IMG/VR virus record: IMGVR_UViG_3300005534_000017
Span: 1 to 54,758 of that record
Direction: 5' to 3' (one strand)
DNA length: 54,758 bases
DNA from: a virus
Under the pieces are notes generated by a model. The model was not told where the DNA came from, did not search any database, and was given only the letters and a program-made list of their open reading frames with translations. A program made the translations under genes and the position numbers. Below are positions 1 to 54,758 of this stretch, piece after piece; within the stretch, counting starts at the first letter, position 1, and every line of letters starts with the position of its first letter.

Positions 1-24
1 ATGAATACTTGATGCATATGGCAT
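1..24 (-). CDS. 5' end of the virion protein gene that crosses the window join
   Basis: If the window is closed into a circle, an ATG at 24-22 opens a frame (MPYASSIH...) that runs through the join in phase into the gene at 53844-54758. A Shine-Dalgarno (CGGAG, 9 nt before the ATG, in 33-37) stands between the stop of the upstream gene and this ATG. The 9-bp terminal repeat is three codons, so the frame holds whether or not the repeat is collapsed. Confidence 0.85.
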
Positions 25-26
25 GG

Positions 27-1583
27 TTATCTACTCCGTAAATATTGTGCAATCGGTTTTGCTTTGGGAGGAAGCCCTTTTGTATTAGAACGCTTATGTT
101 TTCTTATATTATTTACCATGTTTTTAAGCATGGAAGCGCCTTTCATATTATTACCTTTTCCAATGGCGGTCACTTCTTCTGGGCTTATAAAAGCTTCTCC
201 CGCTGATACTTTTGCTTTAATTGTTCCACGTGGAACACCACCTTTTTTATAGTGTTTTCCAGATGTAAAATGATGTAGCCCTTTTATTTTATTAATCCCT
301 GCTTCAGTATTTCCATCACCTAAATCGCTCACGGTAGATGCATCTATAACATATCCACCTTCTGGTAAATCTCTATCTAATGTATCAGATTGACCACTTT
401 CATGACCTTGGAATAAGTGACCGCCTTCTGCCATTCTTAATGGCCTATCATAACCAGGACCTGAAAAATACATCATTTCAGGCACAAAACCTGGGTTATA
501 ATTATTGGGGTCAAAATATCTTAATGAGCGTTCGTAAGGATTTAATTCTCTAGGATGATGTTCAGGACCCCATTTTGGTCCATGTTCCGCCATATATTCA
601 GCAGAACTTTTTTCTTTAGGAGTTTCATATTTAGCGCCTAATCCTCCTAAAATAGCGGCTCCTAATAATCCTTTATTTAATAAATTACCGCCTAATAATC
701 CTTCGCCTTCCTTTGAAGCCGCACCACCAAAAAGACCTAATAATCCTTTTCCAGCAGAAGGAGTAGCAGCTTTAGCGCCGGCATTTTTTAAAGCTTCAAA
801 TGCCGCTGCACGTCCGGCTGAACCCGCAGCCACAGCAGGAGCAGCAGCCGATTTTAATCCTAATGCGGCGACAGCTCCGGGAAATAACATATGTTTAGCG
901 GCCCCCATTCCAAGTAGGGTTCCTAATCGACCTGCGGGTGCAATTCCAAATGACCGACCTAACATAGGAGCGCCCACGCCTTGAACAGCTCCATGTAATG
1001 CGCCTCTTAACAAGGCGCGTCCAAGCCGAGGATTTTCAGCATTAGCGGCCTCAACTCCACCGCTTGCCAAGGAGCCTCCTAAAACAGATCCAAATGGTCC
1101 ACCTAGCATCATTCCGGCCGCTGAGCCTAGAGTTGGCGCAACCACATCTCTAAAAATTGGAGCCACTACTTCTGCAACGCTATGACCTGCACCTAAAATA
1201 CCGCCATTTCCGTTGTCACCTTCCCACATTCTTTCCCACCATCCAAATTGAGGTAATCCAGAAATAGGATTAATATCGCCACCATGAAGCATAGAAAGTT
1301 CCATTGCTTCTTGTGGATTGATATGAGCTAATATTTTGTCGTCACCAAAACCTTGTTCTCTTATTTTTTCGACGGCTTTACGAAGTGAATTTAAAGAAAC
1401 TCGACCACCTTTAGCATAAGTTTGTAAGGGCATTGGGTTCACATTAGAATTTTGACTTCCAAAGCTTGGATAGCCTTGCATTCCAAGACCACTATTTCCC
1501 ATGGGTTGAGGAATTTCTTCTTGGTGCATTCCATAGGGAACGTCTTGTTCATAAGGCGTATAAAATTGTGATTCTTGCATCAT
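27..1583 (-). CDS. Large glycine/alanine-rich virion protein (518 aa), C-terminal GG-motif type
   Basis: The protein has a polar N-terminus, a small domain around residues 58-110 starting YAKGGRVSLNSLRKA, a long Gly/Ala/Leu-rich centre (about 130-310) with hydrophobic stretches, and a C-terminal region with FQGHESGQSDT, LPEGGYVIDASTVSDLGDG and basic KHKRSNTKG motifs. That C-terminal signature recurs in hypothetical structural proteins of environmental podophages; the hydrophobic centre would suit an ejected or internal virion protein, but the function is inferred. It lies 6 bp after the gene at 1590 and 2 bp before the gene that crosses the join. Start ATG ATG follows AAGGATGAG. Confidence 0.8.
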   Translation of the reverse strand: MMQESQFYTPYEQDVPYGMHQEEIPQPMGNSGLGMQGYPSFGSQNSNVNPMPLQTYAKGGRVSLNSLRKAVEKIREQGFGDDKILAHINPQEAMELSMLHGGDINPISGLPQFGWWERMWEGDNGNGGILGAGHSVAEVVAPIFRDVVAPTLGSAAGMMLGGPFGSVLGGSLASGGVEAANAENPRLGRALLRGALHGAVQGVGAPMLGRSFGIAPAGRLGTLLGMGAAKHMLFPGAVAALGLKSAAAPAVAAGSAGRAAAFEALKNAGAKAATPSAGKGLLGLFGGAASKEGEGLLGGNLLNKGLLGAAILGGLGAKYETPKEKSSAEYMAEHGPKWGPEHHPRELNPYERSLRYFDPNNYNPGFVPEMMYFSGPGYDRPLRMAEGGHLFQGHESGQSDTLDRDLPEGGYVIDASTVSDLGDGNTEAGINKIKGLHHFTSGKHYKKGGVPRGTIKAKVSAGEAFISPEEVTAIGKGNNMKGASMLKNMVNNIRKHKRSNTKGLPPKAKPIAQYLRSR

Positions 1584-1589
1584 TTTGAC

Positions 1590-1823
1590 TCATCCTTGAG
1601 TTAATCCAACAGTCAGAAATAGGTCATTCGCCCAATCCTGCCATCTGTCATACAAATCCGTTTTTGGAGCATTCAAACTTTCAAATATGGGTGAAAAAAC
1701 AATCGTATTGCCCCAATCTTTCCACATATCTTCAGTATAGAGGATTGGAAGATTTTCGTTAGGAAAGTCTATTAAAAGTGAATCTGCCCAATCCCGTAAA
1801 TTCGAATAACCAGGAAGGATCAT
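1590..1823 (-). CDS. Small tail-region protein (77 aa), unknown
   Basis: A 77-aa protein rich in Trp and Asp (WADSLLIDFP, WQDWANDLF). It starts in an ATGA overlap with the stop of the nozzle-like gene upstream and so is probably translationally coupled to it. The position between a tail nozzle and a large virion protein suggests a tail or head-completion part. I do not recognise a family. Confidence 0.75.
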   Translation of the reverse strand: MILPGYSNLRDWADSLLIDFPNENLPILYTEDMWKDWGNTIVFSPIFESLNAPKTDLYDRWQDWANDLFLTVGLTQG

Positions 1824-3352
1824 GACCTTCCATCCCCAATGCTTAAATTTAAAATAGTTTGACCCATTTCATAGTAGCCACCTAACACATTACTTTCAAA
1901 CCTTAATGTCATATGTCGTCTTTGTTCTCTTGGATTTAAACGTGTGGTATTAGGTCCAAAAGTTAATGGGACTGAACTTACGACGGGATCTCTAGAATAT
2001 TCCCTTCCATTTACGGTAAAGGAAATATTGCCCGTTTGAATAAAATCCGGCTCCATTTGTAATATTTCGACCCAACGATTAACGCCTGTCCACTGTCCGG
2101 TGGGCCCTAATGCACAAAAAGCGATGTCCCCAGTTTCAAAATAGGAATCGATTGGAAATGAGGTTTGATTAAGTAATACCTGGTCAGTTCCTTTTTCATG
2201 GGTATAAATTGAATATTGATTATTAATGTCTGGGGTATTGGTTGACCATATAGGAAAAGGATAAGTTTGTTCAAAATAACCTGCCCCTCGATTCATCATG
2301 GTATCATACCATTTATTTTCTCTAACATTATAAATGACCGCAGCATTGCATTCCGTTGCATTTCCAAAGGGATAAAACCACCAAATTTCCCCTTTTCTAG
2401 GGAATTTAGTTGCCCATACTTTTTGTCGATAGGCATAATTAATATTATTAAAAAAATAATTAAGATTCATATCATTTGGAATTTCTCGCACCGTTCCGGT
2501 ATAGACACAAAAACGATCCACCGCTGCCCAATAATAATAGCCGTCATATTCAATAGCTGAATTTTGAGATAATATGGAGTTTTGATCAGTAATGGTGTCA
2601 AATGCAAAATTTGGTTCATTTCCGATAGGTGAAAAATAAGCCCGGATGAGGGAGTCCAGGCTCCAAAAAAGAGCGCCTGGAGCGGCATTTCCTGCTCTCG
2701 TTTGTATAGCTGTTACGATTTTTTGTGAACATACCGATTCGGAATTAATGATAGTGGTAGGATCATCTGCATTGCTCCAAGAAACTATCCCATCGCTTCC
2801 ATAAGTTAATAAATAAGGATGTAGAGCAATCATGCCTCCTGATACCGATTCATTGGTGGGAACTAAGGGAGTCGTCTGGTCTATACCACCTGAAGATAAA
2901 ACTCCATAATAAACAGGCGTAGAAACAGCGCTATTGATATCAGAAAGATTGGGGGCTGCATGAGCAAAGATGTAGCTTAATTCAGTATTAGGAGAATAAA
3001 GAACGTCAAAAGTCCACATATTATTGACATCGGTTCTAAATCCAACCGGTGTCCTATTATAACCCAATGGATTTCCCACTAAAACGCCATTTCCATCAAT
3101 AAAAAATTCTTTTAGTGTATTCTGGTCACCAGAAAATATTGCCACTTCTCCAAGACCGACCGTTGGATTAACATAGATTCCACGGGGTGGGAAAGTAAGG
3201 CCTCCAACAGTTTGTACAAATCCCCCCATTTTTTGAGGAAGACCGCGTTGAAACCGACAATGTTGACCGTCAATATAAAAATTACCCGCATACTGCGTAC
3301 CGTCCCGTCGGATACCGGCCTGTGTATTGATAGGATAGTATTTGCCGCTCAT
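1820..3352 (-). CDS. Tail nozzle / packaged-DNA stabilisation protein (gp10-like), 510 aa
   Basis: A 510-aa beta-rich protein with repeating aromatic strands (for example GYYYWAAVDRFCVYTG and GEIWWFYPFG) that fit a beta-propeller. N-terminal GIRRDGTQYAGNFYIDGQ...RFQRGLPQKMGG and the closing NPREQRRHMTLRFESN...YEMGQT resemble the P22 gp10-type nozzle proteins that close the podovirus tail tube. Its neighbour upstream is an adaptor, the usual partner, and it starts in a TAATG overlap with that gene's stop. The family call rests on pattern and context only. Confidence 0.72.
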   Translation of the reverse strand: MSGKYYPINTQAGIRRDGTQYAGNFYIDGQHCRFQRGLPQKMGGFVQTVGGLTFPPRGIYVNPTVGLGEVAIFSGDQNTLKEFFIDGNGVLVGNPLGYNRTPVGFRTDVNNMWTFDVLYSPNTELSYIFAHAAPNLSDINSAVSTPVYYGVLSSGGIDQTTPLVPTNESVSGGMIALHPYLLTYGSDGIVSWSNADDPTTIINSESVCSQKIVTAIQTRAGNAAPGALFWSLDSLIRAYFSPIGNEPNFAFDTITDQNSILSQNSAIEYDGYYYWAAVDRFCVYTGTVREIPNDMNLNYFFNNINYAYRQKVWATKFPRKGEIWWFYPFGNATECNAAVIYNVRENKWYDTMMNRGAGYFEQTYPFPIWSTNTPDINNQYSIYTHEKGTDQVLLNQTSFPIDSYFETGDIAFCALGPTGQWTGVNRWVEILQMEPDFIQTGNISFTVNGREYSRDPVVSSVPLTFGPNTTRLNPREQRRHMTLRFESNVLGGYYEMGQTILNLSIGDGRS

Positions 3353-3996
3353 TAATCTGAATCCCGTTTACTAATACGGTCATTAAAGGATTTCTTATCT
3401 TGATAATTTAAAGTATTCATAGCCTCTTCATAATAAGATTTCCAAAGAGGAGCTCTCTCATCATCCTTTAAGAAAGGTATAGCCTTAGTTAGGCTACCCC
3501 ATAAAAGAGCATCGGGCGCATAATTGGTTAACCAATTGGTTTGGTTATTGACATTAATGGGAACTGGCATTTCTAAGTAAGCTATTTGAAAGGGGTAACT
3601 TAAATTTGGAATTGGCGCTATTAACCAATTATTGAATCCATAATCGGAATAAAATAAAGGAAGACCTCCCAACGTAGTATTTGGTGCATAATCTCTTACA
3701 TATTCATAATCTCTTAATTGAAGGATATTAATTGTATTACCGGTTAAATCCGTTCCACAGGTAAAACTTATATTACGTCTCCATCGAGCGGGTTTTGCAA
3801 TAACTGCTCCACCGTTTTGGGCGTTGGCTATAAAGTTACCGTTAACATATTGTTCGTAGCCTAAATTTTCATATTTACGGCATATTTCTTGATGGGTTAA
3901 ATAGATAAAATTAGGGATATTGGCCAAAGTTGTTGCGTTTGTTGTATTAAGATAGTCGGTTATATTTTGAACCAAGGAATTATAGGTCATCGCCAT
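3352..3996 (-). CDS. Head-tail adaptor protein (214 aa)
   Basis: A 214-aa protein opening with TYNSLVQNITDYLN and a helical FIYLTHQEICRKYENLG stretch, then a beta-rich middle and a C-terminal helix (DDERAPLWKSYYEEAMNTLN). This is the layout of phage adaptor proteins that sit between portal and tail tube. It is directly followed by the nozzle-like gene. The start has GGAGCATAAATC before the ATG; the stop overlaps the next ATG. Function is inferred from layout and neighbours. Confidence 0.7.
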   Translation of the reverse strand: MAMTYNSLVQNITDYLNTTNATTLANIPNFIYLTHQEICRKYENLGYEQYVNGNFIANAQNGGAVIAKPARWRRNISFTCGTDLTGNTINILQLRDYEYVRDYAPNTTLGGLPLFYSDYGFNNWLIAPIPNLSYPFQIAYLEMPVPINVNNQTNWLTNYAPDALLWGSLTKAIPFLKDDERAPLWKSYYEEAMNTLNYQDKKSFNDRISKRDSD

Positions 3997-4008
3997 GATT
4001 TATGCTCC

Positions 4009-4893
4009 TTATGCAACCACCATCCACCAGCAAAAATGTTGCGTATCATTGCTATTGGTTGAAGCAAAATCTAATGTTTTTGCGCCACCATTAGGATTAA
4101 TCATTAAAAAGCCTTGATTAGAAGGATTTGAGTCTGGTGTAATGGTTGAGACCAAAACAATACTATTATTAGTCACAAAATCATTATTAATTCTAACTCG
4201 ACCAGCTGAAAGTTGACCCTTTCCATAGGTAACAGCTGTTCCAGGAGAAGGGTCTCTTGCGCCTCTTTGTATTCCAATATTATTTAATGTAATGGCTGGA
4301 TAATCGACTTGAGGAACATTAATTATATACCAAGCAATAACATTGTTGGCATTTGATGCAGTTGAACTAATAGTAAAAGAGCTACCACCGGAAACAGCAG
4401 AAACCCATAGGTTTCCAACTCTTGAAAAATCAGTTCCTGTGTAATTAGAATAAAATAATAAATTTCCAGATGAAACTTGATTTGTATTAATGGTGACAGA
4501 ACCAGAACCATTCATTGTCGCAGTACCAACTGTGGCACTTCCTGGCGTTAAACTATAACTTCTAGGACAAACAACTGTCGTTATAGTCGGAATCGATGTA
4601 TTGCCAGGCGTTCCAGGCAAAATCATCCAATTAACGAGTGATGTATCCAGCATATTTGTAGATTGAATTGTGATTTGACTTTGATTTGCAGGAGGAGCGC
4701 TCACATTTGCATAGGCATAAATATTTCCTAACTGACCACTATTTGTTCTTGGACAGGCCATGACTATACCATCCACAACAGATGTATTAAGCCAACTGGT
4801 AGCCTGTGTATAATTTTGTACATTCGTCCCAATTGTATTTAAAGCGCTATTTGGTTCGCCCAGAATACATAATGTATTGTAATAATTAGTCAT
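4009..4893 (-). CDS. Beta-rich virion surface protein (294 aa)
   Basis: A 294-aa protein very rich in Asn, Thr, Ser and Gly with no Lys/Arg-rich regions. Its composition suggests a beta-sandwich or fibre-like surface protein such as a fibre tip or adhesin domain. It follows the lectin-like and small genes of the fibre cluster. SD AAGGATATAGAGT precedes the ATG. No family recognised. Confidence 0.7.
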   Translation of the reverse strand: MTNYYNTLCILGEPNSALNTIGTNVQNYTQATSWLNTSVVDGIVMACPRTNSGQLGNIYAYANVSAPPANQSQITIQSTNMLDTSLVNWMILPGTPGNTSIPTITTVVCPRSYSLTPGSATVGTATMNGSGSVTINTNQVSSGNLLFYSNYTGTDFSRVGNLWVSAVSGGSSFTISSTASNANNVIAWYIINVPQVDYPAITLNNIGIQRGARDPSPGTAVTYGKGQLSAGRVRINNDFVTNNSIVLVSTITPDSNPSNQGFLMINPNGGAKTLDFASTNSNDTQHFCWWMVVA

Positions 4894-4904
4894 ACTCTAT
4901 ATCC

Positions 4905-5189
4905 TTAAACGGGTGGAAATGGAGGCCACCAATTAGGCTGACTTTGTTCTTCTGTTACATTAACAACGCCAGCAATCATTTGATCTTGAGTCCAACTTCC
5001 CATAGGGCTCATATACCCTTCAGGTGGCGGCATAATGAAAAAATATACCGTTGGTGTTGTATAGTTTTGCGTAGGCGTTGCCCAAGTTTCTGTATAACCA
5101 TCAGGAAACCCGCAATTTGAATTAATTTGGGCAATAGCTGCATTAATGTCATCTAATGTGCCAGTATAAAATGTATTCCAAACCGTCAT
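4905..5189 (-). CDS. Small fibre-cluster protein (94 aa), proline/tryptophan-rich C-terminus
   Basis: The chosen start is the ATG at 5189 because GGGGAG lies 7 nt upstream; an in-frame ATG at 5204 would bury that SD inside the gene. The protein begins MTVWNTFYTGTLDDINAAIAQINSNCG and ends NWWPPFPPV. It sits between a lectin-like gene and another fibre-cluster gene, so a fibre accessory or chaperone role is possible but not shown. Confidence 0.65.
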   Translation of the reverse strand: MTVWNTFYTGTLDDINAAIAQINSNCGFPDGYTETWATPTQNYTTPTVYFFIMPPPEGYMSPMGSWTQDQMIAGVVNVTEEQSQPNWWPPFPPV

Positions 5190-5941
5190 ACTGTAACTCC
5201 CCATTTATTTTTAAGATAATTATTAATAAGTGTTAAATTGCTTCCACTCAAAGAAGTGTTAAAAAATAACAATTCAGATATTTTACCAGCCCAAAAAACA
5301 GCTGCTGGTAGCGCAAGTTGAATTGCGCCGATTGAAGAATGAGTGGCTGGGGTATTAAGGGTGGTAGAAGTACCGGTTAATGTTTGATTTACGCCAGCAA
5401 TTCTAGTTGCAAAAGCCGATGTTGCTTGTCCGGCTTGCGCATTTAAGTAAAATAAATATGGCGTAGAAGTGCTAAGAGAAGTTTGCCCGGTTTCTCCAAA
5501 ACCGTCATTTTCAAAATTTAAAAAATAATTTCCGCCGACGCCGCCATTAAATATTCCTAATGATAATCTTTGGCTTGTCAGATCAACGCCATGCGAAAAA
5601 AAGTATCCTTGAACTAAAGAAGAAATGGTAGTAACACAAAAGATGGTTCTAGCTCCACTTCCGCTTGGAAAATTATTGAAACCAGGATTCATAAAGCTAG
5701 TAGTTCCATTAAAATTTATAGCGGGTAATCCATTAACTTGATTTGTGTTAAATATTGGCTGATTAGCCCCTGTAGATTGTGTAGCATTATTTCCAGATGT
5801 AGATTTATCTTTCCATGTAGCTAAAGAAGACCCATTAGATGGCAAGACACCATTTGCTGATGGATCTGAAGCATCCAGCCAAAGAACAAGGCTTCCAATC
5901 TGACGAGGATTAAAATAATGATTGCTTGCAAAAAAACTCAT
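5186..5941 (-). CDS. LamG/concanavalin-like carbohydrate-binding protein (251 aa)
   Basis: Residues about 15-65 read IGSLVLWLDASDPS...ATWKDKSTSGNNATQ, followed by NGLPAINFNG, the usual opening of laminin-G/lectin-like jelly rolls found in adhesins. The rest is beta-rich to the C-terminal NNYLKNKWGVTV. The ATG at 5941 overlaps the stop of the upstream fibre gene (ATGA), preferred over the in-frame ATG at 5968. Probably a separate receptor-binding subunit on the tail fibres, attaching to host glycans; the substrate cannot be told. Confidence 0.72.
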   Translation of the reverse strand: MSFFASNHYFNPRQIGSLVLWLDASDPSANGVLPSNGSSLATWKDKSTSGNNATQSTGANQPIFNTNQVNGLPAINFNGTTSFMNPGFNNFPSGSGARTIFCVTTISSLVQGYFFSHGVDLTSQRLSLGIFNGGVGGNYFLNFENDGFGETGQTSLSTSTPYLFYLNAQAGQATSAFATRIAGVNQTLTGTSTTLNTPATHSSIGAIQLALPAAVFWAGKISELLFFNTSLSGSNLTLINNYLKNKWGVTV

Positions 5942-7248
5942 GCTGTTAAATTTCCTACTAATGACCAAGTATTTGTAGAAAGCTTCTTAAGCGTCGCGCC
6001 AGAATATTGAGCGCCCACTTTTAAGTTGCTGAACATGCTTTGAATCGTAACGCCGCCAGCCGCCGCAATAACAACTTGCCCTGCGCCTTGTTGAAATAAA
6101 TCAATTTCTGTATCAATTGGGAATGCAACACTTGCATTTGTTGGTACAGTAAATGTCTGAGCGGAAGCATTATTGCAAACCTGAAATGTATCAGCATCAG
6201 TCAAAGCAAATGTATAAGTAGTATTGGTATTGGAAATTGATGTTCTGTGCGGTAGTGCTCTAGTAGCAGCACTCATATTGGTTATATAGCTTGGTATTCC
6301 TGAAACAGAATAATATACGCTTCCCGAGGAAGGCGTTGCAGGCGTTGAACTTGAATCTGCTACCTTCATAGCCGATACGTTTGAAATGGTGCCTACATCT
6401 AAATTATAAGCAGGAGCGCTATTATTTAATCCAACAAAACAACCATTACCAATATTGGCAGCATTAGAAACGGTAACCGTAGTATTATATCCCAATGCCA
6501 TTGCATTACTTAAAGCATCAGAAGCATTAGAACTATATCCAATCAATGTTAGATTGGTAGCCGCACTCGTTGGAGTGGTACCACAAGTAGAACCAATAAT
6601 GGTACAACCACTTGCGGAAACTAAATTAATAACACTATTAGTTCCGACCATGGTATTATTTGGACAACTTCCAGCTAATTGATAGCCCGTGCTTGCACCG
6701 ATATAAGCGGAATTTGAACCAGAACCCACATTTTGACCGGCCTGCCAACCTATAAAAATACCACCATTATCATTAAATGAACTTCCTGTTTGCGAACCAA
6801 TTGCAACTGTTTTTGTGGTTGAACTAGAATTTAGAAGAGCTTGGAATCCAATCGCTACATTATCAGAAATTGCACCAGAACCATTTGATAAAGCTCCAAA
6901 ACCAATGGCCATATTTCTTATACAGCCTGTTGTGACGCCTGATAAACATAAATCGCCAATGGCAACATTATATTGAGAATTACCTGCTCCCGCATCATTT
7001 AAACTGAATAAGGCATCGTGACCGATTGCGATATTGCTAGATTGAATTGTATTATTTGCAAGGGCATTAGTTCCGATTACAACACAATATTGAGCCGTGG
7101 TTAATGCAGCACCCCCACCAAATGAATAAATATAATTATCGGTTCCAGTCGTTAATGTCGAAATTAACGAACCTTCAATTAAATTATTTTTAGTCGATGA
7201 AATCACAATCTCTGGATTTGCGGCATTATCTCTTAATGATATGGTCAT
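5938..7248 (-). CDS. Fibre protein with YadA-type head repeats (436 aa)
   Basis: Most of the chain is repeats of the form VAIGxxAL, NVAIGFQALLN, MALGYNTTV: the short left-handed beta-roll repeats of trimeric adhesin heads. After these comes a junction SSTPATPSSGSVYYSVSGIPSYI and a beta-rich C-terminal domain (about 320-436) resembling a fibre knob. It lacks the N-terminal ALEIQS...LLLPRMT segment of its neighbours. It starts 17 bp after the 857-aa paralogue and is coupled by ATGA to the lectin-like gene. Likely homotrimeric and receptor-facing. Confidence 0.78.
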   Translation of the reverse strand: MTISLRDNAANPEIVISSTKNNLIEGSLISTLTTGTDNYIYSFGGGAALTTAQYCVVIGTNALANNTIQSSNIAIGHDALFSLNDAGAGNSQYNVAIGDLCLSGVTTGCIRNMAIGFGALSNGSGAISDNVAIGFQALLNSSSTTKTVAIGSQTGSSFNDNGGIFIGWQAGQNVGSGSNSAYIGASTGYQLAGSCPNNTMVGTNSVINLVSASGCTIIGSTCGTTPTSAATNLTLIGYSSNASDALSNAMALGYNTTVTVSNAANIGNGCFVGLNNSAPAYNLDVGTISNVSAMKVADSSSTPATPSSGSVYYSVSGIPSYITNMSAATRALPHRTSISNTNTTYTFALTDADTFQVCNNASAQTFTVPTNASVAFPIDTEIDLFQQGAGQVVIAAAGGVTIQSMFSNLKVGAQYSGATLKKLSTNTWSLVGNLTA

Positions 7249-7265
7249 GTTTCAATTCCTTTTGA

Positions 7266-9839
7266 TTATCCAATCTGATATTGAACGGTTATTGTCCAAT
7301 TGTAAGTTAATGCGGTAACTCCTGTTGCATGCAATCTAACCGCTTGAGTTCCCGTGTTTGCGCTTACTGAAAAATCACCTGTTGAGGTCACATTCTTGTT
7401 GTATTCAGCTCCAACCATTGATATATTTCCAGCTGCTCTCATAAAGGATGCAACAATGTTACCGCCTGTTGAATCTACATGCGTGGTATCAACACCCGTA
7501 ATTGTTACCTGAACCGTTACACCTTTATTTACGGGAAGTACTAATAAATCCAATGCCAAATCAGTGGTTCCTGAGGTTTGAGCGGTATAGGTATAAGTCA
7601 AAAGTCCAGAGCTTGCAGTAGTTGGAACCGCAGTTCCAGTTGCTTGGCGGGTGGCTGATACATTAGATATATTTGCAATATCTAAGTTATAAGCGGGTGA
7701 TGGTTGATTAATGCCGACATTACAAGCGCTACCCAAATTGATAGCATTGCTGACATTAATATTGGTTTGATAACCAAAGGCACCAGAATTTGTTAATGAA
7801 TCTGTACCTGTTGTTTGAGACCCGATGTAAGTACAATTGGTAGCCGTTGTCAGAGCGGATGCGGCCAAATGTCCTAGAAACACGGATTCCGAAGAAGTAG
7901 TAATGGAATTGCCAGCACGGGATCCAATATATGTTCCATTAGAACCTGAATTTAATGAAAATCCAGCACTTTTTCCAACCCCAATGTTACTTACAGAGTT
8001 TCCAGGTGCTCCGTCGGCAAGCGTATTTAATGCTTGAGAACCGATGGCTATACATTCAATTTGAACTTTATTGCTTAAAAGTGCCTCTACACCGATGGCT
8101 ACGCAGTTTGTTGCCGTTGTTATATTGCGGCCTGCTTCAACACCCACTAATGTATTATTAGATGCCCCACTAGCTAAATTAAGACCAGCAAAATTACCTA
8201 CAACTGTACAGTTAGAAATACCTGTTAATGTCGTTTGAGTATTAAATCCGATAACTAAGTTATCGGTTCCAGCACTAATATGTGTATCATTAATAATGGT
8301 TGCGCTAGATGCAGCGGTTAAGAATCCTAAATTATTAACAGTAAAGTTTCCAACAGTATAAGAACCCGCTGTTACACCGGATGGTGATATTGGTATTGCA
8401 TGCGGAACACCATCTGTTCCCATATAGGTTGGAACACCACTATTAGAATACAATATATAGCCGCTTCCAGGTGTTGGAGGTAATGTGCTATTTGGGAAAT
8501 GAATAGCGGATATTCCACCAATCGTTCCCATATCTAATGAGTACGCAGGTGCTGAATTATTTAAACCTACATAACAACCATTGCCTAAATTTATTGCATT
8601 ACTAACGGTAATAGATGCGTTATAACCTAAAGCACCAGCATTGGATATTCCATTAGTAACCGTTGTTATCTTACCTATCGCAAATACGTTCGTAGCACTC
8701 GTGGTGGCTTGCATTGCGCCACTTCCGATAGCTATTGCACCACCGCCCGTTACAATTGAAGCAGCTGCACTAAATCCAACGGCAACGACATCATTTAATG
8801 TTGAAAGTGAAGAACCTGCCAACTCCCCGAGTAAAACGTTGAAATTACCCGATGTTAATGCAAAACCACTATCATGGCCTGCTGCCAAATTTTGTACACC
8901 CGTTGTTATGGCATGCAAACTATTAATACCAAGGCCAGTATTAAATTCAGCGCTGGTATAGGTTAGATTTCCGGCCCCTGTTCCGATAAAGAAATTGCCA
9001 TTCGCAAATCCATCATCAATAATGGTGGTTGGATGACCTGGTGAATAATAATCAACTCCGGCTAGAGCATCCGAAACAACACCTGTTCCAGTCGTAACTT
9101 TCATTAATCCGGTCGATAAACTTGATAAAACTTGTGCGTTAGGTAAGAAGGCACTAGCTGTTTGAATTAGATAGGTTCCATTTGCTGGGGCTCCTCCTGA
9201 ACCACCACCACTTGAAACAGTCGTAATTCGACCATATGCATCAACCGTGATATCTGCTTGAGTATAAGAACCCGGTGTCGCGCCGGTCGCGGCAAGATTT
9301 ATAGTTGGATTTCCTAAAGTACCGTCGGCATTACCAATTGATATATTAAGAACGTTTCCAGAAGCAAGAGAGCGTGTAAAATAATTGCTCCCCGCTTTTA
9401 CCATCAAACCAAAGGTCACTAAATCACTTAAGTTTTGTAAATTTGAGCTTAATGTTCCTGTAATAGTTCCTGAAGCAGTAATGGGACCACCGCTAAAGCT
9501 TACACCAGAGCCTGAGCTTACAACATTGACTGAAGTTACCGTACCAGCGCCTGTAAAAGCAGCCCAAGTACTCGTATTATCAAATAATTGGATTCCACCG
9601 GTTGTAGAATTAAATATTAACATTCCAGGCGTTGCATTTAACAAATTTCGAGCAGCTGTTGTCATTCTGGGTAACAATAAAGCGCCAAGAGATGATTGAA
9701 TTTCAAGAGCAGCAGAAACAGGTGCGCCATTGGCTTGTGATAGAAGTGTGGGTATTTCCGGTACTCCATTAACGCTTATGCTATCTGCAATCAAGACACC
9801 TGTTTGCATGCTGCTTGGATATTGTAAGTTTATAGCCAT
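7266..9839 (-). CDS. Long tail fibre with two YadA-type head blocks (857 aa)
   Basis: N-terminal anchor-like segment (residues 1-95) has MAINLQYPSSMQTGVL...PVSAALEIQSSLGALLLPRMT..GMLIFN, also present in the genes at 9870 and 14919. Two blocks of AIG/LG head repeats follow, each closed by a copy of SNAINLGxxCxVGxNxxxPAY(N/S)LD. The C-terminal domain is a beta-sandwich-like region. The internal duplication and the shared segments with four other genes show growth by module duplication. SD AAGGATGAAAAA precedes the start. Confidence 0.8.
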   Translation of the reverse strand: MAINLQYPSSMQTGVLIADSISVNGVPEIPTLLSQANGAPVSAALEIQSSLGALLLPRMTTAARNLLNATPGMLIFNSTTGGIQLFDNTSTWAAFTGAGTVTSVNVVSSGSGVSFSGGPITASGTITGTLSSNLQNLSDLVTFGLMVKAGSNYFTRSLASGNVLNISIGNADGTLGNPTINLAATGATPGSYTQADITVDAYGRITTVSSGGGSGGAPANGTYLIQTASAFLPNAQVLSSLSTGLMKVTTGTGVVSDALAGVDYYSPGHPTTIIDDGFANGNFFIGTGAGNLTYTSAEFNTGLGINSLHAITTGVQNLAAGHDSGFALTSGNFNVLLGELAGSSLSTLNDVVAVGFSAAASIVTGGGAIAIGSGAMQATTSATNVFAIGKITTVTNGISNAGALGYNASITVSNAINLGNGCYVGLNNSAPAYSLDMGTIGGISAIHFPNSTLPPTPGSGYILYSNSGVPTYMGTDGVPHAIPISPSGVTAGSYTVGNFTVNNLGFLTAASSATIINDTHISAGTDNLVIGFNTQTTLTGISNCTVVGNFAGLNLASGASNNTLVGVEAGRNITTATNCVAIGVEALLSNKVQIECIAIGSQALNTLADGAPGNSVSNIGVGKSAGFSLNSGSNGTYIGSRAGNSITTSSESVFLGHLAASALTTATNCTYIGSQTTGTDSLTNSGAFGYQTNINVSNAINLGSACNVGINQPSPAYNLDIANISNVSATRQATGTAVPTTASSGLLTYTYTAQTSGTTDLALDLLVLPVNKGVTVQVTITGVDTTHVDSTGGNIVASFMRAAGNISMVGAEYNKNVTSTGDFSVSANTGTQAVRLHATGVTALTYNWTITVQYQIG

Positions 9840-9869
9840 TTTTTCATCCTTGAAATTTTGTTAAATCCT

Positions 9870-12254
9870 TTAAGCTGGGGCTAGAATAGTTGTTGTTCCA
9901 TTGCTTCCTATATAAAAAAGAGCACCACCTGATACAAATAAAAATCCACCACCCGATGCACCGCCAGATGGAGGCGAATTTGTAGTATTAGAAATAAATA
10001 TATTGGCATTTGCAGATGTTCCAACATTTGCAATTTGTAGAGCATTACTAGGAGCCGATACACCGATACCAACATTTGCTCCACTTCCTAAAACTAAACA
10101 ATTGCTGGAAGTAACGCTTGCGTTATAACCTATTGCGGTAGCATTCGTTATACCGTTTGAAATTGTTGTTGCATTACCTAATAATACTGAATTTGATACA
10201 CCTGTTGTGGCAGCTGTACCCGCTGCATAACCGACCCAAGTATTATTAGATGATGTATCTGTTAATGAGTTACCAACAACAGAACCTATAAATGTATTTG
10301 CGCTGCCTAGCGAACTAATCGCACAATTATTACCGATTAAGACATTGTTACTTTGGGTATTTAGTAAGGCCCCGGCTTGATATCCAAATAGGCAATTATC
10401 TGAGCCACTGGTAAGAGCGGCGCCAGCAACTACACCTACAATTGTATTGCTATTTCCTGTTGCTGATGTATTATAAGCACCAAATCCGATTGCAAAATTT
10501 CCCGTACCATTGTGACCATCTAAGATTCTTGTTGGTGAATTGAGTGAATAGTAATCAGTTCCTGCAACAGCAATTGATAAAACACCAGTGCCAGTAGTAT
10601 TTTTAACTAAACCAGTCGCTAAGCTTTGAAGTGCTTGAGCATTCGGTAATCCAACATTTGTTTGCTGAACAATATATGTAGCGTTACTTGGAGCTCCACC
10701 AGCTGATGTCCAGCTCATCACACCAGCAGTGGTTGAGGCTAAAACTTGACCATTAGATGATGGATAGGTTTGTGGCAATGTATAGGTAAAATTACCGGCT
10801 AATGAGGCACCCGGAATTATTGTGATAGAATTAGTATTACCAGAATTATAAAGTGATAATCCTAAATTCGATAATACACTTAAGTTATTCGACGATATAA
10901 CGCCACTTCCACCGCCGCCCGTTAACGTGATTGAACCCGCTGTAGTAATGCTTAAAGCACCTGCGCTTTCCGCAATCGATCCGTTGGTAATGGTCATATT
11001 ACCAATCGCAACACTGGTTAATCCGGTTAATGTTGTATTGAGCGCCACCGTTCCTGTATTAACAATAGGATTTGGGGTACAGGTAATATTTGCACCTTGC
11101 GAAATGCTTGTGACACTGCCTGTTCCAACGGATGCCCAAGACATATTTCCCGATCCGTCCGATGACAATACTTGGCCATTTGTTGGGGCTGTTAAAGGCC
11201 ACAAATAACTTAAATTGACTCCTTGAGTACCGGCAGCAAAGGTAGATGAAAAAGTATTCGCAGGATTAAAGAACTGTATTGGACTTCCGGATTTTAGCTG
11301 AACAGCGGTTGATGTTGATGTTCCTATTTGTATTTGTGTTGGGTTTAACGTTAACGCAGCAAGCGCAGTCACAGTTATACCGCTTGTGCTTGCGATTGTA
11401 CTTCCCGAAATTGTAAAATTACCAACAGATAATGACGTTAAGCCTGAAACGGATGCGCTTAAACCAATGGTGCCACTTGTGGTTATAGTTCCACCGGTTA
11501 AATTTGAGCCTGCGGTAATAGAAGTTACTGTTCCGCCCGTAGCAGAAGACCAGGACATATTACCCGATGTATCGCTTGATAAAACTTGTCCATTCGTTCC
11601 TGGATAGGCTGCTGGAAATACATAACTTGTACTACTGCCCGCAGAGTTATTGGCTCTAAACGAAATCGTAGCTACGCCCGCATTAGTTAATGTTAATGCG
11701 TTAGTAGAGCCTAAAACTAAATTGCCAGAAATATTAATATTTCCACCACCACCATTGGCAGTTAAATTAACATTAGATGATGTGCTAACGACGTTTAAAG
11801 CGGCTGAACCTGAAATCGTATTGGCGGTTGTGCTTATCGATATATTACCAATAACAGCGCTTGTTAAACCGGTTAAAACTGGATTTAGAGAAACAGAACC
11901 GGTCGTGACTATTGGATTTGGAGATAAAACAATATTACTACCTTGACTAATACTGCTTACGCCGCCACCGCCGCCTGAACCAATCGGAACCCAAGCGCCC
12001 CCTTGCCTAGAATAAGGAGAAGTATTCGTTATATTATATAAAACCATACCATCGACAACAGGAGAAAGCGCATTCATTTGCGTATTTGTCATTCTGGGCA
12101 GCAACAGTGCACCTAAAGTCGATTGAATTTCCAAAGCTGTTGCAACAGGAACTCCACCAGATAAGGTAATCGTAGGAGGCGTACCACCAGGTCCTGTGTC
12201 CCCAACAAGCATAGCGGTACTAAATGTAACTGGGTCTTGTAAATTTATTCCCAT
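9870..12254 (-). CDS. Long tail fibre with repeated beta modules (794 aa)
   Basis: It shares the N-terminal segment (MGINLQDP...TALEIQSTLGALLLPRMTN) with the gene at 7266. The middle holds repeated modules of the pattern LTGLTSxxIGNxxI followed by YPxxNGQVLSSxxSGNMSW (at least three copies), then a block of AIG-type head repeats near residues 580-720. The C-terminus is short and glycine-rich (SGGGFLFVSGG). The same YP..NGQVL..MSW module is found in the gene at 48498. Inferred to be a trimeric fibre. Confidence 0.78.
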   Translation of the reverse strand: MGINLQDPVTFSTAMLVGDTGPGGTPPTITLSGGVPVATALEIQSTLGALLLPRMTNTQMNALSPVVDGMVLYNITNTSPYSRQGGAWVPIGSGGGGGVSSISQGSNIVLSPNPIVTTGSVSLNPVLTGLTSAVIGNISISTTANTISGSAALNVVSTSSNVNLTANGGGGNINISGNLVLGSTNALTLTNAGVATISFRANNSAGSSTSYVFPAAYPGTNGQVLSSDTSGNMSWSSATGGTVTSITAGSNLTGGTITTSGTIGLSASVSGLTSLSVGNFTISGSTIASTSGITVTALAALTLNPTQIQIGTSTSTAVQLKSGSPIQFFNPANTFSSTFAAGTQGVNLSYLWPLTAPTNGQVLSSDGSGNMSWASVGTGSVTSISQGANITCTPNPIVNTGTVALNTTLTGLTSVAIGNMTITNGSIAESAGALSITTAGSITLTGGGGSGVISSNNLSVLSNLGLSLYNSGNTNSITIIPGASLAGNFTYTLPQTYPSSNGQVLASTTAGVMSWTSAGGAPSNATYIVQQTNVGLPNAQALQSLATGLVKNTTGTGVLSIAVAGTDYYSLNSPTRILDGHNGTGNFAIGFGAYNTSATGNSNTIVGVVAGAALTSGSDNCLFGYQAGALLNTQSNNVLIGNNCAISSLGSANTFIGSVVGNSLTDTSSNNTWVGYAAGTAATTGVSNSVLLGNATTISNGITNATAIGYNASVTSSNCLVLGSGANVGIGVSAPSNALQIANVGTSANANIFISNTTNSPPSGGASGGGFLFVSGGALFYIGSNGTTTILAPA

Positions 12255-12282
12255 TTTTTATTCATCCTTGAATTAATAAGCC

Positions 12283-12627
12283 TCATCCTGGGCTTTGAAA
12301 ATACACGTTCTCCAACTGTAAAATTCTTTGATTTAGCGGCAATACAGGAGGACCATTAACACCTTCACTCGATTGTTGAGGCGGCCTCGTGTTATAGAGA
12401 GGCAGTGGGTCCGGTGGCAATGTCAAAGGAATTAATTGAGGATTTGGTTTATCGGCAAATTCCTTATTAACCATATAACCTGTCCAAATTAATCGATTAC
12501 CTCTCCATTCCATTTGCTTAACTAAATCACAATAATTACAAACTAAACCAGAATAGTCACAAATTGCGACTGAATCTGGATGTTCCCAATCCAGATGGGT
12601 ATATTTACCAAGTGGATTAGCATTCAT
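12283..12627 (-). CDS. Conserved small virion/assembly protein (114 aa)
   Basis: The ATG at 12627 is preferred: GGAG lies 9 nt upstream, whereas the in-frame ATG at 12642 has none at good distance. The protein has two nearby Cys (CDYSGLVCNYCDL) then QMEWRGNRLIWTGYMVNKEFADKPNPQLIPL and a Pro-rich tail. A similar layout is common beside connector genes of podophages. It directly follows the connector gene (overlap of 4 bp). Function unknown. Confidence 0.7.
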   Translation of the reverse strand: MNANPLGKYTHLDWEHPDSVAICDYSGLVCNYCDLVKQMEWRGNRLIWTGYMVNKEFADKPNPQLIPLTLPPDPLPLYNTRPPQQSSEGVNGPPVLPLNQRILQLENVYFQSPG

Positions 12628-13694
12628 GAAACATAACTCCATCCTGTTAAGTAACTCGGAATTAATCTTAAGGGTACTTTTTCAGTATCTTCAGTAGCCG
12701 CATAAGAATAAGCTTCTCTTTCTTGTTTATCTAAAAGCGCAATTCGCTCATAATCTAGTGGGCCATCTTTTTTCATAGCCAAGCGTTTTGCCATGGCTGA
12801 ACAAAAGGCATCATAAAAACGTGCGGGAATATTAACGGAATTGGTCATCGCACCCACATCTTGAAGCATGGTAATATATCGAACCTGTAAAACTTGATAT
12901 TGCGGCAATGGAACCGGCCAGATAACCAGTTCAACTTGAGGGGTTTGTCTATCTAGCCACCATACACTTGGCTTAGAGGCTAAAAATTTATTAGGATAAG
13001 TCATCCATTCTTGACCTGAAATTCTAGCCATTACGGTATCAGTAGTATTAGTTACAAAATATATTTGTGTAATATTTAATGTTGCACCACCCGTTTCCCT
13101 TATTCTAAAAAATTCTGCATTCTGAGGAACAAGCATATCCAACCAAATAGTATCTACGTTGTTATAAGCTGTAGGCTGACTAAATAATGAGGAAAACCAA
13201 TTTACATTATCAGAAGACCATTCATAAGATAATGTATACGTCAAATTAGCAGCTGAAAGAACTCCAACAGAGGTAATTTCGTATTGTACACCCGCACCAT
13301 AATCATAACTAATATAACCATTAGGTGCTGCTTGAGTACACGGGCCTGCTCCACCAAATACACTTGCAGCATTTCCTCCCGCGCTTGAAAAAGCCGTTCC
13401 TCCCAATGGTCTTTGAAAAGTTCTTGCATTAACATCAATGACATCACTTACATTTTTTGGTAAAAAATAACGACCTTGGTCTGTAAATAGACCAATAAGC
13501 GAAATCGTAGAGGTCCAAAGATTATAACCTTTGTTTATCCATTCAGTTAATATAAGATTGGCGGAACGTTGGGCGGTGATTATTTTTTGATGGGTAATAA
13601 CGTCAGGTAAAAGGCCGGCTCTCTCCCATGCCTCATCGATCATTTGTTGACTGGTTGTCGACAAAAAATTGTAAGTCCCCGATGTTACTGCCAC
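12624..13694 (-). CDS. Head-tail connector / tail-tube adaptor (356 aa) with an inserted beta domain
   Basis: The N-terminus (about 15-90: IDEAWERAGLLPDVITHQKIITAQRSANLILTEWINKGYNLWT) and C-terminal helices (about 285-335: IPARFYDAFCSAMAKRLAMKKDG) match the podovirus gp4/tubular A-like connector layout. Between them, residues about 125-210 look like a separate discoidin-like beta domain (YDYGAGVQYEITSV...YEWSSDNVNWFS...AEFFRIRE). The start is GTG at 13694. It couples to the next gene by overlap. Connector role known for the family; the inserted domain's role, perhaps glycan contact, is inference. Confidence 0.7.
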   Translation of the reverse strand: MAVTSGTYNFLSTTSQQMIDEAWERAGLLPDVITHQKIITAQRSANLILTEWINKGYNLWTSTISLIGLFTDQGRYFLPKNVSDVIDVNARTFQRPLGGTAFSSAGGNAASVFGGAGPCTQAAPNGYISYDYGAGVQYEITSVGVLSAANLTYTLSYEWSSDNVNWFSSLFSQPTAYNNVDTIWLDMLVPQNAEFFRIRETGGATLNITQIYFVTNTTDTVMARISGQEWMTYPNKFLASKPSVWWLDRQTPQVELVIWPVPLPQYQVLQVRYITMLQDVGAMTNSVNIPARFYDAFCSAMAKRLAMKKDGPLDYERIALLDKQEREAYSYAATEDTEKVPLRLIPSYLTGWSYVS

Positions 13695-13711
13695 TTGATA
13701 CTACCATCCTT

Positions 13712-13960
13712 TCATTTTCCGTGATGCATTTTCTTCAAAGTTTTTGCTAAATTAGCTCTCTTTCTAAGTAACGGATTTTTAGAATGAATCGCTTTCTCCA
13801 ATTTACTTTCAGGAATTTTTTTACCCTTTGGTAAATGCAAAGATTTATGCAAAGCACCAGGATGCTTAATTGCTCCCTGAATCCATTTATCAGGGTGGCC
13901 GCCTTTTGAATAACCGCCCATAGCCATTTTGCGCATTTCATGTTTTCTTTGGATTCCCAT
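13712..13960 (-). CDS. Small basic protein (82 aa), KHPGALHK type
   Basis: A Lys-rich 82-aa protein: MGGYSKGGHPDKWIQGAIKHPGALHKSLHLPKGKKIPESKLEKAIHSKN, ending in LAKTLKKMHHGK. The KWIQGAIKHPGALHK stretch is a motif I recognise from small phage proteins in structural clusters, without a known function. AGGAG lies 6 nt before the ATG. It could bind DNA inside the head. Confidence 0.75.
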   Translation of the reverse strand: MGIQRKHEMRKMAMGGYSKGGHPDKWIQGAIKHPGALHKSLHLPKGKKIPESKLEKAIHSKNPLLRKRANLAKTLKKMHHGK

Positions 13961-13961
13961 G

Positions 13962-14639
13962 TTAACTCCTGATTCCTTGTTGCAATATATTTTCAGCCAA
14001 CACTGCTGTACCGGAACTTGCTGTTACATTAATAAATGAATATTTAATAGGTGTCGTATAATTCGCTATTTGACTCGTAGTCGCCCCAGTCATTCCAGCA
14101 ATTGGAGAAAAGGAAACCGCCGTCCAAAGATTAGCTGCAAGTCCATCTAATGGAGAATGAGAAACATATAGGGTATAAGTAAGTGCTCCAGTACCATTAA
14201 TGACTTGTGTAGAAAATCCAACATTAAAGACAGATGCATCATAGTTATGTAAAAATAAATTCGTAAATCCAGTAGCACCAATACCAGCCGATACCGCAGC
14301 CGCAGCACCACTGGTCGTAATAGAATTAATACGGCTATAGAAATTAGCAGTTGTTACGGTATTATTATTGGGTCCCGCAATGGTTTCAGAAACAGCTACC
14401 CCACCCGACATACCTGAAATGGTAAAATTGACAGCCGATAAATTATTGGCAGATGTTAAAGTAACTATCCTAGTATTTTCTGGAATTATTAAAGACACAT
14501 TATTGACAAATAAACCAATATTTGCATTAGGTACAGATAGAGTACCATTTAATTGTAAAGTACCAGCCGCGGCTAATGTTTGTACCGCGGCAATTGCCGC
14601 GGTATCTATTGCTGGCCATATAAGAGTAGTTACCCGCAT
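13962..14639 (-). CDS. Beta-rich virion protein (225 aa)
   Basis: A 225-aa Ala/Thr/Asn-rich chain with almost no charged residues after the first ten. It overlaps the stop of the 79-aa gene upstream (TAATG) and lies 1 bp before the next. The composition suggests a capsid decoration or head-fibre domain rather than an enzyme. Not recognised. Confidence 0.7.
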   Translation of the reverse strand: MRVTTLIWPAIDTAAIAAVQTLAAAGTLQLNGTLSVPNANIGLFVNNVSLIIPENTRIVTLTSANNLSAVNFTISGMSGGVAVSETIAGPNNNTVTTANFYSRINSITTSGAAAAVSAGIGATGFTNLFLHNYDASVFNVGFSTQVINGTGALTYTLYVSHSPLDGLAANLWTAVSFSPIAGMTGATTSQIANYTTPIKYSFINVTASSGTAVLAENILQQGIRS

Positions 14640-14878
14640 TATGCCCCCACCGAAACTTGGGCATCATTTGCAGGTGTCACTATCTTCTGAGACACTTGAT
14701 AAGCTTGAATTGCACCGGTCATAATTGCTATATCATTTAAAATCAACTTCTTTTCATTTCGAAGCCTTTTAATGACGGCAATAATGTTGGTATTTAAGTG
14801 GTCTTGATATTTAGTTAACTTTTCAGTTAATTCCTTAATATTAGACTCAATTTCACCCGTTACTTTTTGAGTTTCCAT
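14639..14878 (-). CDS. Small coiled-coil protein (79 aa)
   Basis: Residues 1-50 (ETQKVTGEIESNIKELTEKLTKYQDHLNT...) have clear heptad spacing, followed by a helical stretch with AIMTGAIQAYQVSQ. Such short helical proteins in capsid clusters are often assembly factors or head-fibre stalks. It lies between a fibre-like gene and a beta-rich gene. Function unknown. Confidence 0.7.
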   Translation of the reverse strand: METQKVTGEIESNIKELTEKLTKYQDHLNTNIIAVIKRLRNEKKLILNDIAIMTGAIQAYQVSQKIVTPANDAQVSVGA

Positions 14879-14918
14879 TTTACATTCCCTCCATGTTTAA
14901 TTGAAAAATCAATAAATA

Positions 14919-15773
14919 TTAAGCTGGGCTTGTGCTAGCCAATAAATAATATGTTGTTCCATTGACAACCACTTCAACCTTTGTATTCACGGTATTATTG
15001 GTAGCGGTTGTAACTAAACCACCGGCATTAATTCTAAAACCGGGTATTCCAAGATGAGCAGTCGCAGGAGATGTCGCACCATATATCATCAAGACATTAT
15101 TTATACCCGTTGGTGTCGCACCGGATGTTGACATTTGTATGCCATTAACCATGGTTGCATCAAATACATTAGTTCCTATTGATAATGTATTATTAACATT
15201 GAGCCCCATACCAAATGTACCATTGGTAGCAAAACTCAATGCATTATTAACACCACCACCGGCCGTATAAAACATTCCATAATTGGTAGCCCCGCTAAAT
15301 GAATAAGTGGGGCTAGCCGAAGCACCACTACTACTTAATACACTTGCAAGTCCAGATATAATGCTGGATACAGGATTTAATAATACAGAGGTGGCCGCTA
15401 AAAGCGTTCCCGTAATACCATTAAATACGCTTAAAGCATTATTTGTAGAAGCGTTAGGGCCTGTAACATTGCCTGAACCGGATAATGACCATGCGCCTCC
15501 GGTATAAGTATGAACGCCGCTTGGTGCATCCGTTGTAAAAACTTGCATGCCATTAACAGGCGCTACGATCGCATTCATTTGTGCATTCGTCATTCTGGGC
15601 TGCAAAAAACCGCGTGTGGTTGATTGACATTCAATGACAGATGAACAATTGACGCTAACCCCGCCAACAACCACTTGGGTCGGTGTGGCGGGATAGCCTG
15701 GAAGTCCGTTTATTGAGACTGGGTCTGCAACTAAAACAGACGATAGATCACTTGGATTGATATTAGCTGACAT
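14919..15773 (-). CDS. Short fibre / head-fibre paralogue (284 aa)
   Basis: It starts MSANINPSDLSSVLVADPVSINGLPGYP, then VIECQSTTRGFLQPRMTNAQMNAIVAPVNGMQVF and YTGGAWSLSGSG: the same anchor segment as the longer fibres, with a diverged ECQS..FLQPRMT core. The rest is a beta-rich body without head repeats. Its place just after the major capsid gene raises the possibility of a capsid-attached fibre rather than a tail fibre. Confidence 0.72.
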   Translation of the reverse strand: MSANINPSDLSSVLVADPVSINGLPGYPATPTQVVVGGVSVNCSSVIECQSTTRGFLQPRMTNAQMNAIVAPVNGMQVFTTDAPSGVHTYTGGAWSLSGSGNVTGPNASTNNALSVFNGITGTLLAATSVLLNPVSSIISGLASVLSSSGASASPTYSFSGATNYGMFYTAGGGVNNALSFATNGTFGMGLNVNNTLSIGTNVFDATMVNGIQMSTSGATPTGINNVLMIYGATSPATAHLGIPGFRINAGGLVTTATNNTVNTKVEVVVNGTTYYLLASTSPA

Positions 15774-15800
15774 ATCGATTCCTTTTTGACAATGTCAAAC

Positions 15801-16718
15801 TTATTGTGTACCATAGCTTCCATATACTGTTCTGAAGTTATCGCAGCCGAACGAATATCGTTCGAAAGCGCTAACTTGTATATTTTTTGTGAAGAAGTCA
15901 GTATATTGATCTATTTCCATCGGTGTTCTTACAAAGTGTCTTAAACCTTGTGTATCGGTTTGGATCCACCATGGATTACCACCGGCATATTGATTCAAAT
16001 ACTGATTAATCTTGTAACCTAATGGAATTGCTGATACCGAATAAATCGCTGAGATATCGTTATTAGCTGTACCAGTTCTAAAGCTAGAACCTAACAATCT
16101 TTCAGCTTGCCATTGATAATTACGATGAACTATCAATTTAGTAGGCTTGGTATGGATTAAAATACCGGCAGCATCTCTAAATTGTTGTATACCAATAATG
16201 CAAGATTCAAGAGCAGCTTCATTAAATGTGGAAGGATTTGCCAATGTATTTGAAATAGTACCACCATCATAAGGATGCGCTGTTGAGAATAAAGGTTGAC
16301 CATCACCCAGAGGGAAAGCAGCATTGAAACCATTATTAAAGAGAGCAGCACCAATGGTTTCTTTTGCAGCATCCATTGAATTCTTCAATGAACGATTAGC
16401 CATTGGGAAGTAGGTCTTATATAAGTTATCTTCTAGACATTCTCTTGTCATTACATAACCGATTCCAATGGAACGGTTGTAATAAGTTGTTAATGCTCTG
16501 TCACCCAAATCATTATCGACAGCTAGGGCCGTACCTTCCGCTTTAATCTGAGCGATAGATAAGAGCCGAATTTCCTGTACGATTTCTTGTGCCTTATCGG
16601 ATTGGAAAACATCATAACTTTCTGACCATTGAGCAGGATATTCGTTATAATCTGCACCTTGGATTGCAGCCAAACCTGGCTTCAATAGTTGTGGAATACT
16701 GGCTAATTGAACTGGCAT
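15801..16718 (-). CDS. Major capsid protein (305 aa)
   Basis: The 305-aa chain has an N-terminal helix-rich arm (residues 45-80), LTTYYNRSIGIGYVMTREC, SLKNSMDAAKETIGAALFNNGF, LFSTAHPYDGGTISNTLAN and a C-terminal PLGYKINQYLNQ...WWIQTDTQGL stretch: the HK97-fold pattern of phages whose capsid gene follows a separate decoration gene. No prodomain is visible; a scaffold is encoded two genes upstream. The best capsid candidate in the window by length, position and motifs. Confidence 0.82.
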   Translation of the reverse strand: MPVQLASIPQLLKPGLAAIQGADYNEYPAQWSESYDVFQSDKAQEIVQEIRLLSIAQIKAEGTALAVDNDLGDRALTTYYNRSIGIGYVMTRECLEDNLYKTYFPMANRSLKNSMDAAKETIGAALFNNGFNAAFPLGDGQPLFSTAHPYDGGTISNTLANPSTFNEAALESCIIGIQQFRDAAGILIHTKPTKLIVHRNYQWQAERLLGSSFRTGTANNDISAIYSVSAIPLGYKINQYLNQYAGGNPWWIQTDTQGLRHFVRTPMEIDQYTDFFTKNIQVSAFERYSFGCDNFRTVYGSYGTQ

Positions 16719-16748
16719 TGTGAATCTCCCTATTCTTTATCAATTCCC

Positions 16749-17375
16749 TTAAACGGATGCAACACCCGCTTTGTAATAGTGATTGTTAATCAAGCATTCA
16801 ACGTTATTGAATACAAGGCCGGAAACGTTAGTACCATCAGCAGTTGGAACAAAACGAATTATTTTCATTTGTTTATTTGCAGCTGTACCGACCGTTGTTT
16901 GGTCTAAAGCCCATCCTGATAAGTCGTCATATGCACTACCATTAGCAGCCACAAGGTCAATATTTCTTAATAAATTAGCTGTGACAATAGTTGTAGTACC
17001 GGTGTTGCCAGCCTGCATATTGAAAACAATCATTGGGTCATCTGCTACGAATACCGTTGCAGGAGTAGCATTAAATGTAGTTTGTCCATTTGGCCAGAAG
17101 TCTGAGAATACTTGTTGTCCTGTAACAGGATCTAACCATTGAAAAGCAGTAGCAGAGCCAATGATGACATTGCCTGCGCCAGCGGCTGCAATTGTTAAAA
17201 GACCTGTACCAGGGTTGGCAGGTGTTAAGGGATCATATCGGTATAAACCTAATTGACCGCCCCCTGCTGTATAGCCGGAAGGTATTTGATAAGGAGTTAC
17301 TTGGTCATTCCAAGCTGCGCCATTCATATAGCGCACGGGTTTTAAACCCCAAGGTAAATTCGTGCCGTAGCTCAT
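16749..17375 (-). CDS. Capsid decoration/cement protein (208 aa)
   Basis: It opens LPWGLKPVRYMNGAAWNDQVTPYQIPSGYTAGGGQLGLYRYDPLT and continues with small beta strands (VIIGSATAFQWLDPVTGQ, ATPATVFVADDPMIVFNMQAG). This pattern, directly before the major capsid gene, is typical of cement proteins that stabilise the shell. SD GGAGG lies 5 nt before the ATG, a strong start that suits a highly expressed gene. It is preceded by a 187-bp non-coding stretch with repeats. Confidence 0.68.
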   Translation of the reverse strand: MSYGTNLPWGLKPVRYMNGAAWNDQVTPYQIPSGYTAGGGQLGLYRYDPLTPANPGTGLLTIAAAGAGNVIIGSATAFQWLDPVTGQQVFSDFWPNGQTTFNATPATVFVADDPMIVFNMQAGNTGTTTIVTANLLRNIDLVAANGSAYDDLSGWALDQTTVGTAANKQMKIIRFVPTADGTNVSGLVFNNVECLINNHYYKAGVASV

Positions 17376-17442
17376 GTCGTCCTCCGTGACAATAATTCAC
17401 ATTATTCTCTATCTTCTGCGCGAATTGCGGGGGACATGCCCG

Positions 17443-17527
17443 ATACCGAATTTTAAGAATGGTACGGTTCACCATTTTTTGAGCTTGCGCTCATACCGAA
17501 TTGAAGAGTACGGTTCCCTCTACTCTT
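17443..17527 (-). repeat. Twice-repeated hairpin elements between scaffold-side gene and decoration gene
   Basis: The 187-bp gap 17376-17562 holds ATACCGAATT at 17443 and 17493 and TACGGTTC at 17463 and 17509, two copies of one ~28-bp unit whose ends (ACCG/CGGT) can pair. A third inverted repeat, AAGAGTA/TACTCTT, spans 17504-17527 and a TGAGC/GCTCA hairpin lies at 17479-17493. These sit in the 5' untranslated region of the capsid genes and may tune mRNA stability or expression. No U-tract follows on the minus strand, so a plain terminator is unlikely. Confidence 0.55.
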
Positions 17528-17562
17528 AGGTATAGTTGAACATTTAACAAATGCAAATCAAA

Positions 17563-18120
17563 TCAATTAAAAGATTTTTCTCTTGACATCGAAATCTTAT
17601 TCGATTTGATATGCGTACTACCCATTCCAATAGGAATTAATCCATTACTCTTTTCAAGATGTCTAACTAAGTCCAATGCTCTTAAATTTTCTTCCTCAGA
17701 AATTTTTACGGCTATATCATGGAGATGTTTAGAGCGTTCAAATAATATGGCCCCCTTACGCCGTATAATGCCCGCCTTGCGACTTTCTCCACCATCGATT
17801 CTAGGATCAACCATACATTCAGGATGGCGAGAAATAGGAACAGGCGTCCAACCCGTTCGTGCTCTGTCGACAAGTCCTGAATGGTCTGACATACCTAGGA
17901 TTGTTTCAGTTCCCCATTCGTAAACTTTATCGGCAGGCCTGTGGCGGTTATCAATCCAAAGTGGATCCCGACATCCCATTTGTAAGTTCTTGCGAATTTC
18001 TTCTTCAGAAAATCCGGGGCCTTCAAATCTTTCATCTGCATGTTCCAGAGTGTCATATTCTCTTCCTATTTCGAATCTATCCGTGTTTTCAACTGTCTTT
18101 TTTGGTCTTCCGCGTGCCAT
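17563..18120 (-). CDS. Conserved structural-cluster protein (185 aa)
   Basis: N-terminal MARGRPKK is AT-hook-like; then acidic residues, GWTPVPISRHPECMVDPRIDGGES, RRKGAILFERSKHLHDIAVKISEEENLRALDLVRHLE. The GWTPVP motif with a following basic stretch recurs in phage proteins near the capsid gene, function unknown. It lies 11 bp after the scaffold gene and may bind DNA or the portal during assembly (inference). Confidence 0.7.
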   Translation of the reverse strand: MARGRPKKTVENTDRFEIGREYDTLEHADERFEGPGFSEEEIRKNLQMGCRDPLWIDNRHRPADKVYEWGTETILGMSDHSGLVDRARTGWTPVPISRHPECMVDPRIDGGESRKAGIIRRKGAILFERSKHLHDIAVKISEEENLRALDLVRHLEKSNGLIPIGMGSTHIKSNKISMSREKSFN

Positions 18121-18131
18121 GACTTATCTCC

Positions 18132-19151
18132 TTATCGTGAATTACCCATTGCAGATTTCAAAATCCCTTTAGCTTCATTAATTTCAGCTTGTTTCTTGTA
18201 CTTGTACCATTGCTGATCAGTCCAACCCATGGCGCGAGCCATTTCCTGCTCATCCTTACTCATACGAAAGGTTTCCCTTTGGCCTGGAACATGAGCGCGA
18301 TTTACGCCTGATACTGAACCTCGTGGCCTATTCATACTTAATTCTCCTCGTCCTTGATTAGAATTCTGATTTAATGTATTTTTCGTCATATGTTTTTGCA
18401 TATAACGGTCAATTTCATCAAAATATTCCTGTGATAAAACTTTATTTGACATGCCACTTCGGTTATACCGAGTATCTAAACTCTGAGCATAACGCAATGC
18501 CTTCTCATGCAAATCTGGGTCAAAATCATCTGAATTTTCATCAAACCAAGAATTTTCTTGAAGCCATTCTTCCGTTTCAGGAGTAGCATAGGCTTCTGGT
18601 TCTTGAGCCATAGGCTGCCGTTGAACATTCTGTTGAGCTGGCATCCTAGCTCTTTCTTCTTCATATATTTTTTGTGACACTTTAACCGAATCGAGCGCTC
18701 TTTTATCTGAAACCGCTTCAGCTAGCGAAACATCTGCATCAATCTGAGCCTGAACATCTCCATCTTCAATGGCTTTTTGTTTTAATTGCTTGGCTTTTTG
18801 AATGAGCGCATCGAGCATACCTTCTTGGCTATTCATGACAGCCTTATTAGAAGTCTCAAAAGACCTTTTAAGTCTTTCATGTTCCTCTTGCATTAAGGCT
18901 AAATCCCGCTCCGCCTTTTCTGCGCGCCTTAATTCTTCATGATATTTACGGGTATATTGATTAATTCTCGTTTTAACGGATATTTTCTTTTTAACTTTGT
19001 CCGACTTTTCTTCAACTTCTTCAATATCGTCTGAAGCTTCTGGCTCCAAACTTTTAGAAAAACTCTCTTCTCCCTCATGTATAATTAGAGGTTCATCTTC
19101 TTTCACTTCTTCTATTGGTACTTCAATTTCATCCATTAATTGCTCATCCAT
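18132..19151 (-). CDS. Capsid scaffolding protein (339 aa)
   Basis: A 339-aa, highly charged, mostly helical protein. The first 60 residues are acidic (MDEQLMDEIEVPIEEVKEDE), residues 70-160 form a coiled coil (YHEELRRAEKAERDLALMQEEHERLKR), a Pro/Gln-rich hinge follows, and the basic C-terminus reads YKYKKQAEINEAKGILKSAM. This order and the position ahead of the capsid gene match podovirus scaffolds. Confidence 0.78.
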   Translation of the reverse strand: MDEQLMDEIEVPIEEVKEDEPLIIHEGEESFSKSLEPEASDDIEEVEEKSDKVKKKISVKTRINQYTRKYHEELRRAEKAERDLALMQEEHERLKRSFETSNKAVMNSQEGMLDALIQKAKQLKQKAIEDGDVQAQIDADVSLAEAVSDKRALDSVKVSQKIYEEERARMPAQQNVQRQPMAQEPEAYATPETEEWLQENSWFDENSDDFDPDLHEKALRYAQSLDTRYNRSGMSNKVLSQEYFDEIDRYMQKHMTKNTLNQNSNQGRGELSMNRPRGSVSGVNRAHVPGQRETFRMSKDEQEMARAMGWTDQQWYKYKKQAEINEAKGILKSAMGNSR

Positions 19152-19172
19152 GAGACAATCTCCTATATTGGT

Positions 19173-19904
19173 TTAAAATCGAGTGACATATTCGGGGTGT
19201 TCTATTGGAGTATAAATCTTGACATCCGGTAACATCATCATGGGAACACCTCTGTAATTCATCAATTCACCCTCATGTCTTGGAAAAACAACCCAATCAC
19301 CGACTCGACACCAAGGTTTTTTCTTACAAGGTTTCATCCACCGATTAAAAAATAGTCTTAATACTTGTCTAAACCAATACTCTTCAAATCTGGGTCCTGA
19401 AAAACATTCATTTCCTTGTGAAACCACAAGCCCAACACAGTTTCTATACTTTTCTTCATCAATACTGGCATGAACAATTTTGGTCTTTCGTCCATCTTTA
19501 GTTCTCGCAAAGCGTTCTTCATGGACCACAACCGCCATATACCACCCCGCCATGGGCGGAGGTGTAAAACCTAATGATTCTCTTATCCTTCTCTTGGCAA
19601 TTTCTACCTCATCTTTTTGAACCCAACCGATAGAATCGCTCTTACTTTCTTCAAACTTATCAAAGAGGGTTTTCATTTCCTCTTCTTCATGTATTTCTTC
19701 TTCAGTCTTACTTTCTTCTAACCGTTTAGATATAGAATCTTTCGGTAGACCATTGACTTCTTCAATCTTATGAAGTAATCCGTCTAAATCTAAATGTTCT
19801 TGTTTAGGTTGTTCTTCTTTAATGTCCGTATTTCTGTCATATCCTGGGGGCAACATAATCCCCGGATGCGAAACGACATCAATTTTAGAATTGTTCATCA
19901 CCAT
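19173..19904 (-). CDS. Putative GroES-like head-assembly protein (243 aa)
   Basis: The first half is acidic and low-complexity. Residues about 110-243 look like a GroES-type beta-barrel: PPPMAGWYMAVVVHEERF...KYRNCVGLVVSQGNECF...PWCRVGDWVVFPRHEGELMNYRGVPMMMLPDVKIYTPI. The VGDWVVF..HEG....YRGVP...LPD block corresponds to co-chaperonin strands seen in T4 gp31-like phage proteins. The start at 19904 has GGGAGG 7 nt upstream; two in-frame ATGs nearby are weaker. A role in folding the capsid protein is inference. Confidence 0.58.
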   Translation of the reverse strand: MVMNNSKIDVVSHPGIMLPPGYDRNTDIKEEQPKQEHLDLDGLLHKIEEVNGLPKDSISKRLEESKTEEEIHEEEEMKTLFDKFEESKSDSIGWVQKDEVEIAKRRIRESLGFTPPPMAGWYMAVVVHEERFARTKDGRKTKIVHASIDEEKYRNCVGLVVSQGNECFSGPRFEEYWFRQVLRLFFNRWMKPCKKKPWCRVGDWVVFPRHEGELMNYRGVPMMMLPDVKIYTPIEHPEYVTRF

Positions 19905-20121
19905 TATCATCCCTCCCTGAATTAATGGTTTTGGACTCATAAAAATGTGAATAGCATTCCTTAAGAATATCGATAGATTCCTGATAGGCTCTTAATTTCC
20001 CAACAGAAAATCGATAATCTTCCATGCTATTAAGAGCGCCTGATACCATCGATTCCTTGACAGTATTTAAACGCTCTTGAATCAGTTTAAAGCAGGATTC
20101 TAAAAAATACTCTCCGAACAT
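19885..20121 (-). CDS. Small helical protein (78 aa)
   Basis: All-helical composition (LESCFKLIQERLNTVKESMVSGALNSMEDYRFSVGKLRAYQESIDILKECYSHFYES). Similar short proteins between portal and scaffold genes of phages are unnamed. It is joined to its upstream neighbour by a TAATG overlap and overlaps the GroES-like gene by 20 bp. Confidence 0.7.
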   Translation of the reverse strand: MFGEYFLESCFKLIQERLNTVKESMVSGALNSMEDYRFSVGKLRAYQESIDILKECYSHFYESKTINSGRDDNGDEQF

Positions 20122-20570
20122 TAAACTCTTTGAGCACCTTTCATCGTCGCCACGCCTTTTCTAACTTTAGCAGCGCCTCCCAAAGCCATCATTTTGCGTT
20201 TCTTCAATTCTTTATGAAGATACGCTTCATGCATTAGCTCTTTACTTAGGGCTTTTTTTTTATGACCTTTGTGATGGCCTCCATGCATCATTTCATGCAT
20301 ATGCTCTTTACCATGGTGACCATCATGCATATGGTGTTCAGCATGGTGCTTTTTATGAGCATGATGCTCAGAATGATGTTTCTTATGACCATCTTTTGAT
20401 TTATGAGCATGACCGCCTTTTTTCATATAAGTACCGGTTGAAGCATCATAAGGAACTTTCTTTGCTTTTACGGAATGATTTGATTTAGGCAATTTAGCGC
20501 CTTGTAACGATTTTTTATCGTTAACACGTTTTGTTCCAACCATCATGGATTCTGATTCATATTTTGTCAT
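20121..20570 (-). CDS. Histidine/lysine-rich protein (149 aa)
   Basis: Starts at 20570, where GAGGA lies 8 nt upstream. The middle (about residues 48-110) is dominated by His and Lys (HKKHHSEHHAHKKHHAEHHM), so it may bind metal ions or nucleic acid. The stretch SVKAKKVPYDASTGTYMKKGG is nearly the same as one in the preceding gene's C-terminus, so these two are partial paralogues. Low-complexity His runs are unusual for a phage capsid cluster. Confidence 0.7.
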   Translation of the reverse strand: MTKYESESMMVGTKRVNDKKSLQGAKLPKSNHSVKAKKVPYDASTGTYMKKGGHAHKSKDGHKKHHSEHHAHKKHHAEHHMHDGHHGKEHMHEMMHGGHHKGHKKKALSKELMHEAYLHKELKKRKMMALGGAAKVRKGVATMKGAQRV

Positions 20571-20574
20571 TACA

Positions 20575-21075
20575 CTATCCTCTGTGTTTATGTACTTTCC
20601 CGCCCTTGCGCATATATTGACCTTGTGAGGCATCATATGGCAAAGATTGTTTCGCCTTAACTCTGCCGTCCTTTTTAGACTTCTTACCACCGGACAACTT
20701 AAGTGATTTCTTTTTCATCCCTATCATAGGATGAGAACCTGGGACGATAACTCGCATGGATTCTTTTACCATTCCACCTTTTTTCATTTTCTTTCTTGGA
20801 AAGTATCCATCATGTCGATTATCATTTAAAAATTGTTTAGTTTTTTTCTCTTTAATAGGTTGTGGAATATGAAGCTCTGACATTCTGCCTTCTTTATTCC
20901 TAGGTACGGCATGGCCGCCTTTCTTAAATGTTCTTTTTTTTAAAAACTGGGGCGCATGGCTTGATGCGAAGTAGCCTTTAATTTTAATATCCGTATCGCC
21001 TTTTAATAATTTTTTAGCATCATCCCGCATACTGTCTTTACCGGCATAACCCGATTCATAATTACATTTTTTCAT
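20575..21075 (-). CDS. Lysine/glycine-rich KKGG-repeat protein (166 aa)
   Basis: A basic protein with repeated KKGG motifs (FKKGGHAVPRNK, KMKKGGMVKESM, YMRKGGKVHKHRG) and VKAKQSLPYDASQGQYMRKGG at its C-terminus, shared with the next gene. It overlaps the end of the portal gene. High charge with no globular core suggests DNA or capsid-lumen contact, but this is a guess. Confidence 0.7.
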   Translation of the reverse strand: MKKCNYESGYAGKDSMRDDAKKLLKGDTDIKIKGYFASSHAPQFLKKRTFKKGGHAVPRNKEGRMSELHIPQPIKEKKTKQFLNDNRHDGYFPRKKMKKGGMVKESMRVIVPGSHPMIGMKKKSLKLSGGKKSKKDGRVKAKQSLPYDASQGQYMRKGGKVHKHRG

Positions 21076-23461
21076 AATTGTCTTTTCCTTTTCCTTTCCC
21101 TAGACTCAAAAGACTTTTTAAGACAGTCGATCCCATATTAGTCTTTTCTTTCATATCTGCCAGTTCTAAGTCCTTTTCATTTTTATCTTCAGCCATTTCT
21201 TGCTGAGACTTAATCTTTGCCATCTCCGTCTGAAACTGTAGTCCAGCCTTGGCACTATCGGCTTCCACCTTTAATCGAACTTCTTCATTCTTAAGCTTAG
21301 CAGCTCTATCGCGTTGTTCAATGTCGAGCATTAAAACTTGTTGTGGGGTGGGTTCTTGTTGAGACTGGTTCTCTTGGGCAAGCTTATTAGACGCTTCTGT
21401 TGCCATCATAGCGATTTGATTTTGAATATTGATATCCTGTAGAGCTTCTAAGGGCGGCATTTGTATACCCATGGCTTGCTGCATACTCAATAAATAGTCA
21501 TAGGCCATATGGGCCTGAATATGCGCTTTCATCTCAGGCGTTTGAGCCACAACACTATTAGAATGAACAATGATATGCGACTTATGGTCTTGCTCTATTG
21601 AAGCCTTTAAGGGCTTACCCTCCATAGCATTCATATTTTCAGTAATAGGATCTAAAGGAATGGCTTCTTTTTCAGTCTTCAAGATTTTATCGATATCCTG
21701 AATATTCATAGAAGTATATACACGATGATAGACTTCTCTCATGTCATGTAACTGTGGGTCATTTTTGGCTATCTGCAAGAGGCCATAAGCTTTAACCATG
21801 CGCTGATTAACGGTATCCAAATCACTATCGGATACTGGAACAATTCTAATGAGTTCATGGAAATCCTCTTTACTAATGGTTATCGTTTCACCGGGGATAT
21901 TGAAAATAAAAGGTTCATCCCCCATGTAAGTTTTGAAGCAGTCATAGATAAGTCCCAATTCTTGACTCATCGTATGGTGTAGACATCTCATCACTGAAGA
22001 TTGAATGACGGTCGCTTTTTCCATCAATGCCAATATCGTACCGACCGCAGCATCAGCATGCTTATCGGATATTTGGGTTTCAGCCACACCCGCAGGCTGC
22101 TTGGCTTCATCTCGCAATTGTTGTCTTAAGGTCATTAAAGTCGGGTCAGCCCCTTTATACGGAAGTGGCATAATGGCATCTTGAATTCTGACAGCCCCCC
22201 CGGTTTCAATATCATGAGCTTCACCCGGACCAATTAATTTATCATTCTGCTCCATCTTCAAGCCTTTCATCTTGATAAAGGCTGGGAAGTTGGCATAAGT
22301 ACCCGCGTCTACACCCTGTCTTAATACCGAAGTGAGAGCCACAGAATTAGAGCCAAGCATATGCAATATGCCGTAACCGTAAAGACCAAAGCCAGGAAGA
22401 TACTTAGAATGTATAAAAGACTCTTTACGTTTATATTTTGTGTCATTTTCTTTCCAATTACGGATTATCCGAACTACTTTACGATTTTGAATATCAATCG
22501 TCACAACATAAGGAAGCGGAAATTCTTGATTCTTAGGGCCTTTAGTTTCATTGATTTTGTCAATATATCGCGTCGTATGAGTTTCATAATAATCAAATTG
22601 AGAGGTATTATCGGTGATATCATTCGATAAACCATCAATTCGATTAATTGTCTTTTTAACGTTATTATCTTCAGGAGTAACATCATTAATTTCTCGCAAT
22701 TCTGTATCAACAAATTCACCAATATTTTGTTTTAATAATATTTCCTGTCTCTGTAACGATAATTTCTGAGTTATTCTACTTGATGATAATAGGTCTGTGC
22801 AGTTAGGGTCGGTGATAATATCCATGACTGGAATATTTCTGGATAATGGACGGCATAGGATAGGGTCCTGCCAGACTTTCTTGAATCCGTTACCGCAAAA
22901 GACAGTATAGAGCATATGAACATCAGAATCGGGATAATAGGTTTTATCAATAACGGTTAGATAGTCATTTAAGAATTTCTTTAATTTTTGGGCTTTATCT
23001 TCAAGTTCATCATTTTCTTTACCCAATACAACTGCATTACAAGGGCCAGTGGATGGTAATAATTCAGCTCTAACCGTTGCCCACCCTGAATAGGTAGCAG
23101 AGCTTAGAGTCGTATCATAAGCGGAGCAGGCATTCATAAAAGGGACAGATCGAAATTCTTCTATAGTGAAGCCTAAATATTTAAGTCCAGTCGCAAGAGA
23201 TTTATCAAATTGTGAACGGGCTTTCTTGTCGTCTTCAATTTCTTCTAATAGTTCTTCGGCTAGACCTGTTAATTCACTAGTCGAGAGATCTTCTGCAAGG
23301 TTTCTATAAAAATCGAAATTGATTTCATTCGCTTCTTCTTCCGCTACATCCACAACTTCAAATATCTTATCACCTTCCGGTGTGATTTCTAACTCATTTA
23401 ATATTTGAGAATCATTAATAGCTGAAGGTTCGCCAAGTCCATCCATGGGTACGAAGGCCAT
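21062..23461 (-). CDS. Portal protein (799 aa)
   Basis: The length fits the large podovirus-type portals. Motifs seen: FMNACSAYDTTLSSATYSGWATVRAELLPSTGP near residue 105, YYPDSDVHMLYTVFCGNGFKKVWQDPILCRPL near 185, then CTDLLSSSRITQ, and a C-terminal coiled-coil tail (KLKNEEVRLKVEADSAK) that could be a barrel. The context, terminase upstream and scaffold/capsid downstream, supports it. SD AAAAAGGATTTTT precedes the ATG. Forms the dodecameric DNA entry channel. Confidence 0.84.
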   Translation of the reverse strand: MAFVPMDGLGEPSAINDSQILNELEITPEGDKIFEVVDVAEEEANEINFDFYRNLAEDLSTSELTGLAEELLEEIEDDKKARSQFDKSLATGLKYLGFTIEEFRSVPFMNACSAYDTTLSSATYSGWATVRAELLPSTGPCNAVVLGKENDELEDKAQKLKKFLNDYLTVIDKTYYPDSDVHMLYTVFCGNGFKKVWQDPILCRPLSRNIPVMDIITDPNCTDLLSSSRITQKLSLQRQEILLKQNIGEFVDTELREINDVTPEDNNVKKTINRIDGLSNDITDNTSQFDYYETHTTRYIDKINETKGPKNQEFPLPYVVTIDIQNRKVVRIIRNWKENDTKYKRKESFIHSKYLPGFGLYGYGILHMLGSNSVALTSVLRQGVDAGTYANFPAFIKMKGLKMEQNDKLIGPGEAHDIETGGAVRIQDAIMPLPYKGADPTLMTLRQQLRDEAKQPAGVAETQISDKHADAAVGTILALMEKATVIQSSVMRCLHHTMSQELGLIYDCFKTYMGDEPFIFNIPGETITISKEDFHELIRIVPVSDSDLDTVNQRMVKAYGLLQIAKNDPQLHDMREVYHRVYTSMNIQDIDKILKTEKEAIPLDPITENMNAMEGKPLKASIEQDHKSHIIVHSNSVVAQTPEMKAHIQAHMAYDYLLSMQQAMGIQMPPLEALQDINIQNQIAMMATEASNKLAQENQSQQEPTPQQVLMLDIEQRDRAAKLKNEEVRLKVEADSAKAGLQFQTEMAKIKSQQEMAEDKNEKDLELADMKEKTNMGSTVLKSLLSLGKGKGKDNYEKM

Positions 23462-23598
23462 AAAAATCCTTTTTATGGTAATTACCCATTGAGTTTAGTA
23501 AACAAATAGCTTAATACAAATTAAGTTGATTATCTTAAAATGGACTATTTTAATGATTTCAATTAAAGAAATTAAAAATAAGTAGATTAGCTTATATT
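23462..23598. other. Gap between antitoxin and portal genes
   Basis: An AT-rich 137-bp gap. On the minus strand a CTTAAT/ATTAAG inverted repeat stands about 60 bp before the portal start. A TTGAAA-17-TTTAAG pair could be a promoter for the portal operon, but it is weak. Confidence 0.3.
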
Positions 23599-23910
23599 TT
23601 AAGCGGCAGCATGAAGGATTTTTGCCAAGGTTTTAATAGTTGGGTTTTTGTTTCTAAGAGTATTATAAATATTAATTCTTGGAATGTTGTTTTTCTTAGA
23701 AAATTCAACAACATTGACAGATTTTAAATAAATATCAATCACTTCTACAATGCCTTCTGGATCATTATTTAAGAGGCATTCAGCGATAGCATTGACGATA
23801 TTTTTAGGATTACGGATATAGGCAGAAGGATCTAAACGGCTAAACCGGATAGGTTTTTTTATATTCTTGATAGATTTTTTTTGATTTTTTGATATCTTTA
23901 CTTTGCCCAT
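23599..23910 (-). CDS. HigA-like antitoxin (103 aa)
   Basis: The C-terminal half reads NNDPEGIVEVIDIYLKSVNVVEFSKKNNIPRINIYNTLRNKNPTIKTLAKILHA, the pattern of the downstream-encoded antitoxin of HI1420/HigA-type pairs with a helix-turn-helix. It overlaps the toxin gene upstream by 71 bp. It would neutralise the toxin and bind the palindrome upstream of the pair. A compact TA pair inside a phage late operon is unusual. Confidence 0.72.
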   Translation of the reverse strand: MGKVKISKNQKKSIKNIKKPIRFSRLDPSAYIRNPKNIVNAIAECLLNNDPEGIVEVIDIYLKSVNVVEFSKKNNIPRINIYNTLRNKNPTIKTLAKILHAAA

Positions 23911-24148
23911 TTTTATTTCCTCCTAATAATATTAAAATATTAAATTCTTTTAAATAGGAATAATATACACGATTCCCATTCTCCCATTTCAATTCCCAAA
24001 TCTCATCTACTAGATGCTTATAAACACCAAAGTGACCATATTTTTCTATCTTCCTTAACCTTTCGTAGATTTGTAATCTCGATTTTTCAGAAAGAGATGA
24101 AATCCAAGACTCAAATAGGTCGCTCTGTATTATTTCATATTCCCTCAT
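23840..24148 (-). CDS. RelE/HigB-like toxin (102 aa)
   Basis: It matches phage-derived Gp49/HigB-like toxins: FESWISSLSEKSRLQIYERLRKIEKYGHFGVYKHLVDEIWELKWENGNRVYYSYL, then ILILLGGNKNGQSKDIKKSKKI. These toxins are ribosome-dependent mRNA endonucleases. Toxin-first order and an overlapping antitoxin match the higBA layout. It sits 28 bp after the terminase C-half stop, with its own candidate operator. Confidence 0.78.
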   Translation of the reverse strand: MREYEIIQSDLFESWISSLSEKSRLQIYERLRKIEKYGHFGVYKHLVDEIWELKWENGNRVYYSYLKEFNILILLGGNKNGQSKDIKKSKKIYQEYKKTYPV

Positions 24149-24149
24149 T

Positions 24150-24190
24150 AGGATAATGTATCATATTAAATACGTATTAGTAAATCTTTT
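24150..24190 (-). promoter_or_regulatory. Candidate operator/promoter of the toxin-antitoxin pair
   Basis: A perfect palindrome AATACGTATT lies at 24169-24178, overlapping the terminase C-half stop. On the minus strand TTTACT, 18 bp, TACATT could be a promoter around it. TA pairs are commonly autoregulated at such palindromes. Confidence 0.45.
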
Positions 24191-25370
24191 TATTCCACCG
24201 TTTAGAAGTATCCTGTTCCTGGTCATCGTCAGGATTCCTAAGCCATCTAGCCGTTTGCAGCCTTAATAGAACCTGTACCATTGAATCGACGTAATCTCTC
24301 TCACCAGGGAAGCTTACACAGCTTTCCACGAACTCATCCGCTGTCTTTCTAAGGGCATTGAACAAAGGGGGCTTAGCAGCCACCCAGACGCGCCCAGACT
24401 CCAACAAATGGCTAATGACTTGAACTCGAGCGGTCTTATCACCCCATTTATCTGGATTAAAGCCAAATGCCGTAATACCAGCGGCAGAAAAGTCCTGTAA
24501 CAATGAAATGCCAGAGGATTTAGATTCAACCAATACATAATCAGGTTGATGATTACCATCGGGTTCTATTTCGGTATTTCCATCGTCTCGGTAATCGATA
24601 AATAGGCGCTTAGCCATAGCTCTTAATTCTGGATAACCGACCTGACCTCTATAGGCTGATAATAGAATTAAATTTAAATGGTCCCTTTCATCATAGAATA
24701 GCCCCCAGGTTGTACAGGCTGAATAACAGGCTGATTTCTTATCTGATAGTGCCGTATCCCAGGATTGGATAACTTGTATGGTTTCTGGGGGTGATGGTTC
24801 TTTCCACCATTGAAACCATTCTCTTCTAATCATATCCCCATCGGCAGCTCGAGGCCTTTGTTGCAACTGACCGGCAATACGTGTCTCAGTCTTTAAATTC
24901 TTTTTTAAACGTTCTAAACCTTTTTCAGTATAATAAGAAGGACAGAGTATCTCCCCTCGCTTGGTTCTTGGATCTTGCCAAATCTTGCCATTACTCGAAG
25001 GCAAGATAATTGTCTTAGCTCTTCTTTCCGGTTCAAATTCCATGGGAAGAATGACTTTTATCCAATCACCATCAAAATCATGTTTCATTATATGATTGGA
25101 TATATCATCTTCATGTAATCTTTGTTGAACAACTACCATGCAATCGTTATTAATATTATTTAAACGAGTAGACCAAACATTATCCCACCAGTCTATAGCA
25201 TTGCAACGATCTACATCAGATTCAATGTCTTTAGCATTATTAGGATCATCACAATTATGAACCAAAACTCCATTTGCAAAGTAATTCCTATTATCTTTAA
25301 CCTTTATGTTATAAACATAATCGGGTATTGTTTCTACTTTTCTAATAGCTTTGACAATTTTTCTTTCCAT
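24177..25370 (-). CDS. terL-C: Terminase large subunit, C-terminal half with split-intein IntC
   Basis: The start at 25370 is chosen because GGAG lies 11 nt upstream and gives a 39-residue IntC (MERKIVKAIRKVETIPD...NYFANGVLVHN) of the usual split-intein size; an in-frame ATG at 25412 is less likely. IntC ends HN and the next residue is Cys (+1). The C-extein then reads CDDPNNAKD, the continuation of the Walker B motif, followed by QRLHEDD, LQQRPRA and the nuclease motifs IQSWDTA, VLVESKSSG and RDYVDSMVQVLL. Joining it to the N half gives a 526-aa terminase. Its 5' end overlaps the HNH gene by 37 bp. Confidence 0.9.
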   Translation of the reverse strand: MERKIVKAIRKVETIPDYVYNIKVKDNRNYFANGVLVHNCDDPNNAKDIESDVDRCNAIDWWDNVWSTRLNNINNDCMVVVQQRLHEDDISNHIMKHDFDGDWIKVILPMEFEPERRAKTIILPSSNGKIWQDPRTKRGEILCPSYYTEKGLERLKKNLKTETRIAGQLQQRPRAADGDMIRREWFQWWKEPSPPETIQVIQSWDTALSDKKSACYSACTTWGLFYDERDHLNLILLSAYRGQVGYPELRAMAKRLFIDYRDDGNTEIEPDGNHQPDYVLVESKSSGISLLQDFSAAGITAFGFNPDKWGDKTARVQVISHLLESGRVWVAAKPPLFNALRKTADEFVESCVSFPGERDYVDSMVQVLLRLQTARWLRNPDDDQEQDTSKRWNKKIY

Positions 25371-26412
25371 AATAATCTTTGCTCCATGCGTCCATGCATT
25401 TTTCCATGACAATACTTACAAAGGGTTATTAAATTATCCTCATTTAAATTTTCTTTATCATAATCAATATGATGAACACATAATAATTTTTTATGCTCCT
25501 CTTCTGTCATACTACAAATCATACATTTATAACCATCTCTATCCCTAATAATCGATTTAAATCTTTTATTCCAGTCAGGAGGATAGGGTCCATCACCATC
25601 CCCATGCATAAACCTTCCATTATTTTTGCCTCTTATATATTTTGAATGACCTAAATCTGCACATTCTCTTGAACAAAAATTTCTTTTTCCAACCTTTCTT
25701 TTAGTTATTCTAATTTCTTTTTTACAATTATGGCAATTATCCAACAAATTTTCATATAAAAAATGATTTTCGCCTTTTAATAATTTATCTCTACAAGACA
25801 AAGAACAGAATCGTTGATTTAATCTACCGGTTTTTTTTATAACAAATTCAGAATTACATACTATGCAATTTTTAGATCTCTTTACACCTTTCCAACTCGG
25901 GTTATTTGAACCAATTTGAAATTTATCAAAGCATGCTCTAGTACAAAAATGTCTTTTAGTTTTTTTAAACTCACCCTTTTTTAGAATGACTTTTTTATTA
26001 CAATTAAAACAATTAAAAGTCCTACATTGTTCCCCCCATTTTAATAAACACTCTTTTCCGCAAAACTTCCTTTTTATTGATGGTTTTGCTTTATATTCTT
26101 TTTTACAGAAAAAACAAATTTTAATCATAATGTTATAACCACATCTCCAACTTGAATGTCTTTAGCCTGAACATAGCCTTTCCCTTCAATATAAACAGGG
26201 TGCTCTTCAGTACAATAAATTGAACCATCTCCATAATCTATTTCTATAAGTTCTTTACCTTTATTTTTTTCATATTGTAGTATGTGTTTATATTCTAACT
26301 TATTAGTATTATGATTAAAGCTAAGCACATCGCATTTAATCTCATTTTCTACAATTTCGCCTATGTATAAATCTCCTAGATTTGTATTAATAATAGTATC
26401 ATATGGAACGCA
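25254..26412 (-). other. Split intein insertion in the terminase gene (IntN - endonuclease gene - IntC)
   Basis: IntN is residues 169-263 of the upstream gene (26412-26128), with Cys1, block B T236xxH239 and a block-ending GDVV. IntC is 39 residues (25370-25254) with block F (VKDNRNYFANG) and block G (VLVHN), followed by Cys+1. The three frames differ (offsets of +2 each), each gene has its own start, so one intein polyprotein cannot be made. Trans-splicing would join ...GGSILL to CDDPNNAK, restoring Walker B. All catalytic residues expected for a class 1 intein are present. Confidence 0.88.
25334..26128 (-). CDS. HNH homing endonuclease between the intein halves, with four zinc-knuckle repeats (264 aa)
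   Basis: Four tandem modules of CxxC...CxxxC type (residues about 5-27, 39-65, 88-112, 131-155) precede an HNH core CMICSMTEEEHKKLLCVHHIDYDKEN...LCKYCHGKMH near 202-245, with HH/N/H and the paired Cys of a zinc-bound HNH. The modules presumably bind DNA. The ATG overlaps the IntN stop (ATGA), coupling translation. It would cut unoccupied terminase genes and drive homing of the whole insertion. Confidence 0.88.
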   Translation of the reverse strand: MIKICFFCKKEYKAKPSIKRKFCGKECLLKWGEQCRTFNCFNCNKKVILKKGEFKKTKRHFCTRACFDKFQIGSNNPSWKGVKRSKNCIVCNSEFVIKKTGRLNQRFCSLSCRDKLLKGENHFLYENLLDNCHNCKKEIRITKRKVGKRNFCSRECADLGHSKYIRGKNNGRFMHGDGDGPYPPDWNKRFKSIIRDRDGYKCMICSMTEEEHKKLLCVHHIDYDKENLNEDNLITLCKYCHGKMHGRMEQRLLWKEKLSKLLEK

Positions 26413-26916
26413 GAGAAGTATACTACCACCGTCTCCGGTTGCTGATCCACCTGTACTGGTTGCTATCCTGTATCCTTGCTTTGAATTATCGAATCTATGC
26501 TTAGTATTTTGGTCCTTATCCAACGAAAAGATATGCCCCCATCTTTCCTGATACCATTTACTTTCGATTAACCTGCGGCAAAATCTAGAGTCTCTATTCG
26601 ATATAGCGGCTGAATAGGAAGAGCACATAAACTGTTCATTCGGGTTATGTATCCAGGTCCAAGCAGGCCACATGACCGATATCAAGGTAGACTTTAAATG
26701 CCTAGGCGGCATATTGACCAATAGATTCTTAATTTGACGCTTACTGACGGCTTCTAGATGTTCACAAATGGCCTGTAGATACCATCCATCATAGAAAGGC
26801 TTATTACCCGATACAATAGGCCAAGCCTGTTTAGCAAATTCATAGAAGCTATCCTCAGCCGCATAGACTGCCGCCAGGTAATCAATCGCCTGTTGTTCTA
26901 TAGATAAAGCAGCCAT
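26125..26916 (-). CDS. terL-N: Terminase large subunit, N-terminal half with split-intein IntN
   Basis: Residues 1-168 are the N-extein: a deviant Walker A, NMPPRHLKST (68-77), adenine-binding-like upstream residues, and IATSTGGSATGDGGSILL ending at the hydrophobic strand of Walker B. Residue 169 is Cys1 of the intein (codon 26412-26410). IntN has 95 residues and includes CTEEHPVY (block B). The protein cannot act as an ATPase alone because Walker B is missing. It starts 9 bp after the gene at 26926. Confidence 0.9.
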   Translation of the reverse strand: MAALSIEQQAIDYLAAVYAAEDSFYEFAKQAWPIVSGNKPFYDGWYLQAICEHLEAVSKRQIKNLLVNMPPRHLKSTLISVMWPAWTWIHNPNEQFMCSSYSAAISNRDSRFCRRLIESKWYQERWGHIFSLDKDQNTKHRFDNSKQGYRIATSTGGSATGDGGSILLCVPYDTIINTNLGDLYIGEIVENEIKCDVLSFNHNTNKLEYKHILQYEKNKGKELIEIDYGDGSIYCTEEHPVYIEGKGYVQAKDIQVGDVVITL

Positions 26917-26925
26917 CCATGGCCC

Positions 26926-27327
26926 TTATTTAATTTCTTCTAGCTTCCATTCAATTTCATTAACCGAATTAATGGTTATAAAATGACATCCAAATTCTTT
27001 TAGAATGTCTTTGTTTTCTGATTCCTTTTCAGCCATAATGCTTATAAATATTGGGACAATAAACTGCTCTTCTTGACACTTTTCAAATATCATAAAAATG
27101 TTTCTATCATGAGTAATTTTAACAGTCTTTTTTAATTTTTTGAGAACGTTAATATCACAGATATCCCCACCTAACCAGGAACTATACTCACCCTTACGCG
27201 CATCAAAATAGTCAATTAATTTATTTTTAATTTCATGATATTTAATTAACTCTAATTCCTTTTCATTGTTCTTTTTAATTCGAACCCTCTTTACCTTTTG
27301 TTTGACGACAATCCGCTTAATAGCCAT
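26926..27327 (-). CDS. Protein of unknown function upstream of terminase (133 aa)
   Basis: The start at 27327 has GGAGG 8 nt upstream, better than the in-frame start at 27429. The N-terminus is basic (MAIKRIVVKQKVKRVRIKKNN). A mixed alpha/beta region follows (KKTVKITHDRNIFMIFEKCQEEQFIVPIFISIM). The first gene of the late operon in front of the large terminase is often the small terminase; nothing in this sequence proves that. Confidence 0.65.
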   Translation of the reverse strand: MAIKRIVVKQKVKRVRIKKNNEKELELIKYHEIKNKLIDYFDARKGEYSSWLGGDICDINVLKKLKKTVKITHDRNIFMIFEKCQEEQFIVPIFISIMAEKESENKDILKEFGCHFITINSVNEIEWKLEEIK

Positions 27328-27399
27328 TAACCCTACCTCCATGTAAGAACTATAACTAATCATATTGAGAATAGCTGAAACCCAGATTTCTGCAAATTC

Positions 27400-27428
27400 T
27401 TGACAAATACACAAATTGCGTGTATACA
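27400..27428 (+). promoter_or_regulatory. Promoter with palindromic operator upstream of the MarR-type gene
   Basis: TTGACA (27400-27405), 17 bp, TATACA (27423-27428) is close to a sigma70 consensus. In the spacer ATACAC (27407-27412) and GTGTAT (27420-27425) form an inverted repeat, and TGTATACA (27421-27428) is a perfect palindrome over the -10. The gene it drives is a MarR-type regulator, so autoregulation is likely. The same TGTATACA occurs in the promoter at 29289. Confidence 0.72.
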
Positions 27429-27450
27429 CTAATATTAATGTGAGGGCATT

Positions 27451-27900
27451 ATGAAACTAGAGCATTGTCTTCTATTCAACATTACTAAATCCGCTAAGTT
27501 TATAACCCGTTATTTTAATAATACCTATCTATCAAAATGCGGTGTTTCATTCCAACAATTTATAGTTTTATATGTGATTCATCATTATTATCTTCCGAAT
27601 TTAACTCATACCGCTTTAATTTTAGGATTAGACCGAACAACGCTATCAAGGTCCTGTAAACTCTTAGTTAAAAATAATTTAATTAAAATTAAAGATACTA
27701 CCGATAAAAGAGAAATAAGTTATGAATTAACGGACTTTGGGTTAAATATTCTTGAAAGAGCAAATAAAGGTTGGGATAAATTTAAATACGATGTTCCAGA
27801 ATTAATAGGTAAAATTAAGATGGATGAAATTATTAATGATATGCAGTTTATCTTTGAGGAATATTACAAAAAGTTTAATAGCAATAAGGGGGTTAAGTGA
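27451..27900 (+). CDS. MarR-family winged-helix regulator (149 aa)
   Basis: N-terminal helix KLEHCLLFNITKSAKFITRYFNN, then QQFIVLYVIHHYYLP...HTALILGLDRTTLSRSCKLLVKNNLIKI and the wing DKREISYELTDFGLNILERA. This is the MarR fold with the usual length. It is divergent from the late operon and directly downstream of a palindromic promoter, so it may repress itself and perhaps early genes. Confidence 0.82.
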   Translation: MKLEHCLLFNITKSAKFITRYFNNTYLSKCGVSFQQFIVLYVIHHYYLPNLTHTALILGLDRTTLSRSCKLLVKNNLIKIKDTTDKREISYELTDFGLNILERANKGWDKFKYDVPELIGKIKMDEIINDMQFIFEEYYKKFNSNKGVK

Positions 27901-28208
27901 ATAAAGAAAATCAAGGAATTGAAATTAAAGTTAAACAACCAAATATATTTAAACGAATATATTTTAAGTTATTTGGTAATAAAGATTTTAATGAAGACAG
28001 TCTTGAGACTGTTGAGATAGAAAGGCGACAAACCGATGATGAAATATCAGTATTAAATCTTGAATTTTTTAGATGTCCCAAAGGCAACAATAACACAGCT
28101 CTTGGAGAATTGTCAGGATATAGTATAAGTGTTGGAGAGCATAATATTTCCATTCCACAAACAGACAAAGGGTGGGAATGGACAGTTAAGAAGGAATTAA
28201 AAAAATGA
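27897..28208 (+). CDS. Unknown protein (103 aa)
   Basis: GTG start overlapping the MarR stop (GTGA), with AAGGGGG upstream. A basic amphipathic start (VKQPNIFKRIYFKLFGNKDFNED) may contact membrane. No family recognised. Second gene of the MarR operon. Confidence 0.65.
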   Translation: MNKENQGIEIKVKQPNIFKRIYFKLFGNKDFNEDSLETVEIERRQTDDEISVLNLEFFRCPKGNNNTALGELSGYSISVGEHNISIPQTDKGWEWTVKKELKK

Positions 28209-28354
28209 ATGTATCTGAATTAGAACAATACTGGAAACAAAAATGGGAATGGTTTTATAAATGTAATTATTATCATTATACAAATTGTAGTGTTTGTAAG
28301 AAACGTCTATATGATGAATTACATCAATGTCAAATTAAAGAGGAGGATAAATAA
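28205..28354 (+). CDS. Small zinc-knuckle-like protein (49 aa)
   Basis: A 49-aa frame with ATGA overlap upstream and TAATG overlap downstream. It holds CNYYHYTNCSVCKKR and a later Cys, giving a possible zinc site. The tight coupling on both sides supports expression. Unknown role. Confidence 0.6.
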   Translation: MNVSELEQYWKQKWEWFYKCNYYHYTNCSVCKKRLYDELHQCQIKEEDK

Positions 28355-28656
28355 TGAAATGGGATATTGAACTTTTATATATCATACATAATAGTCCTAT
28401 ATATTCAGCAATTAAGTATTTAGGTTTGGAGGTGGATATAGAACGCCTCCTTAAGAAAAATAAAAAAGAAAATAACCATGAGCAACATATAATAGCTCAT
28501 GAAGAATTATGTAAATCACTAAATATTAAACCATATTGGGAAACGGACATAATTAAAGAGCATATAAGATCTCATGATACATTTCAACAAGATATGAACA
28601 AACAATGGGAACGATTAATTGTTCATGAAGAGATAGCGAGAAAGACATACGACTAA
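28354..28656 (+). CDS. Unknown protein (100 aa)
   Basis: AGGAGG precedes the ATG, which overlaps the previous stop. Mostly helical, with His-rich patches (NNHEQHIIAHEELCK). No family recognised; last gene of the MarR operon before a 200-bp gap. Confidence 0.6.
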   Translation: MKWDIELLYIIHNSPIYSAIKYLGLEVDIERLLKKNKKENNHEQHIIAHEELCKSLNIKPYWETDIIKEHIRSHDTFQQDMNKQWERLIVHEEIARKTYD

Positions 28657-28717
28657 TGTTATATATATGGATATTGGTATTGGAAGAAAAATTGTATCGG
28701 CAAGAAGTAAAGCAAGA

Positions 28718-28754
28718 CCCTAAGTGCTTCACGTCATCTTAGGGCTGTAAGCAC
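28718..28754 (+). ncRNA. Possible H-type pseudoknot or switch element in the gap after the MarR operon
   Basis: Arm CCCTAAG (28718-28724) pairs with CTTAGGG (28738-28744), and GTGCTT (28724-28729) pairs with AAGCAC (28749-28754), so the two stems cross. That gives a pseudoknot or two exclusive folds. It lies in the 201-bp gap 28657-28857 before a gene with a DNA-binding-like helix. No strong promoter is visible, so it may be a leader element of a read-through transcript. Confidence 0.45.
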
Positions 28755-28857
28755 AACAAGAGCATGAGACGGTTACTCAATACTTACATTTAACTTGCGA
28801 GAATCATATTACCTGTTAAAGTTTGATTTGTCAACATTGTTTATTTGGAAAACATTC

Positions 28858-29220
28858 ATGAAAGATAAAAAAATTAAAATGCAAAAATTAGAAGGAACTA
28901 ATATTAAAGTAGATATGGAAAAATATAATAAGGTTAAGTTAGTTGCCGAAAAACTGTTAAACAATAATGTTTGGCCATCTATTTTGCAAGTAACTCGGGC
29001 TCTTGGCGTTCCAGATGGATATACTCAACCCAATCATTACTTACGTATTTGGAAAAAAATTAATAATTTTAATTTAACCAAAAAATATGTTTTTTTATAT
29101 TCCACGAATGAATCAAGGATTTCAAATTGTTCTTTAGACTCATGTAAAGTCTTTATGATTAGCCCCTTTTATCGCAAAAAAGTTTGTCAAGACCATCTAA
29201 TTGTTTACGATGACCTATAA
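28858..29220 (+). CDS. Probable DNA-binding protein (120 aa)
   Basis: Start at 28858 (ATG) is preferred to an in-frame TTG at 28795. Residues 23-60 (KLVAEKLLNNNVWPSILQVTRALGVPDGYTQPNHYLRIWKKI) look like a helix-turn-helix of the KfrA/small regulator type. C-terminal Cys residues (CSLDSCKVF...VCQDH) could form a zinc site. Function not established. Confidence 0.55.
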   Translation: MKDKKIKMQKLEGTNIKVDMEKYNKVKLVAEKLLNNNVWPSILQVTRALGVPDGYTQPNHYLRIWKKINNFNLTKKYVFLYSTNESRISNCSLDSCKVFMISPFYRKKVCQDHLIVYDDL

Positions 29221-29225
29221 ACTTA

Positions 29226-29254
29226 TTTTCGGTTTTTCGAAGAAAAACGGAAAA
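29226..29254. repeat. Imperfect palindrome after the DNA-binding gene
   Basis: TTTTCGGTTTTTC and GAAAAACGGAAAA form 13-bp arms with one mismatch around GAA. It follows the 28858 gene and could be a weak terminator or attenuator; no long U-tract follows. Confidence 0.4.
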
Positions 29255-29288
29255 CCTTAACTATACTAAAAATATTATAATGACCTTA

Positions 29289-29317
29289 TTGACAAATATC
29301 TGTATACAGACTATCAT
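29289..29317 (+). promoter_or_regulatory. Promoter with CTGTATACAG operator
   Basis: TTGACA (29289-29294), 17 bp, TATCAT (29312-29317). The spacer holds a perfect 10-bp palindrome CTGTATACAG (29300-29309) that contains the TGTATACA of the MarR promoter at 27421. It drives the 29350-30381 genes. Shared sites suggest common control by the MarR-type protein. Confidence 0.72.
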
Positions 29318-29349
29318 ACCCCTCTATCCCCAATCTAGGAATTTATCCT

Positions 29350-29553
29350 ATGTCTAAAAGATACATCTTAACCTATCAAAATCATAATGATGGTACTGAA
29401 TCAATATTATCTTCTGCTCTTTCCAGAGAGAATATTTTAAAATTAATGAAAAAATTAATTATTTCAAAGAACTTACTAAGTCAATATGTATATCGTTTAT
29501 GGATTGTTGATGATGAGGTCAATAATGGTAAAAGAGAAATTATATCGTTGTAA
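29350..29553 (+). CDS. Small protein (67 aa)
   Basis: Starts 33 bp after the promoter with AGGA 9 nt upstream. YILTYQNHNDGTESILSSALSRENILKLMKK looks like a strand followed by helices. No known family. Confidence 0.65.
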   Translation: MSKRYILTYQNHNDGTESILSSALSRENILKLMKKLIISKNLLSQYVYRLWIVDDEVNNGKREIISL

Positions 29554-29716
29554 TATTCGTGTTGATTTAAACACTTGGAAACATTTACAGAGATTATCTA
29601 GAAAAGGAAATGATGAGGAAATTGATAAGGGCGCTTCTAAGATAGTTAGACAGTGTATTGACTATTGTATGAAGAAAGAGGGTTTATTAGAAAAGTTTGC
29701 GAAGATTGAGGATTGA
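29525..29716 (+). CDS. Ribbon-helix-helix-like protein (63 aa)
   Basis: The start at 29525 (TGAGG upstream) gives KLYRCNIRVDLNTWKHLQRLSRKG...ASKIVRQCIDYCMKK: a strand and two helices as in Arc/MetJ-like regulators. It overlaps the previous gene by 29 bp. Probably DNA-binding. Confidence 0.58.
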   Translation: MVKEKLYRCNIRVDLNTWKHLQRLSRKGNDEEIDKGASKIVRQCIDYCMKKEGLLEKFAKIED

Positions 29717-29717
29717 T

Positions 29718-29783
29718 ATGTCAGAGAATGAAGAAAGGTCGGATTTACTTAATAAAATTAAAGTTGTGAAAATTATTAAATGA
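29718..29783 (+). CDS. Micro-ORF (21 aa), possible leader peptide
   Basis: A 21-aa frame (MSENEERSDLLNKIKVVKIIK) ends in an ATGA overlap with the next gene. Its coupling to both neighbours is the only evidence; it could simply help translate the next gene. Confidence 0.35.
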   Translation: MSENEERSDLLNKIKVVKIIK

Positions 29784-30094
29784 CAATCAAGATTAAAGAC
29801 AAACATGTAGCCGATGAATTGATTAACCTTTTTAATAAGGATTTTAAATTATATAATTCTGATAAGATTAGGTTAGAAGCTTTGACAAATTTTGATTTAA
29901 ATTTATGCCGTAATACTTCATTATTAAAATATCTTAATGAATTGAAAACAATTGATAAGAAATATTATAGAGAATATTTAGACTATTTATATTATAGGTT
30001 CTTATCAGCATTTGAAATTATGGTCATTAAGACTATTAAGGCTCTTAGAGATGAAGGTGTAAAAGTAAATTTAAATGGGAAAATATTAATATGA
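29780..30094 (+). CDS. Helical protein (104 aa)
   Basis: All-helical: DELINLFNKDFKLY...SLLKYLNELKTIDKKYYREYLDYLYYRFLSAFEIMVIKTIKAL. The next gene has the same layout (DEL.., ..LIELEKNNKQQYILFLNYAFKHFIEANETAFDAM), so the two look like a diverged tandem pair. Unknown function. Confidence 0.6.
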   Translation: MTIKIKDKHVADELINLFNKDFKLYNSDKIRLEALTNFDLNLCRNTSLLKYLNELKTIDKKYYREYLDYLYYRFLSAFEIMVIKTIKALRDEGVKVNLNGKILI

Positions 30095-30381
30095 TTGATG
30101 AGCTCAAACAAGAATTTGACACTCTACTAAAAGAATATAACGGTAATCCATTTATCGATAAGGATTCCTTTAAGTCATTCTTGGTAAATAATCTTAAAAG
30201 TTTTATAGCTAACAGTTCTATTAATAGCAAGTTAATTGAATTAGAAAAGAATAATAAACAACAATATATACTATTCTTAAATTATGCCTTTAAACATTTT
30301 ATAGAAGCCAATGAGACGGCTTTTGATGCGATGAGGTCTTTTTGTAGCCAGCTTAAGAATTGTAGCGTGAAGGCGATTTAA
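30091..30381 (+). CDS. Helical protein (96 aa), likely paralogue of the previous gene
   Basis: Starts in an overlap with the stop of 29780 (ATGA). Similar order of acidic start, Leu/Lys helices and F..LNYAFKHF. It may have arisen by duplication. Confidence 0.6.
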   Translation: MIDELKQEFDTLLKEYNGNPFIDKDSFKSFLVNNLKSFIANSSINSKLIELEKNNKQQYILFLNYAFKHFIEANETAFDAMRSFCSQLKNCSVKAI

Positions 30382-30402
30382 TTAAGGATTTAGGATATAC
30401 GA

Positions 30403-30633
30403 ATGAGCTTTGAAGACCATGCAACTTTTGGACCAGCAACCATAATAGGTTTGAAAGATAGGGTCTATATTGGTCAGCAATTGCCAAGTGACTTTTTTTC
30501 ATATACAGAGAAAAAACAAAAAGAATTATACCGAAAGTATATGCATTTTCTTGGCCTTACGAGAAATGAAGCTGACGAACTTGTTAAAGGATTATTATTA
30601 TGGTTAGAGCATGGTAGCGAAGATTATGATTAA
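30403..30633 (+). CDS. Unknown protein (76 aa)
   Basis: MSFEDHATFGPATIIGLKDRVYIGQQLPSDFFSYTEKKQKELYRKYMHFLGLTRNEADELVKGLLLWLE. A mixed fold with a C-terminal helix pair. No recognised family. Confidence 0.6.
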   Translation: MSFEDHATFGPATIIGLKDRVYIGQQLPSDFFSYTEKKQKELYRKYMHFLGLTRNEADELVKGLLLWLEHGSEDYD

Positions 30634-30835
30634 AACTGTATGCAATTGCGATAAATGTGAAAAGGATTTATCATCAACTTCAAACATTATTAATTATCGT
30701 ATCTTCTTAAAATCAGAACGTATTCCCTGTCATGATGGCGCAGTAACCGCTATGATGATACATCCACAAATAAAAGATGAATTACATTTTTGTGATATAA
30801 AATGTTTTAAAAGTTATGTGAATGAGAAATTATAG
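30626..30835 (+). CDS. Zinc-finger protein, paralogue of 40086 gene (69 aa)
   Basis: The start at 30626 or at 30611 cannot be decided. CNCDKCEKDLSS...NYRIFLKSERI...HPQIKDELHFCDIKCFKSYVN gives a four-Cys site (CxxC and HFCxxxC). The gene at 40086 has the same order: CKSCGEDITYSSN...YILQVKSIRI...PIYFCSKRCIRNYY. They are one protein family, probably zinc-binding. Confidence 0.62.
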   Translation: MIKTVCNCDKCEKDLSSTSNIINYRIFLKSERIPCHDGAVTAMMIHPQIKDELHFCDIKCFKSYVNEKL

Positions 30836-30842
30836 GTGCATT

Positions 30843-31112
30843 ATGACTAAAGAATATTTTTACAAAGATATTCAAATAGATTCTGAAATATTGAAACAAT
30901 TAAAGCGCGAAAAGAGACGATTGAAACTGCTTTATATCTTTGACTTTATATTATTTAGCATATCGTATGTAGTTACATTATATACGATCTCAGATATTGT
31001 TTGTCATTACGTAACCTATGGTAAATATATTTGCGTATTTGTATGTATTTTTGTAGCTGGGGTTTTTACTGAACAATTTACTAAAAGGTATGAAAGGATA
31101 GCTAAGTTATAA
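30843..31112 (+). CDS. Two-pass membrane protein (89 aa)
   Basis: The start at 30843 has AGGTG 4 nt upstream. After a charged N-terminus, KLLYIFDFILFSISYVVTLYTISDIV and YICVFVCIFVAGVFTE are hydrophobic and suit two transmembrane helices. No signal of function; possible superinfection or membrane-disturbing protein. Confidence 0.6.
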   Translation: MTKEYFYKDIQIDSEILKQLKREKRRLKLLYIFDFILFSISYVVTLYTISDIVCHYVTYGKYICVFVCIFVAGVFTEQFTKRYERIAKL

Positions 31113-31117
31113 TTCAA

Positions 31118-31471
31118 TTACTCATACATTCCCAGCGTTAACCTAGGTCTTCTATCATTCTTTAATACCTTCTTGACATCTTCTTTATCGTTCAATAATC
31201 CAAACTTATGTAATAAGTAATCATGAACAAATTCTAATGTTTTACCACATTCCTTTTCAAATTGTTCTACAACTTTCTTATTTAACTTTCTTTTATATTT
31301 ATCGCCTATAGACTTAGGTCTAGCGTAAACCACGATATTCATTTCAAAGGGAAAATCACTACTACTGCCATCCCAATTATATCTATTGGCGCTAATACAG
31401 AGCGTGTCTGAACCCAGTTCTTTAACTGTAAACTTTATATCTTTTTCTACTTCATGATAGAGTTCGTCCAT
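31118..31471 (-). CDS. Unknown protein (117 aa)
   Basis: Convergent with the gene at 30843 (6 bp gap). Contains GSDTLCISANRYNWDGSSSDFPFEMNIVVYARPKSIG with two beta strands and a long charged helix. The last gene of the minus repressor operon. Not recognised. Confidence 0.55.
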   Translation of the reverse strand: MDELYHEVEKDIKFTVKELGSDTLCISANRYNWDGSSSDFPFEMNIVVYARPKSIGDKYKRKLNKKVVEQFEKECGKTLEFVHDYLLHKFGLLNDKEDVKKVLKNDRRPRLTLGMYE

Positions 31472-31513
31472 GATATATGTTACTTAAATAAAATTTTTTG
31501 AGAATCTGTTTCA

Positions 31514-31696
31514 TTATACATCAATATCTTTCCAATCTTCCCATACAAAACCTAATAATAGTTTCATAAAATATCTATGAATAAGTTTTGGTTTTTTATA
31601 ACAGTATATCACCACCCCGTGCGTAGGTCCTTGCACAATCCATAGTCTACCAATTGGTTTTTCTGGTGTTATTACCCCTGCAATTTTATAATTCAT
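31514..31696 (-). CDS. Small protein (60 aa)
   Basis: YKIAGVITPEKPIGRLWIVQGPTHGVVIYCYKKPKLIHRYFMKLLLGFVWEDWKD. The hydrophobic stretches and basic middle fit a membrane-associated peptide. It starts inside the end of the previous gene (overlap of 11 bp). Confidence 0.5.
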   Translation of the reverse strand: MNYKIAGVITPEKPIGRLWIVQGPTHGVVIYCYKKPKLIHRYFMKLLLGFVWEDWKDIDV

Positions 31697-32057
31697 TTAT
31701 ATCTTTTCCAAACTCATCTTTTAAAACTTTCCTGACTGCGTCTATTACTTCTGGTTCATCATAGTAATATTTATTATTTTTCAAATTTATAAAAGCTGGG
31801 GTATTTTTTAAAATAAAAAACGGCACAGGATATTTTTTTAAACTGGTAACCATATTTTCAGGCATATCAGTCATGGCAACATCATGAAATTTAAGCCTTC
31901 CTTCTTTTTCTAACTTATCACCTAACTTCTTATTCTTTACATATGTAATATAGTCCCAATGATAGACCATTTTCGCCCATTCTCGTTCATCTTTAGATAG
32001 TCGAAGATAACAAATAAAGTTTTTAAATTTGTAGATAATTCTTTTAAACATTTTCAT
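31686..32057 (-). CDS. Unknown protein (123 aa)
   Basis: Basic amphipathic N-terminus (FKRIIYKFKNFICYLRL), then DEREWAKMVYHWDYITYVKNKKLGDKLEKEGRLKFHDV and KNTPAFINLKNNKYYYDEPEVIDAVRKVLK. It starts 1 bp from the repressor-like gene's stop. No family recognised. Confidence 0.55.
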   Translation of the reverse strand: MKMFKRIIYKFKNFICYLRLSKDEREWAKMVYHWDYITYVKNKKLGDKLEKEGRLKFHDVAMTDMPENMVTSLKKYPVPFFILKNTPAFINLKNNKYYYDEPEVIDAVRKVLKDEFGKDINEL

Positions 32058-32563
32058 TACCTTCTTACTCTTTTAGCTTTTTCTGAAAGTTTATTATAAG
32101 CATTGACCATTTTACTTATCCCACTTAATGTTAATTCTTGTCTTCCTACATAAACATGTGATATATATGATGAAGAATACCCGCACGCTAACGCAAGCTC
32201 TTTGATTGTATAACCGTTTATATTACGTAATGAAACTAAGTTTTTTATAATTTCGGACATAGCTTCCCTTAAATTTTTAAAATAATTATTCATCAAGTTA
32301 ACATTGCCCGTAAGTTCTTTTTCTAATCTTTCTTTAAGGCTTTTATCTCCTATTAGCTCTGACGGAGTAACATTAAGAATTTTTGATATTATTTTAATAG
32401 TTTCAGGACTAAGATTGCGTTTACCGGCTTCTATATAACTTATAATAGAATGATTAAGCCCAATTTTATCCGCAAACTGTTTTTGTGTTAAATTGTTTTC
32501 AATTCTAAATTTCTTTATTCTTTTACCTACTTCCATACCTAAGCAAATACCACCTTTTGACAT
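32057..32563 (-). CDS. XRE-type regulator with two helix-turn-helix domains (168 aa)
   Basis: Residues 10-65 (GKRIKKFRIENNLTQKQFADKIGLNHSIISYIEAGKRNLSPETIKIISKILNV) are a classic HTH_3 domain. Residues 115-160 (YTIKELALACGYSSSYISHVYVGRQELTLSGISKMV) form a second HTH. This tandem form would bind DNA as a repressor-like factor, the best lysogeny-control candidate. The start is uncertain by 9 codons (an alternative ATG at 32536). Confidence 0.75.
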   Translation of the reverse strand: MSKGGICLGMEVGKRIKKFRIENNLTQKQFADKIGLNHSIISYIEAGKRNLSPETIKIISKILNVTPSELIGDKSLKERLEKELTGNVNLMNNYFKNLREAMSEIIKNLVSLRNINGYTIKELALACGYSSSYISHVYVGRQELTLSGISKMVNAYNKLSEKAKRVRR

Positions 32564-32577
32564 TACTCTTCTGTCCC

Positions 32578-32883
32578 TTATTTATCTAAATGAGTCTTAA
32601 TAAACTTTTCAATTTCTATACGAGAATTTGGTAAAGCTTGAACATCAATAGTTTCACCGGGTAATATATTTATTTTAGATGAATCTATTAATGCCCCCAT
32701 TCCACGATCTAGTACCATTTTGGCGGCTTTACAGCGTCCCTCAACTTTTTCTGACGGGTCTCTTACTATCTTTGCGAGATTATCTAAAATTTCTGGACAT
32801 AACTTTCTAGCATATTCAGATAACTTATATACGTCGTTACATCGACCTAATGGATTACCTGATTTTCCCTTCTCGAAAGTCAT
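32578..32883 (-). CDS. DUF5681-type protein (101 aa)
   Basis: The opening FEKGKSGNPLGR and following RKLCPEILDNLAKIVRDPSEKVEGRCKAAKMVLDRGMG are the signature of the DUF5681 family, often found next to phage packaging or resolvase genes. It is the first gene of the minus repressor operon. Function unknown in the family. Confidence 0.65.
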   Translation of the reverse strand: MTFEKGKSGNPLGRCNDVYKLSEYARKLCPEILDNLAKIVRDPSEKVEGRCKAAKMVLDRGMGALIDSSKINILPGETIDVQALPNSRIEIEKFIKTHLDK

Positions 32884-33251
32884 TTATCTTCCTTTTTCCT
32901 TGATACCAAGAGCTAAACATATTGTAGACATGATATATGATTATGCTAATATTCGACCGTAAATGTCATGTATATATTCGGGCTAGCATCCTCTGTTAGC
33001 CATCTTTTTTATCATAATCACAACAATTATTACATTACCTATCACATATTATATATTAAAATAATTTAGTTCACTTATTTAATCCGATTCAATTCTCTTA
33101 TTTTTTAAATTTATCTTATTGATTCATATAAATATTATTAATTATTGAAATATTTTTTAATTATTTTTAAAAAGGCACTTTACACCTTTGTCTACTAAGC
33201 TTATGCTACTAAGCATGGATGGTTACATTAATCAACAAAGGAGCAATTAAT
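32884..33251. other. 368-bp regulatory gap between divergent operons
   Basis: Divergent control region. A 5-bp stem GGCTA/TAGCC with T6 (32981-33010) is a weak terminator-like hairpin on the plus strand. Bases 33011-33170 are extremely AT-rich, with runs such as AAATATTTTTTAATTATTTTTAAAA, and could be a binding or unwinding region. Confidence 0.5.
33179..33214 (+). promoter_or_regulatory. Promoter with a 9-bp direct repeat over the -10
   Basis: TTTACA (33179-33184), 17 bp, TATGCT (33202-33207). CTACTAAGC occurs at 33192-33200 and 33206-33214 with a 14-bp period, and GCTTA/TAAGC make an inverted repeat there. A repressor binding as a tandem dimer is likely; the divergent XRE protein is a candidate. 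Confidence 0.62.
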
Positions 33252-33740
33252 ATGTCTGCACAAGTCAAATATGTCCAAGACCATGTCAAAGCAGCAAAGA
33301 TGATTAGGCAAGAGCTTAAGAAAGCCTTTCCTAGCACAAAATTTAGCGTCACAAGTTCATTATTCTCTATGGGTAATAGTGTGAGCATAAGCTGGACAAA
33401 CGGCCCTACAACCGCTTCTGTTAAAGCTATTACAGATAAATACCAGTACGGTCACTTTGATGGAATGACCGATTGTTATGAATATTCCAATAGCAGGAAA
33501 GACATACCACAATCTAAGTTTGTTCAAGCATCAAGGGAAATTACGAAAGACATTTATGAAACAGCATTTTGTTTAGCTAAGTCTTATTTTAAATGTTGTG
33601 AAGAATGTCTTAACTTGGATTCACGTATTAATGATGGATCTCCTTATTACACAACTGTTAGGCAGTTTTTAAATCCTTACATTTGGAAGACCGATTTAAC
33701 AAATGAATTATTAACAGTTGAAAAGTTATTTAAACATTAA
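33252..33740 (+). CDS. LPD29-domain protein (162 aa)
   Basis: The start at 33252 has AAAGGAG 8 nt upstream. SVTSSLFSMGNSVSISWTNGPTTASVKAITDKYQYGHFDGMTDCYEYSN is the LPD29 signature (Large polyvalent protein-associated domain 29). The rest is helical with several Cys. LPD29 proteins occur in plasmid and phage accessory regions, often near anti-restriction genes; the role here is unknown. Confidence 0.7.
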   Translation: MSAQVKYVQDHVKAAKMIRQELKKAFPSTKFSVTSSLFSMGNSVSISWTNGPTTASVKAITDKYQYGHFDGMTDCYEYSNSRKDIPQSKFVQASREITKDIYETAFCLAKSYFKCCEECLNLDSRINDGSPYYTTVRQFLNPYIWKTDLTNELLTVEKLFKH

Positions 33741-33761
33741 ACGTAACAAAGGAGCGCTAAC

Positions 33762-33905
33762 ATGACGGAACTAGACATTTACTTACAAAACATTGAACTT
33801 TTAGAGTCAATTGACTTATCACGATATGACTATCTTGATATGCACGACTTTAAGTTTGATGATGAGAACCTAGAATGTGATGATGAATTTAAGGTTATTA
33901 ACTAA
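33762..33905 (+). CDS. Very acidic small protein (47 aa)
   Basis: Start with AAAGGAG 7 nt upstream. About a third of residues are Asp/Glu (TELDIYLQNIELLESIDLSR...DDENLECDDE) with few basic residues. Such acidic small proteins sometimes mimic DNA to block nucleases, which is only a possibility here. Confidence 0.62.
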   Translation: MTELDIYLQNIELLESIDLSRYDYLDMHDFKFDDENLECDDEFKVIN

Positions 33906-33917
33906 AGGAGAAATGAA

Positions 33918-34190
33918 ATGAGCGATGATAAAAACGATTGTGTATGTCTTGACAACATAGTTCACCTACTAGTTGATGTAAGAGAAAAGATGAGCTGTCT
34001 CATAGGTACTCTATTTATTGATGATGTCGAGGACTTAGTTGACGAAGAAAATGAAGAGAAATTACTTAGAAGTGAGTTAATTGATGCACACGAGCTTTTA
34101 AAGGATGCATTACACTTATGTCAATTTAAGCCTTTTCATGCAACGCGAAAGGAAAGGGTAGAAATAATCGAAATGAATAAAGGAGAATAG
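33918..34190 (+). CDS. Acidic helical protein (90 aa)
   Basis: AAAGGAG stands before the ATG. LIDDVEDLVDEENEEKLLRSELIDAHELLKDALHL is acidic; two Cys lie near the N-terminus. In the same operon as the LPD29 gene and the 47-aa acidic gene. Function unknown. Confidence 0.6.
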   Translation: MSDDKNDCVCLDNIVHLLVDVREKMSCLIGTLFIDDVEDLVDEENEEKLLRSELIDAHELLKDALHLCQFKPFHATRKERVEIIEMNKGE

Positions 34191-34195
34191 TAATT

Positions 34196-34492
34196 ATGAA
34201 ATGTTACATACTTTTTGGAGACACTGGAGAATATGATGAACGTAGAGAATGGGTAGTTTCAGTTTTTCTATCTAAACAAACCGCAATAAAAACAAGAGAT
34301 AAGCTCAATAATATATTAGCTGATCATAATTTGTTGCTCTATTCTGAAATTCCTTTTCTGTATAGTGAGGAAAAAGAAAGGCTTTGCAAAGCTTTAATTA
34401 AAGATATAGATGACAATTTTGTAGTTGATTGCGGTACTGGAACAAGATACGAAATTCAGACATCGGAAATTATAGACTGGGAGAAAAAATGA
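34196..34492 (+). CDS. Unknown protein (98 aa)
   Basis: MKCYILFGDTGEYDERREWVVSVFLSKQTAIKTRDKLNNILADHN. The YILFGDTGEYDERREW..VF start recurs in small phage proteins. Probable alpha/beta fold. Its stop overlaps the next ATG (ATGA). Confidence 0.6.
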   Translation: MKCYILFGDTGEYDERREWVVSVFLSKQTAIKTRDKLNNILADHNLLLYSEIPFLYSEEKERLCKALIKDIDDNFVVDCGTGTRYEIQTSEIIDWEKK

Positions 34493-34662
34493 AAGTTAGT
34501 AGGCTTACGATACATGGTAATACTCACCCTCATGACAAAGACGGTAAGTTTTTATTCCCCAGGAATAATTTTAATAAGAGGCTTTGGGCTGCTCAGATTA
34601 CGGGTAAGAACGGCTCTTATATCTTTGATAGGGAGTTTATTAATAAATATGAAAAAAGTTGA
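34489..34662 (+). CDS. Small basic protein (57 aa)
   Basis: The start at 34489 is set by the ATGA overlap. RLTIHGNTHPHDKDGKFLFPRNNFNKRLWAAQITGKNG. Not recognised. Confidence 0.55.
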   Translation: MKVSRLTIHGNTHPHDKDGKFLFPRNNFNKRLWAAQITGKNGSYIFDREFINKYEKS

Positions 34663-34924
34663 AGAACTTAGCGAGCTTAATTTAAATATTTTAATTAATC
34701 AAATTAGGTTAAATGATTTAATTGACTCACTTGAGGAGCTATTAGAATTATTTACAAAAGAAAATATTTATGAACTTAAGGGTGCTCTTGAATATATTCC
34801 GGGAAATGTCTACATAGATAAAAATCGAATTCTTTCTTTACAAGATACATGTAATACCCTTTTATCAAATTTTAAAAAAATAGACGATGTTGTAACTAAT
34901 AGTTGTTCTAACTGTGAGAAATAA
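34649..34924 (+). CDS. Helical protein (91 aa)
   Basis: ATG at 34649 overlaps the previous gene's end. MKKVEELSELNLNILINQIRLNDLIDSLEELLELFTKENIYELKGALEYI, ending in NSCSNCEK. Leu-rich helices and a C-terminal CxxC. Confidence 0.55.
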   Translation: MKKVEELSELNLNILINQIRLNDLIDSLEELLELFTKENIYELKGALEYIPGNVYIDKNRILSLQDTCNTLLSNFKKIDDVVTNSCSNCEK

Positions 34925-34927
34925 ACA

Positions 34928-35146
34928 ATGAAAATTAAACTCAGATTAATCAATTTATTTAGACCAATTGCTTATCCTGAATGCGATATATCAATTAAGT
35001 TGTTGGAACTCACTCAGAGATATGAAAATAAAAAAAGGAAAGGTTTTAGTATGAAAAATGTAAAAGCATTAATTGCGTTGGGTAAACAATTAAATTTTGA
35101 AATAGAGTATTCTGGTGATATTAATCTTGTTAGATTTTTTAAGTAA
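34928..35146 (+). CDS. Small basic protein (72 aa)
   Basis: MKIKLRLINLFRPIAYPECDISIKLLELTQRYENKKRKGFSMKNVKALIALGKQLN. Last gene of the LPD29 operon, followed by a hairpin and a terminator. Not recognised. Confidence 0.55.
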   Translation: MKIKLRLINLFRPIAYPECDISIKLLELTQRYENKKRKGFSMKNVKALIALGKQLNFEIEYSGDINLVRFFK

Positions 35147-35163
35147 TTGTGGTATTCTCCTAC

Positions 35164-35227
35164 TGACAGCTACTAAAGTGTTTTTGGTTGAAAATTGCTT
35201 TTACACTTTATCAGAAGGTAGCTGTCA
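35164..35227 (+). ncRNA. Long interrupted stem after the LPD29 operon
   Basis: TGACAGCTAC (35164-35173) pairs with GTAGCTGTCA (35218-35227) and TAAAGTGT (35174-35181) with ACACTTTA (35203-35210); 7 bases (35211-35217) bulge out. A second hairpin with a U-tract follows at 35261. It may be a protein-binding or processing site in the mRNA's 3' end. Confidence 0.5.
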
Positions 35228-35260
35228 CATTTAGACGCTCATTTTTTTTAACTTTTCAGT

Positions 35261-35288
35261 TGCCCGATTATTAGTCGGGCATTTTTTT
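35261..35288 (+). terminator. Rho-independent terminator
   Basis: TGCCCGA (35261-35267), loop, TCGGGCA (35275-35281), then seven T. Ends the operon 33252-35146. Confidence 0.85.
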
Positions 35289-35296
35289 ATACAAAA

Positions 35297-35536
35297 TTAA
35301 GAAATTACGTTTTCAATATTTAAAATATTGTTATCATTAATTTTTAATTTTGATTCCATAGATTCTAAATCTTTAATCCCTTTGTTTAATTCTACGATTG
35401 TTCCCGTTACATCATTTTCTAAGTCATCTACATAATCTGCTATTACAAAGAGTTCCTCGCTTATTCTGTCATGGCTAAACTTTTCGATTGTCATCGCTAG
35501 TTCTTGTAGCTTGTAACTTATCTCAGTGAGCGTCAT
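35297..35536 (-). CDS. Small helical protein (79 aa)
   Basis: Helical with a coiled-coil-like centre (IADYVDDLENDVTGTIVELNKGIKDLESMESKLK). It overlaps the next upstream gene by 14 bp. Pair with 35523; unknown. Confidence 0.5.
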   Translation of the reverse strand: MTLTEISYKLQELAMTIEKFSHDRISEELFVIADYVDDLENDVTGTIVELNKGIKDLESMESKLKINDNNILNIENVIS

Positions 35537-35729
35537 AGGTTTTTCCTTTAAGTAATAATTTGTGATCTCTCCAAAAGTCTAAAAGCTCATTGCTTATATC
35601 CCGTAGCTTCTGAAGTTGACCTGACATCGATTTATAAAACAGTTCGTCAGAATCCATTTCTGATTCAATCTCAGCCTCTATATCTTCGATAACAATATCC
35701 AAATCTTCCATTATGTCGATTAACTGCAT
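35523..35729 (-). CDS. Acidic helical protein (68 aa)
   Basis: MQLIDIMEDLDIVIEDIEAEIESEMDSDELFYKSMSGQ. Highly acidic, divergent from csrA across a 190-bp gap. Unknown. Confidence 0.5.
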   Translation of the reverse strand: MQLIDIMEDLDIVIEDIEAEIESEMDSDELFYKSMSGQLQKLRDISNELLDFWRDHKLLLKGKTYDAH

Positions 35730-35819
35730 TATAATATCCTCCCCGCCACTCTCTTTTTAGACTATGGACAAAAAATGTCAAGGTAATAATTATTGATAAC
35801 ATTAATTATTTAACGGGGC

Positions 35820-35850
35820 TTGCAATTATAATAAACTATGTTATCATAAT
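35820..35850 (+). promoter_or_regulatory. Candidate csrA promoter
   Basis: TTGCAA (35820-35825), 16 bp, TATCAT (35842-35847), possibly continuing to CATAAT. It is 70 bp upstream of the csrA start and is the best sigma70-like pair in this gap. Confidence 0.5.
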
Positions 35851-35916
35851 TTGTGCAGTGTGTTGATTTTTAATCGATATGTGTTATGGTACGTTTTTGG
35901 AAAAGGAGTATTTGTT

Positions 35917-36114
35917 ATGTTGATTTTAACCAGAAGAATTGGAGAAACTTTGTGTATCGGAGATGATATCAAAGTTTCGGTCTTGTCCATAAAGGGTGGC
36001 CAGGTCAGGATTGGTATTGATGCCCCCAAATCGATTGAAGTAGACCGACAGGAAATAAGGCATCGTAAGGATATTGAATCTTTACAGTTCTTAAGAAAAG
36101 CGAACGTGGGGTAG
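35917..36114 (+). CDS. csrA: CsrA-like RNA-binding regulator (65 aa)
   Basis: [47 protein letters not shown] with RHRKDIE: full-length CsrA with L4, R6/R7, the VR.GI.AP.....R.E core and the R44 region. It binds GGA motifs in mRNA leaders and alters translation or decay. The leader reads TTGGAAAAGGAGT, with one GGA in the SD and one 7 nt upstream, so autoregulation is plausible. In-frame upstream ATGs lack an SD. The protein probably retargets host carbon storage/virulence control during infection. Confidence 0.9.
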
Positions 36115-36154
36115 CATACAAAAATTAATTTTGTGAGCCTTCGGTCTAAACTTG

Positions 36155-36183
36155 AAGCCTGAATAAATTAATTCAGGCTTTTT
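36155..36183 (+). terminator. Rho-independent terminator after csrA
   Basis: AAGCCTGAAT (36155-36164), loop of 6, ATTCAGGCTT (36171-36180), then T. Strong 10-bp stem. Confidence 0.8.
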
Positions 36184-36249
36184 AACTTTTCGATAAAGCG
36201 CTTGCTTGTTCACCCAAGAAAATCCTATTGAGTTATACAGATACATTAG

Positions 36250-37332
36250 TTACATAGCCCCCACGGAAAGAACGGATGACATGGTCTTAGGGCCATACAT
36301 TCGGTTTTTTAATGTTAACAAAAATAACTCGTCAGACTGCTTGACGTTCTTTTGTTTTAGCTCATTAACTAATTCTTTGCTTCTATCAAATCCGTAAATG
36401 CTCACAGCGCGAACGGCGTTGTTTTCAGAAATCCCAGAATCCACGCATTTCATTAAAAATTCTTTGATCTCTATTTTAGTTGGTTTTCTTTCAATAATCT
36501 TTACTTGCTCCGTAAGGTTTTTGGCCATTTCCTGATCCTTCATTTTCTTGCTGTAATGCTCTTCTTCGCGTTTTTTGACTAGACCCGCTGGTGTACCCCA
36601 TGTTCCTTCACGAAGAGCCTTTATAGCGAAATTTTGAGCGTTCTCGAGGGTACATTTGTTTTGGTCTCGGTGTTCGACATGATAAACCAATTCTTCCAGC
36701 AAATCATCCAGTGCCGTTGTTCGGTATAGTTCGTGTAGCTCACCAAAGTTCTTGATGGCTGATAGCCTGGATTTGAGTTTATTAAATTCATATTTTCTTA
36801 GTTTGTTGTTCTGCTCATTAAAATCAATAATGGATTCGCTGGGGTCTGCCTCGCGCGCGGTATTAATATATCCGTTATTATTTTTATTATTATTTAGATC
36901 TGTATTTATTATATCTGTATTTACTAGTCGTTGATTTTCCGCCAGCGGTTTATCCGCTAGCGGTTTTTCGACTAGCGGTTGAAAGCCTCTATCGCTAATC
37001 TTAACTTTATGTTTTTTAATGGGTTCTTCATGAACAATTAGGCCAACAGGACCAAAAACACCATTTTCGAGACGTTCTTGTGTTTTCTCAATATATCCAT
37101 AAGATTCAAGCTCTTGCAACGATGCTTTAATGCTCGAAATTCCGTCTGTAGAGTGCTTAGTCAATTCACCAATACTACAGCGCCAATGGTCGGGAAGACT
37201 CAGCAAATAACACATTAAACCTTTTGATTTATTAGATAATCTTTTGTCGCGAAGGAGGGATTTACTGATCTGTGCGTATGGGTTTTCTCGATTGTGTGCT
37301 TTTCGGATTATTGTTTTGGTTATATCGGACAT
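36250..37332 (-). CDS. Replication initiation protein, O-like (360 aa)
   Basis: N-terminal winged helix-type: YAQISKSLLRDKRLSNKSKGLMCYLLSLPDHWRCSIGELTKHSTDGISSIKASLQELESYGYIEK. The centre carries the tandem pentapeptide VEKPLADKPLAENQ that the origin repeats encode. The C-terminal half is helical (KLRKYEFNKLKSRLSAIKNF...). The layout fits replication proteins such as lambda O that recruit the host helicase. SD AGGAG precedes the ATG by 9 nt. The role of the C-terminus is inferred. Confidence 0.75.
   Translation of the reverse strand: MSDITKTIIRKAHNRENPYAQISKSLLRDKRLSNKSKGLMCYLLSLPDHWRCSIGELTKHSTDGISSIKASLQELESYGYIEKTQERLENGVFGPVGLIVHEEPIKKHKVKISDRGFQPLVEKPLADKPLAENQRLVNTDIINTDLNNNKNNNGYINTAREADPSESIIDFNEQNNKLRKYEFNKLKSRLSAIKNFGELHELYRTTALDDLLEELVYHVEHRDQNKCTLENAQNFAIKALREGTWGTPAGLVKKREEEHYSKKMKDQEMAKNLTEQVKIIERKPTKIEIKEFLMKCVDSGISENNAVRAVSIYGFDRSKELVNELKQKNVKQSDELFLLTLKNRMYGPKTMSSVLSVGAM
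36861..36986. other. Candidate replication origin inside the initiator gene
   Basis: Three 15-bp direct repeats CCAGCGGTTTATCCG (36942-36956), CTAGCGGTTTTTCGA (36957-36971) and CTAGCGGTTGAAAGC (36972-36986), plus a related unit at 36924-36941. Directly beside them (36861-36923) lies a 63-bp stretch of almost pure A/T (ATTATTTTTATTATTATTT). This matches the lambda O origin style: iterons within the gene and an unwinding region alongside. Confidence 0.7.
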
Positions 37333-37375
37333 AGTGTGTCTCCTAAATTAATTTTGAAAATATTTTAAAAAAATA

Positions 37376-37404
37376 TTGACAAATAGTTAATGTTAGGATT
37401 TAAT
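37376..37404 (+). promoter_or_regulatory. Sigma70-type promoter
   Basis: TTGACA (37376-37381), 17 bp, TTTAAT (37399-37404). It reads toward the GC-rich hairpin at 37456 and the RHH-like gene 37687, with about 280 bp between. Confidence 0.6.
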
Positions 37405-37455
37405 CGACACGTTCCTTTTTGATTTTGAATGTGTAAACTAAATCCATGAGCCGAA

Positions 37456-37476
37456 GGCCGCCCGCCAAAGGCGGCC
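37456..37476 (+). ncRNA. GC-rich hairpin in the leader of the RHH-like gene
   Basis: GGCCGCC (37456-37462) pairs with GGCGGCC (37470-37476), loop CGCCAAA. It is followed by AAGGTTTT, as in the ncRNA candidate at 43108. It may be a small RNA end or a leader structure. Confidence 0.4.
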
Positions 37477-37686
37477 AAGGTTTTCAAAGTCTAGAGATAC
37501 TACTACAAATTAGCAAGCCCTATCTGAAAATAAAAATATTGATAACAAAATTAAAAATATGTATATTCTTTTTTTAAAAATAATGCAATCATAATTAAAA
37601 ATTTTATAAAACAAATTATGGGGTAGGGCGGAAAAATGTTATTTGATGATATTATGGTTTATTTAAAATTTTGTGAGGAAGAGAAG

Positions 37687-37923
37687 ATGAGAAAGAAAAA
37701 AGTTAACAAAGTTAAGGCTAAGAAAGAAAAGCGCGAACTTAAGAAGAGGGGTCCTAAGCCAAGCCTAATACCTAAAGATGCGATGGTAGGATTTAGGACG
37801 ACAGAAGAGTTAAAACATAAGTTAGATAAATATTTGAATAGCTCTGTACTGAATAAGACTAAATTTTTCAATTCTGTACTGAGAAACTTAAATAAAATTA
37901 AAGATATTGTAGAGAAGGAATAA
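37687..37923 (+). CDS. Ribbon-helix-helix-like protein (78 aa)
   Basis: Start at 37687 chosen for GAGGAAGAG upstream; an in-frame ATG at 37636 adds 17 residues. Basic N-terminus (KKKVNKVKAKKEKRELKKRGPK) then MVGFRTTEELKHKLDKYLNSSVLNKTKFFNSVLRNLNK, a strand and two helices. Probably DNA-binding. Confidence 0.58.
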   Translation: MRKKKVNKVKAKKEKRELKKRGPKPSLIPKDAMVGFRTTEELKHKLDKYLNSSVLNKTKFFNSVLRNLNKIKDIVEKE

Positions 37924-37928
37924 TAAAT

Positions 37929-38069
37929 ATGATAACAGGGTTTATACACAGGCATAAAAATATATTGCCTTTTGAATTCAACAGGGTAATTAATGAAAAT
38001 AAAAAAATTAAAAACTTATGCACAAATTTTGTGCGTAAGTCTTTGGATAATGTATTTATAAGTGAATGA
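37929..38069 (+). CDS. Small protein (46 aa)
   Basis: AAGGA lies 9 nt before the ATG and the gene is 5 bp after the RHH-like gene. MITGFIHRHKNILPFEFNRVINENKKIKNLCTN. The 27-bp palindrome at 38014 lies inside it, so the coding call is uncertain. Confidence 0.45.
   Translation: MITGFIHRHKNILPFEFNRVINENKKIKNLCTNFVRKSLDNVFISE
38014..38040. repeat. 27-bp palindrome with 13-bp arms
   Basis: ACTTATGCACAAA-T-TTTGTGCGTAAGT; one mismatch that becomes a U·G pair in RNA. TATAAGT (38057-38063) and ACTTATA (38078-38084) repeat the same half-site nearby. Fits an operator or hairpin controlling the 38118 gene. Confidence 0.55.
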
Positions 38070-38117
38070 TTACAGTTACTTATATAATATGATTAATTTT
38101 TAATCAAGGAAAGTTTT

Positions 38118-38426
38118 ATGAATGAAGAAATAATATATAAAAAAATGTTAGAACATACTGACACCATTATAAAAGTCATTATTGATAATCTTTTAGAGGG
38201 AACACAAAAATTTCTTACTGATTTAAATCCCCCTCATTTAGAAGTTAATCAGATAAAAGCTAGCTTTATAATGTCATGTGTAATGTCTTTACTAAGCACA
38301 ACTGCAAAATATATTAAAGATAATTACGTTACTGATGGCTGTGAAAATGATTTTATTGATCAGGTAACGAAAGAATTTATAGACTCTATGAATAAGATCA
38401 AAAACGAGGACAATAATATTCATTAA
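38118..38426 (+). CDS. Helical protein (102 aa)
   Basis: MNEEIIYKKMLEHTDTIIKVIIDNLLEGTQKFLTDLNPPHLEVNQIKASFIMSCVMSLLSTTAKYIKDNY. Helical, with a Cys in the middle. Convergent with the RHH gene at 38430 (3 bp gap). Unknown. Confidence 0.6.
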   Translation: MNEEIIYKKMLEHTDTIIKVIIDNLLEGTQKFLTDLNPPHLEVNQIKASFIMSCVMSLLSTTAKYIKDNYVTDGCENDFIDQVTKEFIDSMNKIKNEDNNIH

Positions 38427-38429
38427 TCC

Positions 38430-38591
38430 TTATAAATCATCTATCTGTCTTCGAATCCAATCAGTTATTCCCAGCTTTTCTTTATCAAGATATTTTTGAA
38501 GCTTTTCAAATCTATCTTCGTCTAGTCTGGCCGTAATTACTCTAAATTCCGACTTTTCAGAGCTCTTAACCTTCTTTTTTGCTTTTACCAT
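38430..38591 (-). CDS. Ribbon-helix-helix regulator (53 aa)
   Basis: A complete short frame: KKKVKSSEKSEFRVITARLDEDRFEKLQKYLDKEKLGITDWIRRQIDDL, a textbook CopG/Arc-like strand-helix-helix. It is divergent from the palindromic promoter at 38684, so it probably controls that promoter. Confidence 0.7.
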   Translation of the reverse strand: MVKAKKKVKSSEKSEFRVITARLDEDRFEKLQKYLDKEKLGITDWIRRQIDDL

Positions 38592-38667
38592 AACGCCCCC
38601 ATGACCTTTTAAACCATTTATATATCATTTTTTAAAATAGGTCAAATATATAAATATTTAATTGCAG

Positions 38668-38712
38668 AATGCATGCATTTTGCTTGCATTTTAAATGCGC
38701 ACCATCTATAAT
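38668..38712 (+). promoter_or_regulatory. Strong promoter with two palindromic operators
   Basis: TTGCAT (38684-38689), 17 bp, TATAAT (38707-38712, perfect). AATGCATGCATT (38668-38679) and GCATTTTAAATGC (38686-38698) are palindromes around the -35. Drives the small-gene operon from 38740; the divergent RHH protein is the likely regulator. Confidence 0.78.
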
Positions 38713-38739
38713 AACATTATGAACAGAGGAGGGCAACCA

Positions 38740-38889
38740 ATGCAAACACAATCTTTGAAATATGACTTATTGTATAGCTATATGAAAAGTGACAAAAAAA
38801 ACAGTGCTTTAAATTTTCTAAAGCGAATTGTTTTTATTGTGATTTCATTATTAATGTTGTATCTTATAAACAAATCACAGGGAGGGTGA
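38740..38889 (+). CDS. Small membrane protein (49 aa)
   Basis: Start at 38740: AGGAGG lies 7 nt upstream; the earlier in-frame ATG lies inside the promoter. ALNFLKRIVFIVISLLMLYLINK is one transmembrane helix. First gene of the operon. Confidence 0.65.
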   Translation: MQTQSLKYDLLYSYMKSDKKNSALNFLKRIVFIVISLLMLYLINKSQGG

Positions 38890-38890
38890 T

Positions 38891-39115
38891 ATGAATAATA
38901 TAATTGATTTTCATGAAGAAAGACGAAAGTCTCTTTTCAATAGAAAGGAAAAAATAATTAATCATCCTAACTTTAACAAAAAAACTCAATATAGCTTATT
39001 GATGGTTGATGCAAGTATACAAATGCTTTATAAGGACTTCACGGAAGCTTCTAGGATTTTGGAAATGATTGAGACAGATATGAAGTTTAAAAAACAAAAA
39101 TTGTTTAAACTATAA
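38891..39115 (+). CDS. Helical protein (74 aa)
   Basis: MNNIIDFHEERRKSLFNRKEKIINHPNFNKKTQYSLLMVDASIQMLYKDFTEASRILEMIETDMKFK. Starts 1 bp after the previous stop. Unknown. Confidence 0.58.
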   Translation: MNNIIDFHEERRKSLFNRKEKIINHPNFNKKTQYSLLMVDASIQMLYKDFTEASRILEMIETDMKFKKQKLFKL

Positions 39116-39128
39116 ACTGGAGAGTAAT

Positions 39129-39428
39129 ATGAGTGGATTAGATAAAGAAACCATGAAAATTGTTGATGATTTCGATAAAAAAATCAAGAAAATTGAACAT
39201 TTGAGAGATACAGACTGGGAGGAATTCAATAGAATTTTTCAAATTGAATATCATAGGTATCATAATTTAATTATTGATGACATGAATAGGAATAGAGAAG
39301 GAACAAATTTTAAGCAAGGCAAGGATGCCGAAACCATTACATGGGGTTTTAATTCTTTAAAAAACAATAAAACATCATTAGTTAATGAAGATGTTAATTT
39401 ATCTGCTTCGAAGGGACTTTGCTTGTGA
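39129..39428 (+). CDS. Unknown protein (99 aa)
   Basis: MSGLDKETMKIVDDFDKKIKKIEHLRDTDWEEFNRIFQIEYHRYHNLIIDDMNRNREG. Charged and helical. Overlaps the next gene's GTG start. Confidence 0.58.
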   Translation: MSGLDKETMKIVDDFDKKIKKIEHLRDTDWEEFNRIFQIEYHRYHNLIIDDMNRNREGTNFKQGKDAETITWGFNSLKNNKTSLVNEDVNLSASKGLCL

Positions 39429-39649
39429 AAAATCCTGAAGAAGTAGAAGATAAAAATAAAATCTTGTGGGACGAAATTAATCGACTTCGCAAGATTAGAG
39501 ATGAAAAGATACAAGAGCTTTTGACTACAAGCAATAAAAGTATTTTGTATCTTAAACAGATAATAGAAGAAGTAGAGAAAATGAAGAAAGTTTATGAAGA
39601 GGTTGATAAAATGACTCAAAGTAAGTTTGGAGTGGATACTAATGGGTGA
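39425..39649 (+). CDS. Coiled-coil protein (74 aa)
   Basis: GTG start at 39425 in an overlap (GTGA) with the previous stop. NPEEVEDKNKILWDEINRLRKIRDEKIQELLTT...KQIIEEVEKMKKVYEEVDKM. A long coiled coil. Confidence 0.55.
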   Translation: MKNPEEVEDKNKILWDEINRLRKIRDEKIQELLTTSNKSILYLKQIIEEVEKMKKVYEEVDKMTQSKFGVDTNG

Positions 39650-39905
39650 TGAAAAAATTATTCCAGTTGAAAGTTATAATAATAATCAGACTGGATATTT
39701 TTACGATGATGAGGAATTGAACCCAGTATTAATGGGAGATAAAGTTTACGTTGATGCAGGTGGATATGATACTATTACTTGTGGAGTTGTAATAAAACAA
39801 GATGGAGCTTTTATGATTAAAGATACTTTTAAAGATAGAATTTACACTTTTGAAGAATTTATGGAACGGGATTGTTTGGGTCAAATACGTAAATATGAAG
39901 AATAG
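39642..39905 (+). CDS. Unknown protein (87 aa)
   Basis: The start at 39642 has GGAG 9 nt upstream. MGDEKIIPVESYNNNQTGYFYDDEELNPVLMGDKVYVDAGGYDTITCGVVIKQDGAFMIKDTF, a beta-rich chain. Unknown. Confidence 0.58.
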   Translation: MGDEKIIPVESYNNNQTGYFYDDEELNPVLMGDKVYVDAGGYDTITCGVVIKQDGAFMIKDTFKDRIYTFEEFMERDCLGQIRKYEE

Positions 39906-39912
39906 ATAGGTC

Positions 39913-40083
39913 ATGAGTGATGATTTCAAATTTCAAAAGGCCGAATTGTCGCCTAATTGGACACCAAGAAGAAAGCTTGAAGAATCTATAGCGTATTTGA
40001 CGAGTATTAGAAATGAAAAATCTCCTGAAATATTAGATTGGATTATAGAACAATTAAATGAGAACCTTAATGATGAGGAATGA
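39913..40083 (+). CDS. Unknown protein (56 aa)
   Basis: Starts in the MSD motif. MSDDFKFQKAELSPNWTPRRKLEESIAYLTSIRNEKSPEILDWIIEQLNENLNDEE: helical. Unknown. Confidence 0.55.
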   Translation: MSDDFKFQKAELSPNWTPRRKLEESIAYLTSIRNEKSPEILDWIIEQLNENLNDEE

Positions 40084-40085
40084 TC

Positions 40086-40298
40086 ATGAGTGATGAAATA
40101 AAATCCATAATGTGCAAATCTTGTGGGGAGGATATTACTTATTCTAGCAATTCGGTGGACTATATACTTCAAGTAAAATCTATTCGTATTTATGGGGCTC
40201 CTGGGTTTCCTGTAACTGATATGAATATAGAACCCGATCCTAAATGGCCAATATATTTTTGTTCAAAACGCTGCATTAGAAATTATTATGGTGGATAG
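40086..40298 (+). CDS. Zinc-finger protein, paralogue of 30626 gene (70 aa)
   Basis: CKSCGEDITYSSNSVDYILQVKSIRIYGAPGFPVTDMNIEPDPKWPIYFCSKRCIRNYY: four Cys at both ends, same spacing pattern as the gene at 30626. MSD-type start. Probable metal-binding accessory protein. Confidence 0.62.
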   Translation: MSDEIKSIMCKSCGEDITYSSNSVDYILQVKSIRIYGAPGFPVTDMNIEPDPKWPIYFCSKRCIRNYYGG

Positions 40299-40301
40299 GT
40301 C

Positions 40302-40493
40302 ATGAGTGATTCCTGGTCCGCGAGATTTAACGAGGAAGAGGTTTTAACAATAGCTAAAATAATAGCAAAAAGTTTATGTAAAGAAGCTTCATGGGAGTCA
40401 GGCGCTTATATACATGTTACTTATGTAAGTGGAAAAGGGTTTGTTGCAAAAAATGTAACTGATAAAATAAAGGATAAGGTAGGTCATGAGTGA
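40302..40493 (+). CDS. Unknown protein (63 aa)
   Basis: MSDSWSARFNEEEVLTIAKIIAKSLCKEASWESGAYIHVTYVSGKGFVAKNVTDK. MSD-type start. The 3' end overlaps the next start by 8 bp. Confidence 0.55.
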   Translation: MSDSWSARFNEEEVLTIAKIIAKSLCKEASWESGAYIHVTYVSGKGFVAKNVTDKIKDKVGHE

Positions 40494-40632
40494 TGTAGAG
40501 CTTGAAGAAGATATTGTTTGTATTAGGTGTAGAGGTTTAGGTAAAGACTGTGATTTTTGTTTCGGTTTGGGTTTTTTACAATTAACCTCAAAATATGAAG
40601 ATGAATTAAAAGAAATTGAGGATGGTTTATGA
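40486..40632 (+). CDS. Small DnaJ-type zinc-finger protein (48 aa)
   Basis: CIRCRGLGKDCDFCFGLGF holds two CxxCxGxG motifs, the zinc-binding repeat of DnaJ. MSD-type start and ATGA overlap with the next gene. The zinc site is clear; the role is not known. Confidence 0.62.
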   Translation: MSDVELEEDIVCIRCRGLGKDCDFCFGLGFLQLTSKYEDELKEIEDGL

Positions 40633-40820
40633 TTGATGATTGCAATATTTCAGATTTTGTTTTTTGGAAACAAATTGAATATTTATTTTCGTTATCAGAA
40701 GAAGAAAATTTAAGATTGCCTGAAATATTAGGGCAAATGAGAATTGTAAATAAATCGTTAGATGCTTATATGGGCCCAGAGATTGGTTGGTATTCTTTAC
40801 AAAATTGGCATGGAATGTAG
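40629..40820 (+). CDS. Unknown protein (63 aa)
   Basis: MIDDCNISDFVFWKQIEYLFSLSEEENLRLPEILGQMRIVNKSLDAYMGPEIGWYSLQNW. Overlaps the previous gene. No family recognised. Confidence 0.55.
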   Translation: MIDDCNISDFVFWKQIEYLFSLSEEENLRLPEILGQMRIVNKSLDAYMGPEIGWYSLQNWHGM

Positions 40821-40823
40821 ATC

Positions 40824-41171
40824 ATGAGTGATGATGTTGAGGAATTAACAGAAAATCAAGAACATGACATTTGCTATATAATTGGAGATTGGTATTTAAT
40901 TTGGAAACATTGCTTATTTAATATTGACGAACATAAAGATTACATAGATTGTGCAGTTTATATGCTTAAGAATATGATTAAATATGCAAATAATCGATAT
41001 GAAAATATAAAATGGGTATTGAATGAAGATCAATTAAAGGAAGTTTATTTTGCAATAGATGTGTGGAGACAAGCCACACCACCACAATTGTCAGCTCATT
41101 CTAAACTTTCTCACAATTTCGGATTTCAAAAAGAAATTCTTAAGATGATGATTTGTAAAAAAGAGGAATAA
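40824..41171 (+). CDS. Unknown protein (115 aa)
   Basis: MSDDVEELTENQEHDICYIIGDWYLIWKHCLFNIDEHKDYIDCAVYMLKNMIKYANNRYENIKW: helical, many Trp/Tyr. MSD-type start. Unknown. Confidence 0.58.
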   Translation: MSDDVEELTENQEHDICYIIGDWYLIWKHCLFNIDEHKDYIDCAVYMLKNMIKYANNRYENIKWVLNEDQLKEVYFAIDVWRQATPPQLSAHSKLSHNFGFQKEILKMMICKKEE

Positions 41172-41173
41172 CA

Positions 41174-41233
41174 ATGAAATATATCATTTCGCAGAATAAT
41201 CATTATGTTAAATACCGGACATTTGAAGACTAA
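41174..41233 (+). CDS. Micro-ORF (19 aa)
   Basis: MKYIISQNNHYVKYRTFED is a possible short frame 2 bp after the previous stop. Only position supports it. Confidence 0.25.
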   Translation: MKYIISQNNHYVKYRTFED

Positions 41234-41253
41234 CTTAAATAGTAGGAGGAAAT

Positions 41254-41478
41254 ATGAAAATTGAACATCATAAACAATTGAATGAGCAACAAATAAAAGC
41301 CATTAATATTATTAAAGACATTGAAACTTATGTTTTTCAAGAAATATTAGTCGCTTATGATCTTATTGGTCATAGTGAAATCGATGGAAGGTGGAAATCT
41401 ATCGGTAAAACTCACATCCAAGAAGCTTTTATGGCTTTTATTCGATCTGTTGCCCGGCCAGATGAACCCAATTTTTAA
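41254..41478 (+). CDS. Acb2/Tad1-like cyclic-nucleotide sponge, likely anti-defence (74 aa)
   Basis: The 74-aa length and the C-terminal EIDGRWKSIGKTHIQEAFMAFIRSVARPDEPNF match the Acb2/Tad1 hairpin family (RW..I..THLQ..FMAL.RSVA.P). N-terminal helices HKQLNEQQIKAINIIKDIETYVFQEI match the other arm. Known members capture cyclic oligonucleotides or cADPR isomers made by CBASS or Thoeris and so stop abortive infection. SD AGGAGGAAAT precedes the ATG. Substrate specificity cannot be told. Confidence 0.75.
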   Translation: MKIEHHKQLNEQQIKAINIIKDIETYVFQEILVAYDLIGHSEIDGRWKSIGKTHIQEAFMAFIRSVARPDEPNF

Positions 41479-41497
41479 CATTGGGAGACTAACTTAA

Positions 41498-41701
41498 ATG
41501 GGTAATATACTAACAAGCAATGGTGAATCTTCACTTCCTCCTTGGTTGCAAGCATTAATAGAAAGAATCGAGACATTGGAAATGCAGGTACATAGATTAC
41601 AAGCGGTTGTATCTGTTTTTCTAAAATATAATAAAGATTTAAAAAGAGAACATATTGATGAAATTTATAAAGGCTTTTATGATATTAAGGAAAAAACTTA
41701 A
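41498..41701 (+). CDS. Small coiled-coil protein (67 aa)
   Basis: PPWLQALIERIETLEMQVHRLQAVVSVFLKYNKDLKREHIDEIY. A short Leu-rich coiled coil. Directly after the Acb2-like gene; function unknown. Confidence 0.55.
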   Translation: MGNILTSNGESSLPPWLQALIERIETLEMQVHRLQAVVSVFLKYNKDLKREHIDEIYKGFYDIKEKT

Positions 41702-41799
41702 AGTCGAGTTAAAGATTTTAAGTTGAAAGAACTTAATATAGATTTTAATCCGGGTTGTTCGTGTGAAATGGGCGTCATTTTTGAATTGGAGCATTGTTA

Positions 41800-42087
41800 A
41801 TGCAAAAAATGGATAAGATTGATGTTACTTTATTTTCAATTAAAAATGATATTTTTAATTTAATATTGCCATGTGCATTTTTGTGCACAGCTTGTCTATG
41901 TGTGGCATTTTCAAAAATAAAAAAATTGTTGTGTCCAACAATTGAGCAAGCAAACATTCCTCCACCATTTACTCCACCACTTATTTTTTCAAAACAAAAA
42001 ATTGAAAAACTAAAATCCATATCTGAGTCGCATAGGATAAACATTAATGACGCGAGCGTATCAAATAGCCAAGTCAGACCTACTTGA
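41800..42087 (+). CDS. Membrane protein with proline-rich tail (95 aa)
   Basis: The start at 41800 has GGAG 8 nt upstream. DIFNLILPCAFLCTACLCVAFSKIKKLLC is one membrane helix; IPPPFTPPLIF follows. Possible lysis or membrane protein. Confidence 0.55.
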   Translation: MQKMDKIDVTLFSIKNDIFNLILPCAFLCTACLCVAFSKIKKLLCPTIEQANIPPPFTPPLIFSKQKIEKLKSISESHRININDASVSNSQVRPT

Positions 42088-42259
42088 AATAAAAAAGAAG
42101 TTATTGAGGGTTGTTGACCATATATTTATCATGTATCATTCTAGAGAGTCTGGAAATGATGAAAAGCCAGCATATGATATATTTAAATACACAGATGCCC
42201 TTTCTTTGTTTAACGATGGGTTTGAATTATTATTGGAAGCTTTAGAGGAAAAATCATGA
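42047..42259 (+). CDS. Helical protein (70 aa)
   Basis: MTRAYQIAKSDLLEIKKKLLRVVDHIFIMYHSRESGNDEKPAYDIFKYTDALSLFNDGFELLLEALEE. Overlaps the membrane protein's end by 41 bp. Unknown. Confidence 0.55.
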   Translation: MTRAYQIAKSDLLEIKKKLLRVVDHIFIMYHSRESGNDEKPAYDIFKYTDALSLFNDGFELLLEALEEKS

Positions 42260-42663
42260 TAAATGAATATCATCCAAATATTACAGAAAGAAAAATAGGT
42301 ATAGGTTTATCTATTATGTACTGTGTCGGTGCTACGATTGCCACTTATTATACTTGGCCTTGGGGGTTCTTATTTTTTGGTCCTACGATTGGGGGCGCTA
42401 TTCATTATTCTTATTCTATTAGGAATAGAACAAATTGGGCGTACCAAAGAACATCTGAAATGGCCACTCAGACTTATGAAAAAGATCAAGATGAAGGTCT
42501 AAAAAATGTTAAACCTAAAGTTGTTACATTAGGATCTGTAGAAGCTTTAGCCCCATCTGCCCCCCCTATTTTAACTCAATTCAATAATCAACCTATTCCA
42601 GGTGGAATAAACCCGGAATCCGAAGGTCAACCTGAAAACAAAAGGAGAGTAGCAAATGTCTAA
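42256..42663 (+). CDS. Membrane protein with Pro-rich C-terminus (135 aa)
   Basis: IGIGLSIMYCVGATIATYYTWPWGFLFFGPTIGGAIHYSYSI gives two membrane helices; the tail is hydrophilic (APSAPPILTQFNNQPIPGGINPE). Possible holin-like or accessory membrane protein; not proven. Confidence 0.55.
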   Translation: MINEYHPNITERKIGIGLSIMYCVGATIATYYTWPWGFLFFGPTIGGAIHYSYSIRNRTNWAYQRTSEMATQTYEKDQDEGLKNVKPKVVTLGSVEALAPSAPPILTQFNNQPIPGGINPESEGQPENKRRVANV

Positions 42664-43021
42664 AAGTAAAGAAGATTTACAGAATGAGTTAAGGCAATTA
42701 TGTCAGTCGCCAAAGCCATCTATAACGCCCAACACTTCCCCACAATCTTTATCATGTAAAAAAGATGATGATGAGGTAGAAACTATTAAGATAGAAGATC
42801 CTGTTACGATTACATGGAAATTTTCTGCAAATAAAAGTAAAAATATTAAGGTCTTTATACCTAAAATTGATATTGATTTAATTCCTAATAAAGATTCAAA
42901 TGAAAGGGACAATCTTAAAGAAAGACAATTTGACGCAATTTTAAGAGATTGCAATGCCCCCGTTGGCTTTACGCATAATGAATTAAATCCATATAGAAGT
43001 AAAAATAATCAAAGTAAATGA
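42656..43021 (+). CDS. Unknown charged protein (121 aa)
   Basis: MSKSKEDLQNELRQLCQSPKPSITPNTSPQS, then DPVTITWKFSANKSKNIKVFIPKIDID. A disordered start followed by a small beta region. Last gene of the plus operon. Confidence 0.55.
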   Translation: MSKSKEDLQNELRQLCQSPKPSITPNTSPQSLSCKKDDDEVETIKIEDPVTITWKFSANKSKNIKVFIPKIDIDLIPNKDSNERDNLKERQFDAILRDCNAPVGFTHNELNPYRSKNNQSK

Positions 43022-43107
43022 GTTATATAAATAAATTATATTTGTATATAGGAAAAAGCTTACATTATTAAGTGCTAATACCTTTCAAACTTTAATTTTG
43101 TATGGGC

Positions 43108-43213
43108 TAGAATAGGTATGAAGGATCTGACAAGGCATCATGGATGACGCCAAGCACTCCCCTTTTCCGGCACTACTTGTGAACTCCTTCAAGTGGTGCC
43201 GGACAAGGTTTTA
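43108..43213 (+). ncRNA. Candidate small RNA with a CsrA-type GGA loop and an anti-SD hairpin
   Basis: A TTCAAA-18-TAGAAT pair (43084-43113) could start a transcript near 43120. It would carry GAAGGATCT (GGA) and a short hairpin GGCATCA-TGGA-TGACGCC (43134-43151) with GGA in the loop, the CsrA binding form. A 13-bp hairpin CCGGCACTACTTG/CAAGTGGTGCCGG (43167-43202) follows with loop TGAACTCCTT. The tail ACAAGGTTTT is not a strong U-tract, so the end is unclear. Confidence 0.48.
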
Positions 43214-43217
43214 AAAA

Positions 43218-43529
43218 TCACTCATGTTTATTTAATTCAGGATTTTCCCATTTATTACCGATAACTTCTATCAATGATGGATTATTGTGAAAGGTATACT
43301 TTTTTAATGTAATTCCATTTCCGCCATATAATACCTGACCCGTACCATCCCAACATTTAAGAATATCCCCTTCATATACTTCTTTTCCGTTTATATCGCT
43401 AAACCCTAGAGATATCATGACAACCTGGTCGTTCAATTCTAAAAATTCATTAATTGTCATATTAGGTTCAGGTAGACGCTTATCATAAAACATTTTACCT
43501 AAATTTTTAGCCCAAAATCTTAACTTCAT
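43218..43529 (-). CDS. YopX-family protein (103 aa)
   Basis: MKLRFWAKNLGKMFYDKRL..., then VVMISLGFSDINGKEVYEGDILKCWDG...LIEVIGNKWENPEL: the YopX signature (GxxDxNGKExYEGDI and EVIGNxxENPEL). Function of the family unknown. Last gene of the minus small operon. Confidence 0.75.
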   Translation of the reverse strand: MKLRFWAKNLGKMFYDKRLPEPNMTINEFLELNDQVVMISLGFSDINGKEVYEGDILKCWDGTGQVLYGGNGITLKKYTFHNNPSLIEVIGNKWENPELNKHE

Positions 43530-43536
43530 ATAAACC

Positions 43537-43755
43537 TCACTGCATACAAGTTGGTAAAATAGCGCTTGAACCTAGCACCTTTTCAAGATAGACGATTCTC
43601 TCTTGCTGGATATTAAATAAATCAAATAGTAATTTGTGACTACTACACATATCTCCAATAGCGCCCCAAATCTCATTTACTTCAGGATTTTTAATTAAGT
43701 CTTTATTATTAATATATTCAGAAATATTACTAATCATATTGTCCTCCATGTTCAA
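43537..43755 (-). CDS. Small helical protein (72 aa)
   Basis: MNMEDNMISNISEYINNKDLIKNPEVNEIWGAIGDMCSSHKLLFDLFNIQQERIVYLEKVLGS. Overlaps the previous gene by 26 bp. Unknown. Confidence 0.55.
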   Translation of the reverse strand: MNMEDNMISNISEYINNKDLIKNPEVNEIWGAIGDMCSSHKLLFDLFNIQQERIVYLEKVLGSSAILPTCMQ

Positions 43756-43876
43756 ATAGTATATTTTTTGGCATTAGTTTTTGAAAATCTAAAACAAACT
43801 CCTTTTGTTCAAGAATTTCAAATAGTTCTCTGTCTATTTCATATTCAGACCTTGATTGGTCATCTGTTTCATCCAT
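43730..43876 (-). CDS. Acidic small protein (48 aa)
   Basis: MDETDDQSRSEYEIDRELFEILEQKEFVLDFQKLMPKNILFEHGG. AGGTG lies 5 nt before the ATG. Charged and helical; unknown. Confidence 0.55.
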   Translation of the reverse strand: MDETDDQSRSEYEIDRELFEILEQKEFVLDFQKLMPKNILFEHGGQYD

Positions 43877-43907
43877 TTTACACCTGTATTTTACTAATTA
43901 ATACTGA

Positions 43908-44081
43908 TTATTTATCAAGTTCTAAAATAATAATTTTCTTTCCATCATCATCTATATGAGCAGAAGCTTCTTTGATGGAAGTATATTTCTTATACTCATT
44001 ATTATCTTTAATTATAAAACAAATGTCAGAATGTGTTATCTGATTATTGGTTAAAATCTGTAATAAAGTTTCAATCTTCAT
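43908..44081 (-). CDS. Small protein (57 aa)
   Basis: MKIETLLQILTNNQITHSDICFIIKDNNEYKKYTSIKEASAHIDDDGKKIIILELDK. AAGGA lies before the ATG, which overlaps the RHH gene's end. A beta-rich small domain; unknown. Confidence 0.6.
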   Translation of the reverse strand: MKIETLLQILTNNQITHSDICFIIKDNNEYKKYTSIKEASAHIDDDGKKIIILELDK

Positions 44082-44253
44082 TTTTATTTCCTTCTCTTTT
44101 CAGACCTTCTCTTATCCATTTTCGGACCATGTCAGCCCCAGATAAACCTTTCTCAGAAGCTAAAACCTGAGTTCTAAACCAGTCCCCTCTTGGCAACCAA
44201 ATATGGGTGCTTGTTAAAACTTGATCCCTTTCCTTTTTGATTTTTTTTGACAT
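44071..44253 (-). CDS. Ribbon-helix-helix-like regulator (60 aa)
   Basis: DQVLTSTHIWLPRGDWFRTQVLASEKGLSGADMVRKWIREGLKRE: a short strand (THIWLPRGDWFRT) then two helices, as in CopG-type antitoxins and regulators. It is divergent from the recombination operon and faces its palindromic promoter. Confidence 0.65.
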   Translation of the reverse strand: MSKKIKKERDQVLTSTHIWLPRGDWFRTQVLASEKGLSGADMVRKWIREGLKREGNKNED

Positions 44254-44269
44254 TTTTTATAAAACCCTA

Positions 44270-44314
44270 TTGACAACTTAAATATATGTCTATATTATAG
44301 ACAATATGTAGACA
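44270..44314 (+). promoter_or_regulatory. Promoter with a 17-bp perfect palindrome
   Basis: TTGACA (44270-44275), 17 bp, TATTAT (44293-44298) drive the recombination operon. TGTCTATA-T-TATAGACA (44287-44303) is a perfect palindrome over the -10, and TGTAGACA (44307-44314) repeats the half-site. On the minus strand TTGACT-15-TATAAT (44294-44320) could serve the RHH gene, so both are blocked by one protein. Confidence 0.75.
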
Positions 44315-44339
44315 AGTCAATACCACAGGAGAAATAAAT

Positions 44340-45065
44340 ATGAGCGCAGTTAAAACCATTGATGGAAATTCAAAATTAATTGAGAAAAATGAAAAATCAA
44401 AAGTATTAGAAAGTGTACTTATTCAAGGAGATCTAAAAGAATTAAGTCCAGAAGACAGAGTGACATATTACAATAAACTATGTGAAATAATTGGATTAAA
44501 TCCTTTTACTAGACCTTTTGAGTATATGGTATTAGGAGGAAAATTAGTTTTATACGTAAGAAAGGATGCTACTGAACAATTAAGAAAAATTAATGATATT
44601 AGTATTGATATAATTACTAGGGAATTAGTTGATGGTGTTTATTCTGTTACCGCAAGAGCTACCGATAAGAATGGAAGGCACGATGAATCAATAGGTGCGG
44701 TTTATGTGGGACACCTTAAAGGTGAACCTATGGCTAATGCCTTTATGAAGGCAGAAACAAAGGCTAAGAGAAGAGTAACTTTATCAATATCAGGGTTAGG
44801 CATGTTAGATGAAAGCGAAATATCATCCATTCCTTCTGTTCAAATGGTTAAAGAAAATAAAACAATTGAAATTGATAAAAAGACTGAATTATTAAAGGAA
44901 TTGGATTCATTAATCAATTCATTATCCTATGATGAAGAAACTATTAATAAATGGTTGAAATGGGGAAATGTAGAAAAGATAAGTGATTTAAGTGAAGCTA
45001 ATTTGATAAAGTTAATTAATCAAATTAAAGATAGAGCAAAGAATGAAAAAATTGTAAATCAATAG
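44340..45065 (+). CDS. Phage single-strand annealing/recombination-type protein (241 aa)
   Basis: YYNKLCEIIGLNPFTRPFEYMVLGGKLVLYVRKDATEQLRKINDISI, SVTARATDKNGRHDESIGAV, and NAFMKAETKAKRRVTLSISGLGMLDESE. The KAETKAKRR..LS..GLGMLDE core is found in phage annealing proteins of the RecT/ERF/RAD52-like group; the subgroup is not certain. AGGAG precedes the ATG. The next gene is an SSB, the usual partner. Confidence 0.68.
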   Translation: MSAVKTIDGNSKLIEKNEKSKVLESVLIQGDLKELSPEDRVTYYNKLCEIIGLNPFTRPFEYMVLGGKLVLYVRKDATEQLRKINDISIDIITRELVDGVYSVTARATDKNGRHDESIGAVYVGHLKGEPMANAFMKAETKAKRRVTLSISGLGMLDESEISSIPSVQMVKENKTIEIDKKTELLKELDSLINSLSYDEETINKWLKWGNVEKISDLSEANLIKLINQIKDRAKNEKIVNQ

Positions 45066-45075
45066 GAGAAAGAAA

Positions 45076-45558
45076 ATGGTTAAATATCAATATATCCCAG
45101 AAGACCAATTAAAATCTTCAGGAGAATTTGTACCCTATCCAGATGGAACTTATTCTTTTGAGGTAATAGAAGTTGTTGAAGGTGATGAATTTAAAGATGA
45201 TAGAGTTGTTTTTTATATTGAAGGATGTGGAAGAAAGGGTAAGAAGGCGCAATTTTTTAACGGTAGCAAATTGTGGATTTTAGTAGAATTCTTAAAATCT
45301 ATAGATAGAATGGATTTATATTCTCAAAAAGGTGAAACCAATCTAACTAAAACTTTTGGACATAAAGGAACCATGGTTTTAGAAACGACTTTTAGCCAAA
45401 AGCATGGAAAAGAGTATCAAAACATTAAGTTCGTTCCTTGGAACAAATTTAATGAATCCAATGATTTTTCAAAATATTCTATGGATGTTAATGAAAAATC
45501 ACCAGAAGCGCAAAAATGGCAGGATGATTATGTGGCTTCAGATGAGATTCCATTTTAG
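45076..45558 (+). CDS. Single-stranded DNA-binding protein, DUF669-like (160 aa)
   Basis: A beta-rich core (YPDGTYSFEVIEVVEG...VVFYIEGCGRK) with the closing residues DEIPF, the acidic tip by which SSB contacts its partners. AGGAG precedes the ATG. Together with the annealing protein it forms the recombination operon, ended by a terminator right after the stop. Confidence 0.75.
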   Translation: MVKYQYIPEDQLKSSGEFVPYPDGTYSFEVIEVVEGDEFKDDRVVFYIEGCGRKGKKAQFFNGSKLWILVEFLKSIDRMDLYSQKGETNLTKTFGHKGTMVLETTFSQKHGKEYQNIKFVPWNKFNESNDFSKYSMDVNEKSPEAQKWQDDYVASDEIPF

Positions 45559-45576
45559 TCTATAAGACTATTTTTT
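45556..45576 (+). terminator. AT-rich terminator after the SSB gene
   Basis: TAGTCT (45556-45561), ATA, AGACTA (45565-45570), then six T. The stop codon is part of the stem. Confidence 0.65.
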
Positions 45577-45753
45577 ACTGGTATTAAAATCCACATTCAT
45601 GCCCGTTTCTTCTTTGATAACGGTTTCTGCTCCTTGCTCTACCGGATTATTTTGACCAAAAATAAAGGTAGATCCATAGGCGATTATGGCCAATACGCCA
45701 ACGATTACAATTTTAATTTTGTGGGTGGCTATAAAAGTTGAAATAAAATTCAT
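45568..45753 (-). CDS. Small membrane protein, possible holin/spanin (61 aa)
   Basis: The start at 45753 (GAGG upstream) gives IKIVIVGVLAIIAYGSTFIFG, one membrane helix, and the tail NNPVEQGAETVIKEETGMNVDF, a motif common in small phage membrane proteins beside lysozymes. It directly follows the 167-aa lysis candidate. Confidence 0.6.
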   Translation of the reverse strand: MNFISTFIATHKIKIVIVGVLAIIAYGSTFIFGQNNPVEQGAETVIKEETGMNVDFNTSKK

Positions 45754-45754
45754 T

Positions 45755-46258
45755 TTAACGTCCTCGCAAGTAAAGTTGATAGTTGTCAATCACTTCAATA
45801 ACAGTAGCTTTTCCTTTGCTGCTATTATAGAACATCTTATAGTATTGTGCTAAGCCTTTGATATCTTTAGAGTCTGGAATAGGCTCTTTAACGCAAGCAT
45901 ATCTTAATCGACACATGATTGTTGCATAATAAAGATTACCAATGATTAATTCTATTTCAGGAATGGTTGCTAAAGGTCTTCCGATTGATTTTAAAATGCG
46001 ATCTGATAGTTTATTACGGGGATCACAATTTTTATCAAAATCACTAAAAATCTTATCCCAAACCCACTTATAAGTTGCTGGTTCTTCTTCATATATTCCG
46101 CAAGCGGGCCCTCTTAATTCATGAAGAAATGTGCCTCCCAACGTCTCATGAGCGCATGTCATAATAATCAATTCTTCTGAATTTTCTTCCCACAAATTAA
46201 GGGGTTTTAAACTGGGCCTAATAATATATTCTCGAAGTTGAATGTGGTTAATCATCAT
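45755..46258 (-). CDS. Probable lysozyme-like/lysis-region protein (167 aa)
   Basis: LREYIIRPSLKPLNLWEENSEELIIMTCAHETLGGTFLHELRGPACGIYEEEPATYKWVWDKIF. The CAHETLGG..LHEL.GPA.GIY..EPATY pattern is a phage lysozyme-like fold (compare P5-type transglycosylases); E is the likely catalytic residue but this is inferred. Next to a membrane protein, the usual holin/endolysin arrangement. Confidence 0.6.
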   Translation of the reverse strand: MMINHIQLREYIIRPSLKPLNLWEENSEELIIMTCAHETLGGTFLHELRGPACGIYEEEPATYKWVWDKIFSDFDKNCDPRNKLSDRILKSIGRPLATIPEIELIIGNLYYATIMCRLRYACVKEPIPDSKDIKGLAQYYKMFYNSSKGKATVIEVIDNYQLYLRGR

Positions 46259-46303
46259 TAATTCCTAAAATGTAAACATATTTTAATAGTTATACTGACT
46301 ATG

Positions 46304-46359
46304 TCAAATAGTTATTGAACTACCCTATTTGATATGTATAGGATAATGGTCTACCATTA
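46304..46359 (+). promoter_or_regulatory. Promoter region of the outer-membrane gene with two inverted repeats
   Basis: TTGAAC (46315-46320), 16 bp, TATAGG (46337-46342). TCAAATAG (46304-46311) and CTATTTGA (46325-46332) flank the -35, and TAATGGT/ACCATTA (46344-46359) lie over the start point. The gene is likely under a repressor. Confidence 0.55.
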
Positions 46360-46388
46360 GTATATTAACTAAATTGGAGGTTTTTGAC

Positions 46389-46955
46389 ATGAAATCATTG
46401 AAAATTTTAGCCATTTTATTAATGGTATTATTGCCGCTGGATTCAATTTATGCTCGAGAAAAACCACAGCCTGTTTCGGTCAGAGATAAGTTTGTGGGAG
46501 CAGAATTTCAGCTCAATTTACACAAGGACAGAACAGTTGGTGTAAAAGCATTGCCATGTTTGAATATTGTTACCGGACTTAAGGTTCATTCAAATTTAGG
46601 ATTTGAGGTCGGTAGCTATTATTCAGCAAAGCATATGGCAAATGACTTTACCATTCGTAAATTTGGCGTACACGGAACAGTTGTTGGGTATGCTCCATTA
46701 TCAAGCGATTTAGCAGTCAAATTTGGCTTTGGTGCCTGTCAATTTATGCCCATTACCTCCCATAAGGTAAAGGGTACAAAACAGCATAGCGCCTTTATTC
46801 CTCGCATTTTAGGGGGCCTAGAAATGGACCTTGGAAAAAACGTAGTAGGAAGATTAACAGTTATCTGGGAACAAGCTTCTGTGTTAGAAAATATGCATAG
46901 TTCGTTCAAAAACGATAATTTGCATTTGAATCTCGGGCTAGCGTATATTCTGTAA
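46389..46955 (+). CDS. Outer-membrane beta-barrel protein (188 aa)
   Basis: The start at 46389 has GGAGG 8 nt upstream. KSLKILAILLMVLLPLDSIYA is a signal peptide ending at Ala. The mature chain has alternating strands (GAEFQLNLHK, LGFEVGSYYS, DLAVKFGFGACQF) and ends in a strand NLHLNLGLAYIL, a typical barrel end. Phage-encoded barrels of this size can change the host surface and block other phages; that role is inferred. Own promoter and terminator. Confidence 0.75.
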   Translation: MKSLKILAILLMVLLPLDSIYAREKPQPVSVRDKFVGAEFQLNLHKDRTVGVKALPCLNIVTGLKVHSNLGFEVGSYYSAKHMANDFTIRKFGVHGTVVGYAPLSSDLAVKFGFGACQFMPITSHKVKGTKQHSAFIPRILGGLEMDLGKNVVGRLTVIWEQASVLENMHSSFKNDNLHLNLGLAYIL

Positions 46956-46970
46956 GTCAGACATATATTA

Positions 46971-46996
46971 CCCCTCTTGACCGAGGGGTTTTTTTT
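46971..46996 (+). terminator. Rho-independent terminator
   Basis: CCCCTC, loop of 6, GAGGGG, then eight T. Ends the outer-membrane gene. Confidence 0.88.
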
Positions 46997-47038
46997 GGTT
47001 AAAATTGACCTACATATAGTTATATGGGGAACATTAAA

Positions 47039-47368
47039 ATGCTAAGCACATTGAAAATATATGAATCATTACATAATAGCGATTTCAGCGAAAAACAAGC
47101 AAAAGCTTTGACAGAATGCTTAGAGGTTTTTGAAAAAACAATACTGAATTATCCAAATGATTATTCAACAAAAATACAGCTAAATGAAGTAAGATTAGAA
47201 TTAAAATCAGATATCAGATTAATGGATAAAAAAATAGAATATTTAGACCAAAAAATAGACATACAAAGAAGTGAATTAACTAAATCTCTAGATAGGCAAA
47301 CTCATTTTATTATGGCCGGATTCGCTCTTATATTTGCAACGCTTGGTTATTTAATATTTAAAATATAA
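47039..47368 (+). CDS. Coiled-coil protein with a C-terminal membrane anchor (109 aa)
   Basis: Start at 47039 preferred: GGGGA 9 nt upstream. Long heptad-rich helix (KIQLNEVRLELKSDIRLMDKKIEYLDQKIDIQRSELTKSL) then FIMAGFALIFATLGYLIFKI. The CCDC90/DUF1640-type layout. Function unknown. Confidence 0.68.
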   Translation: MLSTLKIYESLHNSDFSEKQAKALTECLEVFEKTILNYPNDYSTKIQLNEVRLELKSDIRLMDKKIEYLDQKIDIQRSELTKSLDRQTHFIMAGFALIFATLGYLIFKI

Positions 47369-47389
47369 TTTAGTCTCTAGTTAACTTTA

Positions 47390-47737
47390 TCAATTAGAAT
47401 TCCCCATATACCGCTTAAATTGTTCTATAAAATCAAAATAGCTATAGCAAACACAAATGTAATATCCATTATTCTTTACATTTTCAAGAAATCGTGTTTG
47501 TGCTTCTGATAAGTCATTATTACCGTATTTAAATTCGCAAATAAATCCATGATAATCTTTGGATGGATAAAGACAAATAATATCAGACACACCAGCAGTA
47601 ACGCCTTGAGATTTGAGATTACGAGCTTCTTTAACATGCCGAGACCCACCGTTCGCTGGATGAAATGTAACTGCGCGTGCCTTCGGGTATTGAAGAGCAA
47701 GCCACTGAAATGCGGCCTTTTGATGACTGCTCTCCAT
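47390..47737 (-). CDS. VRR-NUC nuclease (115 aa)
   Basis: MESSHQKAAFQWLALQYPKARAVTFHPANGGSR...LKSQGVTAGVSDIICLYPSKDYHGFICEFKYG: the VRR-NUC pattern with PANGG, GVSDI and E.K. The start at 47737 removes an unlikely N-terminal tail. A structure-specific nuclease or Holliday-type resolvase that could resolve replicated DNA before packaging. Last gene of the late operon. Confidence 0.82.
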   Translation of the reverse strand: MESSHQKAAFQWLALQYPKARAVTFHPANGGSRHVKEARNLKSQGVTAGVSDIICLYPSKDYHGFICEFKYGNNDLSEAQTRFLENVKNNGYYICVCYSYFDFIEQFKRYMGNSN

Positions 47738-47756
47738 GTTTCTTCTTTTACGTTTT

Positions 47757-48095
47757 TCATGTTTTTTTGTAATATCCTCTGTTTCTAAGCTTAGTTTCAC
47801 AGTAGAATAGGATTGCTTGCGTGTCCCCTTCCGATATTTTTTTGTAAAGCAATCCTTCAACGATATCGCCCGCATAATCATCGACCTCGCATAACTTCAT
47901 AGAAAAATAAGTGTCTTCGCACCACTTGTTAAAGGTTTCTTTTTCAATCCCTAATTCGTCTAATACGACATTAACACGACCTAGTGATCTTTTAAGTTTT
48001 TCTAAGAATTCTCTTTTATTGGTTTCCTCAATGCTTGCAGCAGTCGCAAGTGCATTTTGGTTTTTCCTCATCCTTTCCTTTGGATTCTCCACCAT
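47757..48095 (-). CDS. Putative small terminase-type DNA-binding protein (112 aa)
   Basis: MVENPKERMRKNQNALATAASIEETNKREFLEKLKRSLGRVNVVLDELGIEKETFNKWCEDTYF, then ISEGDTQAILFYCETKLRNRGY. The DTQAI.FYCETK.RNRGY end and the HTH-like start are known from phage packaging-region proteins. The start at 48095 is chosen for GAGGGG 8 nt upstream; another ATG at 48071 is possible. Overlaps the ParB-like gene. Confidence 0.58.
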   Translation of the reverse strand: MVENPKERMRKNQNALATAASIEETNKREFLEKLKRSLGRVNVVLDELGIEKETFNKWCEDTYFSMKLCEVDDYAGDIVEGLLYKKISEGDTQAILFYCETKLRNRGYYKKT

Positions 48096-48501
48096 TGTCT
48101 TTCCCCTCAAAATCAAAACCAATGATTGCGTTTTCGTCCATACCAATTTTAGACAAAGCTTCCAAATCAAATCTAGAGCTTAGTATATCATAGTCAAAAG
48201 TGCCACTATGTAAATTGTCGCGAATATTAATTCTATCGAACTCTTCATCGGTAAGCTCCCTGTCTGGAATTAATACTTGAACCTTGTAATCCTTTCCAAA
48301 AACTTCTAATAAAGCTTTTTTTCTTTTATCTCCACCAATAATAGTAAAATTTTTATCGACCTTTATTCTACTATGGTAACCATCTTCTTTTATTTTAATA
48401 ACTAAATTATTATATTCTTTTTTAGTTATTTTTCTAGGATTATGTTTATAATCCTTAAGTTTATTAATTGGAATAGAGGTTTCAGTCCATGTTATCGTCA
48501 T
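48028..48501 (-). CDS. ParB/sulfiredoxin-like nuclease-domain protein (157 aa)
   Basis: PINKLKDYKHNPRKITKKEYNNLVIKIKEDGYHSRIKVDKNFTIIGGDKRKKALLEVFG is the ParB N-terminal fold, with the GG(D/H)xR site changed to GGDKR. The C-terminal CTCDCC is a Cys cluster of unknown role. No ParA or centromere is seen, so DNA partition is not proven; it could modify or nick DNA in the late phase. Confidence 0.78.
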   Translation of the reverse strand: MTITWTETSIPINKLKDYKHNPRKITKKEYNNLVIKIKEDGYHSRIKVDKNFTIIGGDKRKKALLEVFGKDYKVQVLIPDRELTDEEFDRINIRDNLHSGTFDYDILSSRFDLEALSKIGMDENAIIGFDFEGKDNGGESKGKDEEKPKCTCDCCKH

Positions 48502-50369
48502 GGCGTTAATTCCGTGACAGTTAGAGTAATTATCGGTGTTCCGCCGTAGGTGACTGTTCCTGCACTGTTAGATAGCAAATAAATTGTATTTCCATTTGCT
48601 GGTCCAAATCTTACGCTAAACGTAGTAGCTGCTGTTGCACCAGCAGCCGTATAATATTTAAATGATGAAGAAACCAAGTTATTCGCATTTGCCACAAACT
48701 GGTTATTTGTACACAATGCATTAGCGTTTAAATCTCTGAACAATGTAAATGATGCAAAATCCGGAGCGTTTGCACTTATTAAAGAACAATTAAACTCAAT
48801 CAATAGCGTATTTGCAGCATTAGTGGGTGTAATTGTAGCCGTGATTACTTGAGTTCCTTGTCCAATTTGTGGAATTGCATTATTAGATGGTATTACTGCA
48901 TTTGAATTTACTGTCACATTGCTGTTGTTTCTAATAACCTGAATAACTGCCGGAGATTTCCAGCTCATCGTGCTTGCATTAGCGACTGGTACGGTTGATG
49001 TCAGAAGTTGACCGGCAACCGTCGGGCCTGCATTTGGTAGCGTATAAGTAGTGCTTGCAACCATAGCTGCATTTTGAGCAATTAATCCCACAGCATTTGT
49101 GTTAGCACCATCGTTAAAAAATACACCAGAAGCTACGGCAGGAGCAGTTCGTACTAAAGCAAAACCCCCAACAGATTGAACTTGTCCTGCACCATTAGGA
49201 ATAAGAACAATGCTTCCCCCAGCATTTTGAGCGCTAATGGAATTTGTTCCAGATCCAGCAATAGCCGCTATAGTTCCTATACCAATATTTTGAATAATGT
49301 CAGAAGTAGCACCGGTAATATTATTAAAGTTATCAATAATAACACCGCTATTAGACAATTGCCCCATTGTATTAAGATATTTAGCTATGGCATTTGTCGT
49401 AGTTGCACCAGGAGATACGACCGCATTTAACCAAGACATGACACCAGCGGTAGTAGAACCCAAAACTTGATTATTCGCTACCGGATATGCTAATGGCAAT
49501 GTATAAGAAGTATTGGCAGCGGCATTACCACCCAATATTCCTGTGTAGAAAGTATTTGCTGCATTATAAAACTTTAATTGGTTTCCGGACTGAATATTAA
49601 TATTATTATTACTTTGCAATTCTCCAGTTCCGTTCGGAGCAATAATTAAATTTTGATTGACTTGAGTACCCTGAATCATATTGGCACTTAATGTCATGTT
49701 GCCAACATTAACTGATGTTAATCCTGTTAAAGCGTTATTAAGCATAATCGTCGTGTTTCCAGCAACACCATCAGGATTGGTTAAAGTGATATTACCATTA
49801 CCCGCTTGAAATGTTCTGGTGGCCCAAGTATCGGCAGCAATTCTAGCGCCATAACCGGTTGTAACTAATCCTTGTAAGGATGCTAAAGCATTAGCCAATG
49901 TAAAAGTTTGTATAATAGCGCCAGTATTTTGGTTTTGAACTACGGTTAAACCTGCAGCAGGTTGAACGGATGTAAAACTCGTTACTCCAGCTGCACCGCC
50001 CCCAAATGGAATAATGCTCCAAAGACCTCCGGCGGTTGTATTATTTGTAAGGTAAAATTCGTATACTGCCCCTGCATTAATTAACTGTAAATTATTACCG
50101 CCTCCATCAATAATTTGAATGGCATTAGGACCTACGTTATTAAATACAAAGCTTATCCCAACAGAAGATAAATTTGCCGCTGGAAGAGTAATATTGGTTC
50201 CAACTGTTCCGCCAGACGTAATATTCATGAAATCGTATACAACATTAGCTGTATCTTGAAAAGCATTAGGCCATTGCAGTACTATATTAGCTAATTGTGT
50301 GCTAATGGGTGAATAGCTCGTATTAGAGCTTTGTACTGTTCCGCCCCCAAACGTATTTATGTAGCTCAT
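48498..50369 (-). CDS. Tail fibre protein (623 aa)
   Basis: The middle carries the LTGLTSVNVGNMTL...YPVANNQVLGSTTAGVMSW and similar modules of the fibre at 9870; the N-terminus differs and the C-terminus (about 480-623) is a jelly-roll-like knob with TVNSNAVIPSNN. SD AAAAAGGATTTTG precedes the ATG. A fifth member of the fibre family, far from the others. Confidence 0.78.
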   Translation of the reverse strand: MSYINTFGGGTVQSSNTSYSPISTQLANIVLQWPNAFQDTANVVYDFMNITSGGTVGTNITLPAANLSSVGISFVFNNVGPNAIQIIDGGGNNLQLINAGAVYEFYLTNNTTAGGLWSIIPFGGGAAGVTSFTSVQPAAGLTVVQNQNTGAIIQTFTLANALASLQGLVTTGYGARIAADTWATRTFQAGNGNITLTNPDGVAGNTTIMLNNALTGLTSVNVGNMTLSANMIQGTQVNQNLIIAPNGTGELQSNNNINIQSGNQLKFYNAANTFYTGILGGNAAANTSYTLPLAYPVANNQVLGSTTAGVMSWLNAVVSPGATTTNAIAKYLNTMGQLSNSGVIIDNFNNITGATSDIIQNIGIGTIAAIAGSGTNSISAQNAGGSIVLIPNGAGQVQSVGGFALVRTAPAVASGVFFNDGANTNAVGLIAQNAAMVASTTYTLPNAGPTVAGQLLTSTVPVANASTMSWKSPAVIQVIRNNSNVTVNSNAVIPSNNAIPQIGQGTQVITATITPTNAANTLLIEFNCSLISANAPDFASFTLFRDLNANALCTNNQFVANANNLVSSSFKYYTAAGATAATTFSVRFGPANGNTIYLLSNSAGTVTYGGTPIITLTVTELTP

Positions 50370-50396
50370 ATCAAAATCCTTTTTAATATGGTATTT

Positions 50397-52691
50397 CTAT
50401 GTTAACTGTTCTTCATTTACATTTTCTTCAGGTTTTTCTTTTTGATTTAAAATTTTATTAAGTTGAATAGCAGACCTTCTTGCTTCTGAATCTGATATTT
50501 TTAATAAACGATTTAATGTTTTTCTGGCTTCTTTCTCTTTACCAGCTTGTCGTTGTAGAGCATAAATTCTAGATTCTCTAACAAACGTAGGATTTGCCAT
50601 TAGTTTAGATAATAACCAGGGCGCTGCTGCGGTGGCAGATGCGCCGGCCAATGCCCCCGGAGCTCCAGCAGCAGAATATCCACCAAAAGTCATTAATAAC
50701 TTAATGGCATTTTTAGCCACCCCCTGAATTCTGTCTATATCTGCGGTTACAAAAGCAGTCCCGCTAGTATTTAAAAGTTCTTTGCCTGATTGAGAAAACT
50801 CGTCTGCAATAGTTGCAATATCTGATAATTTTTTATATTCATCGGCACCAACTAATTCTTTTATTAATTCTTGATTTTTTTCACCTTTTTGAAATATTTT
50901 TGCAAAAGGTGCTTTTTTCAATCTTCCTTCCTCGTATGAGCCCTCAATAGAATTCTTAAATATATCCCTAAGCTTAGCCTTCTTTAAATCATTTAATACT
51001 CTTTTCCCTTTTTCTGTAGAGCCGGATATTTTTTCAATTAATTTTATGCCTTTAACTGAATTCATAGCATCAAATGCTTCTTTTGGTGCTTCACCCGTTA
51101 ACATGCTATGTGCTAAATCTGATTCAATTCTTGATGCCACATTATCATAATAAAATTTATTGGCTTTTTTCCATTTGTCTAAAAATTCTGGATTTTTAGT
51201 AGATTCTATATCTCTAGTAACGGAATCTCTTAGCTTGCTTAAAAAACCTCTCATTCCGCGCAAATCTTCATCATATATCATTTGCCCGAGTTCTTGGCGG
51301 ACTTCGTTTAATCTTCCTATTTCAATATTTGGTAATTCGATTGATTTTTTTGGTATTTGAGCTAATATTTTTGATAATAATTTAGGATCATCATAACCTT
51401 CTTTTTTTAGTTGAATAACAGAATCATCTTTTGGTAATAATCCCCAGCTATCCGCTAATTTTCCGATAACCTTTGATACTTTTAATGTATCTGGAGCTTG
51501 TATATCTCTATCTAGAATTGATTTCATAGTATGAATATCGTTTATGGTGTGTTCAGGAACTACTTTGTCAGACTTCCCAGATTTTAGCACCGCATCATTA
51601 TATAAATTTTCAACTTCTTCATTAATGGATTTTCTTTCTTCTTTTAAAAAGTCTCTAAATTGACCAGATGCTTTTACAGGCTCTACATTTTCTAAACCCA
51701 AAGTATCAATAGAATCCTTAAATTTATTATACATTTGTTCATCAGCTTTATTAAATACATCTTTATAAGCTTTTGATGAAAAAGTAGACTTTAAAAAATT
51801 ATTATGTATCCAATTTAAAGCAGTGTTCCTTGCTCCCACATTAACCGGAAGGTCTATCCCATATTCTTCTGCCAACTTTAAACTTTTTAGATCTGGTTTT
51901 GAAAATCTTGCAACTAAGTGGGCAGCCTTCTTAGTTGGATATTCTTTAATAGATTCTAAAATTCTACCTTCTTTCTTGCCCTTATAAATGTCATCTATTA
52001 TCTTTGCAGATTTTCCAGTCAATTTACCGGCAGCTCTACCACCTAAAATCATATCTGCAAGATCTTCAACTGAGCGTCCAACCGTTCCTTCTTCTGTAAA
52101 TTTAGGCTTGGCTTCTAAAGCTGTTGATGCGCCTGCCGCAGTAGCAGCTTCTCTGCCCAATAATTTACCTAATCCCTTAACACCAGCTTGAGCTGCTTTC
52201 CCTAAACCCATGCCAGGAAGTGGAGTTAAAAATTCACCAGTTCCATGTATAATTCGACCTGTTAAATCTTCTTTACTAGGCTCTAAACTTCTACCCGCTA
52301 AACTTTCAACGGCTTCCGTTAAAGGCTTTGCGACTTCCATTTTACCAACACCTAATGCGGGCATTTCTGATATTAATTCTTCCGGGCTTTTTCCAGAACG
52401 TTCAGATAACATTTTAAGGGTCATTTTATTAACTTGAGCAGGCCCCGGCATTATATTTGAGACAGTTTCAATCGCACTTCCAATACCTTTTGCTAATCCA
52501 TGGCCTAATTGAGCGGCTCTCTCGCCGTAGGTATATTCTTCTGGATTTTCTTTAGGTGACTCTTGTATTTGAGGTTTTCCAAATAATTTTCTTAATTCAT
52601 TTAAATCTTTTTTTTGAGATGAAATAGGATTTAAGCCTTCTTTTATTGGCTTTCCAAACATTTCTCTTAATTCATTAATATCTCTTCCCAT
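50397..52691 (-). CDS. Large internal/ejection virion protein (764 aa)
   Basis: The N-terminus repeats DINELREMFGKP and DLNELRKLFGKP, then a Gly-rich hydrophobic part. The centre and C-terminus are long helices; an Ala/Gly hydrophobic stretch (SAAGAPGALAGASATAAAPWL) lies near 700. This fits proteins injected with DNA by podophages. No lysozyme or transglycosylase motif is clear. Confidence 0.7.
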   Translation of the reverse strand: MGRDINELREMFGKPIKEGLNPISSQKKDLNELRKLFGKPQIQESPKENPEEYTYGERAAQLGHGLAKGIGSAIETVSNIMPGPAQVNKMTLKMLSERSGKSPEELISEMPALGVGKMEVAKPLTEAVESLAGRSLEPSKEDLTGRIIHGTGEFLTPLPGMGLGKAAQAGVKGLGKLLGREAATAAGASTALEAKPKFTEEGTVGRSVEDLADMILGGRAAGKLTGKSAKIIDDIYKGKKEGRILESIKEYPTKKAAHLVARFSKPDLKSLKLAEEYGIDLPVNVGARNTALNWIHNNFLKSTFSSKAYKDVFNKADEQMYNKFKDSIDTLGLENVEPVKASGQFRDFLKEERKSINEEVENLYNDAVLKSGKSDKVVPEHTINDIHTMKSILDRDIQAPDTLKVSKVIGKLADSWGLLPKDDSVIQLKKEGYDDPKLLSKILAQIPKKSIELPNIEIGRLNEVRQELGQMIYDEDLRGMRGFLSKLRDSVTRDIESTKNPEFLDKWKKANKFYYDNVASRIESDLAHSMLTGEAPKEAFDAMNSVKGIKLIEKISGSTEKGKRVLNDLKKAKLRDIFKNSIEGSYEEGRLKKAPFAKIFQKGEKNQELIKELVGADEYKKLSDIATIADEFSQSGKELLNTSGTAFVTADIDRIQGVAKNAIKLLMTFGGYSAAGAPGALAGASATAAAPWLLSKLMANPTFVRESRIYALQRQAGKEKEARKTLNRLLKISDSEARRSAIQLNKILNQKEKPEENVNEEQLT

Positions 52692-52692
52692 T

Positions 52693-53844
52693 TCATTCCT
52701 GCAAAATTCTATCTATTTCTTCCTGAGTCCATCCCTGTTCTTTTGCTTTATTAACTTTATCTAACATTTCTATATCGCCCAGTTCATATGGGGTAATTTG
52801 TTTTCCTGATCTTAAGCTCATGTCTGCTGATTTATGAATTTCTAAAGCTTCTTTTTCAATATCATTTAATAATTGTCCGACAGTATCATATCCTTGGCTT
52901 AAATCAGGGAAAGTTTTCATTTGTTCAAAACGTTTATAGATGCCCTGCGTTAATTGTCCACCCTTTAAATCTTTTTCAGCTCTTGCTCTAAATTGTTGTA
53001 ATTTTGAATTGACCGATTGTCTTTCTAATCTTTCTTTATTAAGTTGTGAGCCTAATTTTGTGCCAGGAATCGTTCTTCCATAAATATCTTTTATAGGATT
53101 AACAGCCCCTCCTATATACGGATTTGCTTGACTCACAAGAGGAGAACCTCTTTCTTCTTCTGTTTCTTTTAATTTCCTTATTCCTGCTTTAATGGTTTCT
53201 ATTTCAGATAAAAGCTTACCCGTTCCTCTATAATCTACAGAATATTTAGAACGAGTTGATTTATCTAAATCAGGAAGATTCGATAAATTAAATCCTTCAA
53301 TAGAAGCTCCCATTCCTGTTTTTTGTCCAAGCTTTTCTCTTGCAAGACCTATCGTAGCCGCTCTATGAGCCTGCAAATCTCTTCTTTCTTGTTCCCTTTC
53401 CTGTTGTCTTTGTAATTCTCTAGCCAAGGCATCTTGTCTTTCCATCTCCAACAAATTCAATTTCTGCATTCTATCGGCATTAACGGCATAATCCTGTATT
53501 CCAGCACCCAATCCTTCATTCAGGCCCCCTAATACGCTTCCCCCTTTATTAGATCCCATGCCCCCAAACATCCTGGAAAATACAAGACCCATTAATCTGT
53601 CATGTTGAGCTTGGTCAATATCGATGGATTGTCGTGCGGCCCCCATTCCTGACATGATACCTCTGGCAACAGGACTTTCTTCCTGTGCTAGCATCGGTGG
53701 TTGTTGTGGCGGAATTACAGGACTTCTAGGTGATTGCACGGGTGTAGGCGGTGCTGGCATTTGGGGTGCCATCATACCAATATTAGATTGACTTAATCTC
53801 ATAGGGTCAAAATACCATTGTTGAGTAGGAGTAAAATAAGCCAT
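52693..53844 (-). CDS. Internal virion protein, coiled-coil (383 aa)
   Basis: Starts MAYFTPTQQWYFDPMRL, then a Pro/Gln-rich linker and a long Glu/Arg/Gln coiled coil (ERQDALARELQRQQEREQERRDLQ). Between two likely ejected proteins, so an internal or tail protein is likely. Confidence 0.7.
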   Translation of the reverse strand: MAYFTPTQQWYFDPMRLSQSNIGMMAPQMPAPPTPVQSPRSPVIPPQQPPMLAQEESPVARGIMSGMGAARQSIDIDQAQHDRLMGLVFSRMFGGMGSNKGGSVLGGLNEGLGAGIQDYAVNADRMQKLNLLEMERQDALARELQRQQEREQERRDLQAHRAATIGLAREKLGQKTGMGASIEGFNLSNLPDLDKSTRSKYSVDYRGTGKLLSEIETIKAGIRKLKETEEERGSPLVSQANPYIGGAVNPIKDIYGRTIPGTKLGSQLNKERLERQSVNSKLQQFRARAEKDLKGGQLTQGIYKRFEQMKTFPDLSQGYDTVGQLLNDIEKEALEIHKSADMSLRSGKQITPYELGDIEMLDKVNKAKEQGWTQEEIDRILQE

Positions 53845-54758
53845 TATTTAACCCTCTTTTTCTTAATTGAAGCCAAGCCCGATTTCATATTTAATTCATT
53901 TGAAACACTACCGCCTTTTTTAAATAAACCACGACCACCCGATGCTCTATTTAAACCGTATAATTGACCTGCCAATTGACCAATTTGACCAGAACGATTC
54001 AATTGTTGCTCTGGTTGTTGATGAAGATATTGCATTCCTTGGCTTGAATAAGGCGTTCCTGCAACCGCACCATAAAGGTTAGAAATTTGTTGCCAGGGAT
54101 ATTCTCTTTGTTGTAAAAAGTCTGAATATCCGGTTGCCAAATTTTCTTGTCTTATTCCTCTTGCTCTTTCACCCGAACTTTCTAGTGCGGCAATATCAGC
54201 CAAATGTCCGGCTTGCCTTTGCTGTCCAAGAGCTGCCATTTGACGAGCTGCTTCCATTTGACGAGCCATATCGGTTGCATGTAATTGACCTGCTTGTTGA
54301 TACCCTGATGCGAGCGCTTGTTGCTGCCTATCGGCTATTGCTTGCTGAACATCACGAGCTGCACGCTCTGTCAATTTTCGATGCATCCCACCACCATAGG
54401 TTCCACCACGAACAAAAGTAGACTCAAGACCTGGGCGAATTCCTTCATTAAATGTTCTTAATCCCTCTGTTCTTAATCTATCTAAAACAGCTTGCATGTA
54501 GGGATTCATATAAGCTTGGAAATTTTGAGTAAAGGGAGTAGCAGCTTGTGCAAATCCTTGTTCAGCTGATTGTAAATAAGGTAAATAAACGCCTTCTCGC
54601 CTTGATAATTCTTCCGCCCTTCTCAAATCTGGCGTCATTTCGGCAACACGAGGACCTGTAAAAGGCGCATATGGAGCTTGAGATAATTGTTGAGAACGTT
54701 CTAACATTCCACGAGAAATTGCTTCATACCATGGTGGAAGTTGATTAAGATGAATACT
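53844..54758 (-). CDS. Virion protein reading through the window join (305 aa here; about 309 aa complete)
   Basis: In the window the frame is open to the end; through the join it adds MPYASSIH from 24-1. The family signature is PPWYEAISRGMLERSQQLSQ and PFTGPRVAEMTPDLRRAEEL, known from podophage proteins encoded with ejection proteins. The centre is Gln/Ala-rich helix (ARDVQQAIADRQQQALASGYQQ) and the C-terminus is basic (LFKKGGSVSNELN). Stop overlaps the next gene's start (TAATG). Confidence 0.78.
   Translation of the reverse strand, partial: SIHLNQLPPWYEAISRGMLERSQQLSQAPYAPFTGPRVAEMTPDLRRAEELSRREGVYLPYLQSAEQGFAQAATPFTQNFQAYMNPYMQAVLDRLRTEGLRTFNEGIRPGLESTFVRGGTYGGGMHRKLTERAARDVQQAIADRQQQALASGYQQAGQLHATDMARQMEAARQMAALGQQRQAGHLADIAALESSGERARGIRQENLATGYSDFLQQREYPWQQISNLYGAVAGTPYSSQGMQYLHQQPEQQLNRSGQIGQLAGQLYGLNRASGGRGLFKKGGSVSNELNMKSGLASIKKKRVK
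54750..54758. repeat. 9-bp terminal repeat linking the two ends
   Basis: ATGAATACT at 54750-54758 equals 1-9. Chance of a 9-bp match at a given spot is about 4 in a million, and the gene reads through in frame, so the repeat is best explained by a circular or circularly permuted molecule. Confidence 0.75.

What the first reader, a model, noticed from the sequence alone, without database searches (positions are those of the whole stretch)
24177..26916. Terminase large subunit split by a split intein, cut inside Walker B
The terminase is encoded as two separate genes. The N half ends in a 95-aa IntN (Cys1, TxxH block B, GDVV), the C half begins with a 39-aa IntC (block F, HN end, Cys+1). Joined exteins read GGSILL-CDDP, restoring Walker B, so neither half is an active ATPase without trans-splicing. 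Split inteins in fractured phage genes are known, and one atypically split TerL intein (AceL-TerL) has been described, but the classical split here (95/39) with an intact endonuclease gene between the halves is notable and could be new.
Basis: partly seen in the sequence, partly recalled or inferred. Interest (0 to 1): 0.94.

Follow-up and report, generated by a model that had tools for sequence, protein, structure and literature searches.

The report
Split-intein phage terminase with hidden-endonuclease ancestry
This phage makes its DNA-packaging motor protein as two separate genes that a split intein should stitch back together, and its relatives show a likely route to this: a DNA-cutting 'homing' gene sits out of frame inside the intein, and in AT-rich phages the host gene then breaks in two.

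Summary
TerL is encoded as N-extein (168 aa)-IntN (95 aa), then a separate HNH endonuclease gene, then IntC (39 aa)-C-extein (358 aa). Every class-1 splicing residue is present. The exteins abut without a gap in the TerL profile (PHROG_38 407|408), and relatives L002/L003 carry the empty site. Trans-splicing to a 526-aa, 60.8-kDa TerL is the best reading.

TerL split inteins and 'fractured genes' are already known. The surprise lies in the relatives. In 27 dereplicated loci the same HNH family sits +1 out of frame inside a contiguous TerL-intein ORF, which has 0 stops across the overlaps where synonymous shuffling expects 281. In 7 loci, the window included, the halves are separate and stop counts are near neutral. 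Split loci are AT-rich; their IntC ATG lies at one homologous spot inside the HNH 3' end (7/7). The split HNHs form a derived clade (82/87) among nested ones. L008, against intein-free L093, shows a co-conversion edge about 48 nt from the insertion.

So a plausible route to a split intein can be read from sequence. No splicing or cleavage was tested. One directly relevant preprint could not be read.

The parts
26413..26916 (-). TerL N-extein (168 aa), Walker A region NMPPRHLKST, ends GGSILL
   Evidence: PHROG_38 profile 262-407; 55-58% identical to intein-free L002/L003 with third-position-rich changes
26128..26412 (-). IntN, 95 aa: Cys1 (CVPYDT), block B CTEEH, ends GDVVITL; stop TGA at 26125-26127
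   Evidence: NCBIfam intein_Nterm above cut-off; own IntN HMM E=3e-40
26125..26128 (-). ATGA: HNH start codon overlaps IntN stop codon (possible translational coupling)
   Evidence: sequence
25334..26128 (-). HNH homing-endonuclease gene (264 aa): four Cys zinc-finger-like modules plus an HNH motif (VHHID...N...CHGKMH), in a frame different from both intein halves
   Evidence: PF01844 above gathering cut-off; PHROG_1271 E=3e-29; AlphaFold2 mean pLDDT 82.7; invariant Cys/His columns over 18 relatives
25382..25385 (-). GGAG, Shine-Dalgarno-like, 11 nt before the IntC ATG; encoded by HNH codons
   Evidence: sequence; purine-rich segments at the equivalent place in the other split loci
25334..25370 (-). 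37-nt overlap of the HNH 3' end with the start of the IntC gene; the ATG is spelled across HNH codons ..A TGG
   Evidence: ATG at the homologous place in 7/7 HNH-bearing split loci
25254..25370 (-). IntC, 39 aa (MERKIV...NYFANGVLVHN)
   Evidence: NCBIfam intein_Cterm above cut-off; own IntC HMM E=5e-20
24177..25253 (-). TerL C-extein (358 aa), Cys+1, DDP of Walker B, RNase H-like nuclease domain
   Evidence: PF17289 E=9e-8; PHROG_38 profile 408-707

Best explanation
The locus is a naturally split class-1 intein in TerL, carried with its homing endonuclease gene. N-half-IntN and IntC-C-half are translated separately, associate, and trans-splice at SILL|CDDP to give one active TerL. This is inferred from anatomy. 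The HNH is made from its own start and would cut intein-free terL alleles, so that repair copies the whole cassette; this is inferred, and supported by a co-conversion footprint in L008. The split most likely arose from a contiguous TerL intein carrying the HNH gene nested in the +1 frame. There, the intein frame had to stay open through the HNH gene. In an AT-rich lineage that open frame was lost. An NTG already formed by a conserved HNH Trp codon just before IntC became the start of the C half, and stop codons then accumulated freely.
For: Motifs and seamless extein join. Empty site in relatives. In 27 nested loci the intein frame has 0 stops against 281 expected by synonymous shuffling. In 7 split loci counts are at or near expectation: WIN 17 vs 16.5, L012 37 vs 42.2 (P 0.036), L097 31 vs 33.7, L113 39 vs 40.3, L157 37 vs 37.5. 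6/7 split loci keep the nested phase, with N and C in one frame and HNH at +1. Split linker GC is 0.27-0.46 against 0.39-0.70 for nested (Mann-Whitney P=0.0006; 0.0003 for nested loci at the same CDDP site, not corrected for kinship). IntC ATG at one homologous codon in 7/7; in six nested kin the same codon is GTG x4, TTG, ATG. HNH tree: splits form one clade (82/87) inside a clade whose other intein members are nested. L008 vs L093: 57-60% identity in the first 60 nt after the insertion, about 93-100% beyond. AlphaFold2 of nested intein L135: IntN and IntC blocks mostly 77-91 pLDDT, out-of-frame linker mostly under 50; best PDB matches are inteins.
Against: No splicing or cleavage was measured. 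The intein tree mixes mini-inteins among the splits (L113 beside L110/L116/L117), so direct HNH invasion of a mini-intein, or re-fusion, is possible. The window has lost the nested phase (HNH +2, C half +1). A single HNH-clade origin has only moderate support. Five other split loci carry different inserts, so at least some splits did not come from this HNH nest.
Confidence: 0.82

Rival explanations
1. The split arose directly: an HNH gene invaded a contiguous mini-intein and broke it at once. The nested contiguous forms are a separate outcome of similar invasions.
For: Mini-inteins stand next to split loci in the intein tree. Splits with other inserts exist: L120 (opposite-strand ORF), L128/L131/L134/L137 (ORFs GIY-YIG-like by eye only). 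A published review states that endonuclease invasion is thought to have fragmented contiguous inteins (PMC11766414).
Against: Split HNHs are one clade within nested HNHs. 6/7 keep the exact nested phase. Mini-intein L152 is a relic: 97-99.7% identical to nested L154 with HNH ends still present, so minis can be decay products.
Confidence: 0.25
2. The terL gene is broken (pseudogene or assembly error) and no splicing occurs.
For: Uncultivated contig from one assembly.
Against: Both exteins and all splicing motifs are conserved, and extein changes concentrate at third codon positions. Seven dereplicated loci share the layout with IntC ATGs at one place. At least 16 stops in either intein frame cannot be one sequencing error. 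No other TerL match in the record.
Confidence: 0.03
3. The halves are joined during translation by frameshifting or stop readthrough, or by RNA splicing of the HNH region.
For: Contiguous relatives exist; HNH genes often live in group I introns.
Against: 17 stops in the N frame and 43 in the C frame lie in between. No Rfam match at E<=1 in 23.5-27.5 kb. The intein termini are protein-splicing motifs.
Confidence: 0.02

Closest known systems
Fractured genes with split inteins and a free-standing endonuclease (Dassa et al. 2009, NAR 37:2560; known here through PMC11766414 and own knowledge)
   Same: Host gene in two pieces, split intein at the break, endonuclease gene between the pieces
   Different: Here the endonuclease is a zinc-finger HNH, not the VSR-like family of that paper (own knowledge). 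Contiguous relatives with the same endonuclease out of frame are seen.
AceL-TerL and GOS-TerL split inteins (PMC11766414)
   Same: Natural split inteins in TerL
   Different: Those are atypically split with 25- and 37-aa IntN. Here the split is canonical, 95/39, at the endonuclease insertion site.
Contiguous TerL inteins of mycobacteriophages, site TerL1-e in Walker B (PMC5050341)
   Same: Same protein and same motif invaded
   Different: Those are described as contiguous. Whether any hides an out-of-frame HNH was not reported in the passages read.
ShiLan hidden HNH insertion in a phage methylase (PMC11855218)
   Same: HNH gene out of frame in a host ORF that stays open
   Different: That insertion has no splicing domain. 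Here the HNH lies inside a recognisable intein, and a split descendant state is seen.

Membership tests
Class-1 split intein | Cys1, block B TxxH, terminal HN, nucleophile +1, in two separately encoded parts | tested here: met
   CVPY..., CTEEH, VHN|C read in sequence; intein_Nterm and intein_Cterm above cut-off on separate ORFs
Class-1 split intein | Protein trans-splicing activity | not testable with these tools
   needs expression
Split TerL | Extein halves together make one complete TerL | tested here: met
   PHROG_38 407|408 join; gap-free alignment to L002/L003
Fractured-gene arrangement (Dassa 2009) | Split intein halves with a free-standing endonuclease gene between | tested here: met
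   HNH 25334-26128 between the halves
Fractured-gene arrangement (Dassa 2009) | Endonuclease of the VSR-like family | tested here: not met
   HNH by Pfam, PHROGs and motif; the arrangement matches, the endonuclease family does not
Atypical AceL-TerL type | Very short IntN (about 25-37 aa) | tested here: not met
   IntN is 95 aa
HNH homing endonuclease | Intact HNH motif and zinc modules | tested here: met
   PF01844 21.7 bits vs cut-off 21.4; invariant columns
HNH homing endonuclease | Cuts and invades intein-free terL | tested here: inconclusive
   co-conversion edge in L008 vs L093; cleavage not tested, and the N side of L008 is off the contig
ShiLan-like hidden HNH | HNH out of frame inside a continuous host ORF | tested here: not met
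   not in the window (stops in between); met in 27 relatives

The most novel reading that the evidence does not exclude
Inteins can carry their homing endonuclease as a separate gene overprinted in another frame of the same DNA, instead of as an in-frame domain. This is a widespread state in TerL (27 loci here, plus two contiguous inteins with antisense NUMOD/HNH-like ORFs seen by eye) and the direct evolutionary source of a class of split inteins, with AT-rich composition tipping the balance to fracture.
Probability: 0.65. Interest if true: 0.87.

Novelty: new variant of a known kind. Interest (0 to 1): 0.78.

Why it matters
How split inteins arise is a long-standing question. Here one protein site in phages shows the proposed stages side by side: empty site, mini-intein, contiguous intein with an out-of-frame HNH, split with HNH, split with decayed HNH, and halves separated by unrelated genes. 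Dual coding over 600-900 nt, kept stop-free in 27 loci, is a strong measurable signal that intein surveys which read only the host frame would miss. The set also supplies many candidate canonical split inteins for protein engineering.

Tried and rejected
A close-relative search with the window HNH alone found one locus; alignments were needed. RNA intron: no Rfam match. Other inteins in the window: none. Second TerL in the record: none found. Pfam did not identify the inserts of L120, L128, L131, L134 and L137, so 'GIY-YIG-like' and 'antisense HNH-like' are by eye only. The PDB fold search for the HNH gave no confident whole-protein match. Dassa 2009 and the preprint Gosselin 2025 (10.1101/2025.01.02.630785, 'non-canonical architecture' of actinophage inteins) are not held. 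The latter may already describe Clown-type inteins, which lowers my novelty claim. The intein tree alone does not fix the direction of change.

Full report
Observation. On the minus strand of this 54.8-kb virus record (IMG/VR) the TerL gene is in two pieces with an HNH gene between them. The N half is 168 aa of extein plus 95 aa of IntN; the C half, from the ATG at 25370, is 39 aa of IntC plus 358 aa of extein. Both intein parts pass the curated NCBIfam cut-offs. PHROG_38 TerL matches the two halves at adjacent profile positions, 407 and 408. Intein-free relatives L002 and L003 align through the junction. Walker A is on the N half and the Walker B acidic residues on the C half, so neither half should be an ATPase alone (inference).

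Relatives. I collected TerL loci from IMG/VR, public phages and genome contigs, and located IntN, IntC and HNH with HMMs in all forward frames. After dereplication, 53 inteins in the TerL Walker B motif fall into five states: 27 nested (contiguous ORF with HNH in the +1 frame), 12 mini-inteins, 7 split with HNH, 5 split with other inserts, 2 contiguous with other inserts. The nested group includes Gordonia phage Clown and Synechococcus phage S-EIVl, whose annotated terminase ORFs run through the HNH gene in another frame.

Dual coding. If HNH codons are shuffled among synonyms, the intein frame should contain 281 stops over the 27 nested loci; it contains none. Two very GC-rich loci carry no information (expected about 0). 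In the other loci about 3-17 stops are expected and none of 2000 shuffles per locus reached zero, except in Clown (P 0.03). The remaining alternative frame has 5-16 stops. In the seven split loci the stop count matches expectation (L012 slightly low, P 0.036), so the constraint is gone. In the overlap, amino-acid identity is higher in the HNH frame than in the intein frame and changes concentrate at HNH third positions: the HNH is the protein-coding constraint, while the linker need only stay open. In L069 and L087 the HNH is broken while the TerL frame stays open. AlphaFold2 of the nested L135 intein gives a confident splicing fold around a low-confidence linker.

From nested to split. HNHs of six split loci form one clade (82/87) inside a clade whose other intein-borne members are nested, and the second large clade is entirely nested. 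L012, L097, L113, L143, L157 and L008 keep N and C in the same frame with HNH at +1, as in nested loci; only the window has drifted. In all seven the IntC ATG is at the same place in the HNH 3' end, spelled by a TGG or TGC codon preceded by A; nested relatives have GTG, TTG or ATG there. Split loci are AT-rich, which makes an open second frame hard to keep (not corrected for kinship). The intein tree is less clear, with mini-inteins among the splits, so the route is well supported but not proven.

Mobility and decay. L008, a split intein with an internally deleted HNH, is followed by 3.9 kb that is 98.6% identical to intein-free L093, but the first 60 nt after the insertion are only 57-60% identical: a co-conversion footprint of recent arrival. 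L152 is a mini-intein that still holds both ends of an HNH seen whole in L154. In two further records (G001, G002) the TerL halves are not adjacent: about 7 kb and 3.8 kb apart if the genomes are circular, further if not.

Novelty. TerL split inteins, fractured genes with endonucleases between halves, Walker B TerL inteins, and out-of-frame HNH insertions without inteins are each known (PMC11766414, PMC5050341, PMC11855218). The combination, an intein with an overprinted endonuclease gene and its split descendants, was not found in the papers I could search. One preprint on non-canonical actinophage inteins was not readable and may overlap. Splicing, endonuclease activity and expression of the overlapped frame remain untested.

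Noticed in passing
window 23599-24148 (-): Gp49/HigB-like toxin and HI1420-like antitoxin genes sit between the TerL C half and the portal gene.
   Followed up: no
L011 (Escherichia phage BUCT618) 2939-3925 and L148 3161-4153: Contiguous TerL inteins whose linker carries, on the opposite strand, a long open frame resembling NUMOD/HNH homing endonucleases by eye.
   Followed up: partly
L120 3303-3965 (-); L128, L131, L134, L137 linkers: Other split TerL inteins at the same CDDP site with different inserted ORFs (opposite-strand, or GIY-YIG-like by eye); Pfam does not name them.
   Followed up: partly
G001 (record of L107) and G002 (record of L095): Intein-bearing TerL halves that are not neighbours, with several unrelated small genes between them.
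   Followed up: partly
L157 3529-4887: A split TerL intein with HNH on a contig of the cyanobacterium Brasilonema sp., probably a prophage or phage contig.
   Followed up: no
L004 4687-5745: A relative's TerL carries a contiguous intein at Walker A, not Walker B.
   Followed up: no
window 5938-12254 (-): Three neighbouring tail-fibre-like proteins share repeated motifs.
   Followed up: no
window 20121-21075 (-): Small Lys/Gly/His-rich proteins (KKGG and HKKHH repeats) next to the portal gene; similar Gly-rich proteins lie downstream of the portal in L093 and L108.
   Followed up: no
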